Translations under genes and position numbers: made by a program
DNA from: a marine actinobacterium PHSC20C1
Lineage (GTDB): Bacteria; Actinomycetota; Actinomycetes; Actinomycetales; Microbacteriaceae
Length of the DNA: 64,000 nucleotides
Assembly: GCA_000153145.1 (NCBI GenBank)
Contig: CH672415.1
Span: 189,854 to 253,853 of the forward strand
Direction of reading: 5' to 3'
Shown here: positions 1 to 64,000 of the stretch, piece by piece
Layout: each line of letters starts with the position of its first letter
How positions within the stretch are numbered: position 1 is the first letter of the stretch
Notes under the pieces: model-generated
The model's database searches: none
The model's input: the letters and a program-made list of their open reading frames with translations, nothing else
What the model was told of the DNA's origin: nothing

Positions 1-2237
1 CGTCTGCTGAAAAATACTTTGGTCCGGCATCCATTTCGTTCGAAGTGACAGATGGTACTTCTGCGACTGATCCTGATGGGCGGACGGCAATTCTCGTGCT
101 TCCCATTGAAGTACTTCCTCGAGACAATCAAGCACCCGTTTTTGGTGGTGCCGTAATTGACTTTGAACCAGGGCAAGAGAAAGAAATTGACCTGCTGAAG
201 TTGACCAACTATCCGTACCCTGACGACTTGGATGAACTCGCCTACTCTGTGCTGAGCCCGCTTCCGGAAGGCTTCACATACTCGCTCGATGGCACAGTGT
301 TGACACTGCGCGCGAACAGTAGTGCTCTCAAGGGGACACGAACCTCAATTTCTCTTGGAGTTCGGGATGATCTCTCTGAGGGCAAGTCTGGACGAATCGA
401 ACTCAACGTAGTTCCCTCGACTCGACCGCTTGCGAGCCCGGCCGCAGATCTCGCGATCGCACAGCGCGGGCAGACGACAGTTGTCGACGTGCTCGCCAAT
501 GATGCTTCAACAAACCCCTTCCCTGGAGCACCGCTGCGCGTGATTGACATTCGCGGACTCGGGGGAAGCTCAATTCCTGCCGGACTTTCAATTGTTCCCA
601 GCAATGACAACAGCACTCTCACCGTCACTGTGTCTGCCGCGGCAGTCCCCGGCGACGTAAATCTGCAGTATCGGGTGGCGGACGCTACGAATGATGCGAG
701 CCGTTACGTGTGGGGGACCGTGGTTGTATCGGTCCAAGACCGTCCCGACTCTGTCTCTAACCTTGGCCCTAGCGGGTTCGGCGACAAGACGATCATGATG
801 CGATGGAACGCGGGCCCTGCAAACAATTCGGCAATCACTTCGTACCGAGTCACGACGAAATCGGCCGGAGTGGTTGTCAATACCACTGAGTGTGCTGGCA
901 CAACGTGCGCGATAGCCACGTCGGGTAATGGTCCAGCGAACTCCGTAAAGGTGACTGTGATTGCGATTAACGCAATCGGAGAGTCCGACCCCGTAACGCT
1001 CGCGGATCCAGTCTGGTCCGACATCATTCCTGTTGCGCCGACTGGACTGAGCGCCGCGCCGCTTGACCACGGACTCCGACTGACGTGGAACGCGGTACCG
1101 ACGCCGACCGGCGGTTCACCGGTTGACCGATATCGTGTGGCCGTCGGTGGCTTTGAGACTTCAATCGGGCTTACCGCGTGCGACAGTTCGAGCTGCACCT
1201 GGGAGACCCCTTCAACGTGGGTGCTCGACAATGGAGTTGCCGTAACCTACACGGTGAGCGCTCGCAACGCTGCCTATACAGCTCTTTCGGTGTGGAACAC
1301 GAGCGAGCCTCGGAGTGCGATTCCAGCAGGTCCGCCCATTGCGCTATCAGCTCCTGTCGCAAGCGTCATCAACGACAGCACCGCGAACCTGACGTGGGCT
1401 GGTGCGTTCAACGAGAACGGACGGCCCGTTACTGCGTACACGGCCGCTGCCTACACCGGCACCGCGCCAACGTGCGCCGCGAACGGTTCGATAACCAGCC
1501 ACGGTGCGGCGCTTGTCGCGGCGGGCAACGGAACGTCAGCAACTTTCTCGGGGCTCTCGCCGAATCGCAGTTATTCGATGCTCGTATTTGCTAACAACGG
1601 TCAAGGCTGCACCGCATCGCCTGCGGTAGTGGCACACACCCCACCCGCAGTCGTTACTGCTTTGAACACTGCTGGCCCGGTGCCCAACGGCAACCGATTT
1701 GATTTCACCGTCAACGGCGGAATGATGGGCAGCGACTCGCTCACGAGCGATTACACGCTCTACTACCGCTTGAGCGGTGGAAGTGTTCCAGGCACCATCT
1801 TCGGTCCCGTAGCGCTTGGCTCATTCTTGACAGCGGATGGCGGACAGCAGTACGGCAAGTACATCTCAGTTGAGGTGCGAGCTTGCCGCAGTTACGGCTC
1901 CGGTCCCATCTGTCAACCGACGTGGTCGGCACCGTTCCCACTTGGAGTACCCGTGAATCCTGCGGTCGCTACACTCACTTTCACCTCTGACGGAGATATC
2001 CTCAACGAGAGCGGAACTTTCCAGTGGCTTGATTGGCCAACAGGAACCTACGAAGCCGTTCAGTATCGCTGCGGTGGAGCAACGCTCGGACCATGGCAGA
2101 CCGCTGACACCACCACGCCAGGTGGTAGCTGCCACGCAGATGTCGCGTTACTTGGCACACCAACCCTCGTAGTGCGTGTGATCGCAAACGGCGGTCAAGC
2201 CTACGACAGAACTTACAACGGATTCGATTATGACTAG
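1..2237 (+). CDS. Secreted Ig-like/fibronectin type III repeat protein (5' partial)
   Basis: The frame is open to the left edge (first whole codon at base 3), so the N-terminus lies outside the window. The visible ~745 residues start with cadherin/Ig-like beta-sandwich repeats, including a VLANDA motif typical of bacterial Ig-like tandem domains. At least three fibronectin type III modules follow, with RWN/TWNA and YRV strand motifs. Short Cys pairs in FN3 loops (ECAGTTC, ACDSSSC) suggest disulfide-closed hairpins and therefore export. The C-terminus has no LPXTG motif or membrane helix, so any anchor must be N-terminal. It sits 9 nt upstream of a MoxR ATPase, as the FN3 gene does in the bifidobacterial PFNA cluster. 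A role in surface sensing or adhesion is inference. Confidence 0.88.
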   Translation, partial: SAEKYFGPASISFEVTDGTSATDPDGRTAILVLPIEVLPRDNQAPVFGGAVIDFEPGQEKEIDLLKLTNYPYPDDLDELAYSVLSPLPEGFTYSLDGTVLTLRANSSALKGTRTSISLGVRDDLSEGKSGRIELNVVPSTRPLASPAADLAIAQRGQTTVVDVLANDASTNPFPGAPLRVIDIRGLGGSSIPAGLSIVPSNDNSTLTVTVSAAAVPGDVNLQYRVADATNDASRYVWGTVVVSVQDRPDSVSNLGPSGFGDKTIMMRWNAGPANNSAITSYRVTTKSAGVVVNTTECAGTTCAIATSGNGPANSVKVTVIAINAIGESDPVTLADPVWSDIIPVAPTGLSAAPLDHGLRLTWNAVPTPTGGSPVDRYRVAVGGFETSIGLTACDSSSCTWETPSTWVLDNGVAVTYTVSARNAAYTALSVWNTSEPRSAIPAGPPIALSAPVASVINDSTANLTWAGAFNENGRPVTAYTAAAYTGTAPTCAANGSITSHGAALVAAGNGTSATFSGLSPNRSYSMLVFANNGQGCTASPAVVAHTPPAVVTALNTAGPVPNGNRFDFTVNGGMMGSDSLTSDYTLYYRLSGGSVPGTIFGPVALGSFLTADGGQQYGKYISVEVRACRSYGSGPICQPTWSAPFPLGVPVNPAVATLTFTSDGDILNESGTFQWLDWPTGTYEAVQYRCGGATLGPWQTADTTTPGGSCHADVALLGTPTLVVRVIANGGQAYDRTYNGFDYD

Positions 2238-2246
2238 AGGTGCGCT

Positions 2247-3218
2247 ATGACCATGACTCCCGATGAAGCAGCGTGGTTTGCCGAGAGCTTCAACAGGCTC
2301 GTAACAAATGTTGAGCAGGTACTGCTCGGAAAGACGTTTGTCGTGCGCTTAGGATTCACTGCGCTGCTGAGCGAAGGCCACTTGCTGCTCGAAGATTACC
2401 CGGGAACGGGAAAGACTTCCTTCGCTCGCGCAATCGCACAAAGCGTCTCTGGGACAACGAACCGCATCCAGTTCACGCCCGATTTGCTGCCCGGTGACAT
2501 TACCGGAGTGAGCATCTACGACCAGCGAGACAATCGATTCGAGTTTCATCCTGGGCCCATTTTTGCCAACATTGTGCTCGCCGACGAAATCAACAGGGCT
2601 AGTCCTAAGACGCAGGCAGCGCTTCTCGAGGTAATGGAAGAGGGACAGGTCACCGTTGATGGTGTTTCGCATCCCGTCGGTGCACCATTCATGGTGATTG
2701 CGACGCAAAACCCCATCGAACAAGCCGGAACTTACCGTCTGCCGGAAGCTCAGTTGGACCGTTTTCTCATGAAGGCATCAATTGGCTATCCTGATCGGGC
2801 ATCCACACTTCGCATTCTTGATGGAGCTGGAATTGCCGCTCACTCCGTCACGATTGACCCTGTCGTCAGCGCCGAGCTGGTGGTCGAGATGGCTCAACTT
2901 GCCCGCACTGTGCACGTTGATCCGACGATCAGTGACTATGTGAGCCGATTAGTCGAAGCGACTCGAAGCGCAACAGAAGTGCGTCTAGGCGTGAGCGTTC
3001 GCGGTGCACTCGCACTCATGCGCGCTGCAAAAACTCTCGCGGCGTCGCACGGCCGACACTACGTAGTGCCAGATGACGTGAAGGCTCTCGCCGAACCTGT
3101 GCTTGCGCACAGACTCGTTATCGACGCAGAGGCAGAATTCGAAGGTGTTACAGCGTCAAGTGTGATCGCCCAAATTCTGATTGAGAATCCTCCGCCCACA
3201 GAACGGCAAGCCGTGTGA
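2247..3218 (+). CDS. MoxR-family AAA+ ATPase
   Basis: A 323-residue MoxR-type AAA+ ATPase. Visible motifs are Walker A PGTGKT (about 52-57), Walker B LADEIN (about 111-116), the family segment RASPKTQAALLEVMEE, sensor-1 IATQNP and the arginine-finger region LPEAQLDRF. MoxR ATPases act as chaperones for VWA or DUF58 partners in envelope or metalloprotein maturation, and a DUF58 gene follows with a 4-nt GTGA overlap, implying coupled translation. The start ATG at 2247 follows a GAGG-type site; an in-frame ATG at 2253 is an alternative. The family call is secure; the client is unknown. Confidence 0.93.
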   Translation: MTMTPDEAAWFAESFNRLVTNVEQVLLGKTFVVRLGFTALLSEGHLLLEDYPGTGKTSFARAIAQSVSGTTNRIQFTPDLLPGDITGVSIYDQRDNRFEFHPGPIFANIVLADEINRASPKTQAALLEVMEEGQVTVDGVSHPVGAPFMVIATQNPIEQAGTYRLPEAQLDRFLMKASIGYPDRASTLRILDGAGIAAHSVTIDPVVSAELVVEMAQLARTVHVDPTISDYVSRLVEATRSATEVRLGVSVRGALALMRAAKTLAASHGRHYVVPDDVKALAEPVLAHRLVIDAEAEFEGVTASSVIAQILIENPPPTERQAV

Positions 3219-4648
3219 GTTCAATTCTGCACCGGCCGGCAAAGAAGGAGCCACCTCGTCCCGCCGCGTCGGATCATCCAAGTCCGAGTGGTGAGCGAGC
3301 GCGCACTGACGCGGATTTTCCGACGAGCATCCGCGGTCTCGATAATGCTCGCACTCGAATAGTCGGATATCGCACGGGATTCCTCGCTGATCTCATCGTC
3401 GCGATTGTGCGGTTTGTCGTTCTCGCGCGCGCAACGCTCTCGCGATACGTGGAGCGCGTAGCGTCCGTCGTCACTCCATTGGGGTGGATCGTACTACTAC
3501 TCGTACCGGTTACTCTGATTGCCGGGTACTCGGTGGCGTGGATGGAACTCATTGTTGTGGGCTACGCGTGTGCAGCCGTCGCGCTTATGGCCGCCATCTA
3601 TCTCTTCGGCCGTAGCCAGTTGACCATCAGCCTTCACGTCGATCATCAACGTGTAGTCGTGGGCGAACCGGCAAGTGGTGAAGTACGAGGATTCAACGGG
3701 GGGCGCCGACGCAGCCTAGGGGTCGTAGCCGAGATTCCTGTCTCATCGACTTTCGCAGAAGCAGTGCTCCCGAGCATCCGACCAGGTGGTTCTGCAACTC
3801 ACGAATTTCCGATTCCCACTCAGCGCCGCGGCGTAATCGATGTTGGACCCGTTCGCACCGTGCGCGCCGACCCCGTCGGATTGGTGCGCCGTGAACTCGT
3901 GTGGACAGAGTCTGCAGAAGTTTTTGTACATCCGCGCACCATCAGCATCCCGAGCGTAAGTACGGGTTTGATCCGTGACCTCGAAGGAAACCCGACCCGA
4001 GATCTCGCGAACAACGACATCTCGTTCCACGCTCTGCGTGAGTACGTCCCTGGTGATGAGCGACGCAACATCCACTGGAAAACAACCGCACGTACCGGGC
4101 GGTACATGGTTCGCCAGTTTGAAGAGACGCGGCGCAGTCACCTCGTGATCGCGTTGAGTTTGGCAACTGCCGATTACGCGAATGAATACGAGTTTGAGAT
4201 GGCCGTCAGTGTTGCTGGCTCACTCGGTGCTCAAGCGATTCGTGATGCACGCACTGTGACAGTTGTCGCGAGCGAACAGACGCCACAGTTCGCCAAACGC
4301 AAAATCTTTGCCGTTCGAGCCCTGTCAACGTTGACTGGTACGCGACTGCTCGACGACCTCACCCGAGTCCAGAATGCTGAAACCGCGTTGAGATTGATCG
4401 ACGTCGCGCGGGTCACAGCCGAACAAACAAACGGCGTATCGGTCGCTTTCCTGATCTGCGGTTCGCCAGTGACCTCGCAACAGTTGCGCGCGGCGTCCAC
4501 AAAGTTTGCCGCGAACGTCGAAGTCGTCGCCATCGTGTGCGACCCTGAAACTGTCCCTGGTCTTCGCCGCGTTGCGGGACTGAGTGTGTTGACGATTGGT
4601 TACCTTGAGGACCTCAAGCGCGCGCTTTCTCGATCGGCGGCGCTATGA
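3215..4648 (+). CDS. DUF58 domain membrane protein
   Basis: A 477-residue protein starting at a GTG that overlaps the MoxR stop (GTGA). A disordered, basic N-terminus of about 65 residues precedes a hydrophobic hairpin of two membrane helices (about residues 90-135). A beta-rich extracytoplasmic or cytoplasmic region follows, then the DUF58 signature REYVPGDERRNIHWK near residue 275. DUF58 is a VWA-like fold that commonly partners MoxR ATPases. It overlaps the next gene by 4 nt, so the three products are probably made together as one membrane complex. No enzymatic function can be assigned. Confidence 0.9.
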   Translation: MSSILHRPAKKEPPRPAASDHPSPSGERARTDADFPTSIRGLDNARTRIVGYRTGFLADLIVAIVRFVVLARATLSRYVERVASVVTPLGWIVLLLVPVTLIAGYSVAWMELIVVGYACAAVALMAAIYLFGRSQLTISLHVDHQRVVVGEPASGEVRGFNGGRRRSLGVVAEIPVSSTFAEAVLPSIRPGGSATHEFPIPTQRRGVIDVGPVRTVRADPVGLVRRELVWTESAEVFVHPRTISIPSVSTGLIRDLEGNPTRDLANNDISFHALREYVPGDERRNIHWKTTARTGRYMVRQFEETRRSHLVIALSLATADYANEYEFEMAVSVAGSLGAQAIRDARTVTVVASEQTPQFAKRKIFAVRALSTLTGTRLLDDLTRVQNAETALRLIDVARVTAEQTNGVSVAFLICGSPVTSQQLRAASTKFAANVEVVAIVCDPETVPGLRRVAGLSVLTIGYLEDLKRALSRSAAL

Positions 4649-6936
4649 CTCGCAACGTATCGCCCACCTTTGTTGTCGTTACCGGTGCACTTTTGTGGGC
4701 ATCGATTGTGCTCGCCTCTGTGGCGCTGTGGCCCATCTACCGTAGCCAAGAACTGATCACACTCATTGTTGTCAGCATTATTGCCGGAACAATAGTTGCC
4801 CTGATCGCGCTCTGGCGAAAATGGTCATTCTTCGCGACAGCGGCGGCGACGATTCTTGTTTTTCTCATTGTCGGAGTACCTGTCGCGGTTCCTTCAGAAG
4901 CTCAGTTTTCGGTCCTTCCTAGCTATTCGGGTCTCGTCGATCTAGTATTCGGGGTTGCCCTCGGCTGGAAACAACTCCTGACGATTTCGTTGCCGGTAGG
5001 CAGCTATCAGGCTCTACTGGTTCCCGCATTGGTTCTCGTACTTCTGACGACGGTCATTTCGTTGGGCATCGCCTTTCGGACGTCAATCCCCGAACTGTCA
5101 GTGCTTCCGCCGATTGTGGCGTTCGTCACTGCGATTGCATTCGGCCCCACCTATCCCGACCAACCAGTCTCGCTCGCTGTCGCACTGCTGATCGTCGTTG
5201 CTCTCACTCTGGTTTGGCTGCGGTGGCGCCGCCGACGTGACACGGTGAATGCACTCGAAGCGGCAATGGATACGGCGGGCGTAGCTCGTCGAAAGCGCGA
5301 GTTTGGTTTTGCGGGCGCACGCACTGTGATTAGCGCGGTGGTGATCCTTGCGATTGCGGCCGGTGCGGCAATCGGCGTCGCAAACGCATTGCCTCCTGTG
5401 AACGATCGCTCTGTTCTTCGCACCACTATCGTCGAGCCTTTTGACCCGCGTGACTACGTGAGTCCGCTCTCGGGGTACCGGCGATACTGGCAGCCGAGCA
5501 CCGCAAACTCTGTGCTCTTTGAAGTCTCAGGTGTGCCCCTCGGAACGCGGGTCAGGCTCGCGACCCTCGACAGCTACGACGGTGTCGTTTATGCGGTCGG
5601 CAGTGGCCGCGCCTCCAGCGAATCGGGCTCGTTTGCGCGGGTGCCGTCCCGTTTCGACCAGTCAGGTGTGAATGGTGTCCCAATCGCAATGGCAATCACT
5701 ATCGCCGACTACTCTGGCGTGTGGCTGCCGACTGTCGGCCTTTTCGAAGAGATTGGCTTTTCGGGTGAGCGAGCGGCAGCTCTTCGCGATTCGTTCTACT
5801 ACAACAAGGTTTCGGGAACGGCAGCGGTAACCGGCGGCCTAGAGGCCGGCGACAGCTACACCTTTGAGGGAGTAGTTCCCGCCCAGCCGAGTGCCGAAGA
5901 ACTTTCCTCGTTGACACCAGGAACTGCCGAAGTTCCGCCGATTCGTGTGTCTCCTGATGAGCTCACTGAGAAGCTCGACGATTACGTCCGGGGGCTGACG
6001 GAGCCAGGGGAACGGTTGGCAGCGATGCTCCGAGGGCTTGCAGCAGACGGATATGTGAGCCACGGAGTTGGGGTGGATGAGCCGGCAAGTCGGTCCGGAC
6101 ATTCGGCAGATCGCGTAGCGGAACTATTCACTGCTCCACGCATGATCGGTGACGGCGAGCAGTATTCAGTAACAGCATCGATCATGGCCAACGAACTAGG
6201 TTTTCCGGCGAGAGTCGTGCTCGGATTTGTGACCTCTGATCAGCAAATTCGAGGGGCTGACGTTTCGGCTTGGATCGAAGTAAACACTGCAGAATACGGT
6301 TGGGTCACTGTTGATCCCAACCCACCGCTGCGTGATATCCCTGAAGAGGACCCGGACGACACTGCTCAGGTGGCGCGTCCGCAGACGATTGTTCAACCTC
6401 CGGAGATTGAGTCAGACACGATCAATCGCCAGTCGAACCCCGATAGTGAACAAGCGCTCCAACCTGGCATCGACCCTGTGTTGCAGGCGGTGCTTGCTGT
6501 GCTGCGTACAGCGGGCTGGGTCTTGCTTGTACTGCTGGTACTTTCAGCGCCGTTCTTAGTCATCGTCGCTGCCAAGATGCGTCGACGGATGTTGCGGAGA
6601 CGAGCTGATTCCTCGCTTGAGCAGATCAGCGGTGGCTGGCAAGAATTTGAAGACTCGATCCTTGATCACGGTTACTCGCCGGTGCCCTCAGGAACTCGAA
6701 CCGAGGTTGCTTCAATAGTGCAATCTCCGGCAGCGCATGATCTCGCGGTGTTTGCTGACCGCGCAATTTTCTCCGGAGGTAATCCGGAGTCTGTCGAGGC
6801 CGATGCGTTCTGGATGAACGTCATTGAACTCGAGAATCAGCTCCACACTGGACTGTCCCGTTGGGAGCGGTTCAAGACCAAAATATCACTGCGATCGCTC
6901 GGTGGTTATAGTGTCACAAGTCTGTTTAAGCGATAG
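4645..6936 (+). CDS. TgpA-like transglutaminase-fold membrane protein, catalytic residues missing
   Basis: A 763-residue protein with about six N-terminal membrane helices, a large outer domain, a transglutaminase-like core, another helix near residue 625 and a cytoplasmic tail. This is the usual TgpA/DUF3488 architecture. In the core, the position where the family has catalytic Cys reads GDGEQYS (Gly504), and the His of the HAW motif is Ser541 in DVSAWIEV. Only the Asp (TVDPNPP, Asp557) remains. The fold is clear (LGFPARVVLGF, YGWVTVDP), but Cys-His-Asp catalysis looks impossible, so a binding or scaffold role is inferred. It overlaps DUF58 by 4 nt and is the last membrane component of the PFNA-like set. 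Confidence 0.9.
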   Translation: MTRNVSPTFVVVTGALLWASIVLASVALWPIYRSQELITLIVVSIIAGTIVALIALWRKWSFFATAAATILVFLIVGVPVAVPSEAQFSVLPSYSGLVDLVFGVALGWKQLLTISLPVGSYQALLVPALVLVLLTTVISLGIAFRTSIPELSVLPPIVAFVTAIAFGPTYPDQPVSLAVALLIVVALTLVWLRWRRRRDTVNALEAAMDTAGVARRKREFGFAGARTVISAVVILAIAAGAAIGVANALPPVNDRSVLRTTIVEPFDPRDYVSPLSGYRRYWQPSTANSVLFEVSGVPLGTRVRLATLDSYDGVVYAVGSGRASSESGSFARVPSRFDQSGVNGVPIAMAITIADYSGVWLPTVGLFEEIGFSGERAAALRDSFYYNKVSGTAAVTGGLEAGDSYTFEGVVPAQPSAEELSSLTPGTAEVPPIRVSPDELTEKLDDYVRGLTEPGERLAAMLRGLAADGYVSHGVGVDEPASRSGHSADRVAELFTAPRMIGDGEQYSVTASIMANELGFPARVVLGFVTSDQQIRGADVSAWIEVNTAEYGWVTVDPNPPLRDIPEEDPDDTAQVARPQTIVQPPEIESDTINRQSNPDSEQALQPGIDPVLQAVLAVLRTAGWVLLVLLVLSAPFLVIVAAKMRRRMLRRRADSSLEQISGGWQEFEDSILDHGYSPVPSGTRTEVASIVQSPAAHDLAVFADRAIFSGGNPESVEADAFWMNVIELENQLHTGLSRWERFKTKISLRSLGGYSVTSLFKR

Positions 6937-6946
6937 AGGACTACCC

Positions 6947-9565
6947 GTGATTTGTTCTTTTTGCGCGACCCAGCTGCCCGCCGATGCCGTTTACTGTGCA
7001 GAGTGCGGACGGCCGGCGATGTCTCGACGTGCCCGCAGAGGGGTGGAGTCGACGTCGAAAAAATCGTCGGCTCGAGCCGCAAAGCGAGCGAAATCGAATG
7101 CTGCGGTGTCAGTTACCCTCACCGCTACTCCTAGCAGCGAGCGCGAAGACGACGCGGGCGTAGTTGTGGATTCCACAGCGGTCATAGCGCTCGGTGAGCC
7201 GCTTGTGCTGTCCGCAGCCGCTGCAGAGCCACACGCAGCAAGCGATGTAGACGAGTCGGATGTACCAAGCGATTCAGGCGAGTCGCTGAAGGTTGAGGTG
7301 CCGCAGCCGCAACCCCACGTCAGCGCGGAGCCGGTGCCGTACGACGAGGATTCCCCCTTGGATCATGCTCTTCCGTATGACGAGGATGGCCCGTACGACG
7401 AAGTAGCTAATCCGGAGTCGCTCACATTCGATGCGTCGGTGGAATATCGGATCGCGCAGGCGGAGAACCCTTCAGCGTTGGAGGAGCGACTGCGCGACCT
7501 GCCTGCGCCCAATCCGCAGAGCATCGCCACGTCTGCTGAAACCTCCAGTGCAGTCGGTTCATTGGAGGGCACGGGCGGCCTCGACATAGTTGACGGCGTT
7601 GACAGCGCTGCTGCCGTGGTGGACGCGCCTCCTGCGGAGGACGAGGACGAAGTCGTGGACGAGGGCGAAATCGTGGACGAGAGCGAAGTCGTGGACGCCG
7701 ACAGCTCCCGCGCTCACCTCGCTTCGACCGGCCATGGCATCCGCGAAGCACCCAGATCAGGCGATGACACTCAACTTTTGATTACTGGTGACGACTGGAA
7801 GGCTCAAGCTGATGCTCGCGATCTTGGAACCTCGAGAGTTTCCGGCTCGGGTGTCGATGACGACGGAGGTCACGACGTGGAAAACATTACTGTGAACGAT
7901 GCGGAAGTAGTCGCGGATAACGAAGTGCTTGCCGCGCCTGAGCCTGAGCCCGCGCCTGCGCCTGAGGCGGCCCTCGAACCCGAGCCTCTTGTTGAGCCCT
8001 CACCACTACCACGTTCGCCGTTCGAGCCTGACCTGAGCAAGGTGGGTAGGACTGACACCGTCGCAGCATCGCCAGACCGCATGCGCGTAAAGCCTGTGCG
8101 CCCGCGGGGAGATGAACCGATATTTACCACCGCTGACCGACTTCGCGCGTCTGCATTTGCGCCAGTTGCCTCCGAGCGAGTGAGCGATCAGCCTGCGCCT
8201 GCAGTCGCCACGGGCGCCCCCGAGTCGGATACGGGAGAATCCGAGGGAACACCTTCAGAACCATCGAGTGCCCAGAGCTCTCAACCGCGTGAATCACCGA
8301 GTACAGGCGATGCAGATGTGAGCGCGAACGATATCTCGGCTAGCGGTTCAGGCAGACCGATCACGTCGCCAGCCTCGAGCGTGAGTGAAGCCGCGAACGC
8401 GAGTGAAGATGCTGTGTGTGCACAGTGTGGGGCATCGCTGGTTGAATCGGACATCTTTTGTGGGGTTTGTGGTTTCGTCAAGCATGGCGTTGGGCCCGGG
8501 CCGCGCTCCGTTGTTCCGCCTGCGCTCGATCCTTTCCCTTGGGGGACGCCGACGGTACGACCAGACACGGCAGCTAGTTCAACGCAAGCTTTGCTCGTAG
8601 AGCCGGAAGAGCCCGCGGAATTGGCTGTACCGATCGAGCAGGAAGAGCCGGTCGAGCTTCCTGGATCGCACGAGCACGAGGGGCCAACGGAACGGGCTCT
8701 CGTCGAAGACGATCCAGATTCGCCGCAAGTCTCGCAGCCGGACACATCGTCGGACTCCGGAATGAACAGTGAGATCGACCCCGCGAACAAAATGCCATTA
8801 AATTACTCGGGAGATGACCGCGTTGCTGTCGCAGAGAATGCTGGCGTAGATCGCTCTCAGGATTCTGTTCGGACAGAGCCAGAGCCAGAGCCCAAGCCCG
8901 AGGCACAGCCCGAGCCACAGCCAGCAGCCGAGGCTAGTGGCGATGCGAACTCCGGCCCATCGAGTGCGAGCAGCACCCCGAACGATGACGATCCTGAATT
9001 CGAACAGGTGAGCGTTGCGCCAGTGCGATCGATTGACAATGCCCCATCGGCCGTCGATGGAGAACGCTCGGCTTCCGACGATAAGGGCGGTGTAACCCCA
9101 GGGCTTTCAGTCCTAGCGCCGCCTCCCATGTCTCACCATCGCGTTGAGTTGCCGATCGCGCCTCCCATGCCGCTTGCGTCGGGTGCCACTGACATTGAGG
9201 ACATTGAGGACACCCGGATTGTAGATCGAAGTCAGTCAGGCACGCGCTTCGTACTCCAATTCAGCACGGGGGACAGTGTGATCGTGACCGGTACTGGACT
9301 TGTCGGGCGCAATCCGATTCAGGAGCCTTCCGAGAAGTTCGATATTTTGGTTCCGATTACTGACCCGAGCAAGTCTGTTTCCAAAACTCATCTTGAATTC
9401 GGTCAGATGGCCGGGGCATTCTGGATCAGCGACCGGTATTCAGGAAATGGAACAGTCGTTCGCGAGCCCGCTGGTGAACCTAAGCGTTGCGAACCTGGCA
9501 AGCGGTACCGAGTTATGCGTGGCACTCGAGTCGAAATTGGCGAGCAGTTCTTCATCGTCAGCTAA
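6947..9565 (+). CDS. Zinc-ribbon and FHA-domain protein with long acidic linker
   Basis: The chosen start is GTG 6947, 10 nt after the transglutaminase-like gene, because it puts a CxxC...CxxC zinc ribbon (CSFC, CAEC) at the very N-terminus. Upstream in-frame starts would overlap that gene by 120 nt. The product is 872 residues. After the ribbon comes a long Glu/Asp/Pro/Ala-rich disordered region with EPEPEP-type runs. A second zinc ribbon (CAQC, CGVC) lies near residues 490-510, with more acidic linker after it. A C-terminal FHA domain (about 765-872) has GR, SVSKTH and NGT signature residues. FHA domains bind phosphothreonine, so a Ser/Thr kinase partner is expected but is not in the window. 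Low-complexity sequence makes the middle poorly alignable. Confidence 0.88.
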   Translation: MICSFCATQLPADAVYCAECGRPAMSRRARRGVESTSKKSSARAAKRAKSNAAVSVTLTATPSSEREDDAGVVVDSTAVIALGEPLVLSAAAAEPHAASDVDESDVPSDSGESLKVEVPQPQPHVSAEPVPYDEDSPLDHALPYDEDGPYDEVANPESLTFDASVEYRIAQAENPSALEERLRDLPAPNPQSIATSAETSSAVGSLEGTGGLDIVDGVDSAAAVVDAPPAEDEDEVVDEGEIVDESEVVDADSSRAHLASTGHGIREAPRSGDDTQLLITGDDWKAQADARDLGTSRVSGSGVDDDGGHDVENITVNDAEVVADNEVLAAPEPEPAPAPEAALEPEPLVEPSPLPRSPFEPDLSKVGRTDTVAASPDRMRVKPVRPRGDEPIFTTADRLRASAFAPVASERVSDQPAPAVATGAPESDTGESEGTPSEPSSAQSSQPRESPSTGDADVSANDISASGSGRPITSPASSVSEAANASEDAVCAQCGASLVESDIFCGVCGFVKHGVGPGPRSVVPPALDPFPWGTPTVRPDTAASSTQALLVEPEEPAELAVPIEQEEPVELPGSHEHEGPTERALVEDDPDSPQVSQPDTSSDSGMNSEIDPANKMPLNYSGDDRVAVAENAGVDRSQDSVRTEPEPEPKPEAQPEPQPAAEASGDANSGPSSASSTPNDDDPEFEQVSVAPVRSIDNAPSAVDGERSASDDKGGVTPGLSVLAPPPMSHHRVELPIAPPMPLASGATDIEDIEDTRIVDRSQSGTRFVLQFSTGDSVIVTGTGLVGRNPIQEPSEKFDILVPITDPSKSVSKTHLEFGQMAGAFWISDRYSGNGTVVREPAGEPKRCEPGKRYRVMRGTRVEIGEQFFIVS

Positions 9566-9583
9566 GTGGGTTGGCGGCGAAAT

Positions 9584-9688
9584 GCTGGTGAAGTCTTCTT
9601 AACCCGCGTCCCCCACAGCTGCTTACAACTGAGCTCTCTCCACGGTGGCCAGCCTGTGCCAGTTTCGGATGCGGCGCGCTGGTGAAGT
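9584..9688 (+). repeat. 11-bp direct repeat GCTGGTGAAGT
   Basis: Two exact copies of GCTGGTGAAGT lie at 9584-9594 and 9678-9688, in the 129-nt gap between the FHA and FtsK-like genes. The second copy ends 6 nt before the proposed GTG start of the ATPase, where a clear Shine-Dalgarno is missing. It could be a regulatory repeat or chance. Nothing else recognisable is in this gap. Confidence 0.4.
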
Positions 9689-9694
9689 AAGTAT

Positions 9695-12600
9695 GTGACC
9701 GATTCCCGCCCCAACGACTCGCGCGTCGCGCTGCCAACCGCGCCGCAACCAGCCGCGCCATTTAGATTCCCGGTAGTCGCCGCAACCGTCCCCATCGTCG
9801 CCTCACTGGCAATCTGGTTGATCACAGGCTCATCGTTTGCCCTCATCTTTGCGGCGCTTGGGCCGTTGGCCGCGACGGGGAGCTACATTGACTCTCGAGT
9901 GTCCGCGCATAAGAAGTCGCGCGCTGAGCGTTCTCGATTCTTGAGCGAAGTGTCCGCTACGGCAACAGCAATTGAGGGACGCCATCGTCGAGAGATCGCC
10001 GAACTTTCCGAGCGCACTCCGCCAGCAATTGAACTTGTCTCTGAAGTTCACACTGACTCCGCTAGGTGGGTGCATCAACCTCGAGACGTGCTTCCTGTTC
10101 ATCTTGGCTACGGCCGCGTGCGCAGCAGTCTCGCAATCGATCGCACAGGGTCGAACGACCACATCTCAGAGTTCGCGGAAGAGCACTACCAACAGCTCAC
10201 GACTCAGGCGGCCAATCTGCAGCGGGCGCCAATAGCCGTTAATGCGCGGCTGGGCATCGCCATTTTTGGCAACGAGCTGATGGCCTTGTCGTTAGCACGT
10301 GCACTGGCCATCCAATTGGCGCGCACGCTTTCTCCCTCATCGAGCTGGGTGCGTTTGTGGGGAACGTTCACTGGCGAAGCGTGGGGGGCGCAGTTGCCGC
10401 ATCGCCAACTTCACTCAGATGGTGAAACGGGGCCACTTCGCCCCGGTCACGAGCGTGCCTGTGTGCAGTGGGGGCAACTGGGTGAAGCAACGCCGAGCGT
10501 GTCGATCAGTGTCGTGTCTGAGGAGCAACAGGTTCCGAGTGGGCATCGGATTGTTCTCTGCGTAAGTGCTGCCACTGTTGCAGTGGTCGGTCACCCCGAC
10601 CGACACCAGCGAAGAGAATTCGAGCCGTCATTTCTTGGGCGAGAGCAGGCGCTCGCGTGGGTGCTCGCTGCGCGTGAGATCGCTGCGCGGGATGGTTTGG
10701 CGGCGAGCGGCAACGCTCTTCCCGAGTCTCTTGAGTTTCGGGAGTTACTTGCTCTGCTTGATCCCCAGACAGAGTCGATGACGAGGCGACCGGAGTCACT
10801 CGAGTCGCGACCTGCGCTCGGCACTGAGGGGCGTGTAGTAATCGATCTCGTGGCTGACGGGCCGCACGCAATCGTCGGAGGCACGACAGGCAGCGGCAAA
10901 AGTGAGTTGCTGATCTCATGGGTGCTCGCGATGGCAGCCGAATCGTCTCCAGGCGACGTTACGTTTCTGCTGGTTGACTTCAAAGGCGGGTCCGCTTTCG
11001 ACCACCTTGCACAGCTCCCGCACACGGTCGGAATCATCACTGATCTCGACGAGACTGCAGCGAGCCGCGCATTTGCAAGCCTCCGAGCTGAGTTGCGATT
11101 CAGAGAGAAAGCACTTGCACGCGCGGGAGCACGCGATATCTCAGAGCTCGATTCAGTGCCGCGGCTCGTCATCGTCGTTGATGAGTTTGCGGCCATGATG
11201 GCCGAATTTCCGCAGCTGCACGCCCTCTTTAGCGACATTGCCGCGCGAGGTCGGTCTCTGGGGGTGCACCTCATCTTGTGCACCCAACGACCAGCAGGTG
11301 TCGTGCGCGATGCAGTGCTCGCAAATGCGGATTTGCGCATTTCGCTTCGAGTCAATAACGGCGCAGACAGTTCCGCAGTGATCGGCAGTGACCTCGCGGC
11401 CGAACTACCGGCAAAGCTAAAGGGTCGAGCGTGGGTAGCTCACGGCTCTTCGTCGGCGCAGCTCGTGCAATTCGCCCTTGCGTCGTCCGATGATATTCGC
11501 GCGGTTGCCGCGCGCTGGCCGGGCGAATACACCCCAAGGCGACCGTGGTGCGAGCCGTTGGCTCCGCAAATCCCCCTGAGCGTGGTTCTCAACAGACTCG
11601 CCGCGACATGGGGAAAGGACCAACCAAGCCAGACTATTGCGTTCGGGCTTGTGGACCTCCCAGACGAACAGCGGCAGGGAATTGCGCAGTGGTCGCCAGC
11701 GAAGAATGGGAATCTACTTGTTCTCGGAGCGCCGAGCAGCGGAAAAAGCACGGCACTCTCGACGATCGCAGCGGCACTAATTGCCAACTTCGAAGCGCTT
11801 CGCACCGGGGAAGCAAGTGCTAGCGTGCCTGAGGATGCTCCTGCTGTCACGGAGCACGGCATCCGGGTGCAAACCTGGGGAATCGAAGCTGCGGGCTTCT
11901 GGGACGCTCTCAGTGCGCTCCACGCCAGCCTCGATCTGGTTGATGACCACGGCGCCCTGCCTCCTCCCACCGTCGTCATCATCGACGATCTCGACGCAGC
12001 GATCGCACGGTTCGACGACGACTACCGCCCTACCGTGCTCGACAGGCTTGCTCGCATACTGCGCGAAGGACCGGCGCATCACGTGTGGTTAGTCGCGAGC
12101 GCGCAACGCATCACGTCAGCGCTCCAAGCGGTAGCTCAACTCATGCCGAACACACTGAGGCTCCACTTGGGAAGCAGACAGGATTTCGTACTGTCTGGCG
12201 GTGTCAGCGCCGACTACCTTCCTGCCTTACCTCCCGGAGGAGGGATCTGGCAGGGTTTGCGGATACAAGTCGCCCTATCTGGCATGCATCCTCCGCTGCC
12301 CGCCCCGGCGCTCGTGCAGACGCTGAGGGACCGCGACAGCGTTGTGGTCGCCACTGGTAGGCCAGAAGCGAGCGCGGCCGCATTCGCAGCCGCAGGCTGG
12401 AACGTGAGAAATCTTGGCGGAATCACAGGAAGCGAACGGGAACTTCTCATCAGTGATTCCCCAAAACCGATCGCGCTGATCGGATCAGTCGATGAATGGC
12501 AGTCCCGTTGGGGCGCCCTATCCGCTCTCAAGGCTCACGCAACAATCTTGCTTGATGGTTGCACTCTGAGCGACTACCGTCAGCTCGCTCGAACGCGCGA

Positions 12601-12721
12601 ACTTCCCCCGCCGCTACCGGCCGGCCTTCGCCACTACTGGAGAATGACAAACCATGGTGGCACCGACAGAGTCCGTCTGCCAGAAGCTTGCGCAATGCGT
12701 CCTCAATCCGCGACGGCGTAA
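9695..12721 (+). CDS. FtsK/SpoIIIE-type ATPase with two motor domains (EssC/EccC-like)
   Basis: A 1008-residue protein starting at GTG 9695. Two adjacent membrane helices (about residues 25-68) precede a cytoplasmic region with two P-loop modules. The first has Walker A GTTGSGKS (about 396-403) and Walker B LVIVVDEF (about 490-498), with FtsK-type CTQRP and ISLRV segments. The second has GAPSSGKST (about 678-686) and VVIIDDLD (about 759-766). Two membrane helices plus tandem FtsK motors resemble the EssC/EccC motors of type VII secretion. EssC carries FHA domains in the same chain, and here the preceding gene encodes a separate FHA protein. No WXG100, EsaA or EccB/D gene is visible, so a secretion role is inference. 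The last ~65 codons overlap a candidate minus-strand ORF. Confidence 0.9.
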   Translation: MTDSRPNDSRVALPTAPQPAAPFRFPVVAATVPIVASLAIWLITGSSFALIFAALGPLAATGSYIDSRVSAHKKSRAERSRFLSEVSATATAIEGRHRREIAELSERTPPAIELVSEVHTDSARWVHQPRDVLPVHLGYGRVRSSLAIDRTGSNDHISEFAEEHYQQLTTQAANLQRAPIAVNARLGIAIFGNELMALSLARALAIQLARTLSPSSSWVRLWGTFTGEAWGAQLPHRQLHSDGETGPLRPGHERACVQWGQLGEATPSVSISVVSEEQQVPSGHRIVLCVSAATVAVVGHPDRHQRREFEPSFLGREQALAWVLAAREIAARDGLAASGNALPESLEFRELLALLDPQTESMTRRPESLESRPALGTEGRVVIDLVADGPHAIVGGTTGSGKSELLISWVLAMAAESSPGDVTFLLVDFKGGSAFDHLAQLPHTVGIITDLDETAASRAFASLRAELRFREKALARAGARDISELDSVPRLVIVVDEFAAMMAEFPQLHALFSDIAARGRSLGVHLILCTQRPAGVVRDAVLANADLRISLRVNNGADSSAVIGSDLAAELPAKLKGRAWVAHGSSSAQLVQFALASSDDIRAVAARWPGEYTPRRPWCEPLAPQIPLSVVLNRLAATWGKDQPSQTIAFGLVDLPDEQRQGIAQWSPAKNGNLLVLGAPSSGKSTALSTIAAALIANFEALRTGEASASVPEDAPAVTEHGIRVQTWGIEAAGFWDALSALHASLDLVDDHGALPPPTVVIIDDLDAAIARFDDDYRPTVLDRLARILREGPAHHVWLVASAQRITSALQAVAQLMPNTLRLHLGSRQDFVLSGGVSADYLPALPPGGGIWQGLRIQVALSGMHPPLPAPALVQTLRDRDSVVVATGRPEASAAAFAAAGWNVRNLGGITGSERELLISDSPKPIALIGSVDEWQSRWGALSALKAHATILLDGCTLSDYRQLARTRELPPPLPAGLRHYWRMTNHGGTDRVRLPEACAMRPQSATA

Positions 12722-12833
12722 GGCCAAGCGCCTGCGCAGCCTGTGCGCTTACGACCACACCAGAACGCGGCCAGACTTCATTCGCGAGACGGAACTCGTC
12801 GAGTTCCACCTCGAAGGCAGCGACAATCCTCAT
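12528..12833 (-). CDS. Possible small winged-helix protein (uncertain)
   Basis: A 101-codon minus-strand ORF whose first ~65 residues read like a compact winged helix: QALGLTPSRIEDALRKLL followed by ADGL, the pattern of a recognition helix and wing. About 110 nt of it lies in otherwise unassigned DNA; the rest is antisense to the FtsK-like C-terminus. No good ribosome binding site precedes the ATG at 12833, although a TATTGT hexamer with a weak -35 lies upstream on that strand. The helix-turn-helix look is seen by eye only. It may be an antisense shadow. Confidence 0.4.
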   Translation of the reverse strand: MRIVAAFEVELDEFRLANEVWPRSGVVVSAQAAQALGLTPSRIEDALRKLLADGLCRCHHGLSFSSSGEGRPVAAGEVRAFERADGSRSECNHQARLLREP

Positions 12834-12925
12834 GTTGCAGCGCGGAGCTTCGCGGTACCCGAATTGGGCACAATAATGGCGCGATTTTGAGCCGAAAACG
12901 TGGAATTATTGCCAAGCGCCCGTAA

Positions 12926-12945
12926 AGCCCCTCCTAACTGGGGCT
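12926..12945 (+). terminator. Hairpin AGCCCC-N8-GGGGCT
   Basis: A perfect 6-bp stem (12926-12931 with 12940-12945) with an 8-nt loop lies 200 nt after the FtsK-like gene and 60 nt before the PotD-like gene. There is no U-tract, so it is a weak terminator or leader hairpin. The rest of 12834-13005 holds the PotD ribosome binding site AAGGAG at 12995 and no other clear signal. Confidence 0.4.
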
Positions 12946-13005
12946 GTCTAGACCCGAACTGCGCTTACTACCATCGGGGTAATTGGTGGGGGCGAAGGAG
13001 AAACC

Positions 13006-14211
13006 GTGACGAGACCACTTCCGCAGGATCGAACGATCCAGCAGCTGGTGCTGCAGGCGAAGCAATCTCAACTCAGCCGCAGGCGACTGTTGCAAGGAGC
13101 AGGATTGGGCGTTTCAGCGCTCGCTCTCGCTGCCTGCGCCAGTCCCGACGGTTCTGAAGCGATTGATATTTCCGAGAGCGATAGCTCGTTGGTGTGGGCA
13201 AGTTGGCCCTCCTACATCGACGAAGACCTCAGCGGTCACTCTGTAACGCTCAAGAAGTTCAAGAGCGAATCAGGCATCGACGTTGAATACCGTTCCGTAG
13301 TCAAAGACAACGTCGGTTTTTATCTCACGATGAAAGATCAGCTGTCTTTGGGAAAGCCGACCGGCGCTGACCTAATTTGTGTCAGCGATTGGATGGCGGC
13401 ACGTCTCATCCGATTCGGGTACGCCCAAAAGTTGGATTCAGAAAACATCCCGAACAAGGTGAACCTCGACAAGGCCCTTGCTAAGCCAGCTTTCGACCCC
13501 AACCGGGACTACTCATTGCCATGGCAAAGCGGATTCATCGGGCTTGCTTGGAATGCAGATGAATATCCGAATGGGCTAGTTTCTGTTGAACAATTGTGGC
13601 GGGACGACCTCAAAGGCAAAGTCGTGGTGCTCGCAGAAATGCGTCACACCATGGGAATGCTATTGCTTGCTCACGGCGTTGACATCTCGAAAGACAATTG
13701 GGGTGTTGACGAGTTTAAGAAGGCCAGCACGCTGCTTGAAGAAAAGCTTGTATCAAAGCACATCTTTGGAGTCATGGGCAGCGACTACATTGACACCTTT
13801 AAATCCGGCGAAGCCCTTGCCGGATTAGCTCGCGCCGGGGACATCGCAGTTCTCAACGCGCAAGCGGGTTACGAGAAATTCAAGTTCCTCCTTCCCGGTT
13901 CACGAGGAACGTTCTTTACGGACTCCCTAGTTATCCCAGCAGGCGCCCAGCACAAGGCCAACGCTGAGAAGCTCATGAACTTCTATTACGAACCAGAAAT
14001 TGCGACCGAGGTTGTTAACTGGATTCGATGCGTTAGCCCTGTCGATGGAACGCTTGAATATGCAATCGACAACTACCCCAAACTAGCCACAAACCAGTTC
14101 ACGTTCCCCAACGCCAGCGCAATGTCACGCGCTAGTGAGTTCCGAACGCTGAGCTCAACCGATGACCAGGCTTTCAACGCGGAATTCCGCCGCGTAACTG
14201 GCAAGGGTTAG
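13006..14211 (+). CDS. PotD-like polyamine-type ABC substrate-binding lipoprotein
   Basis: A 401-residue extracytoplasmic solute-binding protein. The GTG start has an AAGGAG site 5 nt upstream. The N-terminus carries a twin-arginine-like SRRRLLQ motif, a hydrophobic stretch and the lipobox ALAAC, so it is probably exported and lipid-anchored. The mature part resembles spermidine/putrescine binding proteins (LVWASWPSYID, DLICVSDWMAARLIRFGYAQKLD, PWQSGFIGLAWN). No permease or ATPase gene adjoins it, so it is an orphan component that must pair with subunits elsewhere. Polyamine specificity is inferred from family resemblance only. Confidence 0.9.
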   Translation: MTRPLPQDRTIQQLVLQAKQSQLSRRRLLQGAGLGVSALALAACASPDGSEAIDISESDSSLVWASWPSYIDEDLSGHSVTLKKFKSESGIDVEYRSVVKDNVGFYLTMKDQLSLGKPTGADLICVSDWMAARLIRFGYAQKLDSENIPNKVNLDKALAKPAFDPNRDYSLPWQSGFIGLAWNADEYPNGLVSVEQLWRDDLKGKVVVLAEMRHTMGMLLLAHGVDISKDNWGVDEFKKASTLLEEKLVSKHIFGVMGSDYIDTFKSGEALAGLARAGDIAVLNAQAGYEKFKFLLPGSRGTFFTDSLVIPAGAQHKANAEKLMNFYYEPEIATEVVNWIRCVSPVDGTLEYAIDNYPKLATNQFTFPNASAMSRASEFRTLSSTDDQAFNAEFRRVTGKG

Positions 14212-14223
14212 CCCTTTTGCGCG

Positions 14224-14256
14224 GTCGGCGTGTGGGGTTTGTCCCTACCCGCCGAC
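14224..14256. terminator. Convergent-gene hairpin
   Basis: GTCGGCG (14224-14230) pairs with CGCCGAC (14250-14256). An inner GTGGGG/CCCTAC segment extends it to about 13 pairs with one mismatch and a 5-nt loop. It lies between the convergent potD-like and asparaginase genes and overlaps the asparaginase stop codon. There is no U-tract on either strand. A bidirectional terminator is likely. Confidence 0.55.
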
Positions 14257-15252
14257 GGCGCCTGAGTCCTCTGACAGTTCGAAACGCAGTGCACCGACAG
14301 GGAGACCGCGGCCAAGTACCTTTTCGGTAGTTGATTCGAGGACAGCGGCGACGGCATCCGCATCTAGTGCCCCGGCTTCGACGAGCAACGAGAGGCCAAC
14401 AGGCAGTAGCGGTCGGATCGAACCGTCGAGAATTTTGAGGGTGACCGTCGTTCCATTCGGCGCTGCAGCAATCAGTACCCCCTCGGCGCCGCGCTTGGCC
14501 ACGATGCCGAGCGCATTCATTGCCTCGGCGACTTGAGGCATGTCGAGTCCCCACGCGTTGGCCCTAATCGCGGAGATGAGGGCGTGAGCGTGCAGATCGC
14601 TTTCCACTCTTGCTGTTGCAATGCGCTGAATCGCCGTGGCGAGGGAGACGAGACTCAGAGCAAACACGGGTGCACCGCATCCGTCAGTTCCCTCATGAGC
14701 GGGCTCAGTGCCGGTGAACTCGACTACCGTCTCGCGGATCCGCACCTGCAGCGGATGCTCGCTCTCTAGATAGCTTTCGAGTGGCCAGCCGTTCACAACG
14801 CAGGCCGCAAGGAAGCTTGCATGTTTTCCTGAGCAGTTCATCGCTTGCCGCGTTGGAGCATCCGCTGCGCGCCGCGCGGCGGAATCTGCGGGCCAATCGG
14901 GCGGGCACCGGAGGTCAGCTGCGCTGAGGCCGTAAGCACGGAGGGTTGATTCGGTCACGTCCTGGTGGCGCTGGCTTCCGGTATGGCTGGCACTCGCTAG
15001 AACCAGTTGTTCGTCTGTCAGCGTCACTCCGGAACGTAACACTGCGATGGCTTGCATTGGCTTCAAGGTGGAGCGCGGATAAATGAGGGCGTCGGGATTG
15101 CCCAGTCGTCGCATTTCGCTCCCGTCAGGTGCGAGCACAACGGCTGCGCCGAGGTGGCGTGATTCGATCATTCCTGAACGTTCGAGCACGGCAAGCTGCT
15201 GGGTGTCGCTCACGGTAAGGGTGTTCGCAATGCTTGAGGGGACTGAATTCAC
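14245..15252 (-). CDS. Asparaginase (Asparaginase_II family)
   Basis: A 335-residue protein of the Asparaginase_II family (PF06089 type), unrelated in fold to the AnsA/AnsB enzymes. Recognisable segments are YPRSTLKPMQAIAVL, ASASHTG, NCSGKHASFLA and DGCGAPVFALSL. The family hydrolyses L-asparagine to aspartate and ammonia, which could feed the aspartate ammonia-lyase encoded near 63 kb. The start is GTG 15252; a TAGCGT hexamer ends 6 nt upstream and there is no ribosome binding site, so the mRNA is predicted leaderless. It converges on the PotD-like gene. Confidence 0.88.
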   Translation of the reverse strand: MNSVPSSIANTLTVSDTQQLAVLERSGMIESRHLGAAVVLAPDGSEMRRLGNPDALIYPRSTLKPMQAIAVLRSGVTLTDEQLVLASASHTGSQRHQDVTESTLRAYGLSAADLRCPPDWPADSAARRAADAPTRQAMNCSGKHASFLAACVVNGWPLESYLESEHPLQVRIRETVVEFTGTEPAHEGTDGCGAPVFALSLVSLATAIQRIATARVESDLHAHALISAIRANAWGLDMPQVAEAMNALGIVAKRGAEGVLIAAAPNGTTVTLKILDGSIRPLLPVGLSLLVEAGALDADAVAAVLESTTEKVLGRGLPVGALRFELSEDSGAVGG

Positions 15253-15258
15253 ATCCCC

Positions 15259-15264
15259 ACGCTA
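15259..15264 (-). promoter_or_regulatory. -10 hexamer TAGCGT of leaderless asparaginase mRNA
   Basis: On the minus strand TAGCGT lies 6 nt before the GTG start codon, placing the transcription start at or next to the first codon. No clear -35 was seen. Confidence 0.55.
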
Positions 15265-15399
15265 GCGGCAACTGGTCGACTTGTTTCGATGGCTCGGCCA
15301 ATTTCAGATTGGAGCGCTACGGTGGACTCGCGAGACTTAGTGCGACGGTAAGCACTGCATTCTTTGATGTTGGGACTGATGCTGGCGAGGGAGATTCCA

Positions 15400-15870
15400 T
15401 TGAATATCGACCACAATTTTGAAGTGCGACTCGAATGGTCGGGCAACCTCGGGGAGGGCACGCGAGATTACCGTGGCTACTCTCGTCACAATGAAATCAC
15501 TGCTGTGGGAAAGCACAGCATCGATGGCTCGAGCGCCCGCGTGTTCCACGGTTCCGCTGATAGGTGGAACCCGGAGGAATTGCTTATCGCGGCTCTTAGC
15601 CAGTGCCACATGCTGAGCTACCTCCATGTCGCCGTCAGCCGTGGAATCGTGGTGACTGCTTACCACGACGAGGTGTCTGGAACGATGAAGCAAACCGATA
15701 ACGGTGGCGGCCATTTCACCTCGGTAACCCTGCGACCGGTTGTCACAATATCTGCCGGAAGTGTGGAGGATGCCGTGGATGCTCATGCTGAAGCAAGCAA
15801 GAAATGTTTCATCGCATCATCCGTAAACTTTCCGGTGCTCCACCAGCCGAGGATCGTGCAGGCAGGCTAG
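15400..15870 (+). CDS. OsmC/Ohr-family peroxiredoxin-like protein
   Basis: A 156-residue OsmC-family protein. I chose TTG 15400 because a GAGGGAGA site lies about 6 nt upstream and the product then begins directly with the domain (NFEVRLEW). ATG 15364 would add twelve unlikely residues. Both conserved cysteines are present: SQCHML after NPEELLIAALSQ, and KKCFIAS near the C-terminus, as in thiol-dependent hydroperoxide reductases. It probably detoxifies organic peroxides in the cytoplasm. It is monocistronic, divergent from the asparaginase gene. Confidence 0.9.
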   Translation: MNIDHNFEVRLEWSGNLGEGTRDYRGYSRHNEITAVGKHSIDGSSARVFHGSADRWNPEELLIAALSQCHMLSYLHVAVSRGIVVTAYHDEVSGTMKQTDNGGGHFTSVTLRPVVTISAGSVEDAVDAHAEASKKCFIASSVNFPVLHQPRIVQAG

Positions 15871-15966
15871 TCACAAAATCTTCCAGGCGGCGATTCCACA
15901 CGCTACGTTCAGCAAGGGTGCGGGAGGATTGGTGCTCCTTAGTTCTTGTTGTTGTGAAAGGTTCCT

Positions 15967-16950
15967 GTGCGTAAAGCGATTCCGCTAGTTCTGACCCTCG
16001 GTGTTGCGGTAACTCTTGCCGCGTGTTCACCGGCCGGCTCGACGACGGCTGAGCAGTCAGGTGATTGCGTAGTCACCGCATCAGGTTCTGCTTCGGAAGC
16101 GGTTAAAGCCAGCGGTGACTTTGGCACCAAACCAACGGTAAAAATCGACTTCCCGACTAACGTCACCGAGACGGAACGTTCAGTTTCGATCAAGGGCGAC
16201 GGCGACCAGCTTGCCGTTGAAGGGGCGAAAGTAAACGCCTACTTCACCCTGTACAGCGGCGCCACCGGTGAAGAGCTGTCGTCGACGACCTACGACGAGG
16301 CAGGCATTGCGCCGCTTCCTGTTGACGCCGAACAGTTCCTAGTTGGCATCGTTAAGACCATTCAGTGCTCAACTGCCGGAGCACGCGTCGTCGGAGTAAT
16401 CCCGCCTGAGGAATCATTCGCCGATGACGCTGCTCGTGAGCAGCTTGGCGTCGCTGCCGATGACGACATCGTCTTCGTCGTTGACGTAATTTCGGTTGAT
16501 GCTCCTGCGGACCCTGCGCTTCCGCGTGCTGACGGCAAAGACCAGCCAGCCGTTGACGGGCTTCCAGCGGTGAAGCTCGATGATGATGGTCGTCCGACGA
16601 TCACAATTCCATCGACCGACCCTCCATCAGAACTTGAGGTTGCCGTGCTCAAACAGGGCGACGGCGCAGTGGTTGGCGAGAATGCGGATGTCATCGTCCA
16701 CTATGTGGGGATGAACTGGACTACCGGCGAGGTGTTCGATGAGAGCTGGGCTCGCGGCACGCCGTCGACGTTCAACACTGGCCAGGTCGTCAAGGGCTTC
16801 AAGACTGCACTAGAAGGACAGAAGGTCGGCTCGCAAATCATTGCCGTACTTCCACCGAGCGAAGGCTATGGCGAAGCAGGCTCTGAGGGTGCAGGAATCG
16901 GCGGCAAGGACACGATCGTGTTTGTTGTTGACATTCTTGGCCTCGGCTAG
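15967..16950 (+). CDS. FKBP-type peptidyl-prolyl isomerase lipoprotein
   Basis: A 327-residue lipoprotein. The GTG start follows a GAAAGG site, and the signal peptide ends in the lipobox TLAAC. The mature chain has two FKBP-like halves. The first (about 65-175) is degenerate; the second (about 225-327) carries normal FKBP motifs (VIVHYVGMNW, GQVVKGFKTALEGQKVGS, PPSEGYG, FVVDILG). The protein is expected to act as a proline isomerase or chaperone on the outer face of the membrane. Tandem FKBP lipoproteins of this length are common in Microbacteriaceae. It is probably its own transcription unit, ahead of dxr. Confidence 0.92.
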   Translation: MRKAIPLVLTLGVAVTLAACSPAGSTTAEQSGDCVVTASGSASEAVKASGDFGTKPTVKIDFPTNVTETERSVSIKGDGDQLAVEGAKVNAYFTLYSGATGEELSSTTYDEAGIAPLPVDAEQFLVGIVKTIQCSTAGARVVGVIPPEESFADDAAREQLGVAADDDIVFVVDVISVDAPADPALPRADGKDQPAVDGLPAVKLDDDGRPTITIPSTDPPSELEVAVLKQGDGAVVGENADVIVHYVGMNWTTGEVFDESWARGTPSTFNTGQVVKGFKTALEGQKVGSQIIAVLPPSEGYGEAGSEGAGIGGKDTIVFVVDILGLG

Positions 16951-16988
16951 TCCCACCTCGTCATTCGCGCACATTTGTGCAGGGTCGC

Positions 16989-16994
16989 TAAGGT
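16989..16994 (+). promoter_or_regulatory. -10 hexamer TAAGGT of leaderless dxr mRNA
   Basis: TAAGGT ends exactly 6 nt before the dxr ATG at 17001. The intervening AGCGGG is too close to serve as a ribosome binding site, so a leaderless transcript is predicted. Confidence 0.55.
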
Positions 16995-17000
16995 AGCGGG

Positions 17001-18083
17001 ATGCGCAAGATAATTCTGCTGGGGTCGACTGGTTCGATCGGCACGCAGACGCTCGAAGTGATTGATGCTAATCGTGATCGCTTCGAAGTCGTCGGGCTCG
17101 CAGCAGGATCGAACCGTGAACTTGTTGAACGGCAGGCGGCGCGCTTTGGCGTCAGCCATATTGCCTTCGGTGCTGAGCAAGCGGCCGAGTTGGTTCGGGA
17201 TGTTCCTGCCGATGTCGTTGTCAATGGCATTACTGGCTCTGTAGGTCTCGGACCAACGCTCGCTGCGCTCGATTCTGGTGCGGTGTTGGCGTTGGCCAAC
17301 AAGGAGAGCCTGATTGTTGGCGGCGCTTTAGTCATGTCGCGCGCTAAACCTGGCCAAATCGTTCCCGTGGACTCTGAGCATTCCGCAATTGCGCAGGCTT
17401 TGCGTTCGGGCGAGCACTCGGAAGTGCGTCGACTCGTGTTGACGGCATCCGGCGGCCCGTTCCGTGGCCGCACGCGCGAGTCGCTGCGGGCGGTCACGCC
17501 GCAGGAGGCTCTCGCACATCCGACGTGGGATATGGGGCTCGTGGTCACGACGAACTCATCAACCCTTGTCAACAAGGGGCTTGAGGTGATCGAGGCTCAT
17601 CTCTTGTTCGGAGTGCCCTACGACCGCATCGCGGTGACAGTTCATCCGCAATCGATCGTTCACTCGATGGTGGAGTTTGTAGATGGTTCGACGCTTGCTC
17701 AGGCAAGTCCGCCTGACATGCGATTGCCCATTTCACTCGGGCTTGACTGGCCTCATCGGGTCGCTGGTGCCGGGGTCCCGCTTGATTGGACGACGGCGAG
17801 CACGTGGAACTTCGACCCTCTCGACAACGAGGTGTTCCCGGCCGTTGAGATGGCGAAGGCTGTTGGCGCGGCTGGCCTCACGTATCCCGCGGTGTTCAAT
17901 GCGGCCAACGAGCAAGCGGTATATGCATTTCACGCGGGCACTATTGGCTATCTGGACATTTTGGATGTCGTTGAGCAGGTCGTTGAGAGCCACGATGCCG
18001 CTGAATTGAGCCTCGAGTCGCTCGCAGAGGCTGAGTCGTGGGCCCGTCGCGAAGCCGACGCGGTGGTCGTGGCGCGCTCCTAG
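17001..18083 (+). CDS. dxr: 1-deoxy-D-xylulose-5-phosphate reductoisomerase
   Basis: A 360-residue DXR catalysing the NADPH-dependent conversion of DXP to 2-C-methyl-D-erythritol 4-phosphate in the MEP isoprenoid pathway. Motifs in order: NADPH-binding GSTGSIG at residue 8, LANKESLI, metal-binding DSEHSAI, substrate loop [23 protein letters not shown] and [12 protein letters not shown]. Length is slightly below the usual ~390, mainly at the C-terminus. In most actinobacteria dxr, an M50 protease and ispG are neighbours; here ispG lies 12.4 kb beyond the protease. Confidence 0.97.
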
Positions 18084-18184
18084 CGGCGGGGTCGTGATGG
18101 CCTGATTCGTCCGTGAAACCCCCAATGCGGGGTCATTATGGGTTCTCCACAGCGCTGGCACAGGTCGACGTCGGTATGCGTGGC

Positions 18185-18190
18185 TATTCT
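18185..18190 (+). promoter_or_regulatory. -10 hexamer TATTCT of leaderless rseP/rip1 mRNA
   Basis: TATTCT ends 6 nt before the GTG start at 18197 and there is no Shine-Dalgarno. It lies 100 nt after dxr, so the protease has its own promoter. Confidence 0.55.
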
Positions 18191-18196
18191 TAGCGG

Positions 18197-19525
18197 GTGG
18201 AAAACGTGCTCTTGTACATTCTTGGCATCCTGGTTGTTGTAGTCGGGCTCGCCGTGTCTATTGGCCTGCACGAAATCGGTCACTTGCTGCCGGCGAAGCT
18301 CTTTGGGGTGCGCGTAAGTCAGTACATGATTGGCTTTGGGCCAACAATCTTTTCGCGAAAGCGCGGTGAGACCGAGTACGGGGTAAAGGCGATTCCGCTC
18401 GGCGGCTATATCGCGATGGCAGGCATGTACCCACCGGGCAAAGCGAATAGTAAGGGTCGCACTGCCACGACAGGTATTTTTCAATCACTCGTTCAGGATG
18501 CTCGCACGGCAAGTGCTGACACTCTTGTTGACGTCGACGAGTCTCGGGCGTTCTACAACTTGCCAGTACTTAAGCGAGTTGTCATCATGCTCGGCGGGCC
18601 GCTGATGAACCTGCTCATTGGAATCGTTATGTTTGCGATCCTCTTTATGGGCTTTGGTATCGCGCAGACAACCACAACGATCAGTAGTGTCTCTGAGTGT
18701 GTTCTTCCCGCAACCGCGGAGCGCCAAACGTGTGAAAGCACCGACCCAGAGGCCCCAGGATTTGCTGCGGGACTACTACCGGGTGACCGGCTGGTGTCGA
18801 TGGACGGCAAGCCGGTTGAGACTTGGGCTGAAGCAACCGAGTACATTCGTGCGGCTGCAGGCGACGAGCTTACGGTCGTCGTCGAGCGAGCTGGAGCAGA
18901 TGTCACGCTCGTGACCGAGCCTCTGCTTACTGAACGGTACGTCTATGACGATCGCGGACGGATTGTCGAAAATGCGGTTGGCGAACCCCAGACAGAAGAG
19001 TACGGGTTCTTGGGAATTGGCTCAGCCGTTGAAAACGTAAAGCAACCAGTTACCGCGGTTCTGCCCGCTGTCGGCGAGAACGTTGTGGCTGTTTCCAACG
19101 TGATTCTGCACCTTCCTCAGCGCATGGTTGACGTGGCTGCTGCCGCCTTTGGCCCGGGGGACCGCGATCCAAATGGCCCGATTGGCGTAGTGGGTGTCGG
19201 TCGTATTGCCGGAGAGATCGCGAGCCTCGATTCGGCCCCTGTTGCCGATCGGATTGCGTCCTTGATCGGGCTAATCGGCTCACTCAATGTCGCATTGTTT
19301 GTGTTCAACCTTGTGCCGCTGATGCCCCTCGATGGTGGTCACGTCGCGGGCGCCCTCTATGAGGGTGTGCGACGGTTCTTCGCGAAGTTGTTTGGCAAGC
19401 CTGATCCTGGCCCGGTCGACACGGCGAAGATTATCCCGTTGACGCTCGTCGTTGTTGTGCTTCTTGGCGCGATGACTCTGTTGTTGGTTTACGCAGACAT
19501 CGTGAAGCCGATTACTTTCTTTTAG
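18197..19525 (+). CDS. rseP: M50 site-2 metalloprotease (RseP/Rip1 type)
   Basis: A 442-residue intramembrane zinc protease. The first helix carries HEIGH (about residues 29-33). A PDZ domain (about 165-235, GFAAGLLPGDRLVSMDGKPVETW) follows, and the third active-site helix has NLVPLMPLDGGHV near residues 372-384. A final helix ends the protein. Homologues (Rip1 in mycobacteria) cleave anti-sigma factors and other membrane substrates. The start is GTG. The next gene is convergent and a strong hairpin follows the stop. Confidence 0.95.
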   Translation: MENVLLYILGILVVVVGLAVSIGLHEIGHLLPAKLFGVRVSQYMIGFGPTIFSRKRGETEYGVKAIPLGGYIAMAGMYPPGKANSKGRTATTGIFQSLVQDARTASADTLVDVDESRAFYNLPVLKRVVIMLGGPLMNLLIGIVMFAILFMGFGIAQTTTTISSVSECVLPATAERQTCESTDPEAPGFAAGLLPGDRLVSMDGKPVETWAEATEYIRAAAGDELTVVVERAGADVTLVTEPLLTERYVYDDRGRIVENAVGEPQTEEYGFLGIGSAVENVKQPVTAVLPAVGENVVAVSNVILHLPQRMVDVAAAAFGPGDRDPNGPIGVVGVGRIAGEIASLDSAPVADRIASLIGLIGSLNVALFVFNLVPLMPLDGGHVAGALYEGVRRFFAKLFGKPDPGPVDTAKIIPLTLVVVVLLGAMTLLLVYADIVKPITFF

Positions 19526-19545
19526 CTCCAGCTGCCGTTTAGAGT

Positions 19546-19581
19546 GCGTTGCGGCCCACACTTTCGTCTGGACCGCAACGC
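19546..19581. terminator. Convergent terminator hairpin
   Basis: GCGTTGCGG (19546-19554) pairs perfectly with CCGCAACGC (19573-19581), with an 18-nt loop that can extend the stem by two GC pairs. It sits in the 62-nt gap between convergent rseP and the thiolase gene and marks the left edge of the catabolic block. Confidence 0.72.
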
Positions 19582-19587
19582 GACTGG

Positions 19588-20784
19588 TTAGCGCGTCAGC
19601 AGCAGTGCATCACCCTGACCGCCACCACCGCACAGTGCGACGGCGGCACGGCCTGAGCCGCGTCGAGCGAGCTCATGAGCCGCGTGTACGACGAGTCGCG
19701 CACCTGATGCGCCGACGGGGTGGCCAATGGCGATTGCTCCACCGTGGATGTTTACGATGTCGTGGCTGAGCCCCAGTTCGGCGGTTGAGCGAAGGCTCAC
19801 GGCAGCGAATGCTTCGTTTATCTCGGCGAAGTCGAGGTCGCTAGCGCTCCAGCCAGCGTTCTCAAGTGCTGCAGCAATGGCGCGTGCAGGCTGCGAGTGC
19901 AATGAATTGTCGGGGCCAGCAACGTGACCCGAACGGTCGAGCACAGCAAGCCAAGTGAGCCCGTGCTCCTCGGCCCAAGCGCGGCTCGCCAGAATAACAG
20001 CGGAAGCTCCGTCGCTCAACGGTGACGAGTTCCCTGCCGTTATGGTGCCTTCTGGGTCGAACGCTGGGCGAAGACCTGCGAGAGTCTCGACGGTGGTGTT
20101 CGCGCGAACTCCCTCATCCGTGTCGATTACTAGGTCGTCGCCTTTGCGCTGGGGGATCGTTACTGGTGCAATCTCATCAACGAAAACACCGGCTTCGATC
20201 GCGGCGGCGGCGCGCTGATGGGAGGAGGCCGCGATCTCGTCTTGCTCTGTGCGACTAATCTTGAGCCGGCCGTTGTGGCGCTCGGTACTCGCCCCCATCG
20301 ACTCGGCATCGAAGGCATCTGTCAGAGCATCGTGGGCAGCGGTGTCGAGCGCTGAGACCGTTCCGTAAGCCCAGCCCATGCGGGATCCTGGAAGCACGTG
20401 CGGTGCGTTGGTCATTGACTCTTGGCCGCCGGCAGCAATTACGTTGGCTTCGCCGAGTCGGATGAGGCGTGCGGCATCCACTATGGCGGCGAGTCCAGAG
20501 AGGCAGACCTTATTTACCGTAACCGCGGGGGTTTTCCAGCCGATCCCTGCCGCAATAGCGCTCTGCCGTGCAGGGTTCTGGCCAGCACCAGCCTGAATTA
20601 CTTGGCCAAAGATCACTTGGTCGATGTCGTCTACGCTCACGCCGGAGCGTTCGACTGCCGCGCTGAGCGCGATCGCGCCGAGCTGTACCGCCGTGAGTGA
20701 TGCGAGTTGTCCGCGCAGTTTTCCTTGTGGGGTGCGTGTTGCGGAAAGGATTACTACATCGTTGGGTGCTGGGGTGTTGGCCAC
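19588..20784 (-). CDS. Acetyl-CoA acetyltransferase (thiolase)
   Basis: A 398-residue thiolase. GTG 20784 is chosen because GAGGAG lies 8 nt upstream and the protein then begins just before VVILSATRTP. The acyl-accepting Cys is in NKVCLSGL (about residue 89). The active-site motifs NEAFAAV, GGAIAIGHPVGASGAR and CGGGGQG are intact. It would cleave acetoacetyl-CoA to two acetyl-CoA, the last step after the CoA-transferase encoded in the divergent operon. The length and motifs fit biosynthetic/acetoacetyl thiolases; another 3-ketoacyl-CoA substrate is possible. Confidence 0.93.
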   Translation of the reverse strand: MANTPAPNDVVILSATRTPQGKLRGQLASLTAVQLGAIALSAAVERSGVSVDDIDQVIFGQVIQAGAGQNPARQSAIAAGIGWKTPAVTVNKVCLSGLAAIVDAARLIRLGEANVIAAGGQESMTNAPHVLPGSRMGWAYGTVSALDTAAHDALTDAFDAESMGASTERHNGRLKISRTEQDEIAASSHQRAAAAIEAGVFVDEIAPVTIPQRKGDDLVIDTDEGVRANTTVETLAGLRPAFDPEGTITAGNSSPLSDGASAVILASRAWAEEHGLTWLAVLDRSGHVAGPDNSLHSQPARAIAAALENAGWSASDLDFAEINEAFAAVSLRSTAELGLSHDIVNIHGGAIAIGHPVGASGARLVVHAAHELARRGSGRAAVALCGGGGQGDALLLTR

Positions 20785-20814
20785 TGTGCAAACTCCTCTA
20801 TTTGTGCGCCGTTG

Positions 20815-20843
20815 TTGACAGCGTGGTTGAGCAACCATAGGCT
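20815..20843 (+). promoter_or_regulatory. Consensus promoter TTGACA-N17-TAGGCT
   Basis: The -35 TTGACA (20815-20820) and -10 TAGGCT (20838-20843) are separated by exactly 17 nt and drive the transporter operon starting at 20912. This is the only near-consensus two-element promoter recognised in the window. Expected transcription start is near 20850. Confidence 0.75.
20824..20837. promoter_or_regulatory. Operator-like palindrome TGGTTGAGCAACCA
   Basis: A perfect inverted repeat (6-bp arms, 2-bp centre) fills the spacer between -35 and -10 and abuts the -10. A repressor bound here would block RNA polymerase. The TetR regulator encoded in the operon is the obvious candidate. Confidence 0.6.
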
Positions 20844-20849
20844 ACATGA

Positions 20850-20874
20850 AACCTGAACCGGGTCTCAGGTTCAG
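20850..20874. promoter_or_regulatory. Overlapping inverted repeats at the predicted +1
   Basis: CTGAACC (20853-20859) mirrors GGTTCAG (20868-20874), and AACCTGA (20850-20856) mirrors TCAGGTT (20865-20871). Both pairs have an 8-bp spacer. The element begins at the expected transcription start, so it may be a second operator or a 5'-leader RNA hairpin. Confidence 0.6.
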
Positions 20875-20911
20875 ATCACAATCCTCCTAAGGCAGCAGGA
20901 AAGGTCCCATC

Positions 20912-22102
20912 ATGCGGGTCAATAAAAAATACCTCGCTCCGGCGTTAATAGCGACGGTTGCACTCACTTTGGCGGGCTGTGCCCCCAGCGTCGACACCGG
21001 AACTGGCGGCGACGACCTCGCACCAGTCGACATCTCAATCATTACGTCCCAGACCGGTCCGCTTGCGGCCTACGGCGAGGCCTACCTCGCTGGCTTCGAC
21101 GCCGGCCTCGATTACGCCACTGACGGCACGGGCACCGTCGACGGTCGTGAACTCAATATTGAAATTACGGATGACGCCGGCGACGCCGATAAAGCAGTCA
21201 CCGCAGCGAAAGACGTGATCGGTCAAGGACAGAAGATCATCATCGGTACTGTCTCATCCGGAATCGCATTGGCACTGGCTGAGCAAGCTGAGCAGAACAA
21301 AGTTCTCTACATTTCGGGCCCCGCCGCGGCGGATGCCATCACCGGAGTCAACAACTACACCTTCCGTTCGGGACGTCAGAGCTACCAAGACGTCGCTACC
21401 GCGGGAACCTTTATCGGGGACCCAGCAGGCAAGTCGGTACTCGTCTTCGGTCAAGACACGGCGTTTGGCCAGGGCAACGTTGCCGCAGCTACCGCAGTTC
21501 TTGGCGGACAGGGCGCAGACGTGACGAGCTTGCTCGTTCCCGAAGATGCTACAGAGTTCACGCCATTTGCCCAGCAGATTGTTGACGCACAGCCAGACCT
21601 CGTATTCGTCGCCTGGGCTGGAGCAACTTCCGGCGCGATGTGGGAAGCACTCAGCCAACAGGGCGTCTTCGATAGTGTTCCTGTTGCAACAGGGCTCGGC
21701 GATGTCTCCACATACGGCGCGTACGGCCCCGCTAGCGACAAAATCAGCTTCCTCAACCACTACTTCGGCGGCGCAACTGACAATGACGCGAACTCAGCGA
21801 TGGTGAGCTACCTTGAGGCAGAGGGCAAGCAGGCGGACCTCTTCTCGCCGGATGGCTTCGTTGCCGCGCAGATGGTTGTTCAAGCAGTCCGTGAAGGCGG
21901 CGACGATGTCGACGCGATGATCGCAGCGCTTGAAGGGTGGACTTTTGACTCCGCAAAGGGATCGATCACAGTCCGTGCAGAAGACCACGCAATGATTCAG
22001 CCGATGTTCCAAGTGACTCTTGTCGCAGATGGCGACTCGTGGGTTCCTGAGCTGGTCACTGCGGTTGATGCTGACGCCGTAACCCCTCCCATCGCAGAGT
22101 AA
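20912..22102 (+). CDS. Branched-chain-amino-acid-type ABC substrate-binding lipoprotein
   Basis: A 396-residue type I periplasmic-binding-fold protein (Peripla_BP_6 / LivJ type). The ATG follows AGGAAAGG. The signal peptide ends in the lipobox LAGC (about residue 23). The mature N-terminus has the family start VDISIITSQTGPLAAYG. LivJ-like proteins bind branched amino acids but also amides, urea, aromatic and short organic acids. The operon context points to a ligand metabolised to acetoacetate rather than an amino acid. Seven nt separate it from the ATPase gene. Confidence 0.92.
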   Translation: MRVNKKYLAPALIATVALTLAGCAPSVDTGTGGDDLAPVDISIITSQTGPLAAYGEAYLAGFDAGLDYATDGTGTVDGRELNIEITDDAGDADKAVTAAKDVIGQGQKIIIGTVSSGIALALAEQAEQNKVLYISGPAAADAITGVNNYTFRSGRQSYQDVATAGTFIGDPAGKSVLVFGQDTAFGQGNVAAATAVLGGQGADVTSLLVPEDATEFTPFAQQIVDAQPDLVFVAWAGATSGAMWEALSQQGVFDSVPVATGLGDVSTYGAYGPASDKISFLNHYFGGATDNDANSAMVSYLEAEGKQADLFSPDGFVAAQMVVQAVREGGDDVDAMIAALEGWTFDSAKGSITVRAEDHAMIQPMFQVTLVADGDSWVPELVTAVDADAVTPPIAE

Positions 22103-22108
22103 GTAGCT

Positions 22109-22864
22109 ATGTCGAACCAGCCCGTGCTCACGGTCGAGCACCTTGCTCTGACGATCGGCGGTGCCGTCATCATTGATGACGTGTCACTGTCGGTCGCCAA
22201 GGGTGAAATGCTCGGCGTGATCGGTCCGAACGGGGCCGGAAAAACCACGCTATTCAACCTCATTTCTGGGGTGATGATTCCCACGACGGGAACCGTTGGC
22301 CTCGATGGTCGTGATGTCACAAATCAGACCATCGACTCGCGGGCCCGGGCTGGGCTCGGCAGGACTTTTCAAACATCTAGTCTCTTTCCGGCATTGAGCG
22401 CTCTCGAGAATGTGCGGCTGGCCGCTCAAGTAAAACTCGGCGGTGCTACCTCGGTGCTACGTTTCCCGCGGGCACACGATGAGGCCTCGACTATTTCCCG
22501 AGCACGACTCGACGAGGTCGGGCTCAGTCATCACAGCGAAACTGTCGCTGGCGTGCTCTCTCACGGTGACAAGCGCAAGCTAGAGATCGCGATGCTTTTG
22601 GCCACCGATCCAAGCGTCATCCTGCTCGACGAGCCCATGGCGGGGGTTGCGTCTGGCGATGTTGCCGGACTCACCGAGGTGATTCGCCAGGTGCACCATT
22701 CCGGTCGCACCGTACTGATGGTTGAACATCATATGGATGTCGTGCTCGGTCTGGTCGACCGCGTTGCGGTGATGCACCATGGCCAGTTACTCGCCTGTGA
22801 CACCCCGGATGCCGTGATGGCAGACGAAGCGGTGCAGAAAGCATATTTGGGGGCACCACTATGA
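22109..22864 (+). CDS. LivG-like ABC transporter ATPase
   Basis: A 251-residue ATP-binding subunit with Walker A GPNGAGKTT (about residues 41-49), a LivG-type signature LSHGDKRKLEIAM in place of the usual LSGGQ or LSYG, and Walker B VILLDEPMAGV. The 30-residue insertion after RTFQTSSLFPALSALENV is typical of LivG. It follows the binding protein by 6 nt and overlaps the LivF-like gene by 4 nt (ATGA). It energises the importer with LivF. Confidence 0.93.
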   Translation: MSNQPVLTVEHLALTIGGAVIIDDVSLSVAKGEMLGVIGPNGAGKTTLFNLISGVMIPTTGTVGLDGRDVTNQTIDSRARAGLGRTFQTSSLFPALSALENVRLAAQVKLGGATSVLRFPRAHDEASTISRARLDEVGLSHHSETVAGVLSHGDKRKLEIAMLLATDPSVILLDEPMAGVASGDVAGLTEVIRQVHHSGRTVLMVEHHMDVVLGLVDRVAVMHHGQLLACDTPDAVMADEAVQKAYLGAPL

Positions 22865-23580
22865 CCGAGTCGACGACTGCCGTCGTGACTGAGTCGATCC
22901 TGACGGTTTCCGATCTCAGCGCAAGCATTGACGGCCAGCAGGTCATTGAGTCGGTGAGTTTTGAGATGCTTCCCGTTGGAGTGACCGCGCTTCTGGGCCG
23001 CAATGGTGTCGGAAAGACGAGCACGCTTCGCGCCATCTTGGGTCTCATTGAACGATCCGGTGAGGTCACTGTTGCGGGGGAGCGAGTTGATCGCGAGCCC
23101 ACTCATCGCATTGTCCAACGTGGGGTCGGGTATGTTCCCGAGGATCGTGAAGTTTTTGCGTCACTCACGGTTGCAGAGAATCTTCGGCTTGCCGAGCGCG
23201 ACTCGTCGCCCAACCGCGCTCTGGTCGCGGAGCTCTTTCCCGATCTCACAGACCGTGCTGGCCAATTGGCTGGGACTCTCTCGGGCGGTCAGCAGCAGAT
23301 GGTGTCACTGGCTCGCGCGCTAGTGAACAACAACCAGGTTCTGTTAGTCGACGAACCGACAAAGGGGCTCGCGCCGCTCATTGTTATGGATGTCGCACGG
23401 GCACTGGAGCGTGCCGCGGAAACTGTCCCGGTGCTGCTTGTTGAGCAGAACCTTCAGGTAGTCCGGATGCTCGCCAAGAAGGCCATCGTGCTTGAGGGCG
23501 GTCGCGTTGTTTACGACGGCAGCGCAGAAGAGCTGCTCGGAAACGAAGCGCTGACTAAAGAATTGCTGGGGGTCGCGTGA
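22861..23580 (+). CDS. LivF-like ABC transporter ATPase
   Basis: A 239-residue second ATPase of the importer. Walker A is GRNGVGKTS (about residues 46-54), the signature is LSGGQQQMVSLARAL, and Walker B is VLLVDEPTKGLAP. RGVGYVPEDREVFASLTVAENL is the characteristic LivF Q-loop region. It is translationally coupled on both sides by 4-nt overlaps. Two different ATPases and two permeases complete a hydrophobic amino acid transporter-type importer. Confidence 0.93.
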   Translation: MTESTTAVVTESILTVSDLSASIDGQQVIESVSFEMLPVGVTALLGRNGVGKTSTLRAILGLIERSGEVTVAGERVDREPTHRIVQRGVGYVPEDREVFASLTVAENLRLAERDSSPNRALVAELFPDLTDRAGQLAGTLSGGQQQMVSLARALVNNNQVLLVDEPTKGLAPLIVMDVARALERAAETVPVLLVEQNLQVVRMLAKKAIVLEGGRVVYDGSAEELLGNEALTKELLGVA

Positions 23581-24452
23581 GCACCATAGTTCTTTTGCTG
23601 ATCACGGGCTTGGGCTTAGGGGCTCTGTACTTCTTGGTCGCATCCGGTCTTTCTCTGATCTACGGCCTTATGGGCGTCTTGAACTTCGCCCACGGTTCGT
23701 TTCTGACCCTTGGCGCGTTTGCCGGCTGGGAGTTAGCGAGACGGATGGGCGGCGAAAGCTGGGGCACACTCATCGCATCGCTACTGCTCGGAATGGTTGT
23801 TGGTGCACTAGTTGCTGCGGCAACCGAGTTTCTGCTCATTCGGCGACTGTATAACCGCCACATTGAGCAAGTGCTCGTGACCGTCGGCCTAGCTCTCGCC
23901 ACTGTTGCTCTCTTTGACGGCATTTGGGGTACCGATCCGATTTATGTCACCGCACCGCCATGGCTGTCTCACACCACTGAAATCCTCGGCGCTCGCGTTC
24001 CGAACGACCGCTTCTTGCTTATTGGGGCAGCTGTGCTCGTGCTACTCGGTATCGTTGCGTTCTTGCGGTACACGCGTTTCGGCTTGGTTATTCGCGCCGG
24101 CGTCGAGAACCGGTCAATGGTCACCGCGCTTGGCATTGATGTGCGCAAGGCATTCACCGTTGTCTTTGCGATTGGCGGCGCTGCAGCAGGTCTCGGCGGG
24201 GTGCTTGCCTCGCACTATTTCGGCTACGTTTCGCCACAGTTAGGCGGATCTCTGCTGATTTTCGCTTTCATTGTCACCGTGATTGGTGGTCTGGGTTCGC
24301 TCGCGGGGGCTGCGATTGCATCGGTAGCAGTGGCCATCCTGCAGCAGTTTGCTAACTACTTCTTGGGCGGCACTGGTGATCTGATGGTTGTTCTGTTGCT
24401 CGCTGTAGTGCTGTTGGTTCGCCCAACCGGAATTTTGGGGAAGAAGGCATGA
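23577..24452 (+). CDS. LivH-like ABC permease
   Basis: A 291-residue polytopic membrane protein with the LivH hallmark LNFAHGSFLTLGAF near residue 40 and about eight helices. The cytoplasmic coupling motif region includes ENRSMVTALGIDV. It starts at GTG overlapping livF (GTGA) and ends in an ATGA overlap with livM. It forms half of the translocation pore. Confidence 0.92.
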   Translation: MSTIVLLLITGLGLGALYFLVASGLSLIYGLMGVLNFAHGSFLTLGAFAGWELARRMGGESWGTLIASLLLGMVVGALVAAATEFLLIRRLYNRHIEQVLVTVGLALATVALFDGIWGTDPIYVTAPPWLSHTTEILGARVPNDRFLLIGAAVLVLLGIVAFLRYTRFGLVIRAGVENRSMVTALGIDVRKAFTVVFAIGGAAAGLGGVLASHYFGYVSPQLGGSLLIFAFIVTVIGGLGSLAGAAIASVAVAILQQFANYFLGGTGDLMVVLLLAVVLLVRPTGILGKKA

Positions 24453-25528
24453 AGTCGCTAACGAACCTCAGCCAGCGCACGTGGTGGATTGTCGGGGGCG
24501 CCTTCGTGGTGTTCGCCGCCATATTGCCGCTACTGAACATCTCAATTCCCGGCGTACTGCCGGGAGCCACCTATACTCCTGGCACGCTGCAGCTGTTGGC
24601 GCTGGCGCTCTTGTTTGCCTCACTGGCGCTTAGCTACCACTTGCTTTTCGGTACTGCTGGAATGCTCTCGTTTGGTCACGCGCTCTACTTCGCCCTCGGC
24701 GCGTACGGTCTCGGTATCGTTTTGCAGCAGACAGAACTCAGTCTGATTCCCGCGCTCGGGTTGACTCTCGCAATCGTGATCGCCGCCGCTTATCTCCTTG
24801 GTTCGTTGAGCTTGCGAGTCACCGGTATCTCTTTTGCAATGGTTACTCTCGCTTTCGCCCAAGCCGGTAACGTGCTTGTGCGGCGTAATCCGGCGATCAC
24901 TGGAGGTGAAGAGGGGCTGCGTCTCGACACAGAACATGTGCCTGACTTCTTCATAGGCGTAGTGAACACACGAAACCTTTATTGGCTCGCGCTAGCGCTT
25001 CTCGTCATCGTGTTTGTCGTCGTTGCCTCGTTTGAACACTCGCGTGCTGGCCATGCTGTTACCGCCACTCGTGAAAATGAACTGCGCGTTCGCGTTTTGG
25101 GTTTGCGCCCATTCGGAGTGAAGCTCATGGCATTCGTCATCGCCTCCGTGCTGGCATCACTCGTTGGTATGGTGCATCTGCTGTTGCAGAGCGGGACTAC
25201 TCCGCGGGCGACCTCCGCCGATTTCACGCTGACGATTTTGGTGATTGTTGTACTCGGAGGTGTCGGGTCGCGCTGGGGCGCCATCGTCGGTGGAATCATC
25301 TATACGCTGCTGGATCAGCGGCTGACCGCGCTCGCCGGGTCCGAAGCTATCGCCGACCTGCCGGCGGTTTTGCGTATTCCTCTCTCAGAACCGCTGTTTA
25401 TCTTGGGCACGCTGTTTATCCTTGTTGTGTTGTTCCTTCCCGGAGGAATTGCTGGTGCGGCGCGGCGCCTCTCGACAGGTACTCGTGCCACACCGCTCGC
25501 GCGCAAGCAGCTTGAGGAGGCGGAATGA
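24449..25528 (+). CDS. LivM-like ABC permease
   Basis: A 359-residue permease with the LivM motif GTAGMLSFGHALYFALGAYG (about residues 68-87), about ten helices, and the coupling segment ATRENELRVRVLGLRPF. Together with the LivH-like subunit it forms the transmembrane part. A 4-nt ATGA overlap joins it to the acyl-CoA ligase gene, which ties transport to the catabolic enzymes. Confidence 0.92.
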   Translation: MKSLTNLSQRTWWIVGGAFVVFAAILPLLNISIPGVLPGATYTPGTLQLLALALLFASLALSYHLLFGTAGMLSFGHALYFALGAYGLGIVLQQTELSLIPALGLTLAIVIAAAYLLGSLSLRVTGISFAMVTLAFAQAGNVLVRRNPAITGGEEGLRLDTEHVPDFFIGVVNTRNLYWLALALLVIVFVVVASFEHSRAGHAVTATRENELRVRVLGLRPFGVKLMAFVIASVLASLVGMVHLLLQSGTTPRATSADFTLTILVIVVLGGVGSRWGAIVGGIIYTLLDQRLTALAGSEAIADLPAVLRIPLSEPLFILGTLFILVVLFLPGGIAGAARRLSTGTRATPLARKQLEEAE

Positions 25529-27087
25529 GTCAGTCTGATGGGCTGCACACGCTCGGGAGGTGGACTGCTGATCGCGCCCTCGCCACGCCAGACAGAGTTG
25601 CTGTTGACGACCGTGGTGTCGTGCTCACGTACCGCCAGTTGGATGATCGCGCCAGTGCTCTAGCGGCGGCCTTCCTCGATGGGGGCTATGGTGTGGGCGA
25701 TCGCATCGCCACTATTACCGGAAACAGTTCAGACCACGTCGTCGTCTTCTTCGCCTGTGCCAAAGCGGGCCTCGTGCTGGTGCCGCTCTCATGGCGTCTC
25801 TCTCCGCGTGAGATCGCTCAACAGCTTGAGCAGGCAGATCCTGCCCTCCTGCTGGTCGAGGATGAGTTTTCAACGCTCGCCGCTTTGGCCGCTGACCGTC
25901 TCGTCGCACCCATCGCACGCGGAATTTTGGGAACTCACGGCATTGAGCGCGTCATTGTTGCCCCGCTGAGAAGTAGCTCACCTGTTCCAGAGCGTCGCGC
26001 TGTTCGTGATGAGGATGCCCTCCTCATCGTCTTTACTTCGGGAACTCTTGATCAGGCCAAGGGTGCAATCCTCAGCCACTCCAATTGCTTCTGGACGAAC
26101 CTTTCGCTCTCTCGCACGGCAGAAATCACAAGCGCAGACACCGTGCTTGCTGTCATGCCGCAGTACCACGTGGGTGGCTGGAATATTCAACCCTTGTTGG
26201 CCTGGTGGATGGGCGCGACAGTCGTACTCGAGCGCACTTTCGACCCCGCTCGCGTTCTGCAACTGATCGCTGATCGACGGATTACGACAATGATGGGCGT
26301 TCCCGCAAACTACCTGATCCTTTCGCAGCATCCGCGCTTCGCATCGAGTGATCTGTCTAGTCTCGCGCACGCCATCGTTGGCGGAGCTCCGATGCCAGAA
26401 CCACTGTTGCGGGTCTGGCACAGCCGGGGTGTTGCGCTCACTCAAGGCTATGGCCTTACAGAAGCAGCACCCAACGTACTGTGCCTTCCCGATGAAGAAG
26501 CTCGGGTTCGAATCGGCTCAGCTGGCAAGCCGTATCCGCACGTCGATGTCGACATTGCCGACCCCGTAACGGGAGAACGCATCGACGGCGCCGGTCAGGG
26601 CGAATTGCTCGTGAGTGGTCCAGGAGTCTTTAGCGGGTACTTCCGCGCGCCAGAAGCTACTGCGCTCGCACTCCGCGACGGCTGGCTCGCTACGGGCGAC
26701 CTCGTCAGCCGGGATGCCGAAGGTTACTACCGAGTGCTCGATCGCATCAAAGACATCTTCATCACTGGGGGAGAATCGGTTGCGCCCGCCGAAATCGAGG
26801 GTGTGCTTTTCGGTCACCCTGCTATCGCTGATGTCGCTGTTGTTGGGGTTCCCGACGAACAGTGGGGCGAGGTAGCAGTCGCGTGGGTTGTCGTGCGCTC
26901 AGGCGCTTCGACCGATGAAACTGACCTTCTCGACTTCGCACGGGCAGCCCTCGCCAAATTCAAAGTGCCGAAAAGGGTGATATTTGTCGAGGCGATCCCG
27001 CGATCATCGAGCGACAAAGTACGTCGGCGCGTATTGCTCGGCCAATGGACAGAACAGTCAGAACAACTAGGACGGATCAGTTCATGA
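25525..27087 (+). CDS. Acyl-CoA synthetase (AMP-forming)
   Basis: A 520-residue ANL-superfamily ligase. Motifs: a variant P-loop FTSGTLDQAKGA (about residues 170-180, Leu-Asp-Gln-Ala for the usual TGxPKG), GYGLTEAAP, ATGDLVSRDAEGYYRVLDRIKD, and a C-terminal SSSDKVRRR whose Lys matches the adenylation lysine while the usual Gly is Asp. It activates a carboxylic acid to its CoA thioester; the resemblance is to medium/long-chain or feruloyl-type ligases. No acyl-CoA dehydrogenase or hydratase gene is nearby, so a full beta-oxidation spiral is not encoded here. The substrate is unknown. Confidence 0.9.
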   Translation: MSQSDGLHTLGRWTADRALATPDRVAVDDRGVVLTYRQLDDRASALAAAFLDGGYGVGDRIATITGNSSDHVVVFFACAKAGLVLVPLSWRLSPREIAQQLEQADPALLLVEDEFSTLAALAADRLVAPIARGILGTHGIERVIVAPLRSSSPVPERRAVRDEDALLIVFTSGTLDQAKGAILSHSNCFWTNLSLSRTAEITSADTVLAVMPQYHVGGWNIQPLLAWWMGATVVLERTFDPARVLQLIADRRITTMMGVPANYLILSQHPRFASSDLSSLAHAIVGGAPMPEPLLRVWHSRGVALTQGYGLTEAAPNVLCLPDEEARVRIGSAGKPYPHVDVDIADPVTGERIDGAGQGELLVSGPGVFSGYFRAPEATALALRDGWLATGDLVSRDAEGYYRVLDRIKDIFITGGESVAPAEIEGVLFGHPAIADVAVVGVPDEQWGEVAVAWVVVRSGASTDETDLLDFARAALAKFKVPKRVIFVEAIPRSSSDKVRRRVLLGQWTEQSEQLGRISS

Positions 27088-27740
27088 GCACACCACTAAC
27101 AGCTCGCGGCACCCGCACCAAGACAAAATTAATTGAAGCGGCCGAAACCGTCTTTGCGCGCTACGGCTACACCGATGCCTCTGTTGTTCGCATTACGGAA
27201 GAGGCTGGCGTCGGTCAGGGTACGTTCTACCTCTACTTTTCAAGCAAGCTCGAGATCTTTGAAGAACTTGTTGAGGATCTGAATCGTCGCGTGCGTCGTG
27301 CCATGAGCGAGGCGTCAGCAGCAGCATCCACTCGCATCGAATCTGAGCGTGCAGGATTTCGGGCGTTCTTCGAATTCACTGCTGAACATCCTGCGCTCTA
27401 CCGTGTCGTCCGTGAAGCAGAATTTGTTTCACCCAAGTCGCTGCGATTGCACTACTCCCGCATCGTTGATGGCTACATCGAGGGCCTAAAAGAGGCACAA
27501 CTGCTTGGCGAGATCGGTGATGTCGACCCGACTGTTGCAGCGTGGGCGCTCATGGGAATTGGCGAAATGATCGGGATGCGGTGGGTGCTCTGGGGAGACT
27601 CGCCAGCAGCAGGCCACGACGCCGACCCGACCGCAAGCGGAACCTCGCGAGTTCCAGACGAAGTTCTCGATCAGATGATCACATTTATCCGCCGGGGTCT
27701 TGCAGTACCGGAGCCGCGCAGTGAGGGAGTCGAGAAGTGA
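27084..27740 (+). CDS. TetR-family transcriptional regulator
   Basis: A 218-residue regulator. ATG 27084 overlaps the ligase stop (ATGA), and an AGGACGG site lies upstream. The N-terminal helix-turn-helix (about residues 12-58) has AAETVFARYGYTDASVVRI and VGQGTFYLYFSSKLEIF, both typical of TetR. The C-terminal ligand-binding domain ends with a TetR_C-like amphipathic helix. Being inside the operon, it would be autoregulated. The inverted repeats at 20824-20874 are the best candidate targets, since none was recognised next to its own start. Confidence 0.92.
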   Translation: MSTPLTARGTRTKTKLIEAAETVFARYGYTDASVVRITEEAGVGQGTFYLYFSSKLEIFEELVEDLNRRVRRAMSEASAAASTRIESERAGFRAFFEFTAEHPALYRVVREAEFVSPKSLRLHYSRIVDGYIEGLKEAQLLGEIGDVDPTVAAWALMGIGEMIGMRWVLWGDSPAAGHDADPTASGTSRVPDEVLDQMITFIRRGLAVPEPRSEGVEK

Positions 27741-28483
27741 TCGACCTAACGGGCCGTCGAGCCCTTGTAACCGGTGGGGCAAGCGGGATCGGTGCCGCCT
27801 GCACCGTGTCGCTGGCGAACGCTGGAGCGCACGTGATCGTTGCGGATCTCAACGGGGAGGCGGCGAAAGCTCAAGCTGAGCTCGTCGGCGGGGAGGCGTG
27901 GCAGGTTGACCTGACCGATACGGCAGCGCTTGCCGATCTGTCACTCGACATCGACATTCTCGTCAACAATGCGGGTATCCAGCACGTGAGCCCGATCGAA
28001 AGTTTTGACCCGGCGATGTTCAGTCGCATTCTCGATCTCATGATTGAGGCTCCGTTCTTGCTCGTTAGGGCTGCACTTCCGCACATGTACGAGAGCAAGT
28101 TCGGTCGCATTATCAACATCAGCTCCGTTCACGGGCTGAGAGCGTCGCCTTACAAGTCTGCGTATGTGGCAGCCAAACACGCGCTTGAGGGTTTCTCTAA
28201 AGTCACCGCTCTGGAAGGAGGCGAACACGGCGTCACAAGCAATTGCGTTAACCCCGGCTACGTGCGCACGCCGCTCGTCGAGAAGCAGATTGCCGATCAG
28301 GCGAAGGTTCACGGCATCCCAGAGTCCGAGGTTATCGAGAAGGTCATGCTCACCGAGAGCGCGATCAAACGACTGCTAGAGCCAGAGGAAGTTGCCGACC
28401 TAGTGTTGTGGCTCGCCGGCGATACCGCGGGAATGGTTACCGGGGCTTCGTACACGATGGATGGCGGCTGGAGCGCACGATGA
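27737..28483 (+). CDS. bdhA: 3-hydroxybutyrate dehydrogenase (SDR)
   Basis: A 248-residue short-chain dehydrogenase with cofactor motif TGGASGIG, NNAG, and catalytic Ser130, Tyr143, Lys147 (YVAAK). The substrate residues known from Pseudomonas fragi D-3-hydroxybutyrate dehydrogenase all fall at a constant offset of 12: Gln82 (GIQHVSPIE), His132 (SVHGL), Lys140 and Gln184 are kept, and Trp187 is replaced by Tyr175. This makes oxidation of 3-hydroxybutyrate to acetoacetate a well-supported call. GTG overlaps tetR by 4 nt, and the downstream hydrolase overlaps its stop. The product would feed the CoA-transferase. Confidence 0.9.
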   Translation: MIDLTGRRALVTGGASGIGAACTVSLANAGAHVIVADLNGEAAKAQAELVGGEAWQVDLTDTAALADLSLDIDILVNNAGIQHVSPIESFDPAMFSRILDLMIEAPFLLVRAALPHMYESKFGRIINISSVHGLRASPYKSAYVAAKHALEGFSKVTALEGGEHGVTSNCVNPGYVRTPLVEKQIADQAKVHGIPESEVIEKVMLTESAIKRLLEPEEVADLVLWLAGDTAGMVTGASYTMDGGWSAR

Positions 28484-29388
28484 TGAAGCGATATCGCACC
28501 ATTTCCTGCCCTGTCGCCGGCGGAAAACTCACCGCAGCGCTGTGGGAGCCCGAGTTACCAGCGCTCGGCACCATCATGCTGGTTCATGGCATCACCGCGT
28601 CACACATGTCCTGGCCGCTCATAGCCGCAGCGTTTCCGCAGCACCGCGTGATCGCACCAGACCTGCGCGGTCGGGGGGCGAGTCGCACTCTTCCTGCTCC
28701 ATTCGGGATGCCGCAACACGCCGCAGACATTGACGCTCTATTTGACGCAACCGAGACGGCATCCGCACTCGTCGTCGGACACTCGATGGGTGGTTTCGTC
28801 GCCGCAACTTTTGCGGCGCAGCACCCGGAGCGCGTGTCTGGCCTCGTACTCATCGACGGTGGATTGCCAATCCCCGCGCCAGAGGGAACCTCGTTGGAAG
28901 AGTTGCCTCAAGTGATCTTGGGGCCCGCCGCAGAGCGACTGTCAATGACGTTCGCTGATCACGCTAGCTACCAGAATTTTTGGGCACAGCATCCGGCATT
29001 CGAGGGCGACTTCACCCAGGCAGTTCGTGACTACGTCGATTATGACCTTGTGGGTTCCGAGCCGCACTTGCACCCCGCAAGCAATATTGCCGCGGTCAGT
29101 TTTGACGCTCTCCAATTGAGCGGTGATACCCGGTATCGGGCGGCTCTCGACACGTTGAGCATGCCGGTGCACTTTATTCGGGCGCCGCGGGGTCTTCTCA
29201 ATCAGGTGCCAGCATTGTATTCTCCGGAACAGTGTGTCGATTGGCGGTCGGAGCTTCCTCATGTGAAGTTTCACGAGGCGCCGGATGTCAATCACTACAC
29301 AATTACTTTGGCGCAGCGCGGCGCAGACTTTGTTGCCGGCGTCATGGGTGAATTATTGGCGAATCAACCGCGGGAGGTCCGAGCGTGA
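28480..29388 (+). CDS. Alpha/beta hydrolase
   Basis: A 302-residue alpha/beta-hydrolase-fold protein. ATG 28480 overlaps the dehydrogenase stop (ATGA); a second ATG follows at once. The oxyanion segment is LVHGITAS, the nucleophile elbow is VGHSMGGF (Ser about residue 105), and a late His lies in DVNHYTI. No signal peptide, so it is cytoplasmic. In this operon it may hydrolyse an ester or oligomer of 3-hydroxybutyrate, or a related acyl ester, to free acid. That substrate is inference. Confidence 0.88.
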   Translation: MMKRYRTISCPVAGGKLTAALWEPELPALGTIMLVHGITASHMSWPLIAAAFPQHRVIAPDLRGRGASRTLPAPFGMPQHAADIDALFDATETASALVVGHSMGGFVAATFAAQHPERVSGLVLIDGGLPIPAPEGTSLEELPQVILGPAAERLSMTFADHASYQNFWAQHPAFEGDFTQAVRDYVDYDLVGSEPHLHPASNIAAVSFDALQLSGDTRYRAALDTLSMPVHFIRAPRGLLNQVPALYSPEQCVDWRSELPHVKFHEAPDVNHYTITLAQRGADFVAGVMGELLANQPREVRA

Positions 29389-30161
29389 GCATCGACAAGA
29401 CAGTGGGGTCGGCAGCGGATGCCGTCGCCGATATTCCGAACGGGGCATCCCTTGCCGTTGGAGGCTTCGGCCTCTGCGGCAACCCGATGGTCCTCATCCA
29501 AGCGCTACTTGAGTTGGGCTCTGACAATTTAAGTATCGTGAGCAACAACTGTGGTGTCGACGACTGGGGACTTGGCGTATTGCTCGGCGCTCGCCGCATC
29601 CGCAAGATGACGTCGTCGTATGTTGGCGAGAACAAAGAGTTTGAGCGCCAATTCTTGACCGGAGAGCTTGAAGTGGAGTTGACGCCGCAGGGCACCCTCG
29701 CAGAAAAGCTTCGTGCTGGTGGTTCTGGTGTTGCAGCTTTCTTTACCCAGACAGGTGTCGGAACTCAGGTAGCTGAGGGTGGGCTGCCGCGTCGCTATGA
29801 CGGCTCAGGTGGCGTCGCGATTGCCTCGCCCCAGAAGGAAGTTCGCACTTTTGACGTGAATGGCGCAGCCAAGGACTTCGTTCTCGAAGAGGCAATCACG
29901 ACAGACTTCTCACTCGTGCACGCGCTCAAGGGTGATCGCCACGGAAACCTGGTTTTTGCTAAGTCGGCCCGCAACTTTTCACCGCTTGCCGCGATGGCTG
30001 GTCGCATCTGTATTGCTCAGGTTGAAGAGCTAGTTGAACCGGGAGAGATTGAGCCGGATGCCGTGCACTTGCCTGGCGTCTATGTCACACGGGTAGTCGA
30101 GGTCGGTTCCGATGTCGAAAAGAGAATTGAACGTCGCACAGTGCAGAAGGAAGTGGCGTAA
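29385..30161 (+). CDS. scoA: 3-oxoacid CoA-transferase subunit A
   Basis: A 258-residue alpha subunit of a family I CoA-transferase, with the glycine-rich CoA-binding region [22 protein letters not shown] and [11 protein letters not shown]. It overlaps the hydrolase by 4 nt (GTGA) and its TAA shares one base with the scoB ATG. Family members transfer CoA from succinyl-CoA to acetoacetate (or 3-oxoadipate). Next to a 3-hydroxybutyrate dehydrogenase and a thiolase, acetoacetate is the likely acceptor. No aromatic ring-cleavage genes are present to support 3-oxoadipate. Confidence 0.92.
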
Positions 30162-30805
30162 TGGCTTTGACACGCGAAGAGATGGCGGCTCGTGCCGCAC
30201 TTGAGTTGGCCGATGGGTCGTATGTGAATCTTGGTATTGGGCTTCCGACGCTCGTGCCCAACTATGTGCCCGCTGGCCGAACAGTTGTATTGCAATCGGA
30301 GAATGGGATCCTGGGTGTTGGGCCGTATCCGACAGAGGAAAACGTCGATCCTGACCTGATCAATGCGGGTAAAGAAACGGTGACCACGCTTCCAGGCACC
30401 GCATTCTTCGATTCAGCCATGAGCTTTGGGATGATTCGCGGCGGCAAGATCGACGCGGCAATTCTTGGTGCGATGCAAGTCTCCGTGGCCGGCGATCTCG
30501 CCAATTGGATGATTCCCGGAAAGATGGTCAAGGGGCCTGGTGGCGCGATGGATCTCGTGCACGGTGCCGCTCGAGTAATCGTGCTCATGGAGCACGTCGC
30601 GAAAGACGGTAGCCCAAAGATCGTGAACGAGTGTTCGTTGCCGCTGACCGGTCGTGGTGTCGTTCACCGAATCATTACCGATCTTGCCGTGATCGACGTC
30701 ACTGATCACGGACTCGTCCTGCGCGAACTAGCTCCCGGCGTTGACGAAGCGACCGTTCGTGCAGCGACCGAACCCGAACTGATCGTCGAACTTACTGCCC
30801 CGTAG
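30161..30805 (+). CDS. scoB: 3-oxoacid CoA-transferase subunit B
   Basis: A 214-residue beta subunit. The catalytic glutamate lies in QSENGILG (about residue 47), the residue that forms the glutamyl-CoA intermediate in [19 protein letters not shown] and [10 protein letters not shown] are further family motifs. It starts on the last base of the scoA stop. Acting with ScoA it would yield acetoacetyl-CoA for the divergently encoded thiolase. Confidence 0.93.
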
Positions 30806-30828
30806 TTTCACCAACTAAAGGATTCACC

Positions 30829-31887
30829 ATGGCTACCCTTCTCGATGGCATTGTTCAGCACAGCGTCGCTACCCCGCGAATTGCCGCCTCCGTTCTCGAA
30901 CGACCGGCAGTGAACGCGACTTCGACAGTCGTATTCGTTCACGGCAACGTCTCATCGTCGCTCTTTTGGCAACCGGCGATGCTCAGCCTTGAGAGCGATG
31001 TGCGGGCCCTCGCGATCGACCTGCGTGGATTTGGCGACAGCGAAACGCTGCCGGTGGATGCCACAAGAGGCGTTCGAGACTTTTCTGACGACATCGCTTC
31101 TGTACTCGACTCGCTCGGCGTACAGCGCGCGAGCTTCGTCGGCTGGAGCATGGGAGGAGGTGTCGTTATGCAGTTCATGCTTGACCACGCCGAGCGTGTC
31201 GAGAGCGTCACTTTCGTTTCGCCTGTTTCTCCCTACGGCTTCGGCGGCACTAAAGGAGCTCACGGTGAACTGCTGGCTCCCGAATGCCCCGGCACGGGCG
31301 GTGGGGGAGCGAACCCAGACTTTATTGCCCAGCTCGACGCAGGCAATGCCGGTGACGATTCTCCGACATCCGCTCGCATGGTGTTTCGAACCGCCTATGT
31401 TGCTGATGCGACAGCGCACACCGAGCACGAGGACCTCTGGGTAGAGTCGATGCTCAGTACAGCAACAGGCGAAGACAACTACCCAGGTGATTCGGTTGCA
31501 GTGGATGCATGGCCCGGCTTTGGTCCTGGTAGTCGTGGAGTGCTCAACACGATGACACCCGACCACTTCGACGTGAGCGGAATCACCGAGTTGGCGAGCA
31601 AGCCACGCCTGCTCTGGATTCGCGGACTCAATGACGCCATTGTGTCGGATGCTTCTGGATTCGACCTCAACTTCTTGGGGCAACTGGGCGTAATTCCTGG
31701 CTGGCCTGGCGCCGAGATTGCGCCGCCACAGCCTATGATCGAGCAGACCCGCGCGGTCTTCGATCAGTACGCAGCAAACGGAGGCGAGTACACCGAACTT
31801 GCGTGGGAAAACTGCGGCCACTCGGCACACTTGGAGCGCCCGACAGAGTTCGTACAGGCACTGACTGCCCACCTCGCCGCACGCTAG
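30829..31887 (+). CDS. Alpha/beta hydrolase
   Basis: A 352-residue alpha/beta hydrolase preceded by AAAGGA, 23 nt after scoB and therefore probably the last gene of the operon. It has FVHGNVSSS, IDLRGFGDS, the nucleophile elbow GWSMGGG (Ser about residue 108) and a C-terminal ENCGHSAHLE carrying the catalytic His. An unusually long Gly/Pro-rich cap (about 140-235) may define a large substrate pocket. No signal peptide is seen. It is not a close duplicate of the hydrolase at 28480. Ester or oligoester hydrolysis upstream of 3-hydroxybutyrate is a reasonable guess, not shown. Confidence 0.88.
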   Translation: MATLLDGIVQHSVATPRIAASVLERPAVNATSTVVFVHGNVSSSLFWQPAMLSLESDVRALAIDLRGFGDSETLPVDATRGVRDFSDDIASVLDSLGVQRASFVGWSMGGGVVMQFMLDHAERVESVTFVSPVSPYGFGGTKGAHGELLAPECPGTGGGGANPDFIAQLDAGNAGDDSPTSARMVFRTAYVADATAHTEHEDLWVESMLSTATGEDNYPGDSVAVDAWPGFGPGSRGVLNTMTPDHFDVSGITELASKPRLLWIRGLNDAIVSDASGFDLNFLGQLGVIPGWPGAEIAPPQPMIEQTRAVFDQYAANGGEYTELAWENCGHSAHLERPTEFVQALTAHLAAR

Positions 31888-31915
31888 CGTTCCGCTGTTG
31901 TTCAGGAGTCGGCTC

Positions 31916-31921
31916 TAGACT
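31916..31921 (+). promoter_or_regulatory. -10 hexamer TAGACT of leaderless ispG mRNA
   Basis: TAGACT ends 6 nt before the GTG at 31928, with no ribosome binding site between. ispG thus has a promoter independent of the catabolic operon upstream. Confidence 0.55.
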
Positions 31922-31927
31922 GGAATA

Positions 31928-33076
31928 GTGCCAGCAATCAATCTCGGAATGCCGAAAGTCCCTGAAGTCCTCGCTCCTCGTCGCAAGACCCGGCAGATCA
32001 AGGTCGGTTCGATAGGGGTCGGCAGCGACTCGCAAGTCAGCGTGCAGTCAATGACGACTACGCAGACGACGAACATTGATGGAACTCTTCAGCAGATCGC
32101 CGAGCTGACAGCGTCAGGCTGCGACATCGTTCGTGTTGCCGTCCCTCATCAGGAGGACGCCGATGTATTGCACATCATCGCGAAGAAGAGCCAGATTCCT
32201 GTCATCGCAGACATCCACTTTCAGCCTCGTTACGTCTTCTCTGCGATCGACGCGGGAGTCGGCGCAGTTCGCGTAAACCCGGGAAACATCCGAAAGTTTG
32301 ACGACAAGGTTGGCGATATCGCCAAGGCGGCCAAGGACGCTGGCGTGAGCTTGCGCATTGGAGTCAATGCCGGTTCTCTCGAGCCAAGCCTTCTTCAGAA
32401 GTACGGCAAAGCCACAGCAGAGGCGCTTGTTGAAAGCGCCGTCTGGGAGGCGAGCCTCTTTGAAGAGCACGACTTCCACGACTTCAAAATTTCTGTCAAG
32501 CACAACGACCCCATCGTCATGGTCAAGGCGTATCGCATGCTCGCTGAGCGTGGCGACTGGCCGCTGCACTTGGGCGTAACAGAAGCCGGACCCGAGTTTC
32601 AGGGAACCATCAAGAGCGCCACAGCATTCGGCATCCTGCTCTCCGAGGGCATTGGTGACACGATTCGTGTCTCACTTTCCGCACCTCCCGTACAGGAGAT
32701 CAAGGTCGGATTGCAGATTCTGCAGTCGCTCAACCTGCGTGAGCGCAAGCTTGAGATCGTGTCGTGCCCCAGCTGTGGTCGGGCCCAGGTTGACGTCTAC
32801 AAGCTTGCTAATGATGTGACTGAGGGTCTAGAGGGAATGACCGTTCCTTTGCGAGTTGCCGTAATGGGCTGTGTAGTCAACGGCCCAGGCGAGGCTCGTG
32901 AAGCTGACCTCGGCGTCGCCAGCGGCAACGGCAAGGGTCAGATCTTTGTCAAGGGTGAAGTCATCAAGACGGTGCCTGAATCTGAGATCGTTGCGACGCT
33001 GATCGAAGAGGCAAACCGCATCGCCGCAGAGATGCCAGCTGGCGCCACTGGCAGCCCGCAAGTTCTCACGCCGTAG
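31928..33076 (+). CDS. ispG: 4-hydroxy-3-methylbut-2-en-1-yl diphosphate synthase (IspG/GcpE)
   Basis: A 382-residue iron-sulfur enzyme of the MEP pathway that reductively opens methylerythritol cyclodiphosphate to HMBPP. The N-terminal TIM-barrel part has [13 protein letters not shown] and RVNPGN. The [4Fe-4S] ligands are in [10 protein letters not shown] and [15 protein letters not shown]. In many actinobacteria it directly follows the M50 protease; here 12.4 kb of catabolic genes lie between, while proS follows at 18 nt as expected. Confidence 0.97.
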
Positions 33077-33082
33077 CCCCAC

Positions 33083-33088
33083 TAACAT
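33083..33088 (+). promoter_or_regulatory. -10 hexamer TAACAT of leaderless proS mRNA
   Basis: TAACAT ends 6 nt before the proS GTG (33095), inside the 18-nt ispG-proS gap. There is no Shine-Dalgarno. Confidence 0.5.
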
Positions 33089-33094
33089 TGAGGC

Positions 33095-34876
33095 GTGTCT
33101 ACACGTCTCTCTCAACTCTTTGTCCGCACGCTTCGCGAAGATCCCGTCGATGCTGAAGTAGCAAGCCACCGCCTCTTGGTGCGGGCTGGCTACATCCGTC
33201 GTCAGGCTCCTGGTGTGTTCGCGTGGTTGCCTCTTGGTCTCAAGGTTCGCCGCAAGATCGAGGCGATCATCCGTGAAGAGCTCGAGTCTTTTGGCGCGCA
33301 AGAGGTGCTCTTTCCTGCGCTGCTGCCGCGTGAGCCCTATGAGTTGACTGGTCGCTGGACCGAGTACGGCGACGGAATTTTCCGGCTCAAGGATCGCAAG
33401 GATGCCGACTACCTGTTGGCTCCCACACACGAGGAAGTCTTCACGCTGCTCGTGAAAGACCTGTACTCGAGTTACAAAGATTTGCCGTTGTCGTTGTACC
33501 AAATTCAAGACAAGTACCGCGACGAAGCTCGCCCGCGCGCTGGCCTACTCCGCGGCCGCGAGTTCTCGATGAAAGATAGCTACTCATTCGATTACACGGA
33601 TGCCGGTCTCGACCTGTCGTACCAGCAGCACCGTGATGCTTACGAACGAATCTTCACTCGCTTGGGCCTCGAGTACGTCGTCGTCTCAGCGGATGCCGGC
33701 GCAATGGGTGGTTCCAAGAGCGAAGAATTCTTGCACCCCACTCCCATCGGTGAGGACACGTTCGTTCGCACGGCTGGGGGCTATGCAGCAAACGTTGAGG
33801 CGTACCGCACGACTCCGCCAGAGGCACTGCCAATTGATGGCCTTCCGGCACCGCTCATCTTTGACTCACCGAACACTCCGACCATTGAAACGCTCGTTGC
33901 TCTCGCAAACGAAGAGCAGCCTCGTGCTGACCGTCCCTGGACCGCAGCCGATACTCTCAAGAACATCGTGCTCGCTCTCAAGTCGATCGACGGTTCGAGG
34001 GAGCTTGTCGTTATCGGCCTTCCGGGCGACCGCGATGTCGACCTCAAGCGCGCTGAAGTTGCGTTCGCGCCTGCCGAAGTCGAGGCGGCGACACTCGACG
34101 ATTTCGCCGCGCTCGCGAAGCTTGACGGCAATCCTGGCTTTGTGAAGGGCTATATCGGACCATGGTCGCCTGACGGCGCAGTCTTGGGCGAGAAGTCTGC
34201 AACCTCGGTGCGTTTTGTTCTCGACCCTCGCGTTGTTGACGGCACTCAGTGGATTACCGGGGCGAACCTTCCCGAGAAGCATGTTCTTGGTCTCGTTGCC
34301 GGTCGCGATTTTGTCGCCGATGGCACCGTTGAAGTTTCAGACGTGCGCGCGGGTGACCCTGCGCCTGACGGCAGCGGCCCGATCGAGACTGCGCGCGGAA
34401 TGGAAATCGGCCACGTGTTCCAGCTGGGCCGTAAGTACGCTGAGGTTCTTGGGCTCAAAGTGCTCGATGAGAACGGCAAACTTGTGACTGTCACAATGGG
34501 TTCGTACGGTATCGGCGTAACTCGCCTCATGGCCGCGATCGCCGAGACTACGAACGATGGCAAGGGGCTGCTCTGGCCGAAGAACATCAGCCCATTCGAT
34601 GTTCACATCGTGGCTGCGGGCAAAGATGCGGTCGTTTTCGAGACTGCTGAAAGCCTCGTAACTACGCTCGAAAGCGCGGGTCTCGACGTTCTTTTCGACG
34701 ATCGAGTTAAGGTTTCGCCCGGAGTTAAGTTTGGTGATGCTGAGCTTCTTGGCGTGCCAAAGATCGTAATTGTTGGCCGTGATGCTGCCAATGGAATGGT
34801 TGAAGTCTGGGATCGCGTCACTAACGAGCGAACAAGCACAGCCATCGCTGACGTTGGTGCGGCACTGCTCGGATAA
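33095..34876 (+). CDS. proS: Prolyl-tRNA synthetase
   Basis: A 593-residue bacterial-type class II synthetase. Motif 1 region is [13 protein letters not shown], motif 2 includes [24 protein letters not shown], and motif 3 is [14 protein letters not shown]. The ~180-residue insertion between motifs 2 and 3 is the YbaK-like editing domain that removes Ala from tRNA-Pro. A C-terminal anticodon-binding domain follows ([14 protein letters not shown]). Length is full. nusA follows after 74 nt with no rimP between them. Confidence 0.97.
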
Positions 34877-34893
34877 GGCGGCTAAACTAGCCT

Positions 34894-34918
34894 ATTCGCA
34901 GCCAGTGAGGTTGCGAAT
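34894..34918 (+). terminator. proS-nusA intergenic hairpin
   Basis: ATTCGCAGCC (34894-34903) pairs with GGTTGCGAAT (34909-34918): ten pairs including one G-U, with a 5-nt AGTGA loop. It is followed by TATCACCCC, not a U-run. It may terminate proS or act as a leader hairpin or processing site for the nusA transcript, whose CGGAGG site begins 20 nt later. Confidence 0.6.
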
Positions 34919-34950
34919 TATCACCCCTAAATGAATATCGGAGGCCCTCA

Positions 34951-35952
34951 ATGGATATCGACTTGAGCGTGCTGCGCATGATGGAGCGCGAGCGAGAGAT
35001 ACCGTTCGAAGAACTGGTGCAGATCATTGAGCAGGCAATAATGAGCGCCTATCTCAAGCACGTTGAGGCTCCCGAAGGTAAGGCAGCAGAAACTGCGCCG
35101 ACGGCACGCGTCGTTCTCGACCGCAAGACCGGCCATGTCAGTGTTTGGGTTCCCGAATACGACGACGAGGGTGCGATTGTTGGCGAGGCTGAAGATAGCC
35201 CCAGTGATTTCGGACGCATCGCTGCGTTCGCGGCAAAACAGGTCATCAATCAGCGCTTGCGCGACATTGGTGACGACAAGGTCCTTGGTGAGTTCAAGGG
35301 CCGTGAGGGCGACATCGTTGCCGGCGTGATCCAGCAGGGGCCCAACCCCCGCATGATCCACATCGATTTGGGCACCGTTGAGGCGATTATGCCTCCAGAA
35401 GAGCAGGTTCCCAGCGAAGAGTACAAGCACGGTTCCCGACTGCGCGTTTACGTCACAGCCGTGAATAAGGGTGACAAGGGGCCGCAGATCACGGTCAGCC
35501 GCACGCACCCGTCGCTCGTACGCAAGCTTTTCGCGCTTGAGGTTCCGGAAATCGCTAGTGGCATCGTAGAGATCACTTCGGTGGCTCGCGAAGCGGGGCA
35601 CCGCACCAAGATGGCCGTGCGGGCAACTGAGCCAGGCGTGAACGCCAAGGGCTCGTGCATTGGTGAGCTTGGCCAGCGCGTTCGTGCGGTCACGGCAGAG
35701 CTCAACAACGAGAAGATCGACATTGTTGATTACTCAGAGAACCTTGCCGTGTTTGTCGCCAATGCACTTTCGCCAGCAAAAGTTTCGAGCTCGTTCGTGA
35801 TTGACGAAACTACGAAGGCGGTTCGTGCTCTCGTTCCCGATTACCAGCTGTCGCTGGCGATCGGCAAAGAGGGGCAAAATGCGCGCCTAGCCGCCAAGCT
35901 GACCGGTGCTCGCATCGACATCCAGCCAGACTCGATTCTCGACGAAGACTAG
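34951..35952 (+). CDS. nusA: Transcription termination/antitermination factor NusA
   Basis: A 333-residue NusA of the short Gram-positive type, lacking the C-terminal acidic repeats of E. coli. Order: N-terminal RNA-polymerase-binding domain (about 1-110), S1 domain (about 115-185), then KH1 and KH2. The KH loops include [14 protein letters not shown] and [14 protein letters not shown]. It has a strong CGGAGG ribosome binding site. NusA controls pausing, termination and rRNA antitermination; in E. coli it is autogenously regulated. It heads the nusA-ylxR-infB-rbfA block. Confidence 0.97.
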
Positions 35953-35968
35953 TACCAACCGCTGTCGA

Positions 35969-36010
35969 CTCTGCATGCCGTGCGCAGTGCAGAGCCGGCC
36001 GGTTGCGCAC
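35969..36010 (+). promoter_or_regulatory. Mutually exclusive hairpins between nusA and ylxR
   Basis: Hairpin A pairs CTCTGCA (35969-35975) with TGCAGAG (35988-35994). Hairpin B pairs GTGCGCA (35980-35986) with TGCGCAC (36004-36010). Each uses the loop of the other, so both cannot form together, which is the geometry of an attenuator. No U-tract follows either, so any effect would be on Rho, pausing or RNA processing. Confidence 0.5.
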
Positions 36011-36076
36011 CGCAGTCATCGCCTTCGCGTGTCCGACGCGACCCGGGGGAGTGCGCGATTGGAGAGTAGGGGTATC

Positions 36077-36367
36077 ATGGATGCAGTAAGAACGTGTGTT
36101 GGCTGTCGCGCGAGCGGCACCAGATCCTCGTTATTGAGGGTTATCGCATCTCACGGTGCGGTTGTGGTCGATCATTCGGCCACACTTCCGGGTCGTGGTG
36201 CGTGGATTCACCCCACAACTTCGTGTGTTGATAATGCGGTAAAACGCAGAGCTTTTTCACGCGCGTTGAAGGTGAATTCACCGCTAGATACCGGAGCACT
36301 TCTTTCAGTGTTAGCTGAATATGAGGCGGGGCGTCAACCGATGCCCCCTAACGAACAGGCTGATTGA
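36077..36367 (+). CDS. ylxR: YlxR family RNA-binding protein (DUF448)
   Basis: A 96-residue YlxR protein. ATG 36077 is chosen because the product then begins with the family motif RTCVGCRASG. Further motifs are LLRVIAS, GRGAWIHPT, CVDNAVKRRAFSRAL. YlxR is a small basic protein encoded between nusA and infB in most Gram-positives, implicated in RNA binding or transcription regulation. Its stop is 91 nt before infB, and a strong hairpin occupies that gap. Confidence 0.93.
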   Translation: MDAVRTCVGCRASGTRSSLLRVIASHGAVVVDHSATLPGRGAWIHPTTSCVDNAVKRRAFSRALKVNSPLDTGALLSVLAEYEAGRQPMPPNEQAD

Positions 36368-36425
36368 CCTATGGACAACTAATGAGCGACTCGAAATGAG
36401 TTCCGTCAGTAATTAGCGGTCTGCC

Positions 36426-36451
36426 CCTGTCTGGGAGCAGACCCAGACAGG
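36426..36451 (+). promoter_or_regulatory. Hairpin overlapping the infB ribosome binding site
   Basis: CCTGTCTGGG (36426-36435) pairs perfectly with CCCAGACAGG (36442-36451) around a 6-nt loop. The last three bases of the stem are the first three of the AGGAG site (36449-36453), 4 nt before the infB GTG (36458). Formation of this stem would partly bury the ribosome binding site of IF2. There is no U-run, so a terminator is less likely. Confidence 0.68.
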
Positions 36452-36457
36452 AGAAAT

Positions 36458-39250
36458 GTGGCTGCCAAACCACGCGTACACGAAGTCGCCGCCGAAGCAG
36501 GCGTCGATAGCAAGGCTGCACTAGCGAAGCTCAAAGAAATGGGCGAATTCGTTAAAGGCCCATCGTCGAGCATTGAACCACCCGTCGCACGACGGCTAAA
36601 GGCTGCTCTCGAAGCAGACGCCGCGAAAGCCCCAGCAGAGCCAGAGAAGCCTAAGGCTGCTCCCAAGGCCGCGCCCAAAGCTGCGCCGAAGCCGAAGACC
36701 CCAACACCAAGCGCTCCCACCCCGGCGGTCGTTGCAGAAGAAGCTCCGGCTCCTACTCCAGCGCCCGAGCCGAGTCACGAACCAGAAGAGGGCGCGGCAC
36801 CCGCACCTTTGACTGTCGCTGAGCGTCAGGCGCAGGCACTGGCCGCCGAGAAGGCTTTGGCTGCTGAAAAGGCATCCGCTGAATCAGGCGCGAAGCCCGA
36901 AGGTAACGCAGCTGCGACCCCGAGTCCTTCTGCTGTTCCTCGTCCGGGCACGCCCCGTCCGGGAAACAACCCCTTCGCCTCGAACCAAGGAATGGGGCGC
37001 CCCGCTGCAAGCGGTGGTGGCAATAGTTCCATTCCCCGTCCGGGCGCACCGCGTCCCGGTCTTCCCCGTCCGGGCGCTCCTCGCCCAGGCACTGCTCGTC
37101 CTGGCTCAGTTCGTCCGGGCGCTCCGCGTCCCGGCGGTCCTGGCCAGAGCGCACGTCCAGGCGGCTTCGGTCAGCGCCCAGGTGGTCCAGGTGCCGGCGG
37201 CGGTCAGCGCCCCGGTGGAGCTGGTGGAGCCGGTGCTCGCCCAGGTGGAGCACCAGGAAACAACTTTGGTCCTAACCGTCCGCCAGGCGGCGGTCGCGGT
37301 CGCGGTCCAGGTGGAGGTACAGCAGGTGCCTTCGGTCGCGGTGGCGGAAAGAGCAAGGCACGCAAGTCGAAGCGGGCGAAGCGGGCAGAATTCGAACTGA
37401 GAGAAGCACCTTCGCTTGGTGGCGTTAGCGTCCCCCGCGGAAATGGCAAGGAAGTAATTCGCCTTCGCCGTGGCGCATCGATCACCGACTTTGCCGACAA
37501 GATCGACACAAGCCCCGGAAACCTCGTCACCGTACTGTTCCACTTGGGACAGATGGCGACGGCAACGGAGTCTCTCGACGAGGCAACGTTCGACATCTTG
37601 GGTGAAGAGCTCGGCTTCAAGATCGAAATGGTTTCGCCAGAAGAAGAAGATCGCGAACTGCTGCTCGGCTTCGACATGGACCTCGATCAGGAACTCGAAG
37701 ACGAATCAGAAGACGAACTCGTAATTCGCCCTCCCGTTGTCACGGTCATGGGTCACGTCGACCACGGTAAGACCAAGCTGCTTGACGCTATCCGTAATGC
37801 CAACGTTGTTGCTGGCGAAGCCGGTGGCATCACGCAGCACATCGGTGCCTACCAGGTTGTCAAAGAGCACGATGGCTACGAACGTCCAATCACGTTCATT
37901 GACACCCCCGGCCACGAAGCGTTCACCGCTATGCGTGCTCGTGGTGCTCAGGTCACTGACGTCGCGATCCTCGTGGTTGCCGCCGACGACGGAATTATGC
38001 CCCAGACGGTTGAAGCACTCAACCACGCTCAGGCAGCAAACGTTCCGATCGTTGTCGCAATCAACAAGATCGACAAAGAGGGTGCAAACCCGGCCAAGGT
38101 ACGCCAGCAGCTCACCGAATTCGGCCTCGTTGCCGAAGAATACGGTGGAGACACCATGTTCATGGACGTCTCGGCGCTCAACAAGATCGGTATTACCGAG
38201 CTTCTTGACGCTGTGCTCCTGACGGCGGATGCCGGACTCGACCTGCGCGCAAATCCCAACAAGGATGCTCGTGGTGTTGCGATTGAAGCCAAGCTCGACA
38301 AGGGCCGCGGTGCAGTTGCTACCGTGCTCATCCAGTCGGGAACGCTTTCGGTCGGAGACCCGATCGTTGCGGGAACCGCCTATGGCCGTGTTCGTGCAAT
38401 GTTCGACGAGAATGGCGATTCAGTCCTCAAGGCTGAGCCGTCGCGTCCCGTTGCTGTACTCGGTTTGACCTCGGTTCCCAAGGCCGGCGACGTGTTCTTG
38501 GTTACCGACGATGACCGCATGGCTCGTCAGATCGCCGAAAAGCGTGAAGCAGCAGAGCGCAACGCACTGCTGGCACGTAGCCGCAAGCGCATCAGCCTCG
38601 AGGACTTCACTAAGGCCCTCGAAGATGGCAAGGTCGAATCGCTCAACCTCATCATCAAGGGTGACGTTTCGGGTGCTGTTGAAGCCCTCGAAGAGTCGCT
38701 CCTCAAGATCGACGTTGACGACTCGGTTCAGCTGCGCATCATCCACCGCGGTGTTGGTGCCGTTACCGAGAGCGACATCAACCTCGCAACCGTTGACAAT
38801 GCCATCATCATTGGATTCAACGTTCGCCCCGACCCGAAGGCACGCGAACGTGCCGCTCGCGAAGGTGTCGACGTTCGTTTCTACTCGGTCATCTACGCCG
38901 CACTCGAAGACGTCGAGAACTCGCTCAAGGGCATGCTCAAGCCAGAGTTCGAAGAGGTTCAGTCTGGTGTTGCCGAGATCCGCGAGATCTTCCGGTCATC
39001 CAAGGTCGGAAACATCGCTGGTGTCATCGTGCGATCGGGAACGATCACGCGAAACGCCAAGGCTCGAGTTATTCGCGAAGGCGTCGTCGTTGGCGACAAC
39101 CTCGCGATCGACTCACTGCGTCGCTTCAAGGATGACGTCACTGAGGTCCGTACCGACTACGAAGCTGGTATTGGTCTTGGTAAGTTCAACGACATCCAAA
39201 TCGGTGACGAGATCGAGACAATTGAAATGAAGGAAAAGCCGCGAGTTTAA
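36458..39250 (+). CDS. infB: Translation initiation factor IF-2
   Basis: A 930-residue IF2. The N-terminal IF2_N module ([27 protein letters not shown]) is followed by an Ala/Pro/Lys linker. A Pro-Arg-Gly region (about 165-300) built of RPGAPRPG-like units comes next, then a second IF2_N helix set. The GTPase domain has GHVDHGKT (Gly432), DTPGHEAF and [13 protein letters not shown], and C-terminal domains bind initiator tRNA. GTG at 36458 is set by AGGAG; the overlapping ATG at 36456 is out of frame. The RPG region is DNA-repetitive but in frame throughout. Confidence 0.97.
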
Positions 39251-39262
39251 CTCGTTGGCTTA

Positions 39263-39329
39263 TGACGGCACCTTGGTCAGGAAGCGGAGCTACGCACGCT
39301 TCGCAAGCTTCCTGACCAGGGTTCCGTCA
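39263..39329 (+). terminator. Long infB-rbfA intergenic hairpin
   Basis: TGGTCAGGAAGC (39274-39285) pairs perfectly with GCTTCCTGACCA (39307-39318). An outer TGACGG/CCGTCA pair (39263-39268 with 39324-39329) extends it across a small internal loop. No U-tract follows. It sits 48 nt before rbfA and may terminate or process the infB transcript. Confidence 0.65.
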
Positions 39330-39376
39330 ACGCCTCAGTTAAACTCGAGGCAGCAAAAGTTATAGAAGGAGTAGAG

Positions 39377-39880
39377 ATGGTTGACGCAGCTCGCGCGGCG
39401 AAAATGGCCGACCGCATCAAAGTGATTGTTGCGAAGACGCTTGAGCGTGGCATCAGAGATCCGCGACTTGGATTTGTCACGATCACTGACGTTCGCGTAA
39501 CTGGTGACCTGCAGCATGCCTCAGTCTTCTTCACTGTTTATGGCACTGACGAGGAGCGCCTCGACAGCGCAGCAGCACTCAAGTCAGCGACCGGCCTTGT
39601 CCGCCGCGAGGTAGGCAAGAACCTGACAGCCCGCTTGACCCCATCAATCGAGTTCATTCCTGATGGAATTCCCGAGAACGCAGCTCTTATCGATTCGCTC
39701 CTCACGGAGGCGCACGAGCGCGACGCGTCGATCGGTTCGCTCAAGCAAAACGCTTCCTACGCTGGCGATGAAGATCCCTACGTCAAGCCTCGTGATTTCG
39801 CCGCCGAGGAAGAAGCTGCAGGATTCGACGATGACGACGATGACGACGACGACGCCGTCTACGTGAGCAAAGACGACTAG
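39377..39880 (+). CDS. rbfA: Ribosome-binding factor A
   Basis: A 167-residue RbfA with a clear GAAGGAG site 8 nt before ATG. The KH-like fold spans about residues 5-115 (KVIVAKTLERGIRDPRLGFVTITDVRVTGDLQHASVFFTVY read in two parts). It assists 16S rRNA 5'-end maturation. A C-terminal extension of about 45 residues ends with nine consecutive Asp, encoded by a GAC/GAT tract (about 39827-39853), longer than the family core. The stop codon shares a CTAG with the convergent mutY stop. Confidence 0.95.
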   Translation: MVDAARAAKMADRIKVIVAKTLERGIRDPRLGFVTITDVRVTGDLQHASVFFTVYGTDEERLDSAAALKSATGLVRREVGKNLTARLTPSIEFIPDGIPENAALIDSLLTEAHERDASIGSLKQNASYAGDEDPYVKPRDFAAEEEAAGFDDDDDDDDDAVYVSKDD

Positions 39881-40770
39881 GGCAACTCGAAGTCAGATTT
39901 GTTCTGCACGGCGAGCCCATCAGCTAGTAGGCCGGCAAGCGCGCGCTCACGCTGCTCAGCATCGGGCCAGACCTGCGCTATCTCGCCTGCCGTCACTGGC
40001 ACATCACTCGCTCTTAGCTCTGCAAGGATCAGGCCGCGCACTTGCCGATCTGAGCCCTCGAATCGTTTCTGAACTGCTTGGCGCTTTCCTTCAAAGGGCG
40101 GGTAACCCCTGGCCCGCCACTGGCATAGCTCGCGCACTGGGCACTCATCGCACAGCGGCCGCTTAGCGGTGCAGACGATTGCGCCAAGTTCCATGACAGC
40201 GGCGTTCGTCAATTGTGCTGCGACGGGATCTTCCGGGAGCAATAGTTCCATAGCAGCAAGATCTCGCCTCGTCGATGGAGGGCCAGCTTCGCCCTGTCCT
40301 GCGACCGCCCGTGCGATAACCCGCCGAACATTGGTATCGACGACCGGGTGGCGATGTCCGTAGGCGAACGCCGCTACGGCCCGCGCGGTGTAGTCTCCGA
40401 TTCCCGGTAGCGCAAGGAGTGACTGGACATCTTCCGGCACGGTGCCGTCATGGTTCTTCGTAATTGCTGTGGCTGCCGCATGCAAATTGAGTGCTCGTCT
40501 GGGGTAGCCAAGACGCTCCCACGCCCGCACGGCCTCTCCCGGACTGTCCGCCGCAAGTGCAGCCGGCGTCGGCCAGCGATCTAGCCACTGCTCTAGCCGC
40601 GGAATGACGCGTGCGACAGGCGTTTGTTGGAGCATGATTTCGCTAACCAGGATGCCCCACGCGCCGAACCCGTCGTGACGCCAGGGCAGGTCGCGACCAT
40701 GCTCGTTGAACCACTCTCGAGTCACGAGCGAGAATTCGGCGAGATTGGGCGCCGAGTTATTAGTTGTCAC
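39877..40770 (-). CDS. mutY: A/G-specific adenine glycosylase
   Basis: A 297-residue MutY that removes adenine opposite 8-oxoguanine. The catalytic Glu lies in SEIMLQQTPV, the helix-hairpin-helix is LPGIGDYTARAVAAF, the catalytic Asp is in VVDTNVRR, and the [4Fe-4S] ligands are C-x6-C-x2-C-x5-C (CTAKRPLCDECPVRELC). GTG 40770 is chosen with an AAGG site; ATG 40800 is possible but deeper in panE. It lacks the long MutT-like C-terminal domain of E. coli MutY and ends instead in a short winged-helix-like segment (VTAGEIAQVWPDAEQRERAL). It overlaps panE by 11 nt. Confidence 0.93.
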   Translation of the reverse strand: MTTNNSAPNLAEFSLVTREWFNEHGRDLPWRHDGFGAWGILVSEIMLQQTPVARVIPRLEQWLDRWPTPAALAADSPGEAVRAWERLGYPRRALNLHAAATAITKNHDGTVPEDVQSLLALPGIGDYTARAVAAFAYGHRHPVVDTNVRRVIARAVAGQGEAGPPSTRRDLAAMELLLPEDPVAAQLTNAAVMELGAIVCTAKRPLCDECPVRELCQWRARGYPPFEGKRQAVQKRFEGSDRQVRGLILAELRASDVPVTAGEIAQVWPDAEQRERALAGLLADGLAVQNKSDFELP

Positions 40771-41767
40771 GTTTGAGTGCCTTGAAACGCGCGGCCACAT
40801 CCTCTGAACTAAAGAAGTTTCCCGTTTCTTCTACCGAGTGAACGAGCTCGACCATGAGGGCATTCACCGCGGCGGCACGCTTGACCGCAGTGGCGGAACG
40901 AACGACGGCGCCGTTGAGGGCATCCACTTCGTTTGGTTGACCGCGGCGGATACTTTGCAGCGTGGATCCGGGATTCGGGGTGCGGCCCATCCACGTGCTC
41001 ATGAGCCAAGGAAGCAGCTGGCCAACCCAGAGGGGAGATCGGGAGAAAGCGCGAAGTCGGCGATGGGAGAGCCCCTGCACCGTCTCGAAGTGGATGCCGC
41101 TGGCAAGCCCAATCTGCACAGTTTCACGCATGCTCGCGGTCATTATTGTGCGCAGCGCGCGATCCGCCACCACGGCTTGAACGCTAAGCCCCGTGATCGC
41201 AGGCAGTGCATTGACCTGATTGATGACGAGTTTTGTCCACTGGGCCCCTCGAAAATTGGGCACCGCGGTAGTCGGCATTACTGAGTTCAGGATGTGCGCG
41301 GCGTACCGCGCAGGCACATCGTTCTCGCCCGCGACTCCGAGGTAGCTGGGCCCTGCGGCAGTGATGTGGATCGTGCCGGGAGAAAGAAATGACGATGCAA
41401 ACGTGGCGAGACCGCCGATAATGTCCGATCGCGGTGATGCTCGTTGGGCGATGGCGAGCGAGTCGAGCCCGTTCTGAAATACTACGACCGGTACGTTGCG
41501 GATGTACTTGATATTCTCGCGGAGCGCACGTTCGGCATCGTGGGCTTTCGTGGCCACAATGACGAGTTCGTTGACCCTGGTGAGGGTTGCGGCAGCCCGC
41601 ATTCGCGACGTGCTTTCGCCCCAAGCGCCCGTGAGCGTGAGTCCTGAACGTCGGATGCTCTGCAGGTGAGCTCCGCGGGCAGTTACCTCGACATCATTGC
41701 CAGCGCGAGCAAGCAGCGATGCTATTGCGCCGCCAACGGCACCCGCCCCAATAATGCCGATTCGCAT
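40760..41767 (-). CDS. panE: 2-dehydropantoate 2-reductase (ketopantoate reductase)
   Basis: A 335-residue ApbA/PanE-family reductase. The N-terminal Rossmann motif is GAGAVGGAIASLLARAG (residues 7-23). Next come VVFQNGLDS and the C-terminal domain with KLVINQVNALPAITGL and EVDALNGAVVRSA, where the lysine, asparagine and glutamate of the family active site fall. It reduces ketopantoate to pantoate for coenzyme A synthesis. A TAGACT hexamer sits 6 nt before ATG, so the mRNA is predicted leaderless. It lies upstream of mutY in one two-gene operon, antisense to the translation block. Confidence 0.88.
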   Translation of the reverse strand: MRIGIIGAGAVGGAIASLLARAGNDVEVTARGAHLQSIRRSGLTLTGAWGESTSRMRAAATLTRVNELVIVATKAHDAERALRENIKYIRNVPVVVFQNGLDSLAIAQRASPRSDIIGGLATFASSFLSPGTIHITAAGPSYLGVAGENDVPARYAAHILNSVMPTTAVPNFRGAQWTKLVINQVNALPAITGLSVQAVVADRALRTIMTASMRETVQIGLASGIHFETVQGLSHRRLRAFSRSPLWVGQLLPWLMSTWMGRTPNPGSTLQSIRRGQPNEVDALNGAVVRSATAVKRAAAVNALMVELVHSVEETGNFFSSEDVAARFKALKRDN

Positions 41768-41773
41768 AGCCGA

Positions 41774-41779
41774 AGTCTA
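41774..41779 (-). promoter_or_regulatory. -10 hexamer TAGACT of leaderless panE-mutY mRNA
   Basis: On the minus strand TAGACT ends 6 nt before the panE ATG at 41767; no ribosome binding site is present. Confidence 0.58.
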
Positions 41780-41902
41780 AGCGCACTGCACAACGATCTG
41801 GTTGGGCGCTCCGTAGGACGCAATACGTACATCTAGTGGAACAGAATTGGCTAAAGTTGGTTGGCTGCCCATTCGGGGCCGCTAGGTCGTGGAGGGACGG
41901 TT

Positions 41903-42838
41903 ATGGCTAAGCCGCCGCGCAATCCTGCTAGCGGGATTTTGTTTGTCGACAAACCCCAGGGAATTACTAGCCACGGTGTTATCGCCCGAGCTCGCGCATC
42001 CGTTGGCACTCGTAAGATCGGCCACGCAGGAACGCTCGACCCCATGGCGACTGGCCTTCTTGTTTTGGGGGCGAACAACGCGACACGACTGCTGACCTAT
42101 TTCGTTGGCTTAGATAAGCAATACTTGGCAACCATCCGCCTCGGCGCGTCGTCGAATACTGATGATGCCGAGGGTGAGCTCTCACCTGCAGCGGATGCCG
42201 CGGCGATAGCGGCAATCAGCGATGAAGCCATTGCCGCAGCCGTCGCCGGACTGACCGGCCCCATCATGCAGCGCCCGAGTTCGGTGAGTGCAATCAAGGT
42301 CGATGGCAAGCGAGCGTACACTTTGGCGCGCTCTGGCGAGGAAGTCGTGTTAGCGGAGCGGGCGGTAACGATCTCAGTTTTCGACATTCTTGAAATTGAG
42401 CGCGCGGAATTCATCGACGTGAGGGTGCGAGTCGATTGTTCGTCCGGCACCTACATCCGGGCTCTAGCCCGTGACTTGGGAGGTGTGCTGGGAGTCGGGG
42501 GACACCTCACGGCGCTGCGGCGTACGAGAGTCGGACCATTCGAGGTATCGAGAGCGAGCGTGCTCGACGATGATCTTGCTGGGCAGCTGGTTTCCCCTGC
42601 AGCGGTCGCTGGCGAACTCTTTGAAAGTGTGGAGCTCGATGATCAGAGCGCTTTCGAGCTATCGCGCGGCAGGCAGGTTCCGCTCGGGGCCGTTGGCACG
42701 GGCCCGATTGCGGTCGTGAACTCAGTTGGCCGCCTGATCGGCCTCGCCGAAGTGGTTGATGGGCGCACTCGCATCCTGTCTAATTTTCCTGCGGATGCCG
42801 TAGCCGTTTCGCAAGAGGGCGAGCCTAGCGATGGTTGA
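41903..42838 (+). CDS. truB: tRNA pseudouridine(55) synthase
   Basis: A 311-residue TruB. ATG 41903 follows GGAGGGA by 5 nt. The catalytic Asp lies in HAGTLDPMATGLL near residue 45, with KPQGITSH before it, the substrate loop PSSVSAIKVDGKRAY, and VDCSSGTYIRALARDLG. A C-terminal PUA-like region follows. It isomerises U55 in the T-loop of tRNAs. Its end overlaps a small membrane-protein gene by 8 nt. Confidence 0.95.
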   Translation: MAKPPRNPASGILFVDKPQGITSHGVIARARASVGTRKIGHAGTLDPMATGLLVLGANNATRLLTYFVGLDKQYLATIRLGASSNTDDAEGELSPAADAAAIAAISDEAIAAAVAGLTGPIMQRPSSVSAIKVDGKRAYTLARSGEEVVLAERAVTISVFDILEIERAEFIDVRVRVDCSSGTYIRALARDLGGVLGVGGHLTALRRTRVGPFEVSRASVLDDDLAGQLVSPAAVAGELFESVELDDQSAFELSRGRQVPLGAVGTGPIAVVNSVGRLIGLAEVVDGRTRILSNFPADAVAVSQEGEPSDG

Positions 42839-43199
42839 GTGGTTTGTCTGGGTCCAGATTGTGATTGCGGCGGTCGCTGGCGTTACCGCGGTCATCGTCG
42901 GTTTCGCTGGAGTCAAACCGAATGACTACACACTGGGAGCCACCCTTCTCGTCGAAGCACTTTTGGCCGTGCAGCTGGTGATGGCCGTTATTGCGCCCGC
43001 ATTCGGCAATGTCGCCACCGGCAGCGCCTTGGAGTTCTGGATTTATCTAGTTTCGGCGATTCTGATTCCGCCGGCCGCGGTGATGTGGGGGCTCATCGAG
43101 CGCAATCGCTGGAGCACTGTTGTACTGGGTGTCGCGTGCCTGTCGATCGCTGTAATGGTCTATCGCATGAGCCAAATCTGGTTTGTGCAATTGGCCTAG
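42831..43199 (+). CDS. Small four-helix membrane protein
   Basis: A 122-residue protein with four predicted membrane helices and short loops and no recognised enzymatic motif. ATG 42831 lies inside the last codons of truB, so it is translationally coupled. A second small membrane protein gene follows 24 nt later. I do not recognise the family. The position between truB and ribF suggests a conserved housekeeping neighbour, but no function can be given. Confidence 0.8.
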   Translation: MVEWFVWVQIVIAAVAGVTAVIVGFAGVKPNDYTLGATLLVEALLAVQLVMAVIAPAFGNVATGSALEFWIYLVSAILIPPAAVMWGLIERNRWSTVVLGVACLSIAVMVYRMSQIWFVQLA

Positions 43200-43210
43200 G
43201 CCAGAACGCC

Positions 43211-43216
43211 TAAAGT
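43211..43216 (+). promoter_or_regulatory. -10 hexamer TAAAGT
   Basis: TAAAGT ends 7 nt before ATG 43224 and no Shine-Dalgarno is present, predicting a leaderless transcript for the small membrane protein and ribF. Confidence 0.5.
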
Positions 43217-43223
43217 TGATTCG

Positions 43224-43637
43224 ATGACTAGCAAGATTTCTTCTACAGCCTCTGGCGTTGGTCGCGTGCTCATCGCGATCTACGCGGTGATGGCGCTTGG
43301 CGCTACAGCGCGTTCGGTGTTCCAAATTGCTACTAAGTTCAGCGAGGCTCCACTGGCTTATGTGCTCTCAGCGCTTGCCGGACTTGTCTATATTGTTGCA
43401 ACTGTTGCGCTTGTTCGTTCGGGCCGGCGCTGGTTTCGGGTTGCGTTGGTAGCGATCGCTTTTGAACTTGTTGGAGTCGTAACGATCGGCACTCTCAGTG
43501 TTGTGGATGCCGTACTATTCCCGGCAGATACCGTCTGGTCATCGTTCGGCGCCGGTTACCTTTTCGTGCCTCTCGCACTTCCGATTCTTGGCCTCCTCTG
43601 GCTCTATCGGGTGCGAAGTTCTCAGGAGAATCGCTGA
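43224..43637 (+). CDS. Small four-helix membrane protein
   Basis: A 137-residue polytopic protein with about four helices, a basic SGRRW loop between helices 2 and 3, and a charged C-terminus. Its last bases contain AGGAGA, which serves as the ribF ribosome binding site, so it is likely co-transcribed with ribF. It shares size and topology with the preceding small protein but not obvious sequence. Function unknown. Confidence 0.8.
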   Translation: MTSKISSTASGVGRVLIAIYAVMALGATARSVFQIATKFSEAPLAYVLSALAGLVYIVATVALVRSGRRWFRVALVAIAFELVGVVTIGTLSVVDAVLFPADTVWSSFGAGYLFVPLALPILGLLWLYRVRSSQENR

Positions 43638-43638
43638 C

Positions 43639-44595
43639 ATGGATTTGTTTGAATCGGTTGAGGCGGTGCCAGCGGGCTATGGTCGGGCAGCGGTCACGAT
43701 TGGCAAGTTTGACGGTGTCCATGGTGGACATCGGGCTGTGCTCGCGAGACTGCGACAGATTGCGGATGAGCGTGGCTTGCGTTCGGTCGTCGTGACTTTT
43801 GATCGCAATCCTATGAGCTTGTTGAAACCTGAGCTGTGTCCGCTGCCTCTGATCAGCAAGGAACAGAAGCTTGAACGGCTGGCATCAACAGGCATTGACG
43901 CGACTCTCATGCTCACGTTCGATCGGGCATTGAGCGAGGTAAACGCCGAGGACTTCGTGGCGACGGTACTCGCTGGGGCTCTCGATACCGGGGTTGTGCT
44001 TGTCGGCGCGGACTTCCGTTTCGGGGCGCGTGGCGCTGGTGACGTCGAGCTGTTACGCGAACTAGGTGTCCGGCACAATTTCGAAGTTGTTGTCGTTGGC
44101 GATATCGAACTCGAAGCGGGACGTCGAATTTCTTCAACTTTCGTGCGGGAGTTGCTCGCGGAGGGCCAGGTTGCCGAGGCTAGTCGCATCCTTACTGCAC
44201 CCCACTCTGTGCGCGGCATTGTGGTACTTGGTCAACAGCGGGGTCGCGAACTTGGGTATCCGACGGCAAATTTGCAACCGGTGCCTGAAGGCTTTATTCC
44301 TGCAGATGGGGTGTACGCAGCCTGGCTTGTGATCGACGGCACGCGCTTTGCGGCCGCGGTTTCAATCGGTAACAATCCGACATTTGAGGGAGTGGCAGAG
44401 AAGCAGGTTGAAGCTCACGCCCTCGACCAAGATTTTGATATCTACGGCAAGCGAGTGGAGATCGAATTTGTGGAGTTTATCCGAGGGATGGTGAAGTTCT
44501 CTTCCGTGGATTCCCTCGTGGAACAAATGTGTATTGATGAAGAAACGACAAGGACTATTTTGGGCGTCCAAGCGAAAGCGACGCCCAAGAGGTAG
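43639..44595 (+). CDS. ribF: Bifunctional riboflavin kinase/FAD synthetase
   Basis: A 318-residue RibF making FMN and then FAD from riboflavin. ATG 43639 is set by AGGAGA 9 nt upstream; earlier in-frame starts lie inside the previous gene. The N-terminal nucleotidyltransferase has TIGKFDGVHGGHR and RISSTFVRELL. The C-terminal flavokinase has GQQRGRELGYPTANLQP, the expected PTAN motif. The 3' end folds into a hairpin with a GAAA-type loop. Confidence 0.95.
   Translation: MDLFESVEAVPAGYGRAAVTIGKFDGVHGGHRAVLARLRQIADERGLRSVVVTFDRNPMSLLKPELCPLPLISKEQKLERLASTGIDATLMLTFDRALSEVNAEDFVATVLAGALDTGVVLVGADFRFGARGAGDVELLRELGVRHNFEVVVVGDIELEAGRRISSTFVRELLAEGQVAEASRILTAPHSVRGIVVLGQQRGRELGYPTANLQPVPEGFIPADGVYAAWLVIDGTRFAAAVSIGNNPTFEGVAEKQVEAHALDQDFDIYGKRVEIEFVEFIRGMVKFSSVDSLVEQMCIDEETTRTILGVQAKATPKR
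44560..44588. terminator. Hairpin at the ribF 3' end
   Basis: TTGGGCGTC (44560-44568) pairs with GACGCCCAA (44580-44588), and an inner GC-GAAA-GC can stack in the loop. It lies in the last ribF codons, between ribF and a convergent small gene. There is no downstream U-run. Likely a convergent terminator. Confidence 0.55.
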
Positions 44596-44606
44596 AGATC
44601 CTCGGA

Positions 44607-44876
44607 TTACCCCTTGATCAGCTTGCTGAGGGGAACTTTGACGCCGTTCTTGAGATTCTCAACTACGTCATCGGGAACGTCGCCGACGAGGGGCAGGTTG
44701 AGATCTTTCGCCCAATTGGCGATGGTGTCGAGAATCGTGTCGGTGTCTAGGCCCTGAAGCGTGGGCTGAATACCTTCCCAAATAGGTTCGAGCGCATTGA
44801 GGTCTAAACCTTTGCCTTGAACTAGGCCGCTGACGACATCGCCGATATCACCGAGGTCGAATCCGCTGTTGCCCAT
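44607..44876 (-). CDS. Small conserved-looking acidic protein
   Basis: An 89-residue protein. ATG 44876 is chosen over the upstream GTG because AGGGAGA lies 5 nt before it. The sequence is leucine- and aspartate-rich with helical periodicity (DVVSGLVQGKGLDLNALEPIWEG read in parts) and has no signal peptide, cysteine or membrane helix. It is divergent from the MFS gene and convergent with ribF. I do not recognise a family with confidence. Confidence 0.72.
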   Translation of the reverse strand: MGNSGFDLGDIGDVVSGLVQGKGLDLNALEPIWEGIQPTLQGLDTDTILDTIANWAKDLNLPLVGDVPDDVVENLKNGVKVPLSKLIKG

Positions 44877-44953
44877 GAGTGTCTCCCTGAAGTCCGGCCG
44901 ACACGAATTGTCGACGATTGCCACCATCGTAGAGGGAGTGGGTTAACTGGCCG

Positions 44954-44959
44954 TAGACT
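44954..44959 (+). promoter_or_regulatory. -10 hexamer TAGACT of leaderless MFS mRNA
   Basis: TAGACT ends 7 nt before the ATG at 44967; no ribosome binding site. Confidence 0.52.
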
Positions 44960-44966
44960 CGTTCGA

Positions 44967-46214
44967 ATGACTACAGCCCCGCGCAGCCTGTTCTCGGGGC
45001 GCATCCTCGCACTACTGGGCATACTGTTTGTTGCGCTTAACGTTCGCACAGCAGTTGCCGCTATTTCGCCCATCATCGGGGTTATTGAGAACGACATTCC
45101 GTTCACTAGCCTCGGACTCGGGGTTCTGGGGATGCTTCCGCCTATTGCGTTCGCCATCGCTGGAATCGGCGCACCCGCTCTGGCGCGCGCACGAGGTCTC
45201 GACTCGAGTCTGCTCATTGCTGCTGCAGCGATGGTGCTCGGTTCTGGCATCCGCGCGGTAAGCGACAACTACATCATGTTGGCTGTCGGAAGCATCATCG
45301 CGCTCGGTGGCATGGGAATCGGCAATATTCTTCTTCCTCCCGCAGTGAAGAAGTACTTCCCTGATCGTCTCGGCACGGTCACTGGCGGCTACGTCATGTT
45401 AATCTCGATGGGTGCTGCAATTCCAGCGTTCTTCGCTGCTCCCGTGGCAGAGGCCGCTGGATGGCGTGTGTCAGTGGCCGTTTGGGCGTTGCTTGCGCTC
45501 ACCGCGCTTGTTCCGTGGCTCGTGCTCGCGGTGCGTGGGCGTCACGCGCGCCGTGCGACGGAGCGCGATGAAGCGCTCTTGCCCACGTCCACCAAAATTT
45601 CTGTGTGGTCGATGGCCCGTTCGAGAACTGCCTGGGCGATCACGATTGCTTTTGCGGTGTCGTCGATCGGCTTCTATTCGTTTTTTGCTTGGCTTCCCGA
45701 GATCCTGATCGAATCGGCGGAATTCACACCAGTTGAGGCCGGTGCGATGTTGTCTCTCTTCGGACTCATCGGAATTCCTTTAGGAATTCTGAGCCCCATC
45801 CTGGTTAATCGAATCGCCAACGTTGGCCTCATCATGCTCGCTGGAGTCGCTGCCGGCGTTGCTGGCTACCTCGGGCTCGCGTTGGCTCCAGCGACGTTAA
45901 CGTGGCTGTGGGTCGTTCTCGTTGGCTTCGGGAGCATCATGTTCCCGCTGAGCCTTGTGCTCATTAACCTACGTACGCGCTCTCATGAGGCTTCGGCGGC
46001 GCTGAGCGGCTTCGTTCAAAGCGTTGGGTACACGGTAGGGGCACTTGGCCCGTTTGCCGTCGCACTAGTTCGGGAACTATCCGGCGGCTGGGTAGCGCCA
46101 CTGATGTTCTTGCTTGCAGCAAGCTTGTTGGCCATCATCAGTGCACTCTGGCTGACACGGCCGCGATTCGTCGAAGACGAATTGCGAATCCCTGTTGGCG
46201 AACTCGCCGACTAG
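44967..46214 (+). CDS. CynX/NimT-type MFS transporter
   Basis: A 415-residue major facilitator with about twelve helices. The N-terminal FVALNVRTAVAAISPIIGVI and the helix 4-5 region GIGNILLPPAVKKYFPDRLGTVTGGY are hallmarks of the CynX/NimT (cyanate/2-nitroimidazole) family. The central loop is basic (RGRHARRATER). Members export or import diverse small molecules and the substrate cannot be told. The gene ends 4 nt before the convergent ROK kinase stop. Confidence 0.9.
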   Translation: MTTAPRSLFSGRILALLGILFVALNVRTAVAAISPIIGVIENDIPFTSLGLGVLGMLPPIAFAIAGIGAPALARARGLDSSLLIAAAAMVLGSGIRAVSDNYIMLAVGSIIALGGMGIGNILLPPAVKKYFPDRLGTVTGGYVMLISMGAAIPAFFAAPVAEAAGWRVSVAVWALLALTALVPWLVLAVRGRHARRATERDEALLPTSTKISVWSMARSRTAWAITIAFAVSSIGFYSFFAWLPEILIESAEFTPVEAGAMLSLFGLIGIPLGILSPILVNRIANVGLIMLAGVAAGVAGYLGLALAPATLTWLWVVLVGFGSIMFPLSLVLINLRTRSHEASAALSGFVQSVGYTVGALGPFAVALVRELSGGWVAPLMFLLAASLLAIISALWLTRPRFVEDELRIPVGELAD

Positions 46215-46218
46215 ACGT

Positions 46219-47181
46219 TTACGACTGCACCGCAGAATTGCTCAGGCGTTCCGGGTGGTGCACGAGCGCGGCAGCGCCGATGAGCGGACCGTCGCTGGAG
46301 AGTGCGGATGCAACGACTCGAACCTTGGTGATGAACGGAAACGGTGTTCGATCGGTGATCGCCTCTGATACGAGGTCGATGTAATCGGCTGCGACGTGTG
46401 AGAATCCGCCTCCGATCGCAACGAGTTCGAGGTCGACGAGTGCAGTCGCGGAGGCAATTCCGTGGCCAACGGCCCGCGCCGAGCGGCGCACTGCGCTAAC
46501 CGCGATGCCATTCCCGGCAGCATAATCTGCCGCTAATTCTTCTCCTGTTGTGCCCGTCCATCCTTGGGATTGTGCCCATTCGACGGTCTTGGGTCCGGAA
46601 GCGACTGCTTCAACACAGCCAGTTCCACCGCAGCCACACGGGGCGTCTTCGCCACCGACTTCGACGTGGCCAAAGTGGCCGCCGTTTCCCGTTGGGCCGT
46701 CGATGAGCTGGTTATCAAGAATGAGGCCTCCGCCTACGCCGGTCGAGACGACCATGCCCATGAAGTACTTAACTCCCTGAGCTGCACCGATCCAATGCTC
46801 AGCGAGCGCAATGCAATTTCCGTCACCACGCAGGGACACGGGGAGCCCGGGAAGTTCGGATTCAGCGACGGCGCGCAAACCGAAATCGCGCCACGCGGGA
46901 AGGTTGAGCGGAGAGACCTCTCCGCGAGAGACCGAGATGGGCCCAGCACTGCCGATTCCTGCGCCGAGGAGTTCGGCACCGTCGGGGAGAGCTGCGGCGC
47001 ACTGGCGGATGACTGCGCGTACGCTCTCAGCAAGCTGATCGCTTGTCGATTGGCGTCCTGTTGGCGCACGGAAGCGACTCGATGCGAGAACGGAGCCGTG
47101 GGGATCGACGAGGGCGGCTTCTACTTTCGTTCCGCCGAGGTCAATGGCAAGGGCATAGCGATTTGATGTGGTGGTGGTCAC
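46219..47181 (-). CDS. ROK-family sugar kinase (glucokinase-like)
   Basis: A 320-residue ROK kinase. GTG 47181 is chosen because AAGGTGG lies about 5 nt upstream and the protein then begins just before the ATP-binding ALAIDLGGTKVEAALVD; ATG 47226 would add 15 residues. GHFGHVEVGG and the zinc motif CGCGGTGCVEAVAS are diagnostic of ROK kinases rather than ROK repressors, as no N-terminal helix-turn-helix exists. It probably phosphorylates glucose or an N-acyl-hexosamine. It is divergent from the SorC/DeoR regulator. Confidence 0.9.
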   Translation of the reverse strand: MTTTTSNRYALAIDLGGTKVEAALVDPHGSVLASSRFRAPTGRQSTSDQLAESVRAVIRQCAAALPDGAELLGAGIGSAGPISVSRGEVSPLNLPAWRDFGLRAVAESELPGLPVSLRGDGNCIALAEHWIGAAQGVKYFMGMVVSTGVGGGLILDNQLIDGPTGNGGHFGHVEVGGEDAPCGCGGTGCVEAVASGPKTVEWAQSQGWTGTTGEELAADYAAGNGIAVSAVRRSARAVGHGIASATALVDLELVAIGGGFSHVAADYIDLVSEAITDRTPFPFITKVRVVASALSSDGPLIGAAALVHHPERLSNSAVQS

Positions 47182-47263
47182 GGCATCCACCTTATTGGGT
47201 GCAGGAGGTGCGGGGCGATCACTCATGCGCGTTCGTGTGGCGTTCAGCTTGAGGGTGTTGGCT

Positions 47264-47308
47264 GCACATGTGCGCTCTGACCTTCCAAGGACTCTGCTCA
47301 TCTGAGCA
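47264..47308. promoter_or_regulatory. Two palindromes in the divergent ROK/SorC region
   Basis: GCACATGTGC (47264-47273) and TGCTCATCTGAGCA (47295-47308, 6-bp arms with a 2-bp centre) lie 63-107 nt before the regulator start. The second resembles the half-site spacing of sugar-responsive SorC/DeoR operators. Autoregulation is inferred. Confidence 0.45.
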
Positions 47309-47370
47309 AGAAGCCCCGCATATGTTGCAGGTGGGGGCGCGTCGCTCTATCGTTGGGAGGGGAGGCAGCA

Positions 47371-48315
47371 ATGGACGAATCCACAGAACTCTTGGCCGTA
47401 CGCGTTGCCGAGCTGTACTACGAAGAAAACAAGACTCAAGACGAAGTCGGCGCCCTCTTGGGCGTCACCCGCTGGAAAGTGGGCCGACTTCTCACCAGGG
47501 CGCGCGAAGTCGGAATCGTGCGCATCGAGATTGTTCATCCCCGTGCTCGACGGCTGGATGTCGAACGCCAGCTCCGAGACCGATTCGGTCTCAAAGATGC
47601 GGTGGTCGTACCGCTTCCCACCGACGAAGAGGAGATAAGTCCTCGCGTGGCCCAGGCTGCTGCCGACTATCTCGCTGCTGTACGACCAATTCCACGCACC
47701 CTTGGTGTGAGCTGGGGTCGAACCCTTGACGAAGTTGCCCGACTACTTGCTCCCGGCTGGACGGTCGGAGTGCAGGTGGTTCAGATCAATGGAGGCGTAA
47801 GCCTCAACAGCAAGCAGGGCACCGCAGCCCAAACCGCAGTAACAATTGCACAAAAGGGGCATGGTCAAGCAACGCTGCTGCCGATCCCCGCGATCCTCGA
47901 ACAGGTCGAAACGAAGCGCGCGATTGAACGCGACCGTGCTGTCGCAAGTGTTCGCGCGCTCGGCGCATCAGCATCCGCGTATCTGTACAGTGCCGGTGTT
48001 GCAGGGGCGAGTTCTGTGCACGTTGACAGCGGATATCTCACCGAAGGTGATGTAGACGAGCTCGTTGCTATGGGCGCTGTCGGCGACGTTGTTGGTCGTT
48101 ACATCGACCGCAATGGCGAGATAGTCGATTCAACGCTCGATGAGCGAACAGTTGGTATCGGACTTGATGAGCTTCGTGCAGCAGAGCACGCAATTTTTGT
48201 CGTCGCTGGCGACGCTAAACATGACGTCGCGCGCGCCGTCGTTACGAGTGGGTTGTGTTCCGTCATCGTCACCGATGAGGCCACAGCGCACGCCCTTCTG
48301 GAGGAAACCACATGA
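47371..48315 (+). CDS. SorC/DeoR-type sugar-binding transcriptional regulator
   Basis: A 314-residue regulator. ATG 47371 has a GGGAGGGGAGG tract 5-6 nt upstream. The N-terminal helix-turn-helix (about 10-50) reads VAELYYEENKTQDEVGALLG and TRWKVGRLLTRA, the SorC form. The large C-terminal sugar-phosphate-binding domain has LGVSWGRTL and a closing TSGLCSVIVTDEATA. It overlaps deoC by 4 nt (ATGA), so it is likely to sense deoxyribose 5-phosphate or a related ligand and control this operon, as DeoR of Bacillus does. Confidence 0.92.
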   Translation: MDESTELLAVRVAELYYEENKTQDEVGALLGVTRWKVGRLLTRAREVGIVRIEIVHPRARRLDVERQLRDRFGLKDAVVVPLPTDEEEISPRVAQAAADYLAAVRPIPRTLGVSWGRTLDEVARLLAPGWTVGVQVVQINGGVSLNSKQGTAAQTAVTIAQKGHGQATLLPIPAILEQVETKRAIERDRAVASVRALGASASAYLYSAGVAGASSVHVDSGYLTEGDVDELVAMGAVGDVVGRYIDRNGEIVDSTLDERTVGIGLDELRAAEHAIFVVAGDAKHDVARAVVTSGLCSVIVTDEATAHALLEETT

Positions 48316-49325
48316 CAATCGAATCGGCCATCGCGCTCGCTCCTGCTGAGCGCGCGGTCAATCTCATCGGATCAGATCTGACCGAGAAGTCTCTCAAGCT
48401 TCACCTCGAGGGCCTCTCGGGCGTTGACGCCGTCGGGCTTGAGCAGCGCGCCGCTGGACTAAGCACGCGCTCGATCAAGACCACGTCGAAGGCTTGGGCT
48501 CTCGACACCATTATCAAACTCATCGACCTCACGACGCTTGAGGGCGCAGACACTCCAGGCAAGGTTCGCTCCCTCGCGGCTAAAGCGATGCTGCCCGACG
48601 CCTCAGATGTCAGCGCCCCCCAAGTCGCTGCAGTCTGTGTCTACGGCGACATGGTTCCCTACGCGGCAGAAGCGTTGGGGTCATCGTGGTCAAACGGCTC
48701 AGACAATGGAATCAATGTTGCGGCCGTCGCTACTGCGTTCCCCAGCGGTCGCTCATCGCTGCCCATCAAGATTGCCGACACGAAAGAGGCAGTCGCTCAC
48801 GGCGCGGATGAAATCGACATGGTTATCGACCGAGGAGCGTTTCTCTCGGGAAAGTACGGTGTCGTCTTCGATCAGATCGTCGCCGTCAAGGAAGCGTGCC
48901 GCCGCGAAAATGGCACTTACGCCCATCTCAAAGTCATCTTGGAGACCGGCGAGCTCAACACCTACGACAACGTGCGCAGAGCATCATGGTTGGCAATTCT
49001 TGCCGGGGGAGACTTCATCAAGACTTCCACCGGGAAAGTATCGCCAGCAGCTACCCTGCCCGTGACACTCCTCATGCTTGAGGTTGTGCGCGACTGGCAC
49101 GTGCTCACCGGTGAAAAAATCGGTGTGAAACCTGCAGGCGGCATCCGAAGCTCGAAAGATGCCATCAAGTACCTCGTCACCGTCGCTGAGACGGTTGGCG
49201 AGGAGTGGCTGCAGCCGCACCTGTTCCGTTTCGGTGCCTCCAGCCTCCTCAACGACGTTCTTATGCAGCGTCAGAAGCTCTCAACCGGTCACTACTCCGG
49301 CCCCGACTACGTCACGATCGACTAA
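48312..49325 (+). CDS. deoC: Deoxyribose-phosphate aldolase
   Basis: A 337-residue class I aldolase splitting 2-deoxyribose 5-phosphate to acetaldehyde and glyceraldehyde 3-phosphate. The Schiff-base Lys lies in FIKTSTGK (about residue 236), the proton-relay Lys in GVKPAGGIRS, and HGADEIDMVIDRG carries the aspartate. It is longer than the ~220-residue E. coli-short type and matches the long DeoC group, with an N-terminal extension. It is coupled to the regulator and followed 8 nt later by an aldehyde dehydrogenase that could oxidise acetaldehyde. Confidence 0.95.
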   Translation: MTIESAIALAPAERAVNLIGSDLTEKSLKLHLEGLSGVDAVGLEQRAAGLSTRSIKTTSKAWALDTIIKLIDLTTLEGADTPGKVRSLAAKAMLPDASDVSAPQVAAVCVYGDMVPYAAEALGSSWSNGSDNGINVAAVATAFPSGRSSLPIKIADTKEAVAHGADEIDMVIDRGAFLSGKYGVVFDQIVAVKEACRRENGTYAHLKVILETGELNTYDNVRRASWLAILAGGDFIKTSTGKVSPAATLPVTLLMLEVVRDWHVLTGEKIGVKPAGGIRSSKDAIKYLVTVAETVGEEWLQPHLFRFGASSLLNDVLMQRQKLSTGHYSGPDYVTID

Positions 49326-49333
49326 GGCACACC

Positions 49334-50845
49334 ATGACTGAAAACAACAAGGCATTGAGCGTGAAGGCACCAAGCTTTCTCGACTACGCGCCAGCCCCAG
49401 AATCGACTTCAATCCTTCATCTGAAGAAGCATTACGGTCTCTTCATCGACGGTGAGTTTGTTGATGGCCGCGGCGACGCGTTCTCCACGATCTCGCCGGC
49501 AACAGAGAAAGAGATCGCTTCGATCTCCAACGCCAACAACGCTGATGTGGATGCCGCTGTCGCTGCAGCCCGCAAGGCGTACGAGCGCACGTGGTCGAAG
49601 CTGTCTGGCGCTGACCGCGGAAAGTACCTCTTCCGCATCGCCCGCCTCGTTCAGGAGCGCGCTCGTGAGCTCGCTGTTGCCGAGAGCCTCGATAACGGAA
49701 AGCCGATCAAGGAGAGTCGTGACGTCGACGTGCCTCTCGTTGCTGCCTGGTTCTTCTACTACGCCGGGTGGGCAGACAAGCTCGATTACGCCGGCCTCGG
49801 CCCGAACCCGCAGTCGCTCGGTGTCGCCGCTCAGGTAATCCCGTGGAACTTCCCCCTGCTTATGTTGGCGTGGAAAATCGCTCCGGCGCTCGCGGCAGGA
49901 AACACCGTTGTGATCAAGCCGGCGGAGACTACTCCGTTGAGTGCGATGATTTTCGCGGAGATCTTGCAGCAGGCCGATCTGCCCAAGGGCGTTGTAAATA
50001 TCGTGACTGGTGCTGGCGATACGGGCAGCGCGCTCGTCAACCACCCCGATGTCAACAAGGTTGCCTTCACCGGTTCAACCGGTGTTGGCCGTGCGATTGC
50101 CAAGTCCATCGCGGGCAGCGGCAAGAAGGTCACGCTGGAGCTTGGTGGCAAAAATGCGAACATTGTCTTCGATGATGCCCCCATGGATCAAGCCATTGAA
50201 GGAATTGTCAACGGCATCTTCTTCAACCAGGGTCATGTCTGCTGTGCAGGCTCGCGACTGTTGGTCCAGGAGAACGTGCACGATGAGGTCGTCGATCGCC
50301 TCAAGGCGCGACTCTCCACTCTGCGACTGGGGGACCCGCTCGACAAGAACACCGACATCGGCGCCATCAACTCGAAGGCACAGCTTGACCGCATTCGTGA
50401 ACTCAGTAACGTCGGAGAGGCTGAAGGCGCCGAGCGTTGGACCGCCGATTGCGTGATCCCCGAAAATGGTTTCTGGTTTGCGCCGACGATCTTCACAAAC
50501 GTGTCGACCTCTAGCCGCATCGCTCGTGAAGAGGTCTTTGGGCCAGTGCTGAGCGTTTTGACATTCCGTACTCCGGCTGAAGCCATCGCTAAGGCCAACA
50601 ACACCCCGTACGGGCTGTCTGCTGGTATCTGGAGCGACAAGGGTTCGCGTGTCCTCGCCGTGGCTGACAAGCTGCGTGCCGGTGTCATCTGGGCGAATAC
50701 GTTCAACCGTTTCGATCCTGCGTCGCCATTCGGCGGCTACAAGGAGAGTGGCTACGGTCGCGAGGGTGGCCGTCACGGACTTGCCGCTTACTTAGAATCC
50801 GCTGGATGGGCCGCGCCCGCCGTCACGAAAGGTGGCAAGAAATGA
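49334..50845 (+). CDS. NAD(P)-dependent aldehyde dehydrogenase
   Basis: A 503-residue full-length aldehyde dehydrogenase. ATG 49334 fits the domain start; longer readings enter deoC. The oxyanion region is IPWNFPLLM, the cofactor loop is FTGSTGVG, the general base is Glu269 (LELGGKN), and the nucleophile is Cys303 or Cys304 in QGHVCCAGS. In this operon acetaldehyde from DeoC is the natural substrate, giving acetate. It overlaps the half-length paralogue by 4 nt (ATGA), so the two proteins may assemble together. Confidence 0.94.
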   Translation: MTENNKALSVKAPSFLDYAPAPESTSILHLKKHYGLFIDGEFVDGRGDAFSTISPATEKEIASISNANNADVDAAVAAARKAYERTWSKLSGADRGKYLFRIARLVQERARELAVAESLDNGKPIKESRDVDVPLVAAWFFYYAGWADKLDYAGLGPNPQSLGVAAQVIPWNFPLLMLAWKIAPALAAGNTVVIKPAETTPLSAMIFAEILQQADLPKGVVNIVTGAGDTGSALVNHPDVNKVAFTGSTGVGRAIAKSIAGSGKKVTLELGGKNANIVFDDAPMDQAIEGIVNGIFFNQGHVCCAGSRLLVQENVHDEVVDRLKARLSTLRLGDPLDKNTDIGAINSKAQLDRIRELSNVGEAEGAERWTADCVIPENGFWFAPTIFTNVSTSSRIAREEVFGPVLSVLTFRTPAEAIAKANNTPYGLSAGIWSDKGSRVLAVADKLRAGVIWANTFNRFDPASPFGGYKESGYGREGGRHGLAAYLESAGWAAPAVTKGGKK

Positions 50846-51699
50846 CCCGTCTCACGGTTCCTAAGACCTACAAGCTCTACATCGGGGGCAAGTTCCCGCG
50901 CAGCGAGAGCGGCCGCACGTATGAGGTTGCGACTAAGAAGGGTGCGTTCCTCGCGAATGCAGCCCGTGCCAGCCGCAAGGATGCTCGGGATGCCGTTGTT
51001 GCGGCCCGCGCGGCCGTCAGCGGCTGGTCGGGTGCTACCGGCTACAACCGTGGCCAGGTGTTGTATCGCATCGCCGAACTGTTGGAGGGCCGTCGCGAGC
51101 AGTTCGTTGACGAGCTCATGGCGACTGAATCGCTATCGAAAGCGGCAGCGACTACTCAGGTGGATACTGCAATCGACGCGTGGGTTTGGTACGCCGGTTG
51201 GGCAGACAAGTACGTTCAGGTTGCTGGCAACGGCAATCCCGTCTCTGGTCCGTACTTCAACCTTTCAACGCCAGAGCCCAGTGGTGTCATTGCCATTGTT
51301 GCGCCTCAGGATTCATCGTCGCTTCTCGGTCTAGTGAGTGTCATTGCGCCAGCGCTTGTCAGCGGAAACACTGTTGTTGTGGTTGCTCACGAGGCTGCGC
51401 CGCTCAGCGCGATCAGCCTCTCTGAGGTTCTCGCAACGAGTGACGTCCCCGGCGGCGTTATCAACATCCTGACGGGTTCGCCGGCCGAGATTGCGCCGTG
51501 GCTTGCTAGTCACGCGGATGTCAATGGTCTCGACCTTGCCGGTGCTGAACAGCTTGAGTGGGTCGACCTTCAGATCGCGGCAGCAGACACTCTTAAGCGG
51601 GTCTCGGGCCCGGTTGTCGGAGTACCTGCGCCCTCTGTTGAACGCATTGTTCAGTGGACCGAGACTAAGACGGTGTGGCACACGAAGTCTTTGATTTAG
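50842..51699 (+). CDS. Half-length pseudo-aldehyde dehydrogenase
   Basis: A 285-residue protein homologous only to the N-terminal, cofactor-binding half of aldehyde dehydrogenases (YIGGKFPRSESGRTYEV, YRIAELLEGRREQF, WYAGWADK shared with its neighbour). The WNFP segment has become PQDSSS, the cofactor loop GSTGVG is missing, and the whole catalytic domain with Glu and Cys is absent. The end (TETKTVWHTKSL) is orderly and there is no frameshift, so it looks like a stable short form, not decay. The pair resembles a split version of ALDH16, where an active domain is fused to an inactive one. A regulatory or structural subunit role is inferred. Confidence 0.88.
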   Translation: MTRLTVPKTYKLYIGGKFPRSESGRTYEVATKKGAFLANAARASRKDARDAVVAARAAVSGWSGATGYNRGQVLYRIAELLEGRREQFVDELMATESLSKAAATTQVDTAIDAWVWYAGWADKYVQVAGNGNPVSGPYFNLSTPEPSGVIAIVAPQDSSSLLGLVSVIAPALVSGNTVVVVAHEAAPLSAISLSEVLATSDVPGGVINILTGSPAEIAPWLASHADVNGLDLAGAEQLEWVDLQIAAADTLKRVSGPVVGVPAPSVERIVQWTETKTVWHTKSLI

Positions 51700-51705
51700 C
51701 CGTGA

Positions 51706-51778
51706 GGTGTGGCGTGAGGGTTGCCCCGAGCGTGTATCTGCGGATACTTGCTGGGTAATGTTTTTCTCACGCCACACC
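51706..51778. repeat. 13-bp inverted repeat spanning the CAP-protein start
   Basis: GGTGTGGCGTGAG (51706-51718) is exactly inverted as CTCACGCCACACC (51766-51778). The 47-nt interior holds a small GTATC-TGCG-GATAC hairpin (51733-51746) and the ATG at 51758. It could terminate the deo operon, hold the CAP start codon in a loop, or both. Confidence 0.6.
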
Positions 51779-52549
51779 CTCTCGCGCACCGCTAGCGGAC
51801 TCTTTGCGCTCCTTATCGCGGTCATTCTTCTGCCCTTCGCGTTCGCTACTCCTGCTTCAGCTACTCCAGCAGATTCCATCCATAGCCTCGTGAATCAGGC
51901 GAGGTGGGATAGCGGCCAGCGGGGCCTCATCCGCAACTCTGCAATGGATAAGGTTGCGCTCGATTGGGCCAAACAGATGGCCGCGAACAACTCGATGTCG
52001 CACAACCCGAACTATTCGTCTCAGATTCCGACCGGCTGGAATTCTGCCGGTGAGAACGTTGCCCACGGTTACCGCACAGCTCAAGCTATGCACGACGGCT
52101 GGATGTCGTCTCCTGGTCACAAAGCCAACATCCTTGGCGCTTTCACTGACATTGGCATCGCGTTTTACGAGAGCGGCGGAACAACGTGGGGCGTGCAGGT
52201 GTTTGCCGCCTATTCTGGACATTCTGGTCCGGCGGCTCCTGTGGCGGCAGCACCAGCACCGGAACCCGAAACTGAACCATCGCAAGCAAGCTCACCGAGC
52301 GCTAGTGCTCAACCGACACCGGCCGCAAGCTCGTCGGCATCGGATGACGCGTCAAGCACTCCTTCTGCTTCGCCGGGTGGTGCCGGGGGCAAACATTCGG
52401 AGTCGCAACAAGCACCAACTCAAGCGGAATTGCAGGCGAGTGTTTACGGTGATCAGCCCGATCTGACCTGGATAGCGTGGGTCGTGTTCTTTGGTATCGC
52501 GCTGGTGGGTGCCGCTGGTTGGTTTGTGTTCATCCGCCGTACCCGCTAA
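51758..52549 (+). CDS. Secreted CAP/SCP-domain protein with C-terminal membrane anchor
   Basis: A 263-residue protein. The Arg/His N-region and hydrophobic core form a signal peptide ending near ASA-TPA (residue ~33). The CAP (SCP/PR-1, YkwD-type) domain (about 40-155) has LVNQARWDSG, AGENVAHGY, GWMSSPGHKANIL and WGVQVF. A Pro/Ser/Ala-rich linker of ~70 residues leads to one C-terminal membrane helix and a basic RRTR tail, so the domain is displayed outside the cell. There is no LPXTG. ATG 51758 lacks a good ribosome binding site; GTG 51707 is an alternative that would spoil the signal peptide. Confidence 0.87.
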   Translation: MFFSRHTLSRTASGLFALLIAVILLPFAFATPASATPADSIHSLVNQARWDSGQRGLIRNSAMDKVALDWAKQMAANNSMSHNPNYSSQIPTGWNSAGENVAHGYRTAQAMHDGWMSSPGHKANILGAFTDIGIAFYESGGTTWGVQVFAAYSGHSGPAAPVAAAPAPEPETEPSQASSPSASAQPTPAASSSASDDASSTPSASPGGAGGKHSESQQAPTQAELQASVYGDQPDLTWIAWVVFFGIALVGAAGWFVFIRRTR

Positions 52550-52594
52550 CAGTCGAGGTTGCGCGGCTGTGCGGTTCCTCACAGTCAACCTGCT

Positions 52595-52600
52595 TAGGGT
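52595..52600 (+). promoter_or_regulatory. -10 hexamer TAGGGT of leaderless SDR mRNA
   Basis: TAGGGT ends 6 nt before ATG 52607 and no ribosome binding site is seen. Confidence 0.5.
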
Positions 52601-52606
52601 TGCGTC

Positions 52607-54079
52607 ATGCGCGTTCTCGTCACCGGAGCAACCGGGTATTTGGGTGGTCGGCTCGTCCCTCGACTGATCGAAGCAGGGCACACGGTTCGTGTTCTTGTGC
52701 GCAACCCCCGCAAGTTGCGTGATGTTCCGTGGCGCGATGACGTTGAAACAGTCGTCGGCGATCTCACCGATGCAGCAACCCTGACCGATGCCATTGCTGG
52801 CATCGATGCGCTCTACTATCTCGTTCATGCCATGGGGGCGAAGGGTGACTTTGAAGTGACCGAGAAGCTCTCGGCACAGAACGTGGCGAATGCCGCTAAC
52901 AGTGCTGATGTCTCTCGAATTGTCTATCTCGGAGGTCTCCATCCTGATGGCGACATCAGCGAGCTCAGCCGACACTTGCGCAGCCGTGCTGAGGTTGGCC
53001 GCATCCTGATGGATTCGGGAGTGCCAACGATCGCGTTCAACGCGGGCGTAGTGATCGGTTCGGGTTCGGCGTCATTTGAGATGATCCGACACCTCACCGA
53101 GGTGTTGCCGTACATGCCTGCGCCGAAATGGGTGCGCAACTTTATCCAGCCGATCGCCGTTCGCGATGTCCTGTATTACCTAGTGTCGGCGCTCTCGCTC
53201 GACAAAGACCTCAACCGCAGTTTTGATATCGGAGGACCGGATGTGCTGCGTTACGGTCAAATGATGAACGGCTATGCCCTTGAAGCTGGCCTTCATCAGC
53301 GTCCGATCGCATCTCTGCCTGTGCTGACTCCGTGGCTCGCGTCGCAGTGGGTCAATTTGGTGACTCCAATTCCTCGCCTGCTTGCCGTGCCCATCATTGA
53401 GTCGCTGCAGTTCGACTGCGTTGTGCGCGATGATTCGATTTCTGATTTCATCCCGCAACCGGATGGTGGGCTGACTGGCTACCGCGCCTCCGTTCGCTTG
53501 GCGCTAGTCAAAATGCGCGATGGTGAGATCGAAACAAGTTGGCAGGACGCCACTGTTGCTGGTGCGCCGAGCGACCCGATCCCGAGCGATCCAGAGTGGA
53601 CGGGACACACCGTGTACACCGATCTTCGTGAGCGGCGTACGCCAGCAACGGCAGCCGACCTCTGGGCCGTTGTTGAAGGGATCGGCGGAGAGAACGGGTG
53701 GTATTCCTTCCCATTGGCCTGGGCTCTGCGAGGGTGGCTCGACAAGCTGGTGGGTGGGGTTGGTCTTCGTCGCGGCCGTCGTCATCCGACAACTCTCAAT
53801 ACGGGTGACGCGCTCGATTTTTGGCGCGTCGAAAGTATTGACCGAGGTCGCAGTCTTCGGTTGCGGGCAGAGATGAAACTTCCTGGTCGCGCGTGGCTCG
53901 AGTTGACAGTCGAAGACCGTGGTCAGGAGGGTTCCTTTTATCGGCAGCGTGCAGTCTTTTTTCCCAGCGGGCTCGGGGGGAGACTCTATTGGCTCGCGAT
54001 TCTGCCGTTCCACGGCGTGATATTCAGTGGCATGGTGAATCGGATCCTTGCGGCGGCCGAAAAGGACACGTCAGGCTAA
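52607..54079 (+). CDS. NAD(P)-binding SDR with C-terminal DUF2867 domain
   Basis: A 490-residue two-domain protein. The N-terminal atypical SDR/NmrA-like Rossmann domain (about 1-300) starts with VTGATGYLGGRLVPRL, then DLTDAATL and YYLVHAMG. The C-terminal ~190 residues match the DUF2867 pattern (GENGWYSFPLAWALRGWLDKLVGG read in parts, DFWRVESIDRG, SFYRQRAVFFPSGLGGRLYW). Homologues annotated as nucleoside-diphosphate-sugar epimerases may act on membrane lipids or quinones, but the substrate is not known. It has its own leaderless-type promoter and is not part of the deo operon. Confidence 0.9.
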   Translation: MRVLVTGATGYLGGRLVPRLIEAGHTVRVLVRNPRKLRDVPWRDDVETVVGDLTDAATLTDAIAGIDALYYLVHAMGAKGDFEVTEKLSAQNVANAANSADVSRIVYLGGLHPDGDISELSRHLRSRAEVGRILMDSGVPTIAFNAGVVIGSGSASFEMIRHLTEVLPYMPAPKWVRNFIQPIAVRDVLYYLVSALSLDKDLNRSFDIGGPDVLRYGQMMNGYALEAGLHQRPIASLPVLTPWLASQWVNLVTPIPRLLAVPIIESLQFDCVVRDDSISDFIPQPDGGLTGYRASVRLALVKMRDGEIETSWQDATVAGAPSDPIPSDPEWTGHTVYTDLRERRTPATAADLWAVVEGIGGENGWYSFPLAWALRGWLDKLVGGVGLRRGRRHPTTLNTGDALDFWRVESIDRGRSLRLRAEMKLPGRAWLELTVEDRGQEGSFYRQRAVFFPSGLGGRLYWLAILPFHGVIFSGMVNRILAAAEKDTSG

Positions 54080-54106
54080 GTGTGTACCGAATGCGCCAGA
54101 TTACGA

Positions 54107-54112
54107 TACTTT
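54107..54112 (+). promoter_or_regulatory. -10 hexamer TACTTT of leaderless ribokinase mRNA
   Basis: TACTTT ends 6 nt before ATG 54119. The overlapping TACGAT (54102-54107) is an alternative. Confidence 0.45.
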
Positions 54113-54118
54113 TGACTA

Positions 54119-55033
54119 ATGTCAGGAATCGTAGTCGTCGGTAGCGCAAATATTGATCAAGTTCTTCGGGTAGAGCGCATCCCGTCACCAGGGGAAACTG
54201 TGCTGTCGCATGGCCTAAGCACGGCCCTCGGAGGCAAAGGCCAGAACCAGGCAGTGGCTGCGGCTCGTGCTGGTGTGGCGACTACGTTCATCGGTGCTGT
54301 CGGTGCTGACGGTTTCGGCGAGATGGTGCGTGCCGGGCTCAGTTGCGACGCGATCGATGTGTCTCATTTGAAGACCACAGACAAGCCGACCGGAACCGCG
54401 CTCATCGCCGTTGATGGCACGGGCGAAAACACGATCATCGTCGAGGCCGGTGCGAACACGGACGTCGCCAACCTGACGAACGACGACGTCGCAGCGATCA
54501 GTTCTGCTTCCGCGCTTGTCATGCAGTTGGAGATACCGCGGGACACGGTCACCGAGGCTGCCCGCATTGCGCGTGCGGCGGGCACGCAGGTAATACTGAA
54601 CGCTGCGCCGATCCAAGTGCTCCCACGAGAGCTTCTCGACAATGTTGATGTGCTGATCGTTAATGAGCATGAAGCGGCAGAGCTAGCCCGCGACAATGAT
54701 CTCGCGCCGGAACTCGAGGGCCTAGGCGAGCGCTTGCTCGCCCTTATCCCGACAGTGATTGTTACGTTGGGCTCTAAGGGTGCCTCGCTTCATCGTGAAG
54801 GCTCTCAGCCCGTCATGGTTCCCGCTCATCGGGTGACTGCGGTCGACGCGACCGGCGCGGGTGACACCTTCTGTGGGGCGTTCGCTGCGGGGCTCGTGGA
54901 GGGCATGGAGGCGGATGACGCACTGCGTTTCGCCGGGGCGGCAGCATCGATTTCAGTCGAGAACCATGGTGCAGTGCCGTCGATCCCTTATCGCGAGGCC
55001 ATCGAGACACGCTTAAAAGAATCCGTCAATTAG
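54119..55033 (+). CDS. rbsK: Ribokinase-like PfkB sugar kinase
   Basis: A 304-residue PfkB-family kinase. The N-terminal SANIDQVLRVERIPSPGETV, the sugar-binding GGKGQNQAVAAARAG, NEHEAAEL and the C-terminal DATGAGDTFCGAF (catalytic Asp about residue 248) match ribokinase. It phosphorylates ribose, or possibly deoxyribose, at O-5. Since a deoxyribose-5-phosphate aldolase operon lies 2.4 kb upstream, deoxyribokinase activity is a fair hypothesis. It is transcribed separately. The next gene is unrelated. Confidence 0.9.
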   Translation: MSGIVVVGSANIDQVLRVERIPSPGETVLSHGLSTALGGKGQNQAVAAARAGVATTFIGAVGADGFGEMVRAGLSCDAIDVSHLKTTDKPTGTALIAVDGTGENTIIVEAGANTDVANLTNDDVAAISSASALVMQLEIPRDTVTEAARIARAAGTQVILNAAPIQVLPRELLDNVDVLIVNEHEAAELARDNDLAPELEGLGERLLALIPTVIVTLGSKGASLHREGSQPVMVPAHRVTAVDATGAGDTFCGAFAAGLVEGMEADDALRFAGAAASISVENHGAVPSIPYREAIETRLKESVN

Positions 55034-55110
55034 GTAACGGATTGATAACAGACTCGCTATAGTGGGGGACACCGTGAACGTACGGCAACCCGACAAAGGA
55101 TGGCGAGTCA

Positions 55111-56055
55111 ATGGCGACATCGCAGAACCCGGCACGTACCTACCGAGATCAGAGGGCGCGCAGGGCTGCGCTCGCAGCAGCAATCGTCACTGCGATAACT
55201 TTGGCGCTCGTACTGAACGCGAACGTCACGCGAGTCCACGCTGTTGGGGCATTCTCATCACTTCGAGCGCCGGGCGAGGCCGCATTCATTGCGGGCCACC
55301 GTGGCGATAAGACCGTTGCGCCTGAGAACACGCTCGAAGCGCTCAGTCATGCGCTCAACAGTGCCGCAGACTACGTGGAGACCGACGTACAACTGACCGC
55401 CGACGGCATCCCGGTTCTCATGCATGACTGGACGGTGGATCGAACGACAAACGGAACCGGACCGGTCTGGAAGTACACGTACGAAGAGCTTGCTGCTCTC
55501 GATGCTGGATCGTGGTTTGGTGACGAATTCGCGGGAGCATCGGTTCCAACGCTAGAGAGATTTCTTAATCTACTTCGCTGGTCGACCAAAAACGCCATCC
55601 TAGAACTCAAGGGTTCCTGGACAGACAGCCAAGTCACGCTTGTAGCTGACCTCATTGCACTCAACGGTGTCAGCGATCACGTCATTATCGGCAGTTTCGA
55701 CATCATGACCCTGCAAGCACTTCAGCGGGTGAGCCCAGAATTGCCAGGAATGCTCATTGTTCGGGACATCATTGGCGACCCGGGCGAGCTCGCTGCGGCT
55801 GCCGGCGCGGTCGCCCTTGTCACAAGCAAGGCCGCGATTACCCGTGACCCTGAACTGGTGCAACGCGTTCATGACGCGGGGCTCGGGATTCTTATCTACA
55901 CCCTCAACGATTCAGAAACATGGTCGGATGCCGTCTCGCTCGGGGTCGATGGAATCGTCACTGACCGCCCAGCCGAATTGGGCCAATGGATTGCTCGCGA
56001 ATTCACCAAGCCGGCAGATCTTCCCTTTGCAACGCGACGCGGTTCCGGCGACTAG
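55111..56055 (+). CDS. Glycerophosphodiester phosphodiesterase
   Basis: A 314-residue GDPD-family enzyme. ATG 55111 is preceded by AAAGGA at about 10 nt. A basic N-terminus and a membrane helix (about 22-42) form a signal anchor. The TIM-barrel catalytic residues are in AGHRGDKTVAPENTLEAL, ETDVQLTADGIPVLMHDWTVDR (read in parts) and ILELKG. It hydrolyses glycerophosphodiesters outside the membrane, giving glycerol 3-phosphate. A TATAGT hexamer at 55058 is a probable -10. Its TAG shares the CTAG tetramer with the convergent M20 gene. Confidence 0.92.
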   Translation: MATSQNPARTYRDQRARRAALAAAIVTAITLALVLNANVTRVHAVGAFSSLRAPGEAAFIAGHRGDKTVAPENTLEALSHALNSAADYVETDVQLTADGIPVLMHDWTVDRTTNGTGPVWKYTYEELAALDAGSWFGDEFAGASVPTLERFLNLLRWSTKNAILELKGSWTDSQVTLVADLIALNGVSDHVIIGSFDIMTLQALQRVSPELPGMLIVRDIIGDPGELAAAAGAVALVTSKAAITRDPELVQRVHDAGLGILIYTLNDSETWSDAVSLGVDGIVTDRPAELGQWIAREFTKPADLPFATRRGSGD

Positions 56056-57383
56056 AGAGACGCGATGAGCGAGCGGTAGAAATCTATTCCGTCTAGGTAG
56101 CTGCTGACGAGCATCCGTTCGTTTCGAGCATGCAGTGTGTCGCGGACCTCCTTGGCCATTGCAAACGGCGTGAATCGGTACACACCTCGACTGATGCGAG
56201 TGAAGTGACGGCTGTCTGTTGCGCCGTTTTGCACGTACGGGGTCACAATCGTTCCGGGAAAACTTTTTTCAATCGTTGAACGCAGAAGGTCCCACGCGAG
56301 CCCTGTGGTCGGAGACACGGGGGATGGTTCTCCGGGAGACTCGACGGTAATTCTGACGCGCTTGTCTCCAACGGCGCGCGTTACGTGCTTGAGCGTCGCT
56401 TCGAGGCTCGAGTTGACGGCAATCCTGACATTGATGATCGCGCTTACTCGCTCAGGCATTGCATTTGTTGCGTGCCCGCCCTCAAGGACCGTCACGGCTT
56501 GGGTTGTGCGCAACATTGCAGCGAGCTCATCGCTTTTGCGCACCAAAATAGGCAGGAGGATGGGGCGCGTCCACGACACGTTGCGCAAGAGAAATCCTGT
56601 GAAGCCTCCCGCGTGCTCGCCGAGGGTGCGAAGCAAGTCGGCACCGGTTGGGGTGAGGTGGGAGGCAAAGGGGCGTGAGTTAAGACGGATGATTGCTTGC
56701 GCTAGCCGGACCGCAGCGGGCGTGCGCGGCGGTGTTGATGCATGCCCTCCCGTTTGATCGACGGTCAACCGCAGTGTTGCTGTTCCTTTTTCAGCAACAC
56801 CGACGACGGCCATGGGCGCGTCTACTTGGTCAAACACATCATCGACAATCGCGCCGCCCTCATCGAGGACCAAGATCGGCTTCACTCCACGCTTCTCAAG
56901 GAGGTCGACAATTGCCGAGGAGCCGGTGCCGTGCGTTTCTTCATCGTGTCCGAAGCAGAGATAGAGGTCTTGAGCTGGCACCAGCCCGGCTTCTAGTTGC
57001 GACTCGACAGCTTCGAGAATCGCAACCACTGAGCCCTTGTTGTCGAGAGTTCCGCGACCCCAAATGAGTTGCTCTTCGCCTTTTCCGCTGAGCTCAGCGG
57101 CGAACGGCGGGCGCTTCCAGCCCTCATTGGTCGCAGCCACAACGTCGTAGTGGGCCAGAAGCACAGAGGGCTCATTCGAGGAGCGGCCCCTCCACCGAAA
57201 TACCAGAGAGTGTTCGAGCACTGTTTCGCGCTCGAGGCGGCTATGGCAGAGCGGATAGAGTTTGCGCAGTGCGAGCGCGAAACGCGTGAATTCGTTCCAC
57301 TCGGTGGTAGCAGCATCTGCGCGGGAGACTGTGGGAATTCGCACGAGCTCTTGCAGGTGTTCGACGGCCAAGGCACTCTTCAT
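56052..57383 (-). CDS. M20-family metallopeptidase
   Basis: A 443-residue cytoplasmic M20 peptidase/deacylase. The first zinc ligand is in LLAHYDVV, the bridging Asp in WGRGTLDNKG, the catalytic Glu in CFGHDEETHGTG. A dimerisation (lid) domain follows (GHASTPPRTPAAV). The late zinc His is in ATDSRHFTRI. The closest family type is the carboxypeptidase/PM20D1 group. A TAGAGT hexamer sits 6 nt before ATG, so the mRNA is predicted leaderless. Substrate (dipeptide or N-acyl amino acid) cannot be told. Confidence 0.92.
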   Translation of the reverse strand: MKSALAVEHLQELVRIPTVSRADAATTEWNEFTRFALALRKLYPLCHSRLERETVLEHSLVFRWRGRSSNEPSVLLAHYDVVAATNEGWKRPPFAAELSGKGEEQLIWGRGTLDNKGSVVAILEAVESQLEAGLVPAQDLYLCFGHDEETHGTGSSAIVDLLEKRGVKPILVLDEGGAIVDDVFDQVDAPMAVVGVAEKGTATLRLTVDQTGGHASTPPRTPAAVRLAQAIIRLNSRPFASHLTPTGADLLRTLGEHAGGFTGFLLRNVSWTRPILLPILVRKSDELAAMLRTTQAVTVLEGGHATNAMPERVSAIINVRIAVNSSLEATLKHVTRAVGDKRVRITVESPGEPSPVSPTTGLAWDLLRSTIEKSFPGTIVTPYVQNGATDSRHFTRISRGVYRFTPFAMAKEVRDTLHARNERMLVSSYLDGIDFYRSLIASL

Positions 57384-57389
57384 ATGTCG

Positions 57390-57395
57390 ACTCTA
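57390..57395 (-). promoter_or_regulatory. -10 hexamer TAGAGT of leaderless M20 mRNA
   Basis: On the minus strand TAGAGT ends 6 nt before the ATG at 57383; no ribosome binding site. Confidence 0.55.
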
Positions 57396-57454
57396 TCGAG
57401 AGCGGAGCACTGCACATCCCCACCCCGGGGTCGCGATTCGTTGAAAGGGATACC

Positions 57455-59314
57455 GTGGCGCAACTTTTGCCGTCCATCAGCAAGCGAGGTACGTGGCTAC
57501 GGGTTGTAGCCGCCACGGCTGTAGTTTTCTTCTCCGCTGCGTTGGCATTGCCGACGGCTGCGGCAGGATCGGCCGAGTATCCAGCGGGTGCAGCGGACAT
57601 TGTTCTCGTGGGGGTCGACGACTTTGTGTTCGAAAGCTACGACGCAGACTTCTATCTCGGCCGGGACAGCGATGACCGCTCGACTTTGCGCACTGTCGAG
57701 AGCTTTACCGCGGTGTTTCCTGCCGGTCAGAACCGGGGAATGCGCCGTGCCATTCCGGCGTACTACGAGGGGGTGCCGGTTGAGCTAAGCAATATCTCGG
57801 TTACCGATGAAACCGGTGCTCCCCGCCCGTTCGAAGTTGAGGACGATGAGGGATTCACCTTAGTCACGAGTGCAGCAGATTCATTCGTCAGCGGGGCGCA
57901 GACCTACGTGTTCAGCTATGAACAGTCAAACGTCACCCGATACTTCGCCAATACGGATGCCGATGAATGGTACTGGGATACGAACGGTGTCGGATGGGAT
58001 CAACCCTTTGGCACAGTAACCTCGACAGTTCACTTGGGGGAGGGTCTCGCGCAGGCTCTAGTTGCAGAGCCGCAGTGTTATTGGGGCTACGAAGGCTCGA
58101 AAGACGCGTGCGAGATCACTGCTACTGACGAGAGTGAGTTTGTTGCCACGCAAAGTCCGTTGGATGCCCGTCAGAACGTCACTGTCGTCTTTGGTTTCAA
58201 GCCAGGCACTTTCAGCGCTCGCGACAGCTCGTATTTCGCCTCCGGTGCCGGTTTCGGGCAGCCGATCGGCGCTTTCGGGGCGCTCGTGGCCGTGATCTGG
58301 GCACTCCGAACTCGGAGAACGAAGCTCGCGGATGCGTCAGGTCGACCAACAATCATCGCGGAGTATTCCCCTCCGTGGGACGTCTCGGTTGTCACTGCTG
58401 CGCTCATCTTAGGTAAGCGAAATCGTGCAGTTGCAGCCCAGATTCTAAACTTTGCGGTGCGAGGAAAGCTGCGGATTCTCGAGTCAGAATCGAGTGGGTT
58501 CTTTTCGTCAAAGCCTGCATATCGCCTCGAACTCGTCGACCCTACCGGTGTGGGTGGTGCGGAACTGGGGATCCTGCGGGCCTTATTCGGCACGTCATTG
58601 CAGCATGGCTCGGGGCGCGATCTTGCTAAGACTGACCAGAAGCTCAGCCAAAAACTCTACAAGATTGTCGAGCGGGAGAACTCTGGCCTTGTCGCTGCGG
58701 GATTCCGCCGCAAGGTGTCTGCGAGCAGCTATCTGCCGATCGTAGTTTCGGTAATGGCCGCAGTCATTTCGATTCTGTTTGGACTAATCCTGATCGATGG
58801 TTCTTACGGGTCTGCGGTGCCATTCGTTCTCATTGCTTTCGCGATTGTGGCGACAGTGACGACTGCGATCGTGCTGATTCGCACTCCCGTGACGGCGCGG
58901 GGTGCCGAGGTTCGCGATCACCTCGTTGGGCTTGAGCTGTACATCCGGTTAGCAGAAGCTGACCGACTGCGGATGCTGCAAAGCCCTGACGGGGCGCTGC
59001 GTGAACGAAACGACTCCACAGGTGACAATGACGTGCTCAAGGTTTACGAGAAGCTTTTGCCCTACGCGGTGCTCTTCGGGCTTGAGAAGGAGTGGTCGAA
59101 CGAGCTCAGCCGCTATTACACCGAGAACTCCCCGGACTGGTATGCCGGCTCGGGAGTGTTCAACGGCGCCGTGTTCGCGACGAGTATTTCGAGCATCTCA
59201 GACTCCATCGCGAGTTCGTACTCTGGCAGCGCATCGAGCAGTTCAAGCGGCGGCTCTGGGGGTGGTGGTTCGTCGGGTGGCGGCGGAGGTGGCGGCGGAG
59301 GTGGCGGCGTCTAG
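57455..59314 (+). CDS. DUF2207 domain membrane protein with poly-Gly tail
   Basis: A 619-residue envelope protein. GTG 57455 follows GAAAGG. A signal peptide (about 1-38) is followed by an extracellular DUF2207 beta-domain (SFTAVFPAGQNRGMRRAIP, WYWDTNGVGWDQPF), a membrane helix near 275, a cytoplasmic part, two further helices around 430-475 and a C-terminal cytoplasmic region (YEKLLPYAVLFGLEKEW). The last ~30 residues are almost only Gly and Ser, ending in eleven Gly and Val, the usual tail of this family. Function is unknown. It is divergent from the M20 gene. Confidence 0.92.
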   Translation: MAQLLPSISKRGTWLRVVAATAVVFFSAALALPTAAAGSAEYPAGAADIVLVGVDDFVFESYDADFYLGRDSDDRSTLRTVESFTAVFPAGQNRGMRRAIPAYYEGVPVELSNISVTDETGAPRPFEVEDDEGFTLVTSAADSFVSGAQTYVFSYEQSNVTRYFANTDADEWYWDTNGVGWDQPFGTVTSTVHLGEGLAQALVAEPQCYWGYEGSKDACEITATDESEFVATQSPLDARQNVTVVFGFKPGTFSARDSSYFASGAGFGQPIGAFGALVAVIWALRTRRTKLADASGRPTIIAEYSPPWDVSVVTAALILGKRNRAVAAQILNFAVRGKLRILESESSGFFSSKPAYRLELVDPTGVGGAELGILRALFGTSLQHGSGRDLAKTDQKLSQKLYKIVERENSGLVAAGFRRKVSASSYLPIVVSVMAAVISILFGLILIDGSYGSAVPFVLIAFAIVATVTTAIVLIRTPVTARGAEVRDHLVGLELYIRLAEADRLRMLQSPDGALRERNDSTGDNDVLKVYEKLLPYAVLFGLEKEWSNELSRYYTENSPDWYAGSGVFNGAVFATSISSISDSIASSYSGSASSSSSGGSGGGGSSGGGGGGGGGGGV

Positions 59315-59385
59315 CGCTAGTTAGTTCGCACACTCCCACCTCGTCTCGAGCGCATCCCAAGCAACGGGGAGTGCGTTCTGGCAGG

Positions 59386-59391
59386 TATATT
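59386..59391 (+). promoter_or_regulatory. -10 hexamer TATATT of leaderless small-protein mRNA
   Basis: TATATT ends 7 nt before the GTG at 59399; there is no Shine-Dalgarno. Confidence 0.58.
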
Positions 59392-59398
59392 CGATCTA

Positions 59399-59743
59399 GT
59401 GAGTGCAACGTATCCCGACCGACCCCGCCGAGTGGCACTGCCAGCAGCCATTCTTGCGGTTTTGGTTCTTCTGGTCGGCGCGGCAATTATTGATACCGAC
59501 ATTTTTACGGTCATCCGCTATGTAGTGAGCATTTTGGCGCTCATTTGCGTAGTGCTCGTCGTTCAGGTGCGACAGTGGTGGTGGGCGATCGGCCTGATTC
59601 CCATTGCGATCGTGTGGAATCCGGTGTTCCCGATTGTCATCGCGGACACCCAATTATTCGCAGGATTGCACTACATTGCCGCCCTCGTTTTCATCGCGGT
59701 TGGTGTCGGAGCCCGCGTAACAGACAGCAAAAGTCGAGGTTAG
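59399..59743 (+). CDS. Small four-helix membrane protein (DUF6804-like)
   Basis: A 114-residue protein with four membrane helices and a WWWAIGLIPIAIVWNPVFPI segment that resembles the DUF6804 group. No catalytic motif is seen. It is transcribed alone from a leaderless-type promoter. The following 194 nt (59744-59937) hold only the ribosome binding site of the helicase gene and no other signal I can support. Confidence 0.78.
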   Translation: MSATYPDRPRRVALPAAILAVLVLLVGAAIIDTDIFTVIRYVVSILALICVVLVVQVRQWWWAIGLIPIAIVWNPVFPIVIADTQLFAGLHYIAALVFIAVGVGARVTDSKSRG

Positions 59744-59937
59744 TTCGCTCTAGTAGCGCACAACCGAATATTTCTGCGTACACTGGGTAATGCATCCCTT
59801 GAGACCACCAATCGCATCGCAGTTGGGTCTGGCTCACTCGAGTGGATGTTGTCACTCAATTGAAGTCCCATTCGTGGCAACGTCTATGAGCCTTCGAACC
59901 CTGTGACTGAGCTGTTTGTCTAGCGCCAGGAGAATAA

Positions 59938-62082
59938 TTGACCACCTCGGGAAGAACTGATTCCTCTCAGCGCAACAAGCGACCCAAAAATTCAGGTCAG
60001 CGTCAAGCAGGCGCTCAGCGTCGACGTGCGCGGCCCGGCGATGACACCGGGGTAATCCCCGTACTTGCACGAGCAGCTCGCGAGGTTGAGACTGCTGTTC
60101 AGAAGGGGCCGCTCAAGCCCGCAAACCGTGCGCGCTTCCAAGTCGCTGCACTATTGCTGCGCGAAGAGCGCGCCAGGGTAAAGACCGATGCCACGCTCAC
60201 AGAATCTGAGCGAGCTAACGAGCAAAAACGACTCGACGGCCTTGCCGGCATCCTTGCAAAAACAGCAGCACGTGACACGAGCCTGTTGTCAATGCTGGGA
60301 GAAGCCGCGCCGATCACACCCGCTGCGAAAGCCCTGCGTCGTGACCTTCTGCTGGCTGCCGGCGTTGAACTGAGCCCAGAAGAACTGATTATCTCCGCCG
60401 AGCCCAAGCCGGTCGATAAGCAGGTTGAGAAGCAAGTAGTGCCAGCATCCGTGCGTCAAATGCAAATGGCCAACCCATTTTTGGCACCCGACTTTAGTGC
60501 CGTGGCTGCCAAACCAGAACACGGCAATCGACTCGCAAACTGGGAACTCATCGATCCACTATTCCGTGCCTTCGAGCATGGTTCTGGTGGCGGGGCAGCC
60601 ACAATGGACTTGCCAGAGGCTGCGTCGCTGAAGACTCGCGGCAAGCTTGAGCTGATGCGTCACCAGGCACGATTCGTTGAAGTCGTGAAGCAGGGTCACC
60701 GCACCTTCCTGCTCGCCGACGAACCCGGCTTGGGAAAGACTGCTCAGGCGCTCATCGCTGCCGAATCATCGAACTCCTACCCTCTGCTCGTCGTTGTTCC
60801 GAATGTCGTAAAGACAAACTGGGAACGAGAAGTTGAACTGTGGACGCCTGGTCGTAGCGCCACGGTCGTCCACGGCGATGGTGACACCGTTGACGCGTTT
60901 AGCGATGTAGTGATCGTCAACTACGAAGTGCTCGACAGGCACGTCGGTTGGCTCGGTCGTTTTGGCTTCAAGGGCATGGTTGTTGACGAGGCCCACTTCA
61001 TTAAGAACCTCAAATCTGAACGCTCGAAGCACGTCCTGAGTTTGTCGCGGAACATCCGTGCGACATATCCGAAGGCGCTCATGATGGCGCTTACCGGAAC
61101 CCCCCTCATTAACTCGATCGAAGACTTTAGAGCCATCTGGCAGTTCCTCGGTTGGATTGACGGAACCAAACCTCTTGCGCCACTCATGGCCAAGCTGGAG
61201 GAATCCGATCTCACGCCGGCGGACCCTGGCTTCTTCTCTGAAGCCCGCCGTGCTGTCATCGACATGGGAATCGTTCGCCGCAAGAAAGTTGACGTTGCTG
61301 CCGACATTCCCGCGCGCCGCATCGCCGACATCCCTGTCGAACTTGACGACGACCTTGGCCGCACCATTCGAGCAGCCGAACAAGCGCTTACTGCTCGATT
61401 GGTCGATCGCTTTACTCGCGTTCGTAATCTCAAGCCCGATGTCGCGATCGAAGACCTCATTCGTGTTGTCGCTCACGCTGAACTTGAAGAGTCCAAGAGT
61501 GCGACCACTGGCGAGAACGTATTCACCATGGTGCGCCGGATCGGGCAGGCAAAAGCTACCCTGGCTGCTGACTACACAGCGCAACTCGCTCGTTCGGTCG
61601 GCAAGGTCGTGTTCTTTGCCAAGCACATCGATGTGATGGACACAGCGGAAGCACACTTCGCGAAGGTCGGCCTTAAGTCCGTCTCCATCCGTGGTGACCA
61701 GAGCGCCAAAGCGCGTCAGAACGCAATCGACTCCTTCGCAAACGACCCTGAGGTCGCGGTGGTAGTCGCTTCGCTCACGGCCGCCGGTGTCGGACTCAAC
61801 TTGCAGGCGGCATCCAACGTGGTTCTCGCAGAGCTGAGCTGGACCAATGCTGAGCAGACGCAGGCAATAGATCGAGTGCACCGTATCGGTCAAGAACTCC
61901 CCGTGACGGCCTGGCGCATTATTGCCGCGCACACAATTGACGCTCGCATCGCGGAGCTCATCGACAGCAAGGCTGGCCTCGCGGCGCGTGCTCTCGACGG
62001 ATCAGATGAAGACGTAATTGCGGAGTCAAATATTCAGTTGCAGGCGCTTTCGGCACTGCTGCGCGACGCGATTAAGAATTAG
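59938..62082 (+). CDS. SNF2-family helicase-like ATPase
   Basis: A 714-residue SF2 ATPase. TTG 59938 is chosen because AGGAG lies 5 nt upstream. A basic, disordered N-terminus (about 1-35) and a helical region precede the motor. Motif I is LADEPGLGKTAQAL (Gly-Lys near 266-267), motif II is VVDEAH (about 348-353), motif III is ALTGTP, and the second RecA-like domain ends with motif VI QAIDRVHRIGQ. The IDRVHRIGQ form defines SNF2-type proteins, which translocate on duplex DNA. The short C-terminus and lack of a SWIM zinc finger separate it from the common actinobacterial SWIM-SNF2 helicase. Cellular role unknown. Confidence 0.92.
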   Translation: MTTSGRTDSSQRNKRPKNSGQRQAGAQRRRARPGDDTGVIPVLARAAREVETAVQKGPLKPANRARFQVAALLLREERARVKTDATLTESERANEQKRLDGLAGILAKTAARDTSLLSMLGEAAPITPAAKALRRDLLLAAGVELSPEELIISAEPKPVDKQVEKQVVPASVRQMQMANPFLAPDFSAVAAKPEHGNRLANWELIDPLFRAFEHGSGGGAATMDLPEAASLKTRGKLELMRHQARFVEVVKQGHRTFLLADEPGLGKTAQALIAAESSNSYPLLVVVPNVVKTNWEREVELWTPGRSATVVHGDGDTVDAFSDVVIVNYEVLDRHVGWLGRFGFKGMVVDEAHFIKNLKSERSKHVLSLSRNIRATYPKALMMALTGTPLINSIEDFRAIWQFLGWIDGTKPLAPLMAKLEESDLTPADPGFFSEARRAVIDMGIVRRKKVDVAADIPARRIADIPVELDDDLGRTIRAAEQALTARLVDRFTRVRNLKPDVAIEDLIRVVAHAELEESKSATTGENVFTMVRRIGQAKATLAADYTAQLARSVGKVVFFAKHIDVMDTAEAHFAKVGLKSVSIRGDQSAKARQNAIDSFANDPEVAVVVASLTAAGVGLNLQAASNVVLAELSWTNAEQTQAIDRVHRIGQELPVTAWRIIAAHTIDARIAELIDSKAGLAARALDGSDEDVIAESNIQLQALSALLRDAIKN

Positions 62083-62145
62083 AGATCCGTTAAGAACTGG
62101 CTTTCTGACGGGCTGACTCCCGCATCGCTACCAGGCAGTGAAGCG

Positions 62146-62151
62146 TAGACT
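62146..62151 (+). promoter_or_regulatory. -10 hexamer TAGACT upstream of aspA
   Basis: TAGACT ends 6 nt before a GTG at 62158 that opens a 19-codon ORF. The spacing matches the other leaderless promoters in the window. Confidence 0.55.
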
Positions 62152-62157
62152 AAAGGT

Positions 62158-62217
62158 GTGAGTGGCACGCTGTTTTTGTCGTGCCAACCGTCAACGGAGA
62201 TGAGAACCAACAGTTGA
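62158..62217 (+). CDS. Putative 19-residue leader peptide of aspA
   Basis: A leaderless GTG (62158) starts a 19-codon ORF, MSGTLFLSCQPSTEMRTNS, whose TGA (62215-62217) overlaps a TTG (62214) in the aspA frame as TTGA. The peptide has one Cys and no run of regulatory codons. The promoter spacing and the stop/start overlap together suggest a translated upstream ORF coupled to aspA. Either could be chance; no homology can be judged. Confidence 0.42.
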   Translation: MSGTLFLSCQPSTEMRTNS

Positions 62218-63674
62218 GCAACGCCTCTTCGCACAACGCCGCTACCCGCATCGAGTCCGACTCGCTCGGCTCGCTAGAGATTCCCGCCGACGCCTATTGG
62301 GGAGTCCACACGCTTCGGGCGATGCGAAACTTCCCCATCACGCGACGTGCGATCTCTGTCTATCCCGACCTGGTGCTCGCGTTAGCGCACATCAAACAGG
62401 CTGCCGCGCGCGCCAACGCCGAATTGGGAGTTCTCGAGTCGTCAAAAGCGAAAGCAATTGACGCAGCGTGTCAAGAGATTCTTGATGGCGCACTGCACGC
62501 AGAGTTCTGCGTAGGCGTCATTCAGGGCGGTGCGGGCACCTCGACCAACATGAACGCCAATGAGGTTATTGCCAACCGTGCGCTCGAGATCTTGGGCCAC
62601 AAAAAGGGCGAGTACTCGTTCCTGCACCCTATTGACGACGTCAACCGCAGCCAGAGCACAAACGATGTGTACCCGACCGCGATCAAGCTCGCCATGGTCT
62701 TTGGTGTTCACCGCTTGCTTGCAGAACACGCATTGCTGTCGGACTCGTTTGGTGCGAAGGGCCGCGAATTTGTCAGCATCCTCAAAATCGGGCGTACGCA
62801 AATGCAAGATGCGGTTCCGATGACCCTCGGTCAAGAGTTCACTGGCTTCTCCCACACGCTTGAGGAAGACCACGCTCGGCTAACAGCGGTCTTGCCTTTC
62901 ATGAGTGAGATCAACATGGGTGCAACGGCGATCGGTACAGGAATTACCGCTGACTCTCGCTACGCAGAAGCTGTGCGTCGTCACTTGACCGACTCAACCG
63001 GCATCGAAATGCAGACGGCCTTCGACCTCATCGAAGCGACAAGCGATGTCGGAATTTTTATGACGCTGAGCGGTGTTCTTAAGCGTTCAGCCGTGAAACT
63101 GTCCAAGATTTGCAACGACCTACGGTTGCTATCGAGCGGTCCACAGGCCGGCTTTGGCGAAATAAATCTGCCAGCCAAGCAAGCAGGCTCATCCATCATG
63201 CCCGGCAAGGTGAACCCAGTTATTCCTGAGGTTGTCAATCAAGTCGCTTTCAGCGTTATTGGTGCAGACGCCACAGTTACCGCGGCTGCTGAGGGTGGCC
63301 AGCTGCAGCTCAACGCCTTCGAACCAGTGATTGCCCACTCGCTACTTCAATCACTTGAGTGGATGACAAACGCGTGCCGCACTCTGCGCGAAAATTGCAT
63401 CGACGGCATCACAGCCAACGAAGAACGACTTGCGGCACAGGTTGAGTCGAGCGTCGGAGTTGTCACCGCGCTGACGCCGTACATCGGCTACGCTGCCGCG
63501 GCCACGTTGGCGCACACCGCGCTCACGACCAATGCCTCGATCGCTCAACTCGTTGTATCAACCGGGCTCATGAAAGAAGAAGACGTCGCACGTGTACTGA
63601 CGCCTGAGCGCCTGAGCGGTGTATCACCGATGACGGCAGCGATCACTCTTCCCTGGTTGAACGAAGAAAAGTAG
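62214..63674 (+). CDS. aspA: Aspartate ammonia-lyase
   Basis: A 486-residue lyase that interconverts L-aspartate and fumarate plus ammonia. The family signature GSSIMPGKVNP is intact, with GAGTSTNMNANEVIANRA and DDVNRSQSTNDVYPTA before it. The N-terminal ETDSLG-type motif (RIESDSLGSLEIPADAYWG) starts about ten residues in. TTG 62214 is preferred because it overlaps a leader-ORF stop. GTG 62181 is in frame and would add 11 residues, but has neither a ribosome binding site nor a promoter at the right distance. Aspartate from the asparaginase at 14 kb could be a substrate. Confidence 0.93.
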   Translation: MSNASSHNAATRIESDSLGSLEIPADAYWGVHTLRAMRNFPITRRAISVYPDLVLALAHIKQAAARANAELGVLESSKAKAIDAACQEILDGALHAEFCVGVIQGGAGTSTNMNANEVIANRALEILGHKKGEYSFLHPIDDVNRSQSTNDVYPTAIKLAMVFGVHRLLAEHALLSDSFGAKGREFVSILKIGRTQMQDAVPMTLGQEFTGFSHTLEEDHARLTAVLPFMSEINMGATAIGTGITADSRYAEAVRRHLTDSTGIEMQTAFDLIEATSDVGIFMTLSGVLKRSAVKLSKICNDLRLLSSGPQAGFGEINLPAKQAGSSIMPGKVNPVIPEVVNQVAFSVIGADATVTAAAEGGQLQLNAFEPVIAHSLLQSLEWMTNACRTLRENCIDGITANEERLAAQVESSVGVVTALTPYIGYAAAATLAHTALTTNASIAQLVVSTGLMKEEDVARVLTPERLSGVSPMTAAITLPWLNEEK

Positions 63675-63694
63675 ACGACTCTGAACGCGCAAGG

Positions 63695-63725
63695 CGCCTA
63701 ACTTCTCACTCGGAAAGGTTAGGCG
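63695..63725. terminator. Convergent hairpin after aspA
   Basis: CGCCTAAC (63695-63702) pairs with GTTAGGCG (63718-63725) around a 15-nt loop. On the plus strand TCTTCGTAATCTTC follows, moderately U-rich in RNA. It includes the stop codon of the convergent minus-strand gene. Confidence 0.55.
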
Positions 63726-64000
63726 TCTTCGTAATCTTCATCATCGAGAGGGGCGAGAGCTTCATCTCGTGCCTTGCCAGCGGTCGTGAATGCGCGATCG
63801 ATAGCGCTTTCCCCGCGTTCGCGCAGCTCAGCGGCAGTCTTCGTCGCGTTATCGCGCACATCATCGGCAGTTTCTGTCACACGGCCGACCGCGTCGCGGG
63901 CAGTTGCTGAGGCGCGTTCGGCGAGTTCCTTTGCAGACATTCGAGCATTTTCTGTGATCTCTCGGGCGGTACCCCGTGCGGATTCGGCAATTTCCTTTGC
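63719..64000 (-). CDS. Amphipathic-helix (LEA/apolipoprotein-like) protein, 5' partial
   Basis: The minus-strand frame runs from the right window edge to a TAA at 63719 with no stop: at least 93 residues. An internal ATG at 63940 is probably not the true start, because upstream codons carry on the same heptad/undecad pattern (AKEIAESARGTARE, then AKELAERASATARD). Ala, Glu, Arg, Thr and Asp dominate, as in LEA or apolipoprotein-like stress proteins, and the end is acidic (LDDEDYEDA). No membrane helix is visible in this part. Function is inferred from composition only. Confidence 0.75.
   Translation of the reverse strand, partial: AKEIAESARGTAREITENARMSAKELAERASATARDAVGRVTETADDVRDNATKTAAELRERGESAIDRAFTTAGKARDEALAPLDDEDYEDA

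What the first reader, a model, noticed from the sequence alone, without database searches (positions are those of the whole stretch)
19588..31887. A 12.3-kb 3-hydroxybutyrate/ketone-body catabolic block inserted between rseP and ispG
In many actinobacteria dxr, the M50 protease and ispG are adjacent. Here a thiolase, a complete LivJGFHM-type importer, an acyl-CoA ligase, a TetR regulator, a 3-hydroxybutyrate dehydrogenase with the diagnostic Gln/His/Lys/Gln residues, a two-subunit CoA-transferase and two alpha/beta hydrolases split them. The enzymes form the route 3-hydroxybutyrate to acetoacetate to acetoacetyl-CoA to acetyl-CoA. A dedicated importer plus hydrolases suggests scavenging of 3-hydroxybutyrate, its oligomers from bacterial polyester, or a related ester. 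I know of no described LivJ-type 3-hydroxybutyrate importer, so this may be new.
Basis: partly seen in the sequence, partly recalled or inferred. Interest (0 to 1): 0.7.

Follow-up and report, generated by a model that had tools for sequence, protein, structure and literature searches.

The report
TetR-controlled importer operon for 3-hydroxybutyrate compounds
This is a real, self-contained gene set that probably imports a ketone-body compound or its short polyester pieces and burns it to acetyl-CoA; it recurs in many bacteria, but the substrate of its importer has not been measured.

Summary
The block is real: thiolase, complete LivJGFHM-type importer, acyl-CoA ligase, TetR, 3-hydroxybutyrate dehydrogenase (BDH; family cut-offs passed), ScoAB and two alpha/beta hydrolases lie where stated, in a Salinibacterium-like Microbacteriaceae genome. 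In 10 congener sites read as sequence rseP is followed directly by ispG, so the block is an optional insert. It is not private to this genome: 16 of 198 genomes drawn from the order carry the binding-protein gene.
Beyond adjacency: (1) all 16 carry a BDH gene, 12 within 10 kb; (2) distant relatives of the importer sit beside BDHs of other clades, once in an alphaproteobacterium; (3) hydrolase abh1 lies beside BDH in 19 of 19 loci with this importer and 0 of 40 with an MFS permease; (4) a palindrome at the importer promoter (20851-20870) recurs in 14 of 14 order-draw loci with the TetR gene and 0 of 2 without, and as a variant in alphaproteobacteria.
I read it as a TetR-controlled operon that imports a 3-hydroxybutyrate ester or oligomer (monomer not excluded), hydrolyses it inside and oxidises it. 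Enzyme families are well supported; ligand and regulation are inferred. New variant of a known kind.

The parts
19588..20838 (-). thl: acetyl-CoA C-acetyltransferase (thiolase), divergent from the operon; true start probably about 50 nt inside the longest ORF (inference)
   Evidence: Pfam/NCBIfam; the 44 solved chains at E <= 1e-80 are all named thiolases or acetyl-CoA acetyl/acyltransferases
20815..20843 (+). candidate promoter TTGACA-N17-TAGGCT, ending just before the operator
   Evidence: read by eye; similar layout by eye in many homologous upstream stretches; the consensus scanner did not list it, the -10 hexamer matching 3 of 6
20851..20870 (.). candidate TetR operator ACCTGAACCGGGTCTCAGGT (arms ACCTGA/TCAGGT)
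   Evidence: only exact match in the 2.77 Mb genome; near the SBP start with at most 2 mismatches in 14 of 14 order-draw loci with tetR (own included) and 0 of 2 without, and in 19 of 19 named loci
20912..22102 (+). SBP: lipoprotein substrate-binding protein, PF13458, RPA4397-like
22109..22864 (+). livG-type ATPase
22861..23580 (+). livF-type ATPase
23577..24452 (+). livH-type permease
24449..25528 (+). livM-type permease
25525..27087 (+). acyl-CoA ligase (AMP-binding); closest solved chains 8weu/8wev, fatty-acyl / feruloyl-CoA synthetase
27084..27740 (+). TetR regulator (nearest NCBIfam models ScbR type, FasR, Bacillus FadR, all below cut-off)
27737..28483 (+). hbd: 3-hydroxybutyrate dehydrogenase with the full residue signature
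28480..29388 (+). abh1: alpha/beta hydrolase (GHSMGG motif, NHY), at all 16 order-draw importer loci
29385..30161 (+). scoA: 3-oxoacid CoA-transferase A; with scoB the genome's only CoA_trans matches
30161..30805 (+). scoB: 3-oxoacid CoA-transferase B
30829..31887 (+). abh2: alpha/beta hydrolase closest to intracellular PHB depolymerase PhaZ of Bacillus thuringiensis (N-terminal third aligned)
   Evidence: organism of 8ynv

Best explanation
A TetR-controlled catabolic operon for an extracellular ester or short oligomer that yields (R)-3-hydroxybutyrate. Proposed steps: (1) the lipoprotein SBP binds the compound and the LivGFHM channel imports it [inferred]; (2) the cytoplasmic hydrolases abh1 (general partner) and abh2 (PhaZ-like, optional) release 3-hydroxybutyrate [inferred from linkage and family]; (3) BDH oxidises it to acetoacetate [family and active-site residues met, activity untested]; (4) ScoAB, or in relatives without ScoAB probably the ligase, makes acetoacetyl-CoA [family for ScoAB; inferred for the ligase]; (5) the divergent thiolase gives acetyl-CoA [family]. 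The TetR protein probably represses the importer promoter through the palindrome at 20851-20870 and is released by an acyl-CoA of the pathway [operator by comparative genomics; effector inferred]. No PHB synthase (PhaC_N) and no Esterase_PHB match was found in the genome, so the operon would serve scavenging, not its own stores.
For: Families and residues. Linkage when sampling by the SBP: 15 of 15 genomes with the SBP ortholog (58% identity or more) among 40 relatives carry hbd within 8 kb, against hbd anywhere in 7 of 25 without it; 16 of 16 in the order draw carry hbd, 12 of 16 within 10 kb (own, G025 and G037 are in both sets). In one of the four exceptions (G149) hbd lies at an MFS-type locus elsewhere. 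Recurrence: BDHs with the full signature lie near the importer in L168, L169 and the alphaproteobacterium Mariluticola and fall outside the actinobacterial BDH clade. Ester/oligomer: abh1 beside hbd in 19 of 19 ABC loci and 0 of 40 MFS loci; abh1 at 16 of 16 order-draw importer loci; other alpha/beta hydrolases directly after livM in 5 of 6 alphaproteobacterial plasmid loci read and directly before the SBP in the Chloroflexota locus; abh2 nearest to PHB depolymerase. Operator; in G007, where only ligase, tetR and hbd remain, it lies just upstream of the ligase. Own genome: no PhaC_N, no Esterase_PHB match. The SBP has Thr where a leucine-bound relative (4n0q) has Glu; that this Glu holds the amino group is recalled.
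Against: No ligand or activity was measured. After RPA4397 the next six structural rows of the SBP are, as far as their titles tell, aromatic-acid binders, and the ligase is nearest an entry named fatty-acyl / feruloyl-CoA synthetase. Four of 16 order-draw loci lack hbd at the locus (L133, L141, L143, L144); L144 has an ornithine-cyclodeaminase-like gene (named from its sequence by recall) after abh1. At phylum level abh1 passes my criteria in 2 of 5 loci (L166, L167), with a partial match in L168, and 8 of 21 hbd loci with neither transporter still carry abh1. abh2 is well below the PhaZ family cut-off (105.7 vs 300) and aligned over one third of its length. The alphaproteobacterial hydrolases are only generic relatives of abh1. 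Four of six alphaproteobacterial loci have no BDH but an enoyl-CoA hydratase, ligase and MaoC protein (families checked for L157 and the MaoC of L158), one (Haematobacter) other beta-oxidation genes. tetR is present without a site in L167 and L170, and with one mismatch allowed the operator pattern is no commoner in the genome than its reversed control (3 vs 6). The ABC/MFS labels are clustered on the tree, so the 59 loci are not independent.
Confidence: 0.5

Rival explanations
1. The importer takes free (R)-3-hydroxybutyrate; the hydrolases act on other things, for example as thioesterases or on internal oligomers.
For: hbd is within 10 kb of the SBP in 12 of 16 order-draw genomes; importer and MFS permease look like alternatives beside the same BDH family; L169 has importer plus BDH and no abh1 match; abh1's best structural match is a thioesterase domain.
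Against: abh1 in 19 of 19 ABC and 0 of 40 MFS loci; the four order-draw importer loci without hbd still have abh1 (L133, L141, L143, L144).
Confidence: 0.25
2. The route serves another 3-hydroxy or 3-oxo acid (for example a C5 or branched acid), and BDH, ScoAB and thiolase are used with a wider range.
For: The ScoAB models also cover PcaIJ by name; alphaproteobacterial loci combine ligase, enoyl-CoA hydratase and MaoC, a beta-oxidation kit; SBPs of this type in R. palustris bound fatty, dicarboxylic and aromatic acids (PMC3223731, passages).
Against: The BDH signature incl. the C-terminal Trp is kept in 91 of 91, the 13 best solved chains are hydroxybutyrate dehydrogenases and the thiolase is nearest acetyl-CoA acetyltransferases.
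Confidence: 0.17
3. The importer is for an unrelated carboxylate (aromatic or amino acid) and shares an operon with ketone-body genes without functional link.
For: Structural neighbours after RPA4397 bind aromatic acids, urea or leucine; ligase nearest an entry named fatty-acyl / feruloyl-CoA synthetase.
Against: Linkage to BDHs of separate clades; relocated copies keep importer and BDH genes together (G023, G014); no ring-cleavage or crotonase-type gene among the block's genes.
Confidence: 0.08

Closest known systems
LivJGFHM-type (HAAT) branched-chain amino acid importers
   Same: five subunits, family matches for all, fold of the SBP
   Different: the SBP is far below the cut-offs of the amino-acid and urea models it matches (61 vs 477, 43.5 vs 492.75, 35.1 vs 494.8); Thr at the place of a Glu of a leucine-bound relative
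RPA4397 of Rhodopseudomonas palustris (PDB 3n0x; 3nnd is a near-identical entry)
   Same: closest solved SBP, 33% identity, E 6.2e-62 with the profile
   Different: ligand not stated; its gene context was not available here
Aromatic- and fatty-acid-binding SBPs of R. palustris (PMC3223731; outline, found passages and part 1 of section 8 read)
   Same: LivJ-type proteins, several next to CoA-ligase pathways, that bind carboxylic acids
   Different: 19-23% identity to the solved ones in the top rows; different pathway genes
Bacterial ketone-body route BDH-ScoAB-thiolase
   Same: all enzymes of the route; ScoAB beside BDH also in Eleftheria
   Different: among 80 named BDH loci 40 have an MFS permease with LysR and 21 neither transporter by my criteria; 19 have this ABC importer with hydrolase and TetR
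bhbP, annotated D-beta-hydroxybutyrate permease of Pseudomonas putida (PMC6296734, two table passages seen)
   Same: annotated for the same compound
   Different: named a permease; its family was not examined here
Intracellular PHB depolymerase PhaZ of Bacillus thuringiensis (8ynv)
   Same: nearest solved chain to abh2
   Different: local match of 110 residues, far below the family cut-off; genome has no PHB synthase match

Membership tests
3-hydroxybutyrate dehydrogenase (TIGR01963 / PRK12429) | score above curated cut-off | tested here: met
   318.2 vs 307.05 and 281.6 vs 258; a third model, PRK13394, is not reached (245.8 vs 340)
3-hydroxybutyrate dehydrogenase (TIGR01963 / PRK12429) | substrate and catalytic residues Gln94, Ser142, His144, Lys152, Tyr155, Lys159, Gln196, Trp257 (numbering recalled) | tested here: met
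   identical in 91 of 91 aligned sequences; position 187 is Tyr in all 91, Trp being recalled for Pseudomonas fragi
3-hydroxybutyrate dehydrogenase (TIGR01963 / PRK12429) | activity on (R)-3-hydroxybutyrate | not testable with these tools
   needs enzyme assay
ScoAB 3-oxoacid CoA-transferase | both subunits above subfamily cut-offs | tested here: met
   TIGR02429 231.2 vs 128.5, TIGR02428 325.2 vs 243.55; the models also cover PcaIJ by name
LivJGFHM-type importer | SBP, two ATPases, two permeases together | tested here: met
Branched-chain amino acid (LivJ) or urea (UrtA) transporter | SBP above the curated cut-off | tested here: not met
   61 vs 477 and 43.5 vs 492.75
Intracellular scl-PHA depolymerase (NF050089) | abh2 above the curated cut-off | tested here: not met
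   105.7 vs 300; best of its matches all the same
Intracellular scl-PHA depolymerase (NF050089) | PHB granule or oligomer hydrolysis | not testable with these tools
   needs assay
TetR-regulated operon | conserved palindrome at the promoter that tracks the regulator | tested here: met
   with the tetR match: 19 of 19 named loci, 14 of 14 order-draw loci (own included), 4 of 4 plasmid loci, 1 of 3 phylum loci; without it: 0 of 2, 0 of 4, 0 of 2
TetR-regulated operon | binding of the TetR protein to the site | not testable with these tools
   needs gel shift or reporter

The most novel reading that the evidence does not exclude
A cross-phylum family of LivJ-type importers, paired with an intracellular alpha/beta hydrolase and, in many, with an acyl-CoA ligase and an orthologous TetR that reads one palindrome in Actinomycetota and Alphaproteobacteria, is dedicated to uptake of (R)-3-hydroxybutyrate esters or oligomers released from other organisms' polyester. 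Two chemistries would follow: dehydrogenation first (BDH, then ScoAB or ligase) in Actinomycetota and Mariluticola, or CoA ligation first with MaoC and enoyl-CoA hydratase inverting the hydroxyl in Rhodobacterales and Hyphomicrobiales.
Probability: 0.3. Interest if true: 0.65.

Novelty: new variant of a known kind. Interest (0 to 1): 0.48.

Why it matters
How bacteria take up the products of polyester breakdown is, to my knowledge, poorly worked out. In the held library, searches returned no paper whose listing describes an ABC importer for 3-hydroxybutyrate or its oligomers; of the papers listed I looked at passages of three (PMC12542648, PMC13289028, PMC6296734), which describe none in the passages shown. 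The library lacks most subscription journals. The operon gives a testable candidate with its regulator and operator, natural variants (with and without BDH, ScoAB or ligase), and perhaps a better name for proteins now called branched-chain amino acid transporters.

Tried and rejected
Considered and dropped: (a) recent foreign island: G+C is that of the flanks, no tRNA in the window; the block sits beside rseP and/or ispG in several Microbacteriaceae, so an old, repeatedly lost and moved block fits better. (b) Mobilisation of own PHB: no PhaC_N match in the genome (of 14 control genomes it rings in Caulobacter). (c) A secreted Esterase_PHB-type depolymerase feeding the importer: no match; other depolymerase types were not searched. 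(d) 3-oxoadipate route: abh1 resembles PcaD only weakly (60.3 vs 255.85 bits). (e) Strict rule 'importer always with BDH': false, 4 of 16 loci lack it. (f) abh1 as a member of a named hydrolase class: none of the 25 best NCBIfam matches reaches its cut-off, and the structure search returns thioesterases, esterases and other hydrolases.

Weak points of the counts: the 80 named loci were found through BDH, are capped at 80 of at least 571 relatives, and are not independent. In one search the class 'none' (21 loci) holds truncated loci (e.g. L104) and five with LysR where the MFS gene may have been missed. L030 has both the importer block and an MFS/LysR pair; it counts as ABC because the MFS gene lies more than 3 kb from hbd. 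abh2 is at 10 of 19 importer loci by distance from hbd and 11 of 19 anywhere in the locus. In the tree own-genome fragments, L125 (same as L033) and most of L146-L154 (repeats of loci already held) were left out; it is a quick tree with long outer rows, and the program warns that their places are unsure. Of 15 plasmid records with an SBP match I read the first 8. ORF calls by length were unreliable in high-G+C DNA and were replaced by tblastn. The shuffles keep single-base composition only.

Full report
What is there. The window comes from a 2.77-Mb genome in one contig. The nearest named records for the BDH gene are Salinibacterium sp. PAMC 21357 and SWN167, 92 and 90%, so it is a Salinibacterium-like member of the Microbacteriaceae. 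Between the M50 protease (rseP, ends 19525) and ispG (31928) lie a divergent thiolase and a run of twelve + strand genes: SBP, livG, livF, livH, livM, ligase, tetR, hbd, abh1, scoA, scoB, abh2, with overlapping or closely spaced ends.

Enzymes. The BDH passes two curated cut-offs; its 13 best rows among solved chains are hydroxybutyrate dehydrogenases, and the nine positions checked are the same in all 91 sequences aligned. ScoA and ScoB pass their subfamily cut-offs and are the only two CoA_trans matches of the genome. The thiolase is one of three Thiolase_C matches and is nearest to acetyl-CoA acetyltransferases. The chain from 3-hydroxybutyrate to acetyl-CoA is therefore complete by family; no activity was tested.

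Insert or not. Among 24 congeners and the own genome, 13 hold the SBP ortholog (76% identity or more). In 11 it lies at ispG: own, G003 and G013 were read as sequence with rseP on the other side, the other eight are placed only by an SBP-to-ispG distance of about 11 kb. In G014 and G023 it lies elsewhere while rseP and ispG touch. Twelve have no ortholog; of these, eight were read at the site and have rseP followed by ispG, G007 has a remnant (ligase, tetR, hbd), and three (G002, G015, G018) were not read. The gap in the ten empty sites is 16-88 nt. Named Agromyces, Terrimesophilobacter, Protaetiibacter and other Microbacteriaceae also have the block near rseP or ispG; Microbacterium, Demequina, Nocardioides and Arthrobacter hankyongi have it with no rseP or ispG match in the stretch held. 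So the insertion is real, probably old, and optional.

Does the importer belong to the BDH? Sampling by the SBP avoids the bias of sampling by BDH. Among 40 relatives (own included), 15 have an SBP ortholog (58% or more) and all 15 have hbd within 8 kb; of the 25 others, 7 have hbd at all (E up to 1e-60). In an even draw of 198 genomes of the order, 16 have the SBP at E 1e-90; all 16 have an hbd match at E 1e-50, 12 within 10 kb. Own, G025 and G037 are in both sets. Of the four exceptions, G149's hbd lies at an MFS-type locus. Further away, in 396 genomes of the phylum, 9 have the SBP at E 1e-60, five of them not seen before: L168 and L169 have BDH genes nearby with the whole signature, L166, L167 and L170 show no hbd match in the stretch held. 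On plasmids, 15 records match the SBP and the first 8 were read: Mariluticola halotolerans, an alphaproteobacterium, has a BDH directly before SBP-livGFHM-hydrolase; none of the other seven shows a BDH with the signature. On the tree the BDHs of L168, L169 and Mariluticola lie outside the actinobacterial clade (branch 99, starred), with plasmid BDHs of Deinococcota and Pseudomonadota; these rows are long and the tree is of the quick kind, so exact places are unsure. The importer thus appears to have met BDH genes more than once.

Ester or monomer? In the 80 named BDH loci, 19 have the importer block, 40 an MFS permease with a divergent LysR gene, 21 neither by my criteria. abh1 lies beside hbd in 19 of 19, 0 of 40 and 8 of 21. 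In the order draw abh1 is at 16 of 16 importer loci, also at the four where hbd is absent. In the five new phylum loci it passes my criteria at two (L166, L167), with a partial match in L168. Five of six alphaproteobacterial plasmid loci have an alpha/beta hydrolase directly after livM and the Chloroflexota locus has one directly before the SBP, though these are only generic relatives of abh1. abh2, found in 11 of 19 named importer loci, is nearest to PhaZ of Bacillus thuringiensis. I conclude that the transported compound is probably hydrolysed inside the cell; a 3-hydroxybutyrate oligomer or ester is the simplest candidate. This is inference; abh1 as a thioesterase is not excluded, its best structural match being a thioesterase domain.

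The binding protein. The model is good apart from the signal region (pLDDT 85.9). The closest solved protein is RPA4397 (33% identity), then aromatic-acid binders. The alignment puts Thr239 where a leucine-bound Brucella homologue has Glu; that this Glu binds the amino group is recalled from LivJ structures. A carboxylate without an alpha-amino group is therefore likely. PMC3223731 (outline, found passages and the first part of section 8 read) reports that very few of 22 non-matching R. [quoted passage not shown] its main text does not hold the words RPA4397 or hydroxybut-.

The regulator. A palindrome, ACCTGA-N8-TCAGGT, stands at 20851-20870, just after a TTGACA-N17-TAGGCT promoter-like pair and before the SBP. 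It has one exact match in the genome; with one mismatch allowed there are three places, and the reversed control pattern gives six, so only the exact site stands out. Near the SBP start, with at most two mismatches, it is found in 14 of 14 order-draw loci that have tetR (own included) and in neither of the two that lack it, and in 19 of 19 named importer loci. In G007, which kept only ligase, tetR and hbd, it stands just upstream of the ligase. In the four alphaproteobacterial loci that have a tetR match (38-45% identical to the window's) a variant (left arm ACATGA in 6 of 7 sites, right arm TCATGT in 5 of 7) stands before the SBP and, in the three where tetR is on the other strand, before tetR too; the four plasmid loci without a tetR match have none before the SBP. 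Shuffled upstream stretches of these four reached the observed match in 0, 0, 0 and 4 of 500 (L157, L158, L159, L160). At phylum level L168 has an exact site, L167 and L170 have tetR but no site. The nearest TetR models (ScbR type, FasR, Bacillus FadR) are all below their cut-offs.

Source of the substrate. The genome has no PhaC_N and no Esterase_PHB match, so scavenging of compounds made or released by others is the likely role.

Literature. Searches were made. Passages were read in PMC3223731, PMC12542648, PMC13289028 and PMC6296734; the rest were seen as listings. The passages of PMC6296734 name an annotated D-beta-hydroxybutyrate permease, bhbP, of Pseudomonas putida. None of what I saw describes an ABC importer for 3-hydroxybutyrate or its oligomers.

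Verdict. A good case for a new variant of a known kind of catabolic operon; interest moderate.

Noticed in passing
31887-31930: ispG starts 40 nt after abh2 and keeps a TAG(A/G)CT-like element a few bases before its GTG, as in several empty sites of congeners (by eye); this may be its own leaderless promoter and may explain why inserts are tolerated there.
   Followed up: partly
L112:3679-6740: Congener G007 has a remnant block, only ligase, tetR and hbd between rseP and ispG, with the operator just upstream of the ligase.
   Followed up: partly
L030:14265-15782: A Microbacteriaceae MAG carries both the importer block and an MFS/LysR pair before ispG.
   Followed up: no
L160:8435-8454: In Hoeflea sp. 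IMCC20628 a third copy of the operator variant lies before a second, divergent LivJ-type importer, so the TetR regulon may hold two importers.
   Followed up: no
L144:14770-15711: The importer-abh1 operon of G040 continues with an ornithine-cyclodeaminase-like gene (named by recall) and a second pair of LivG/LivF-like ATPases; no tetR match and no operator.
   Followed up: partly
L170:9590-10210: In G336 the SBP reading has an in-frame stop and livG, livF and livH were not detected: perhaps a decaying copy.
   Followed up: no
L053, L068, L081, L091, L092, L094, L101, L103, L104, L138, L140: In Microbacterium and two unnamed family members an IclR-type regulator gene sits between abh1 and scoA on the opposite strand.
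   Followed up: no
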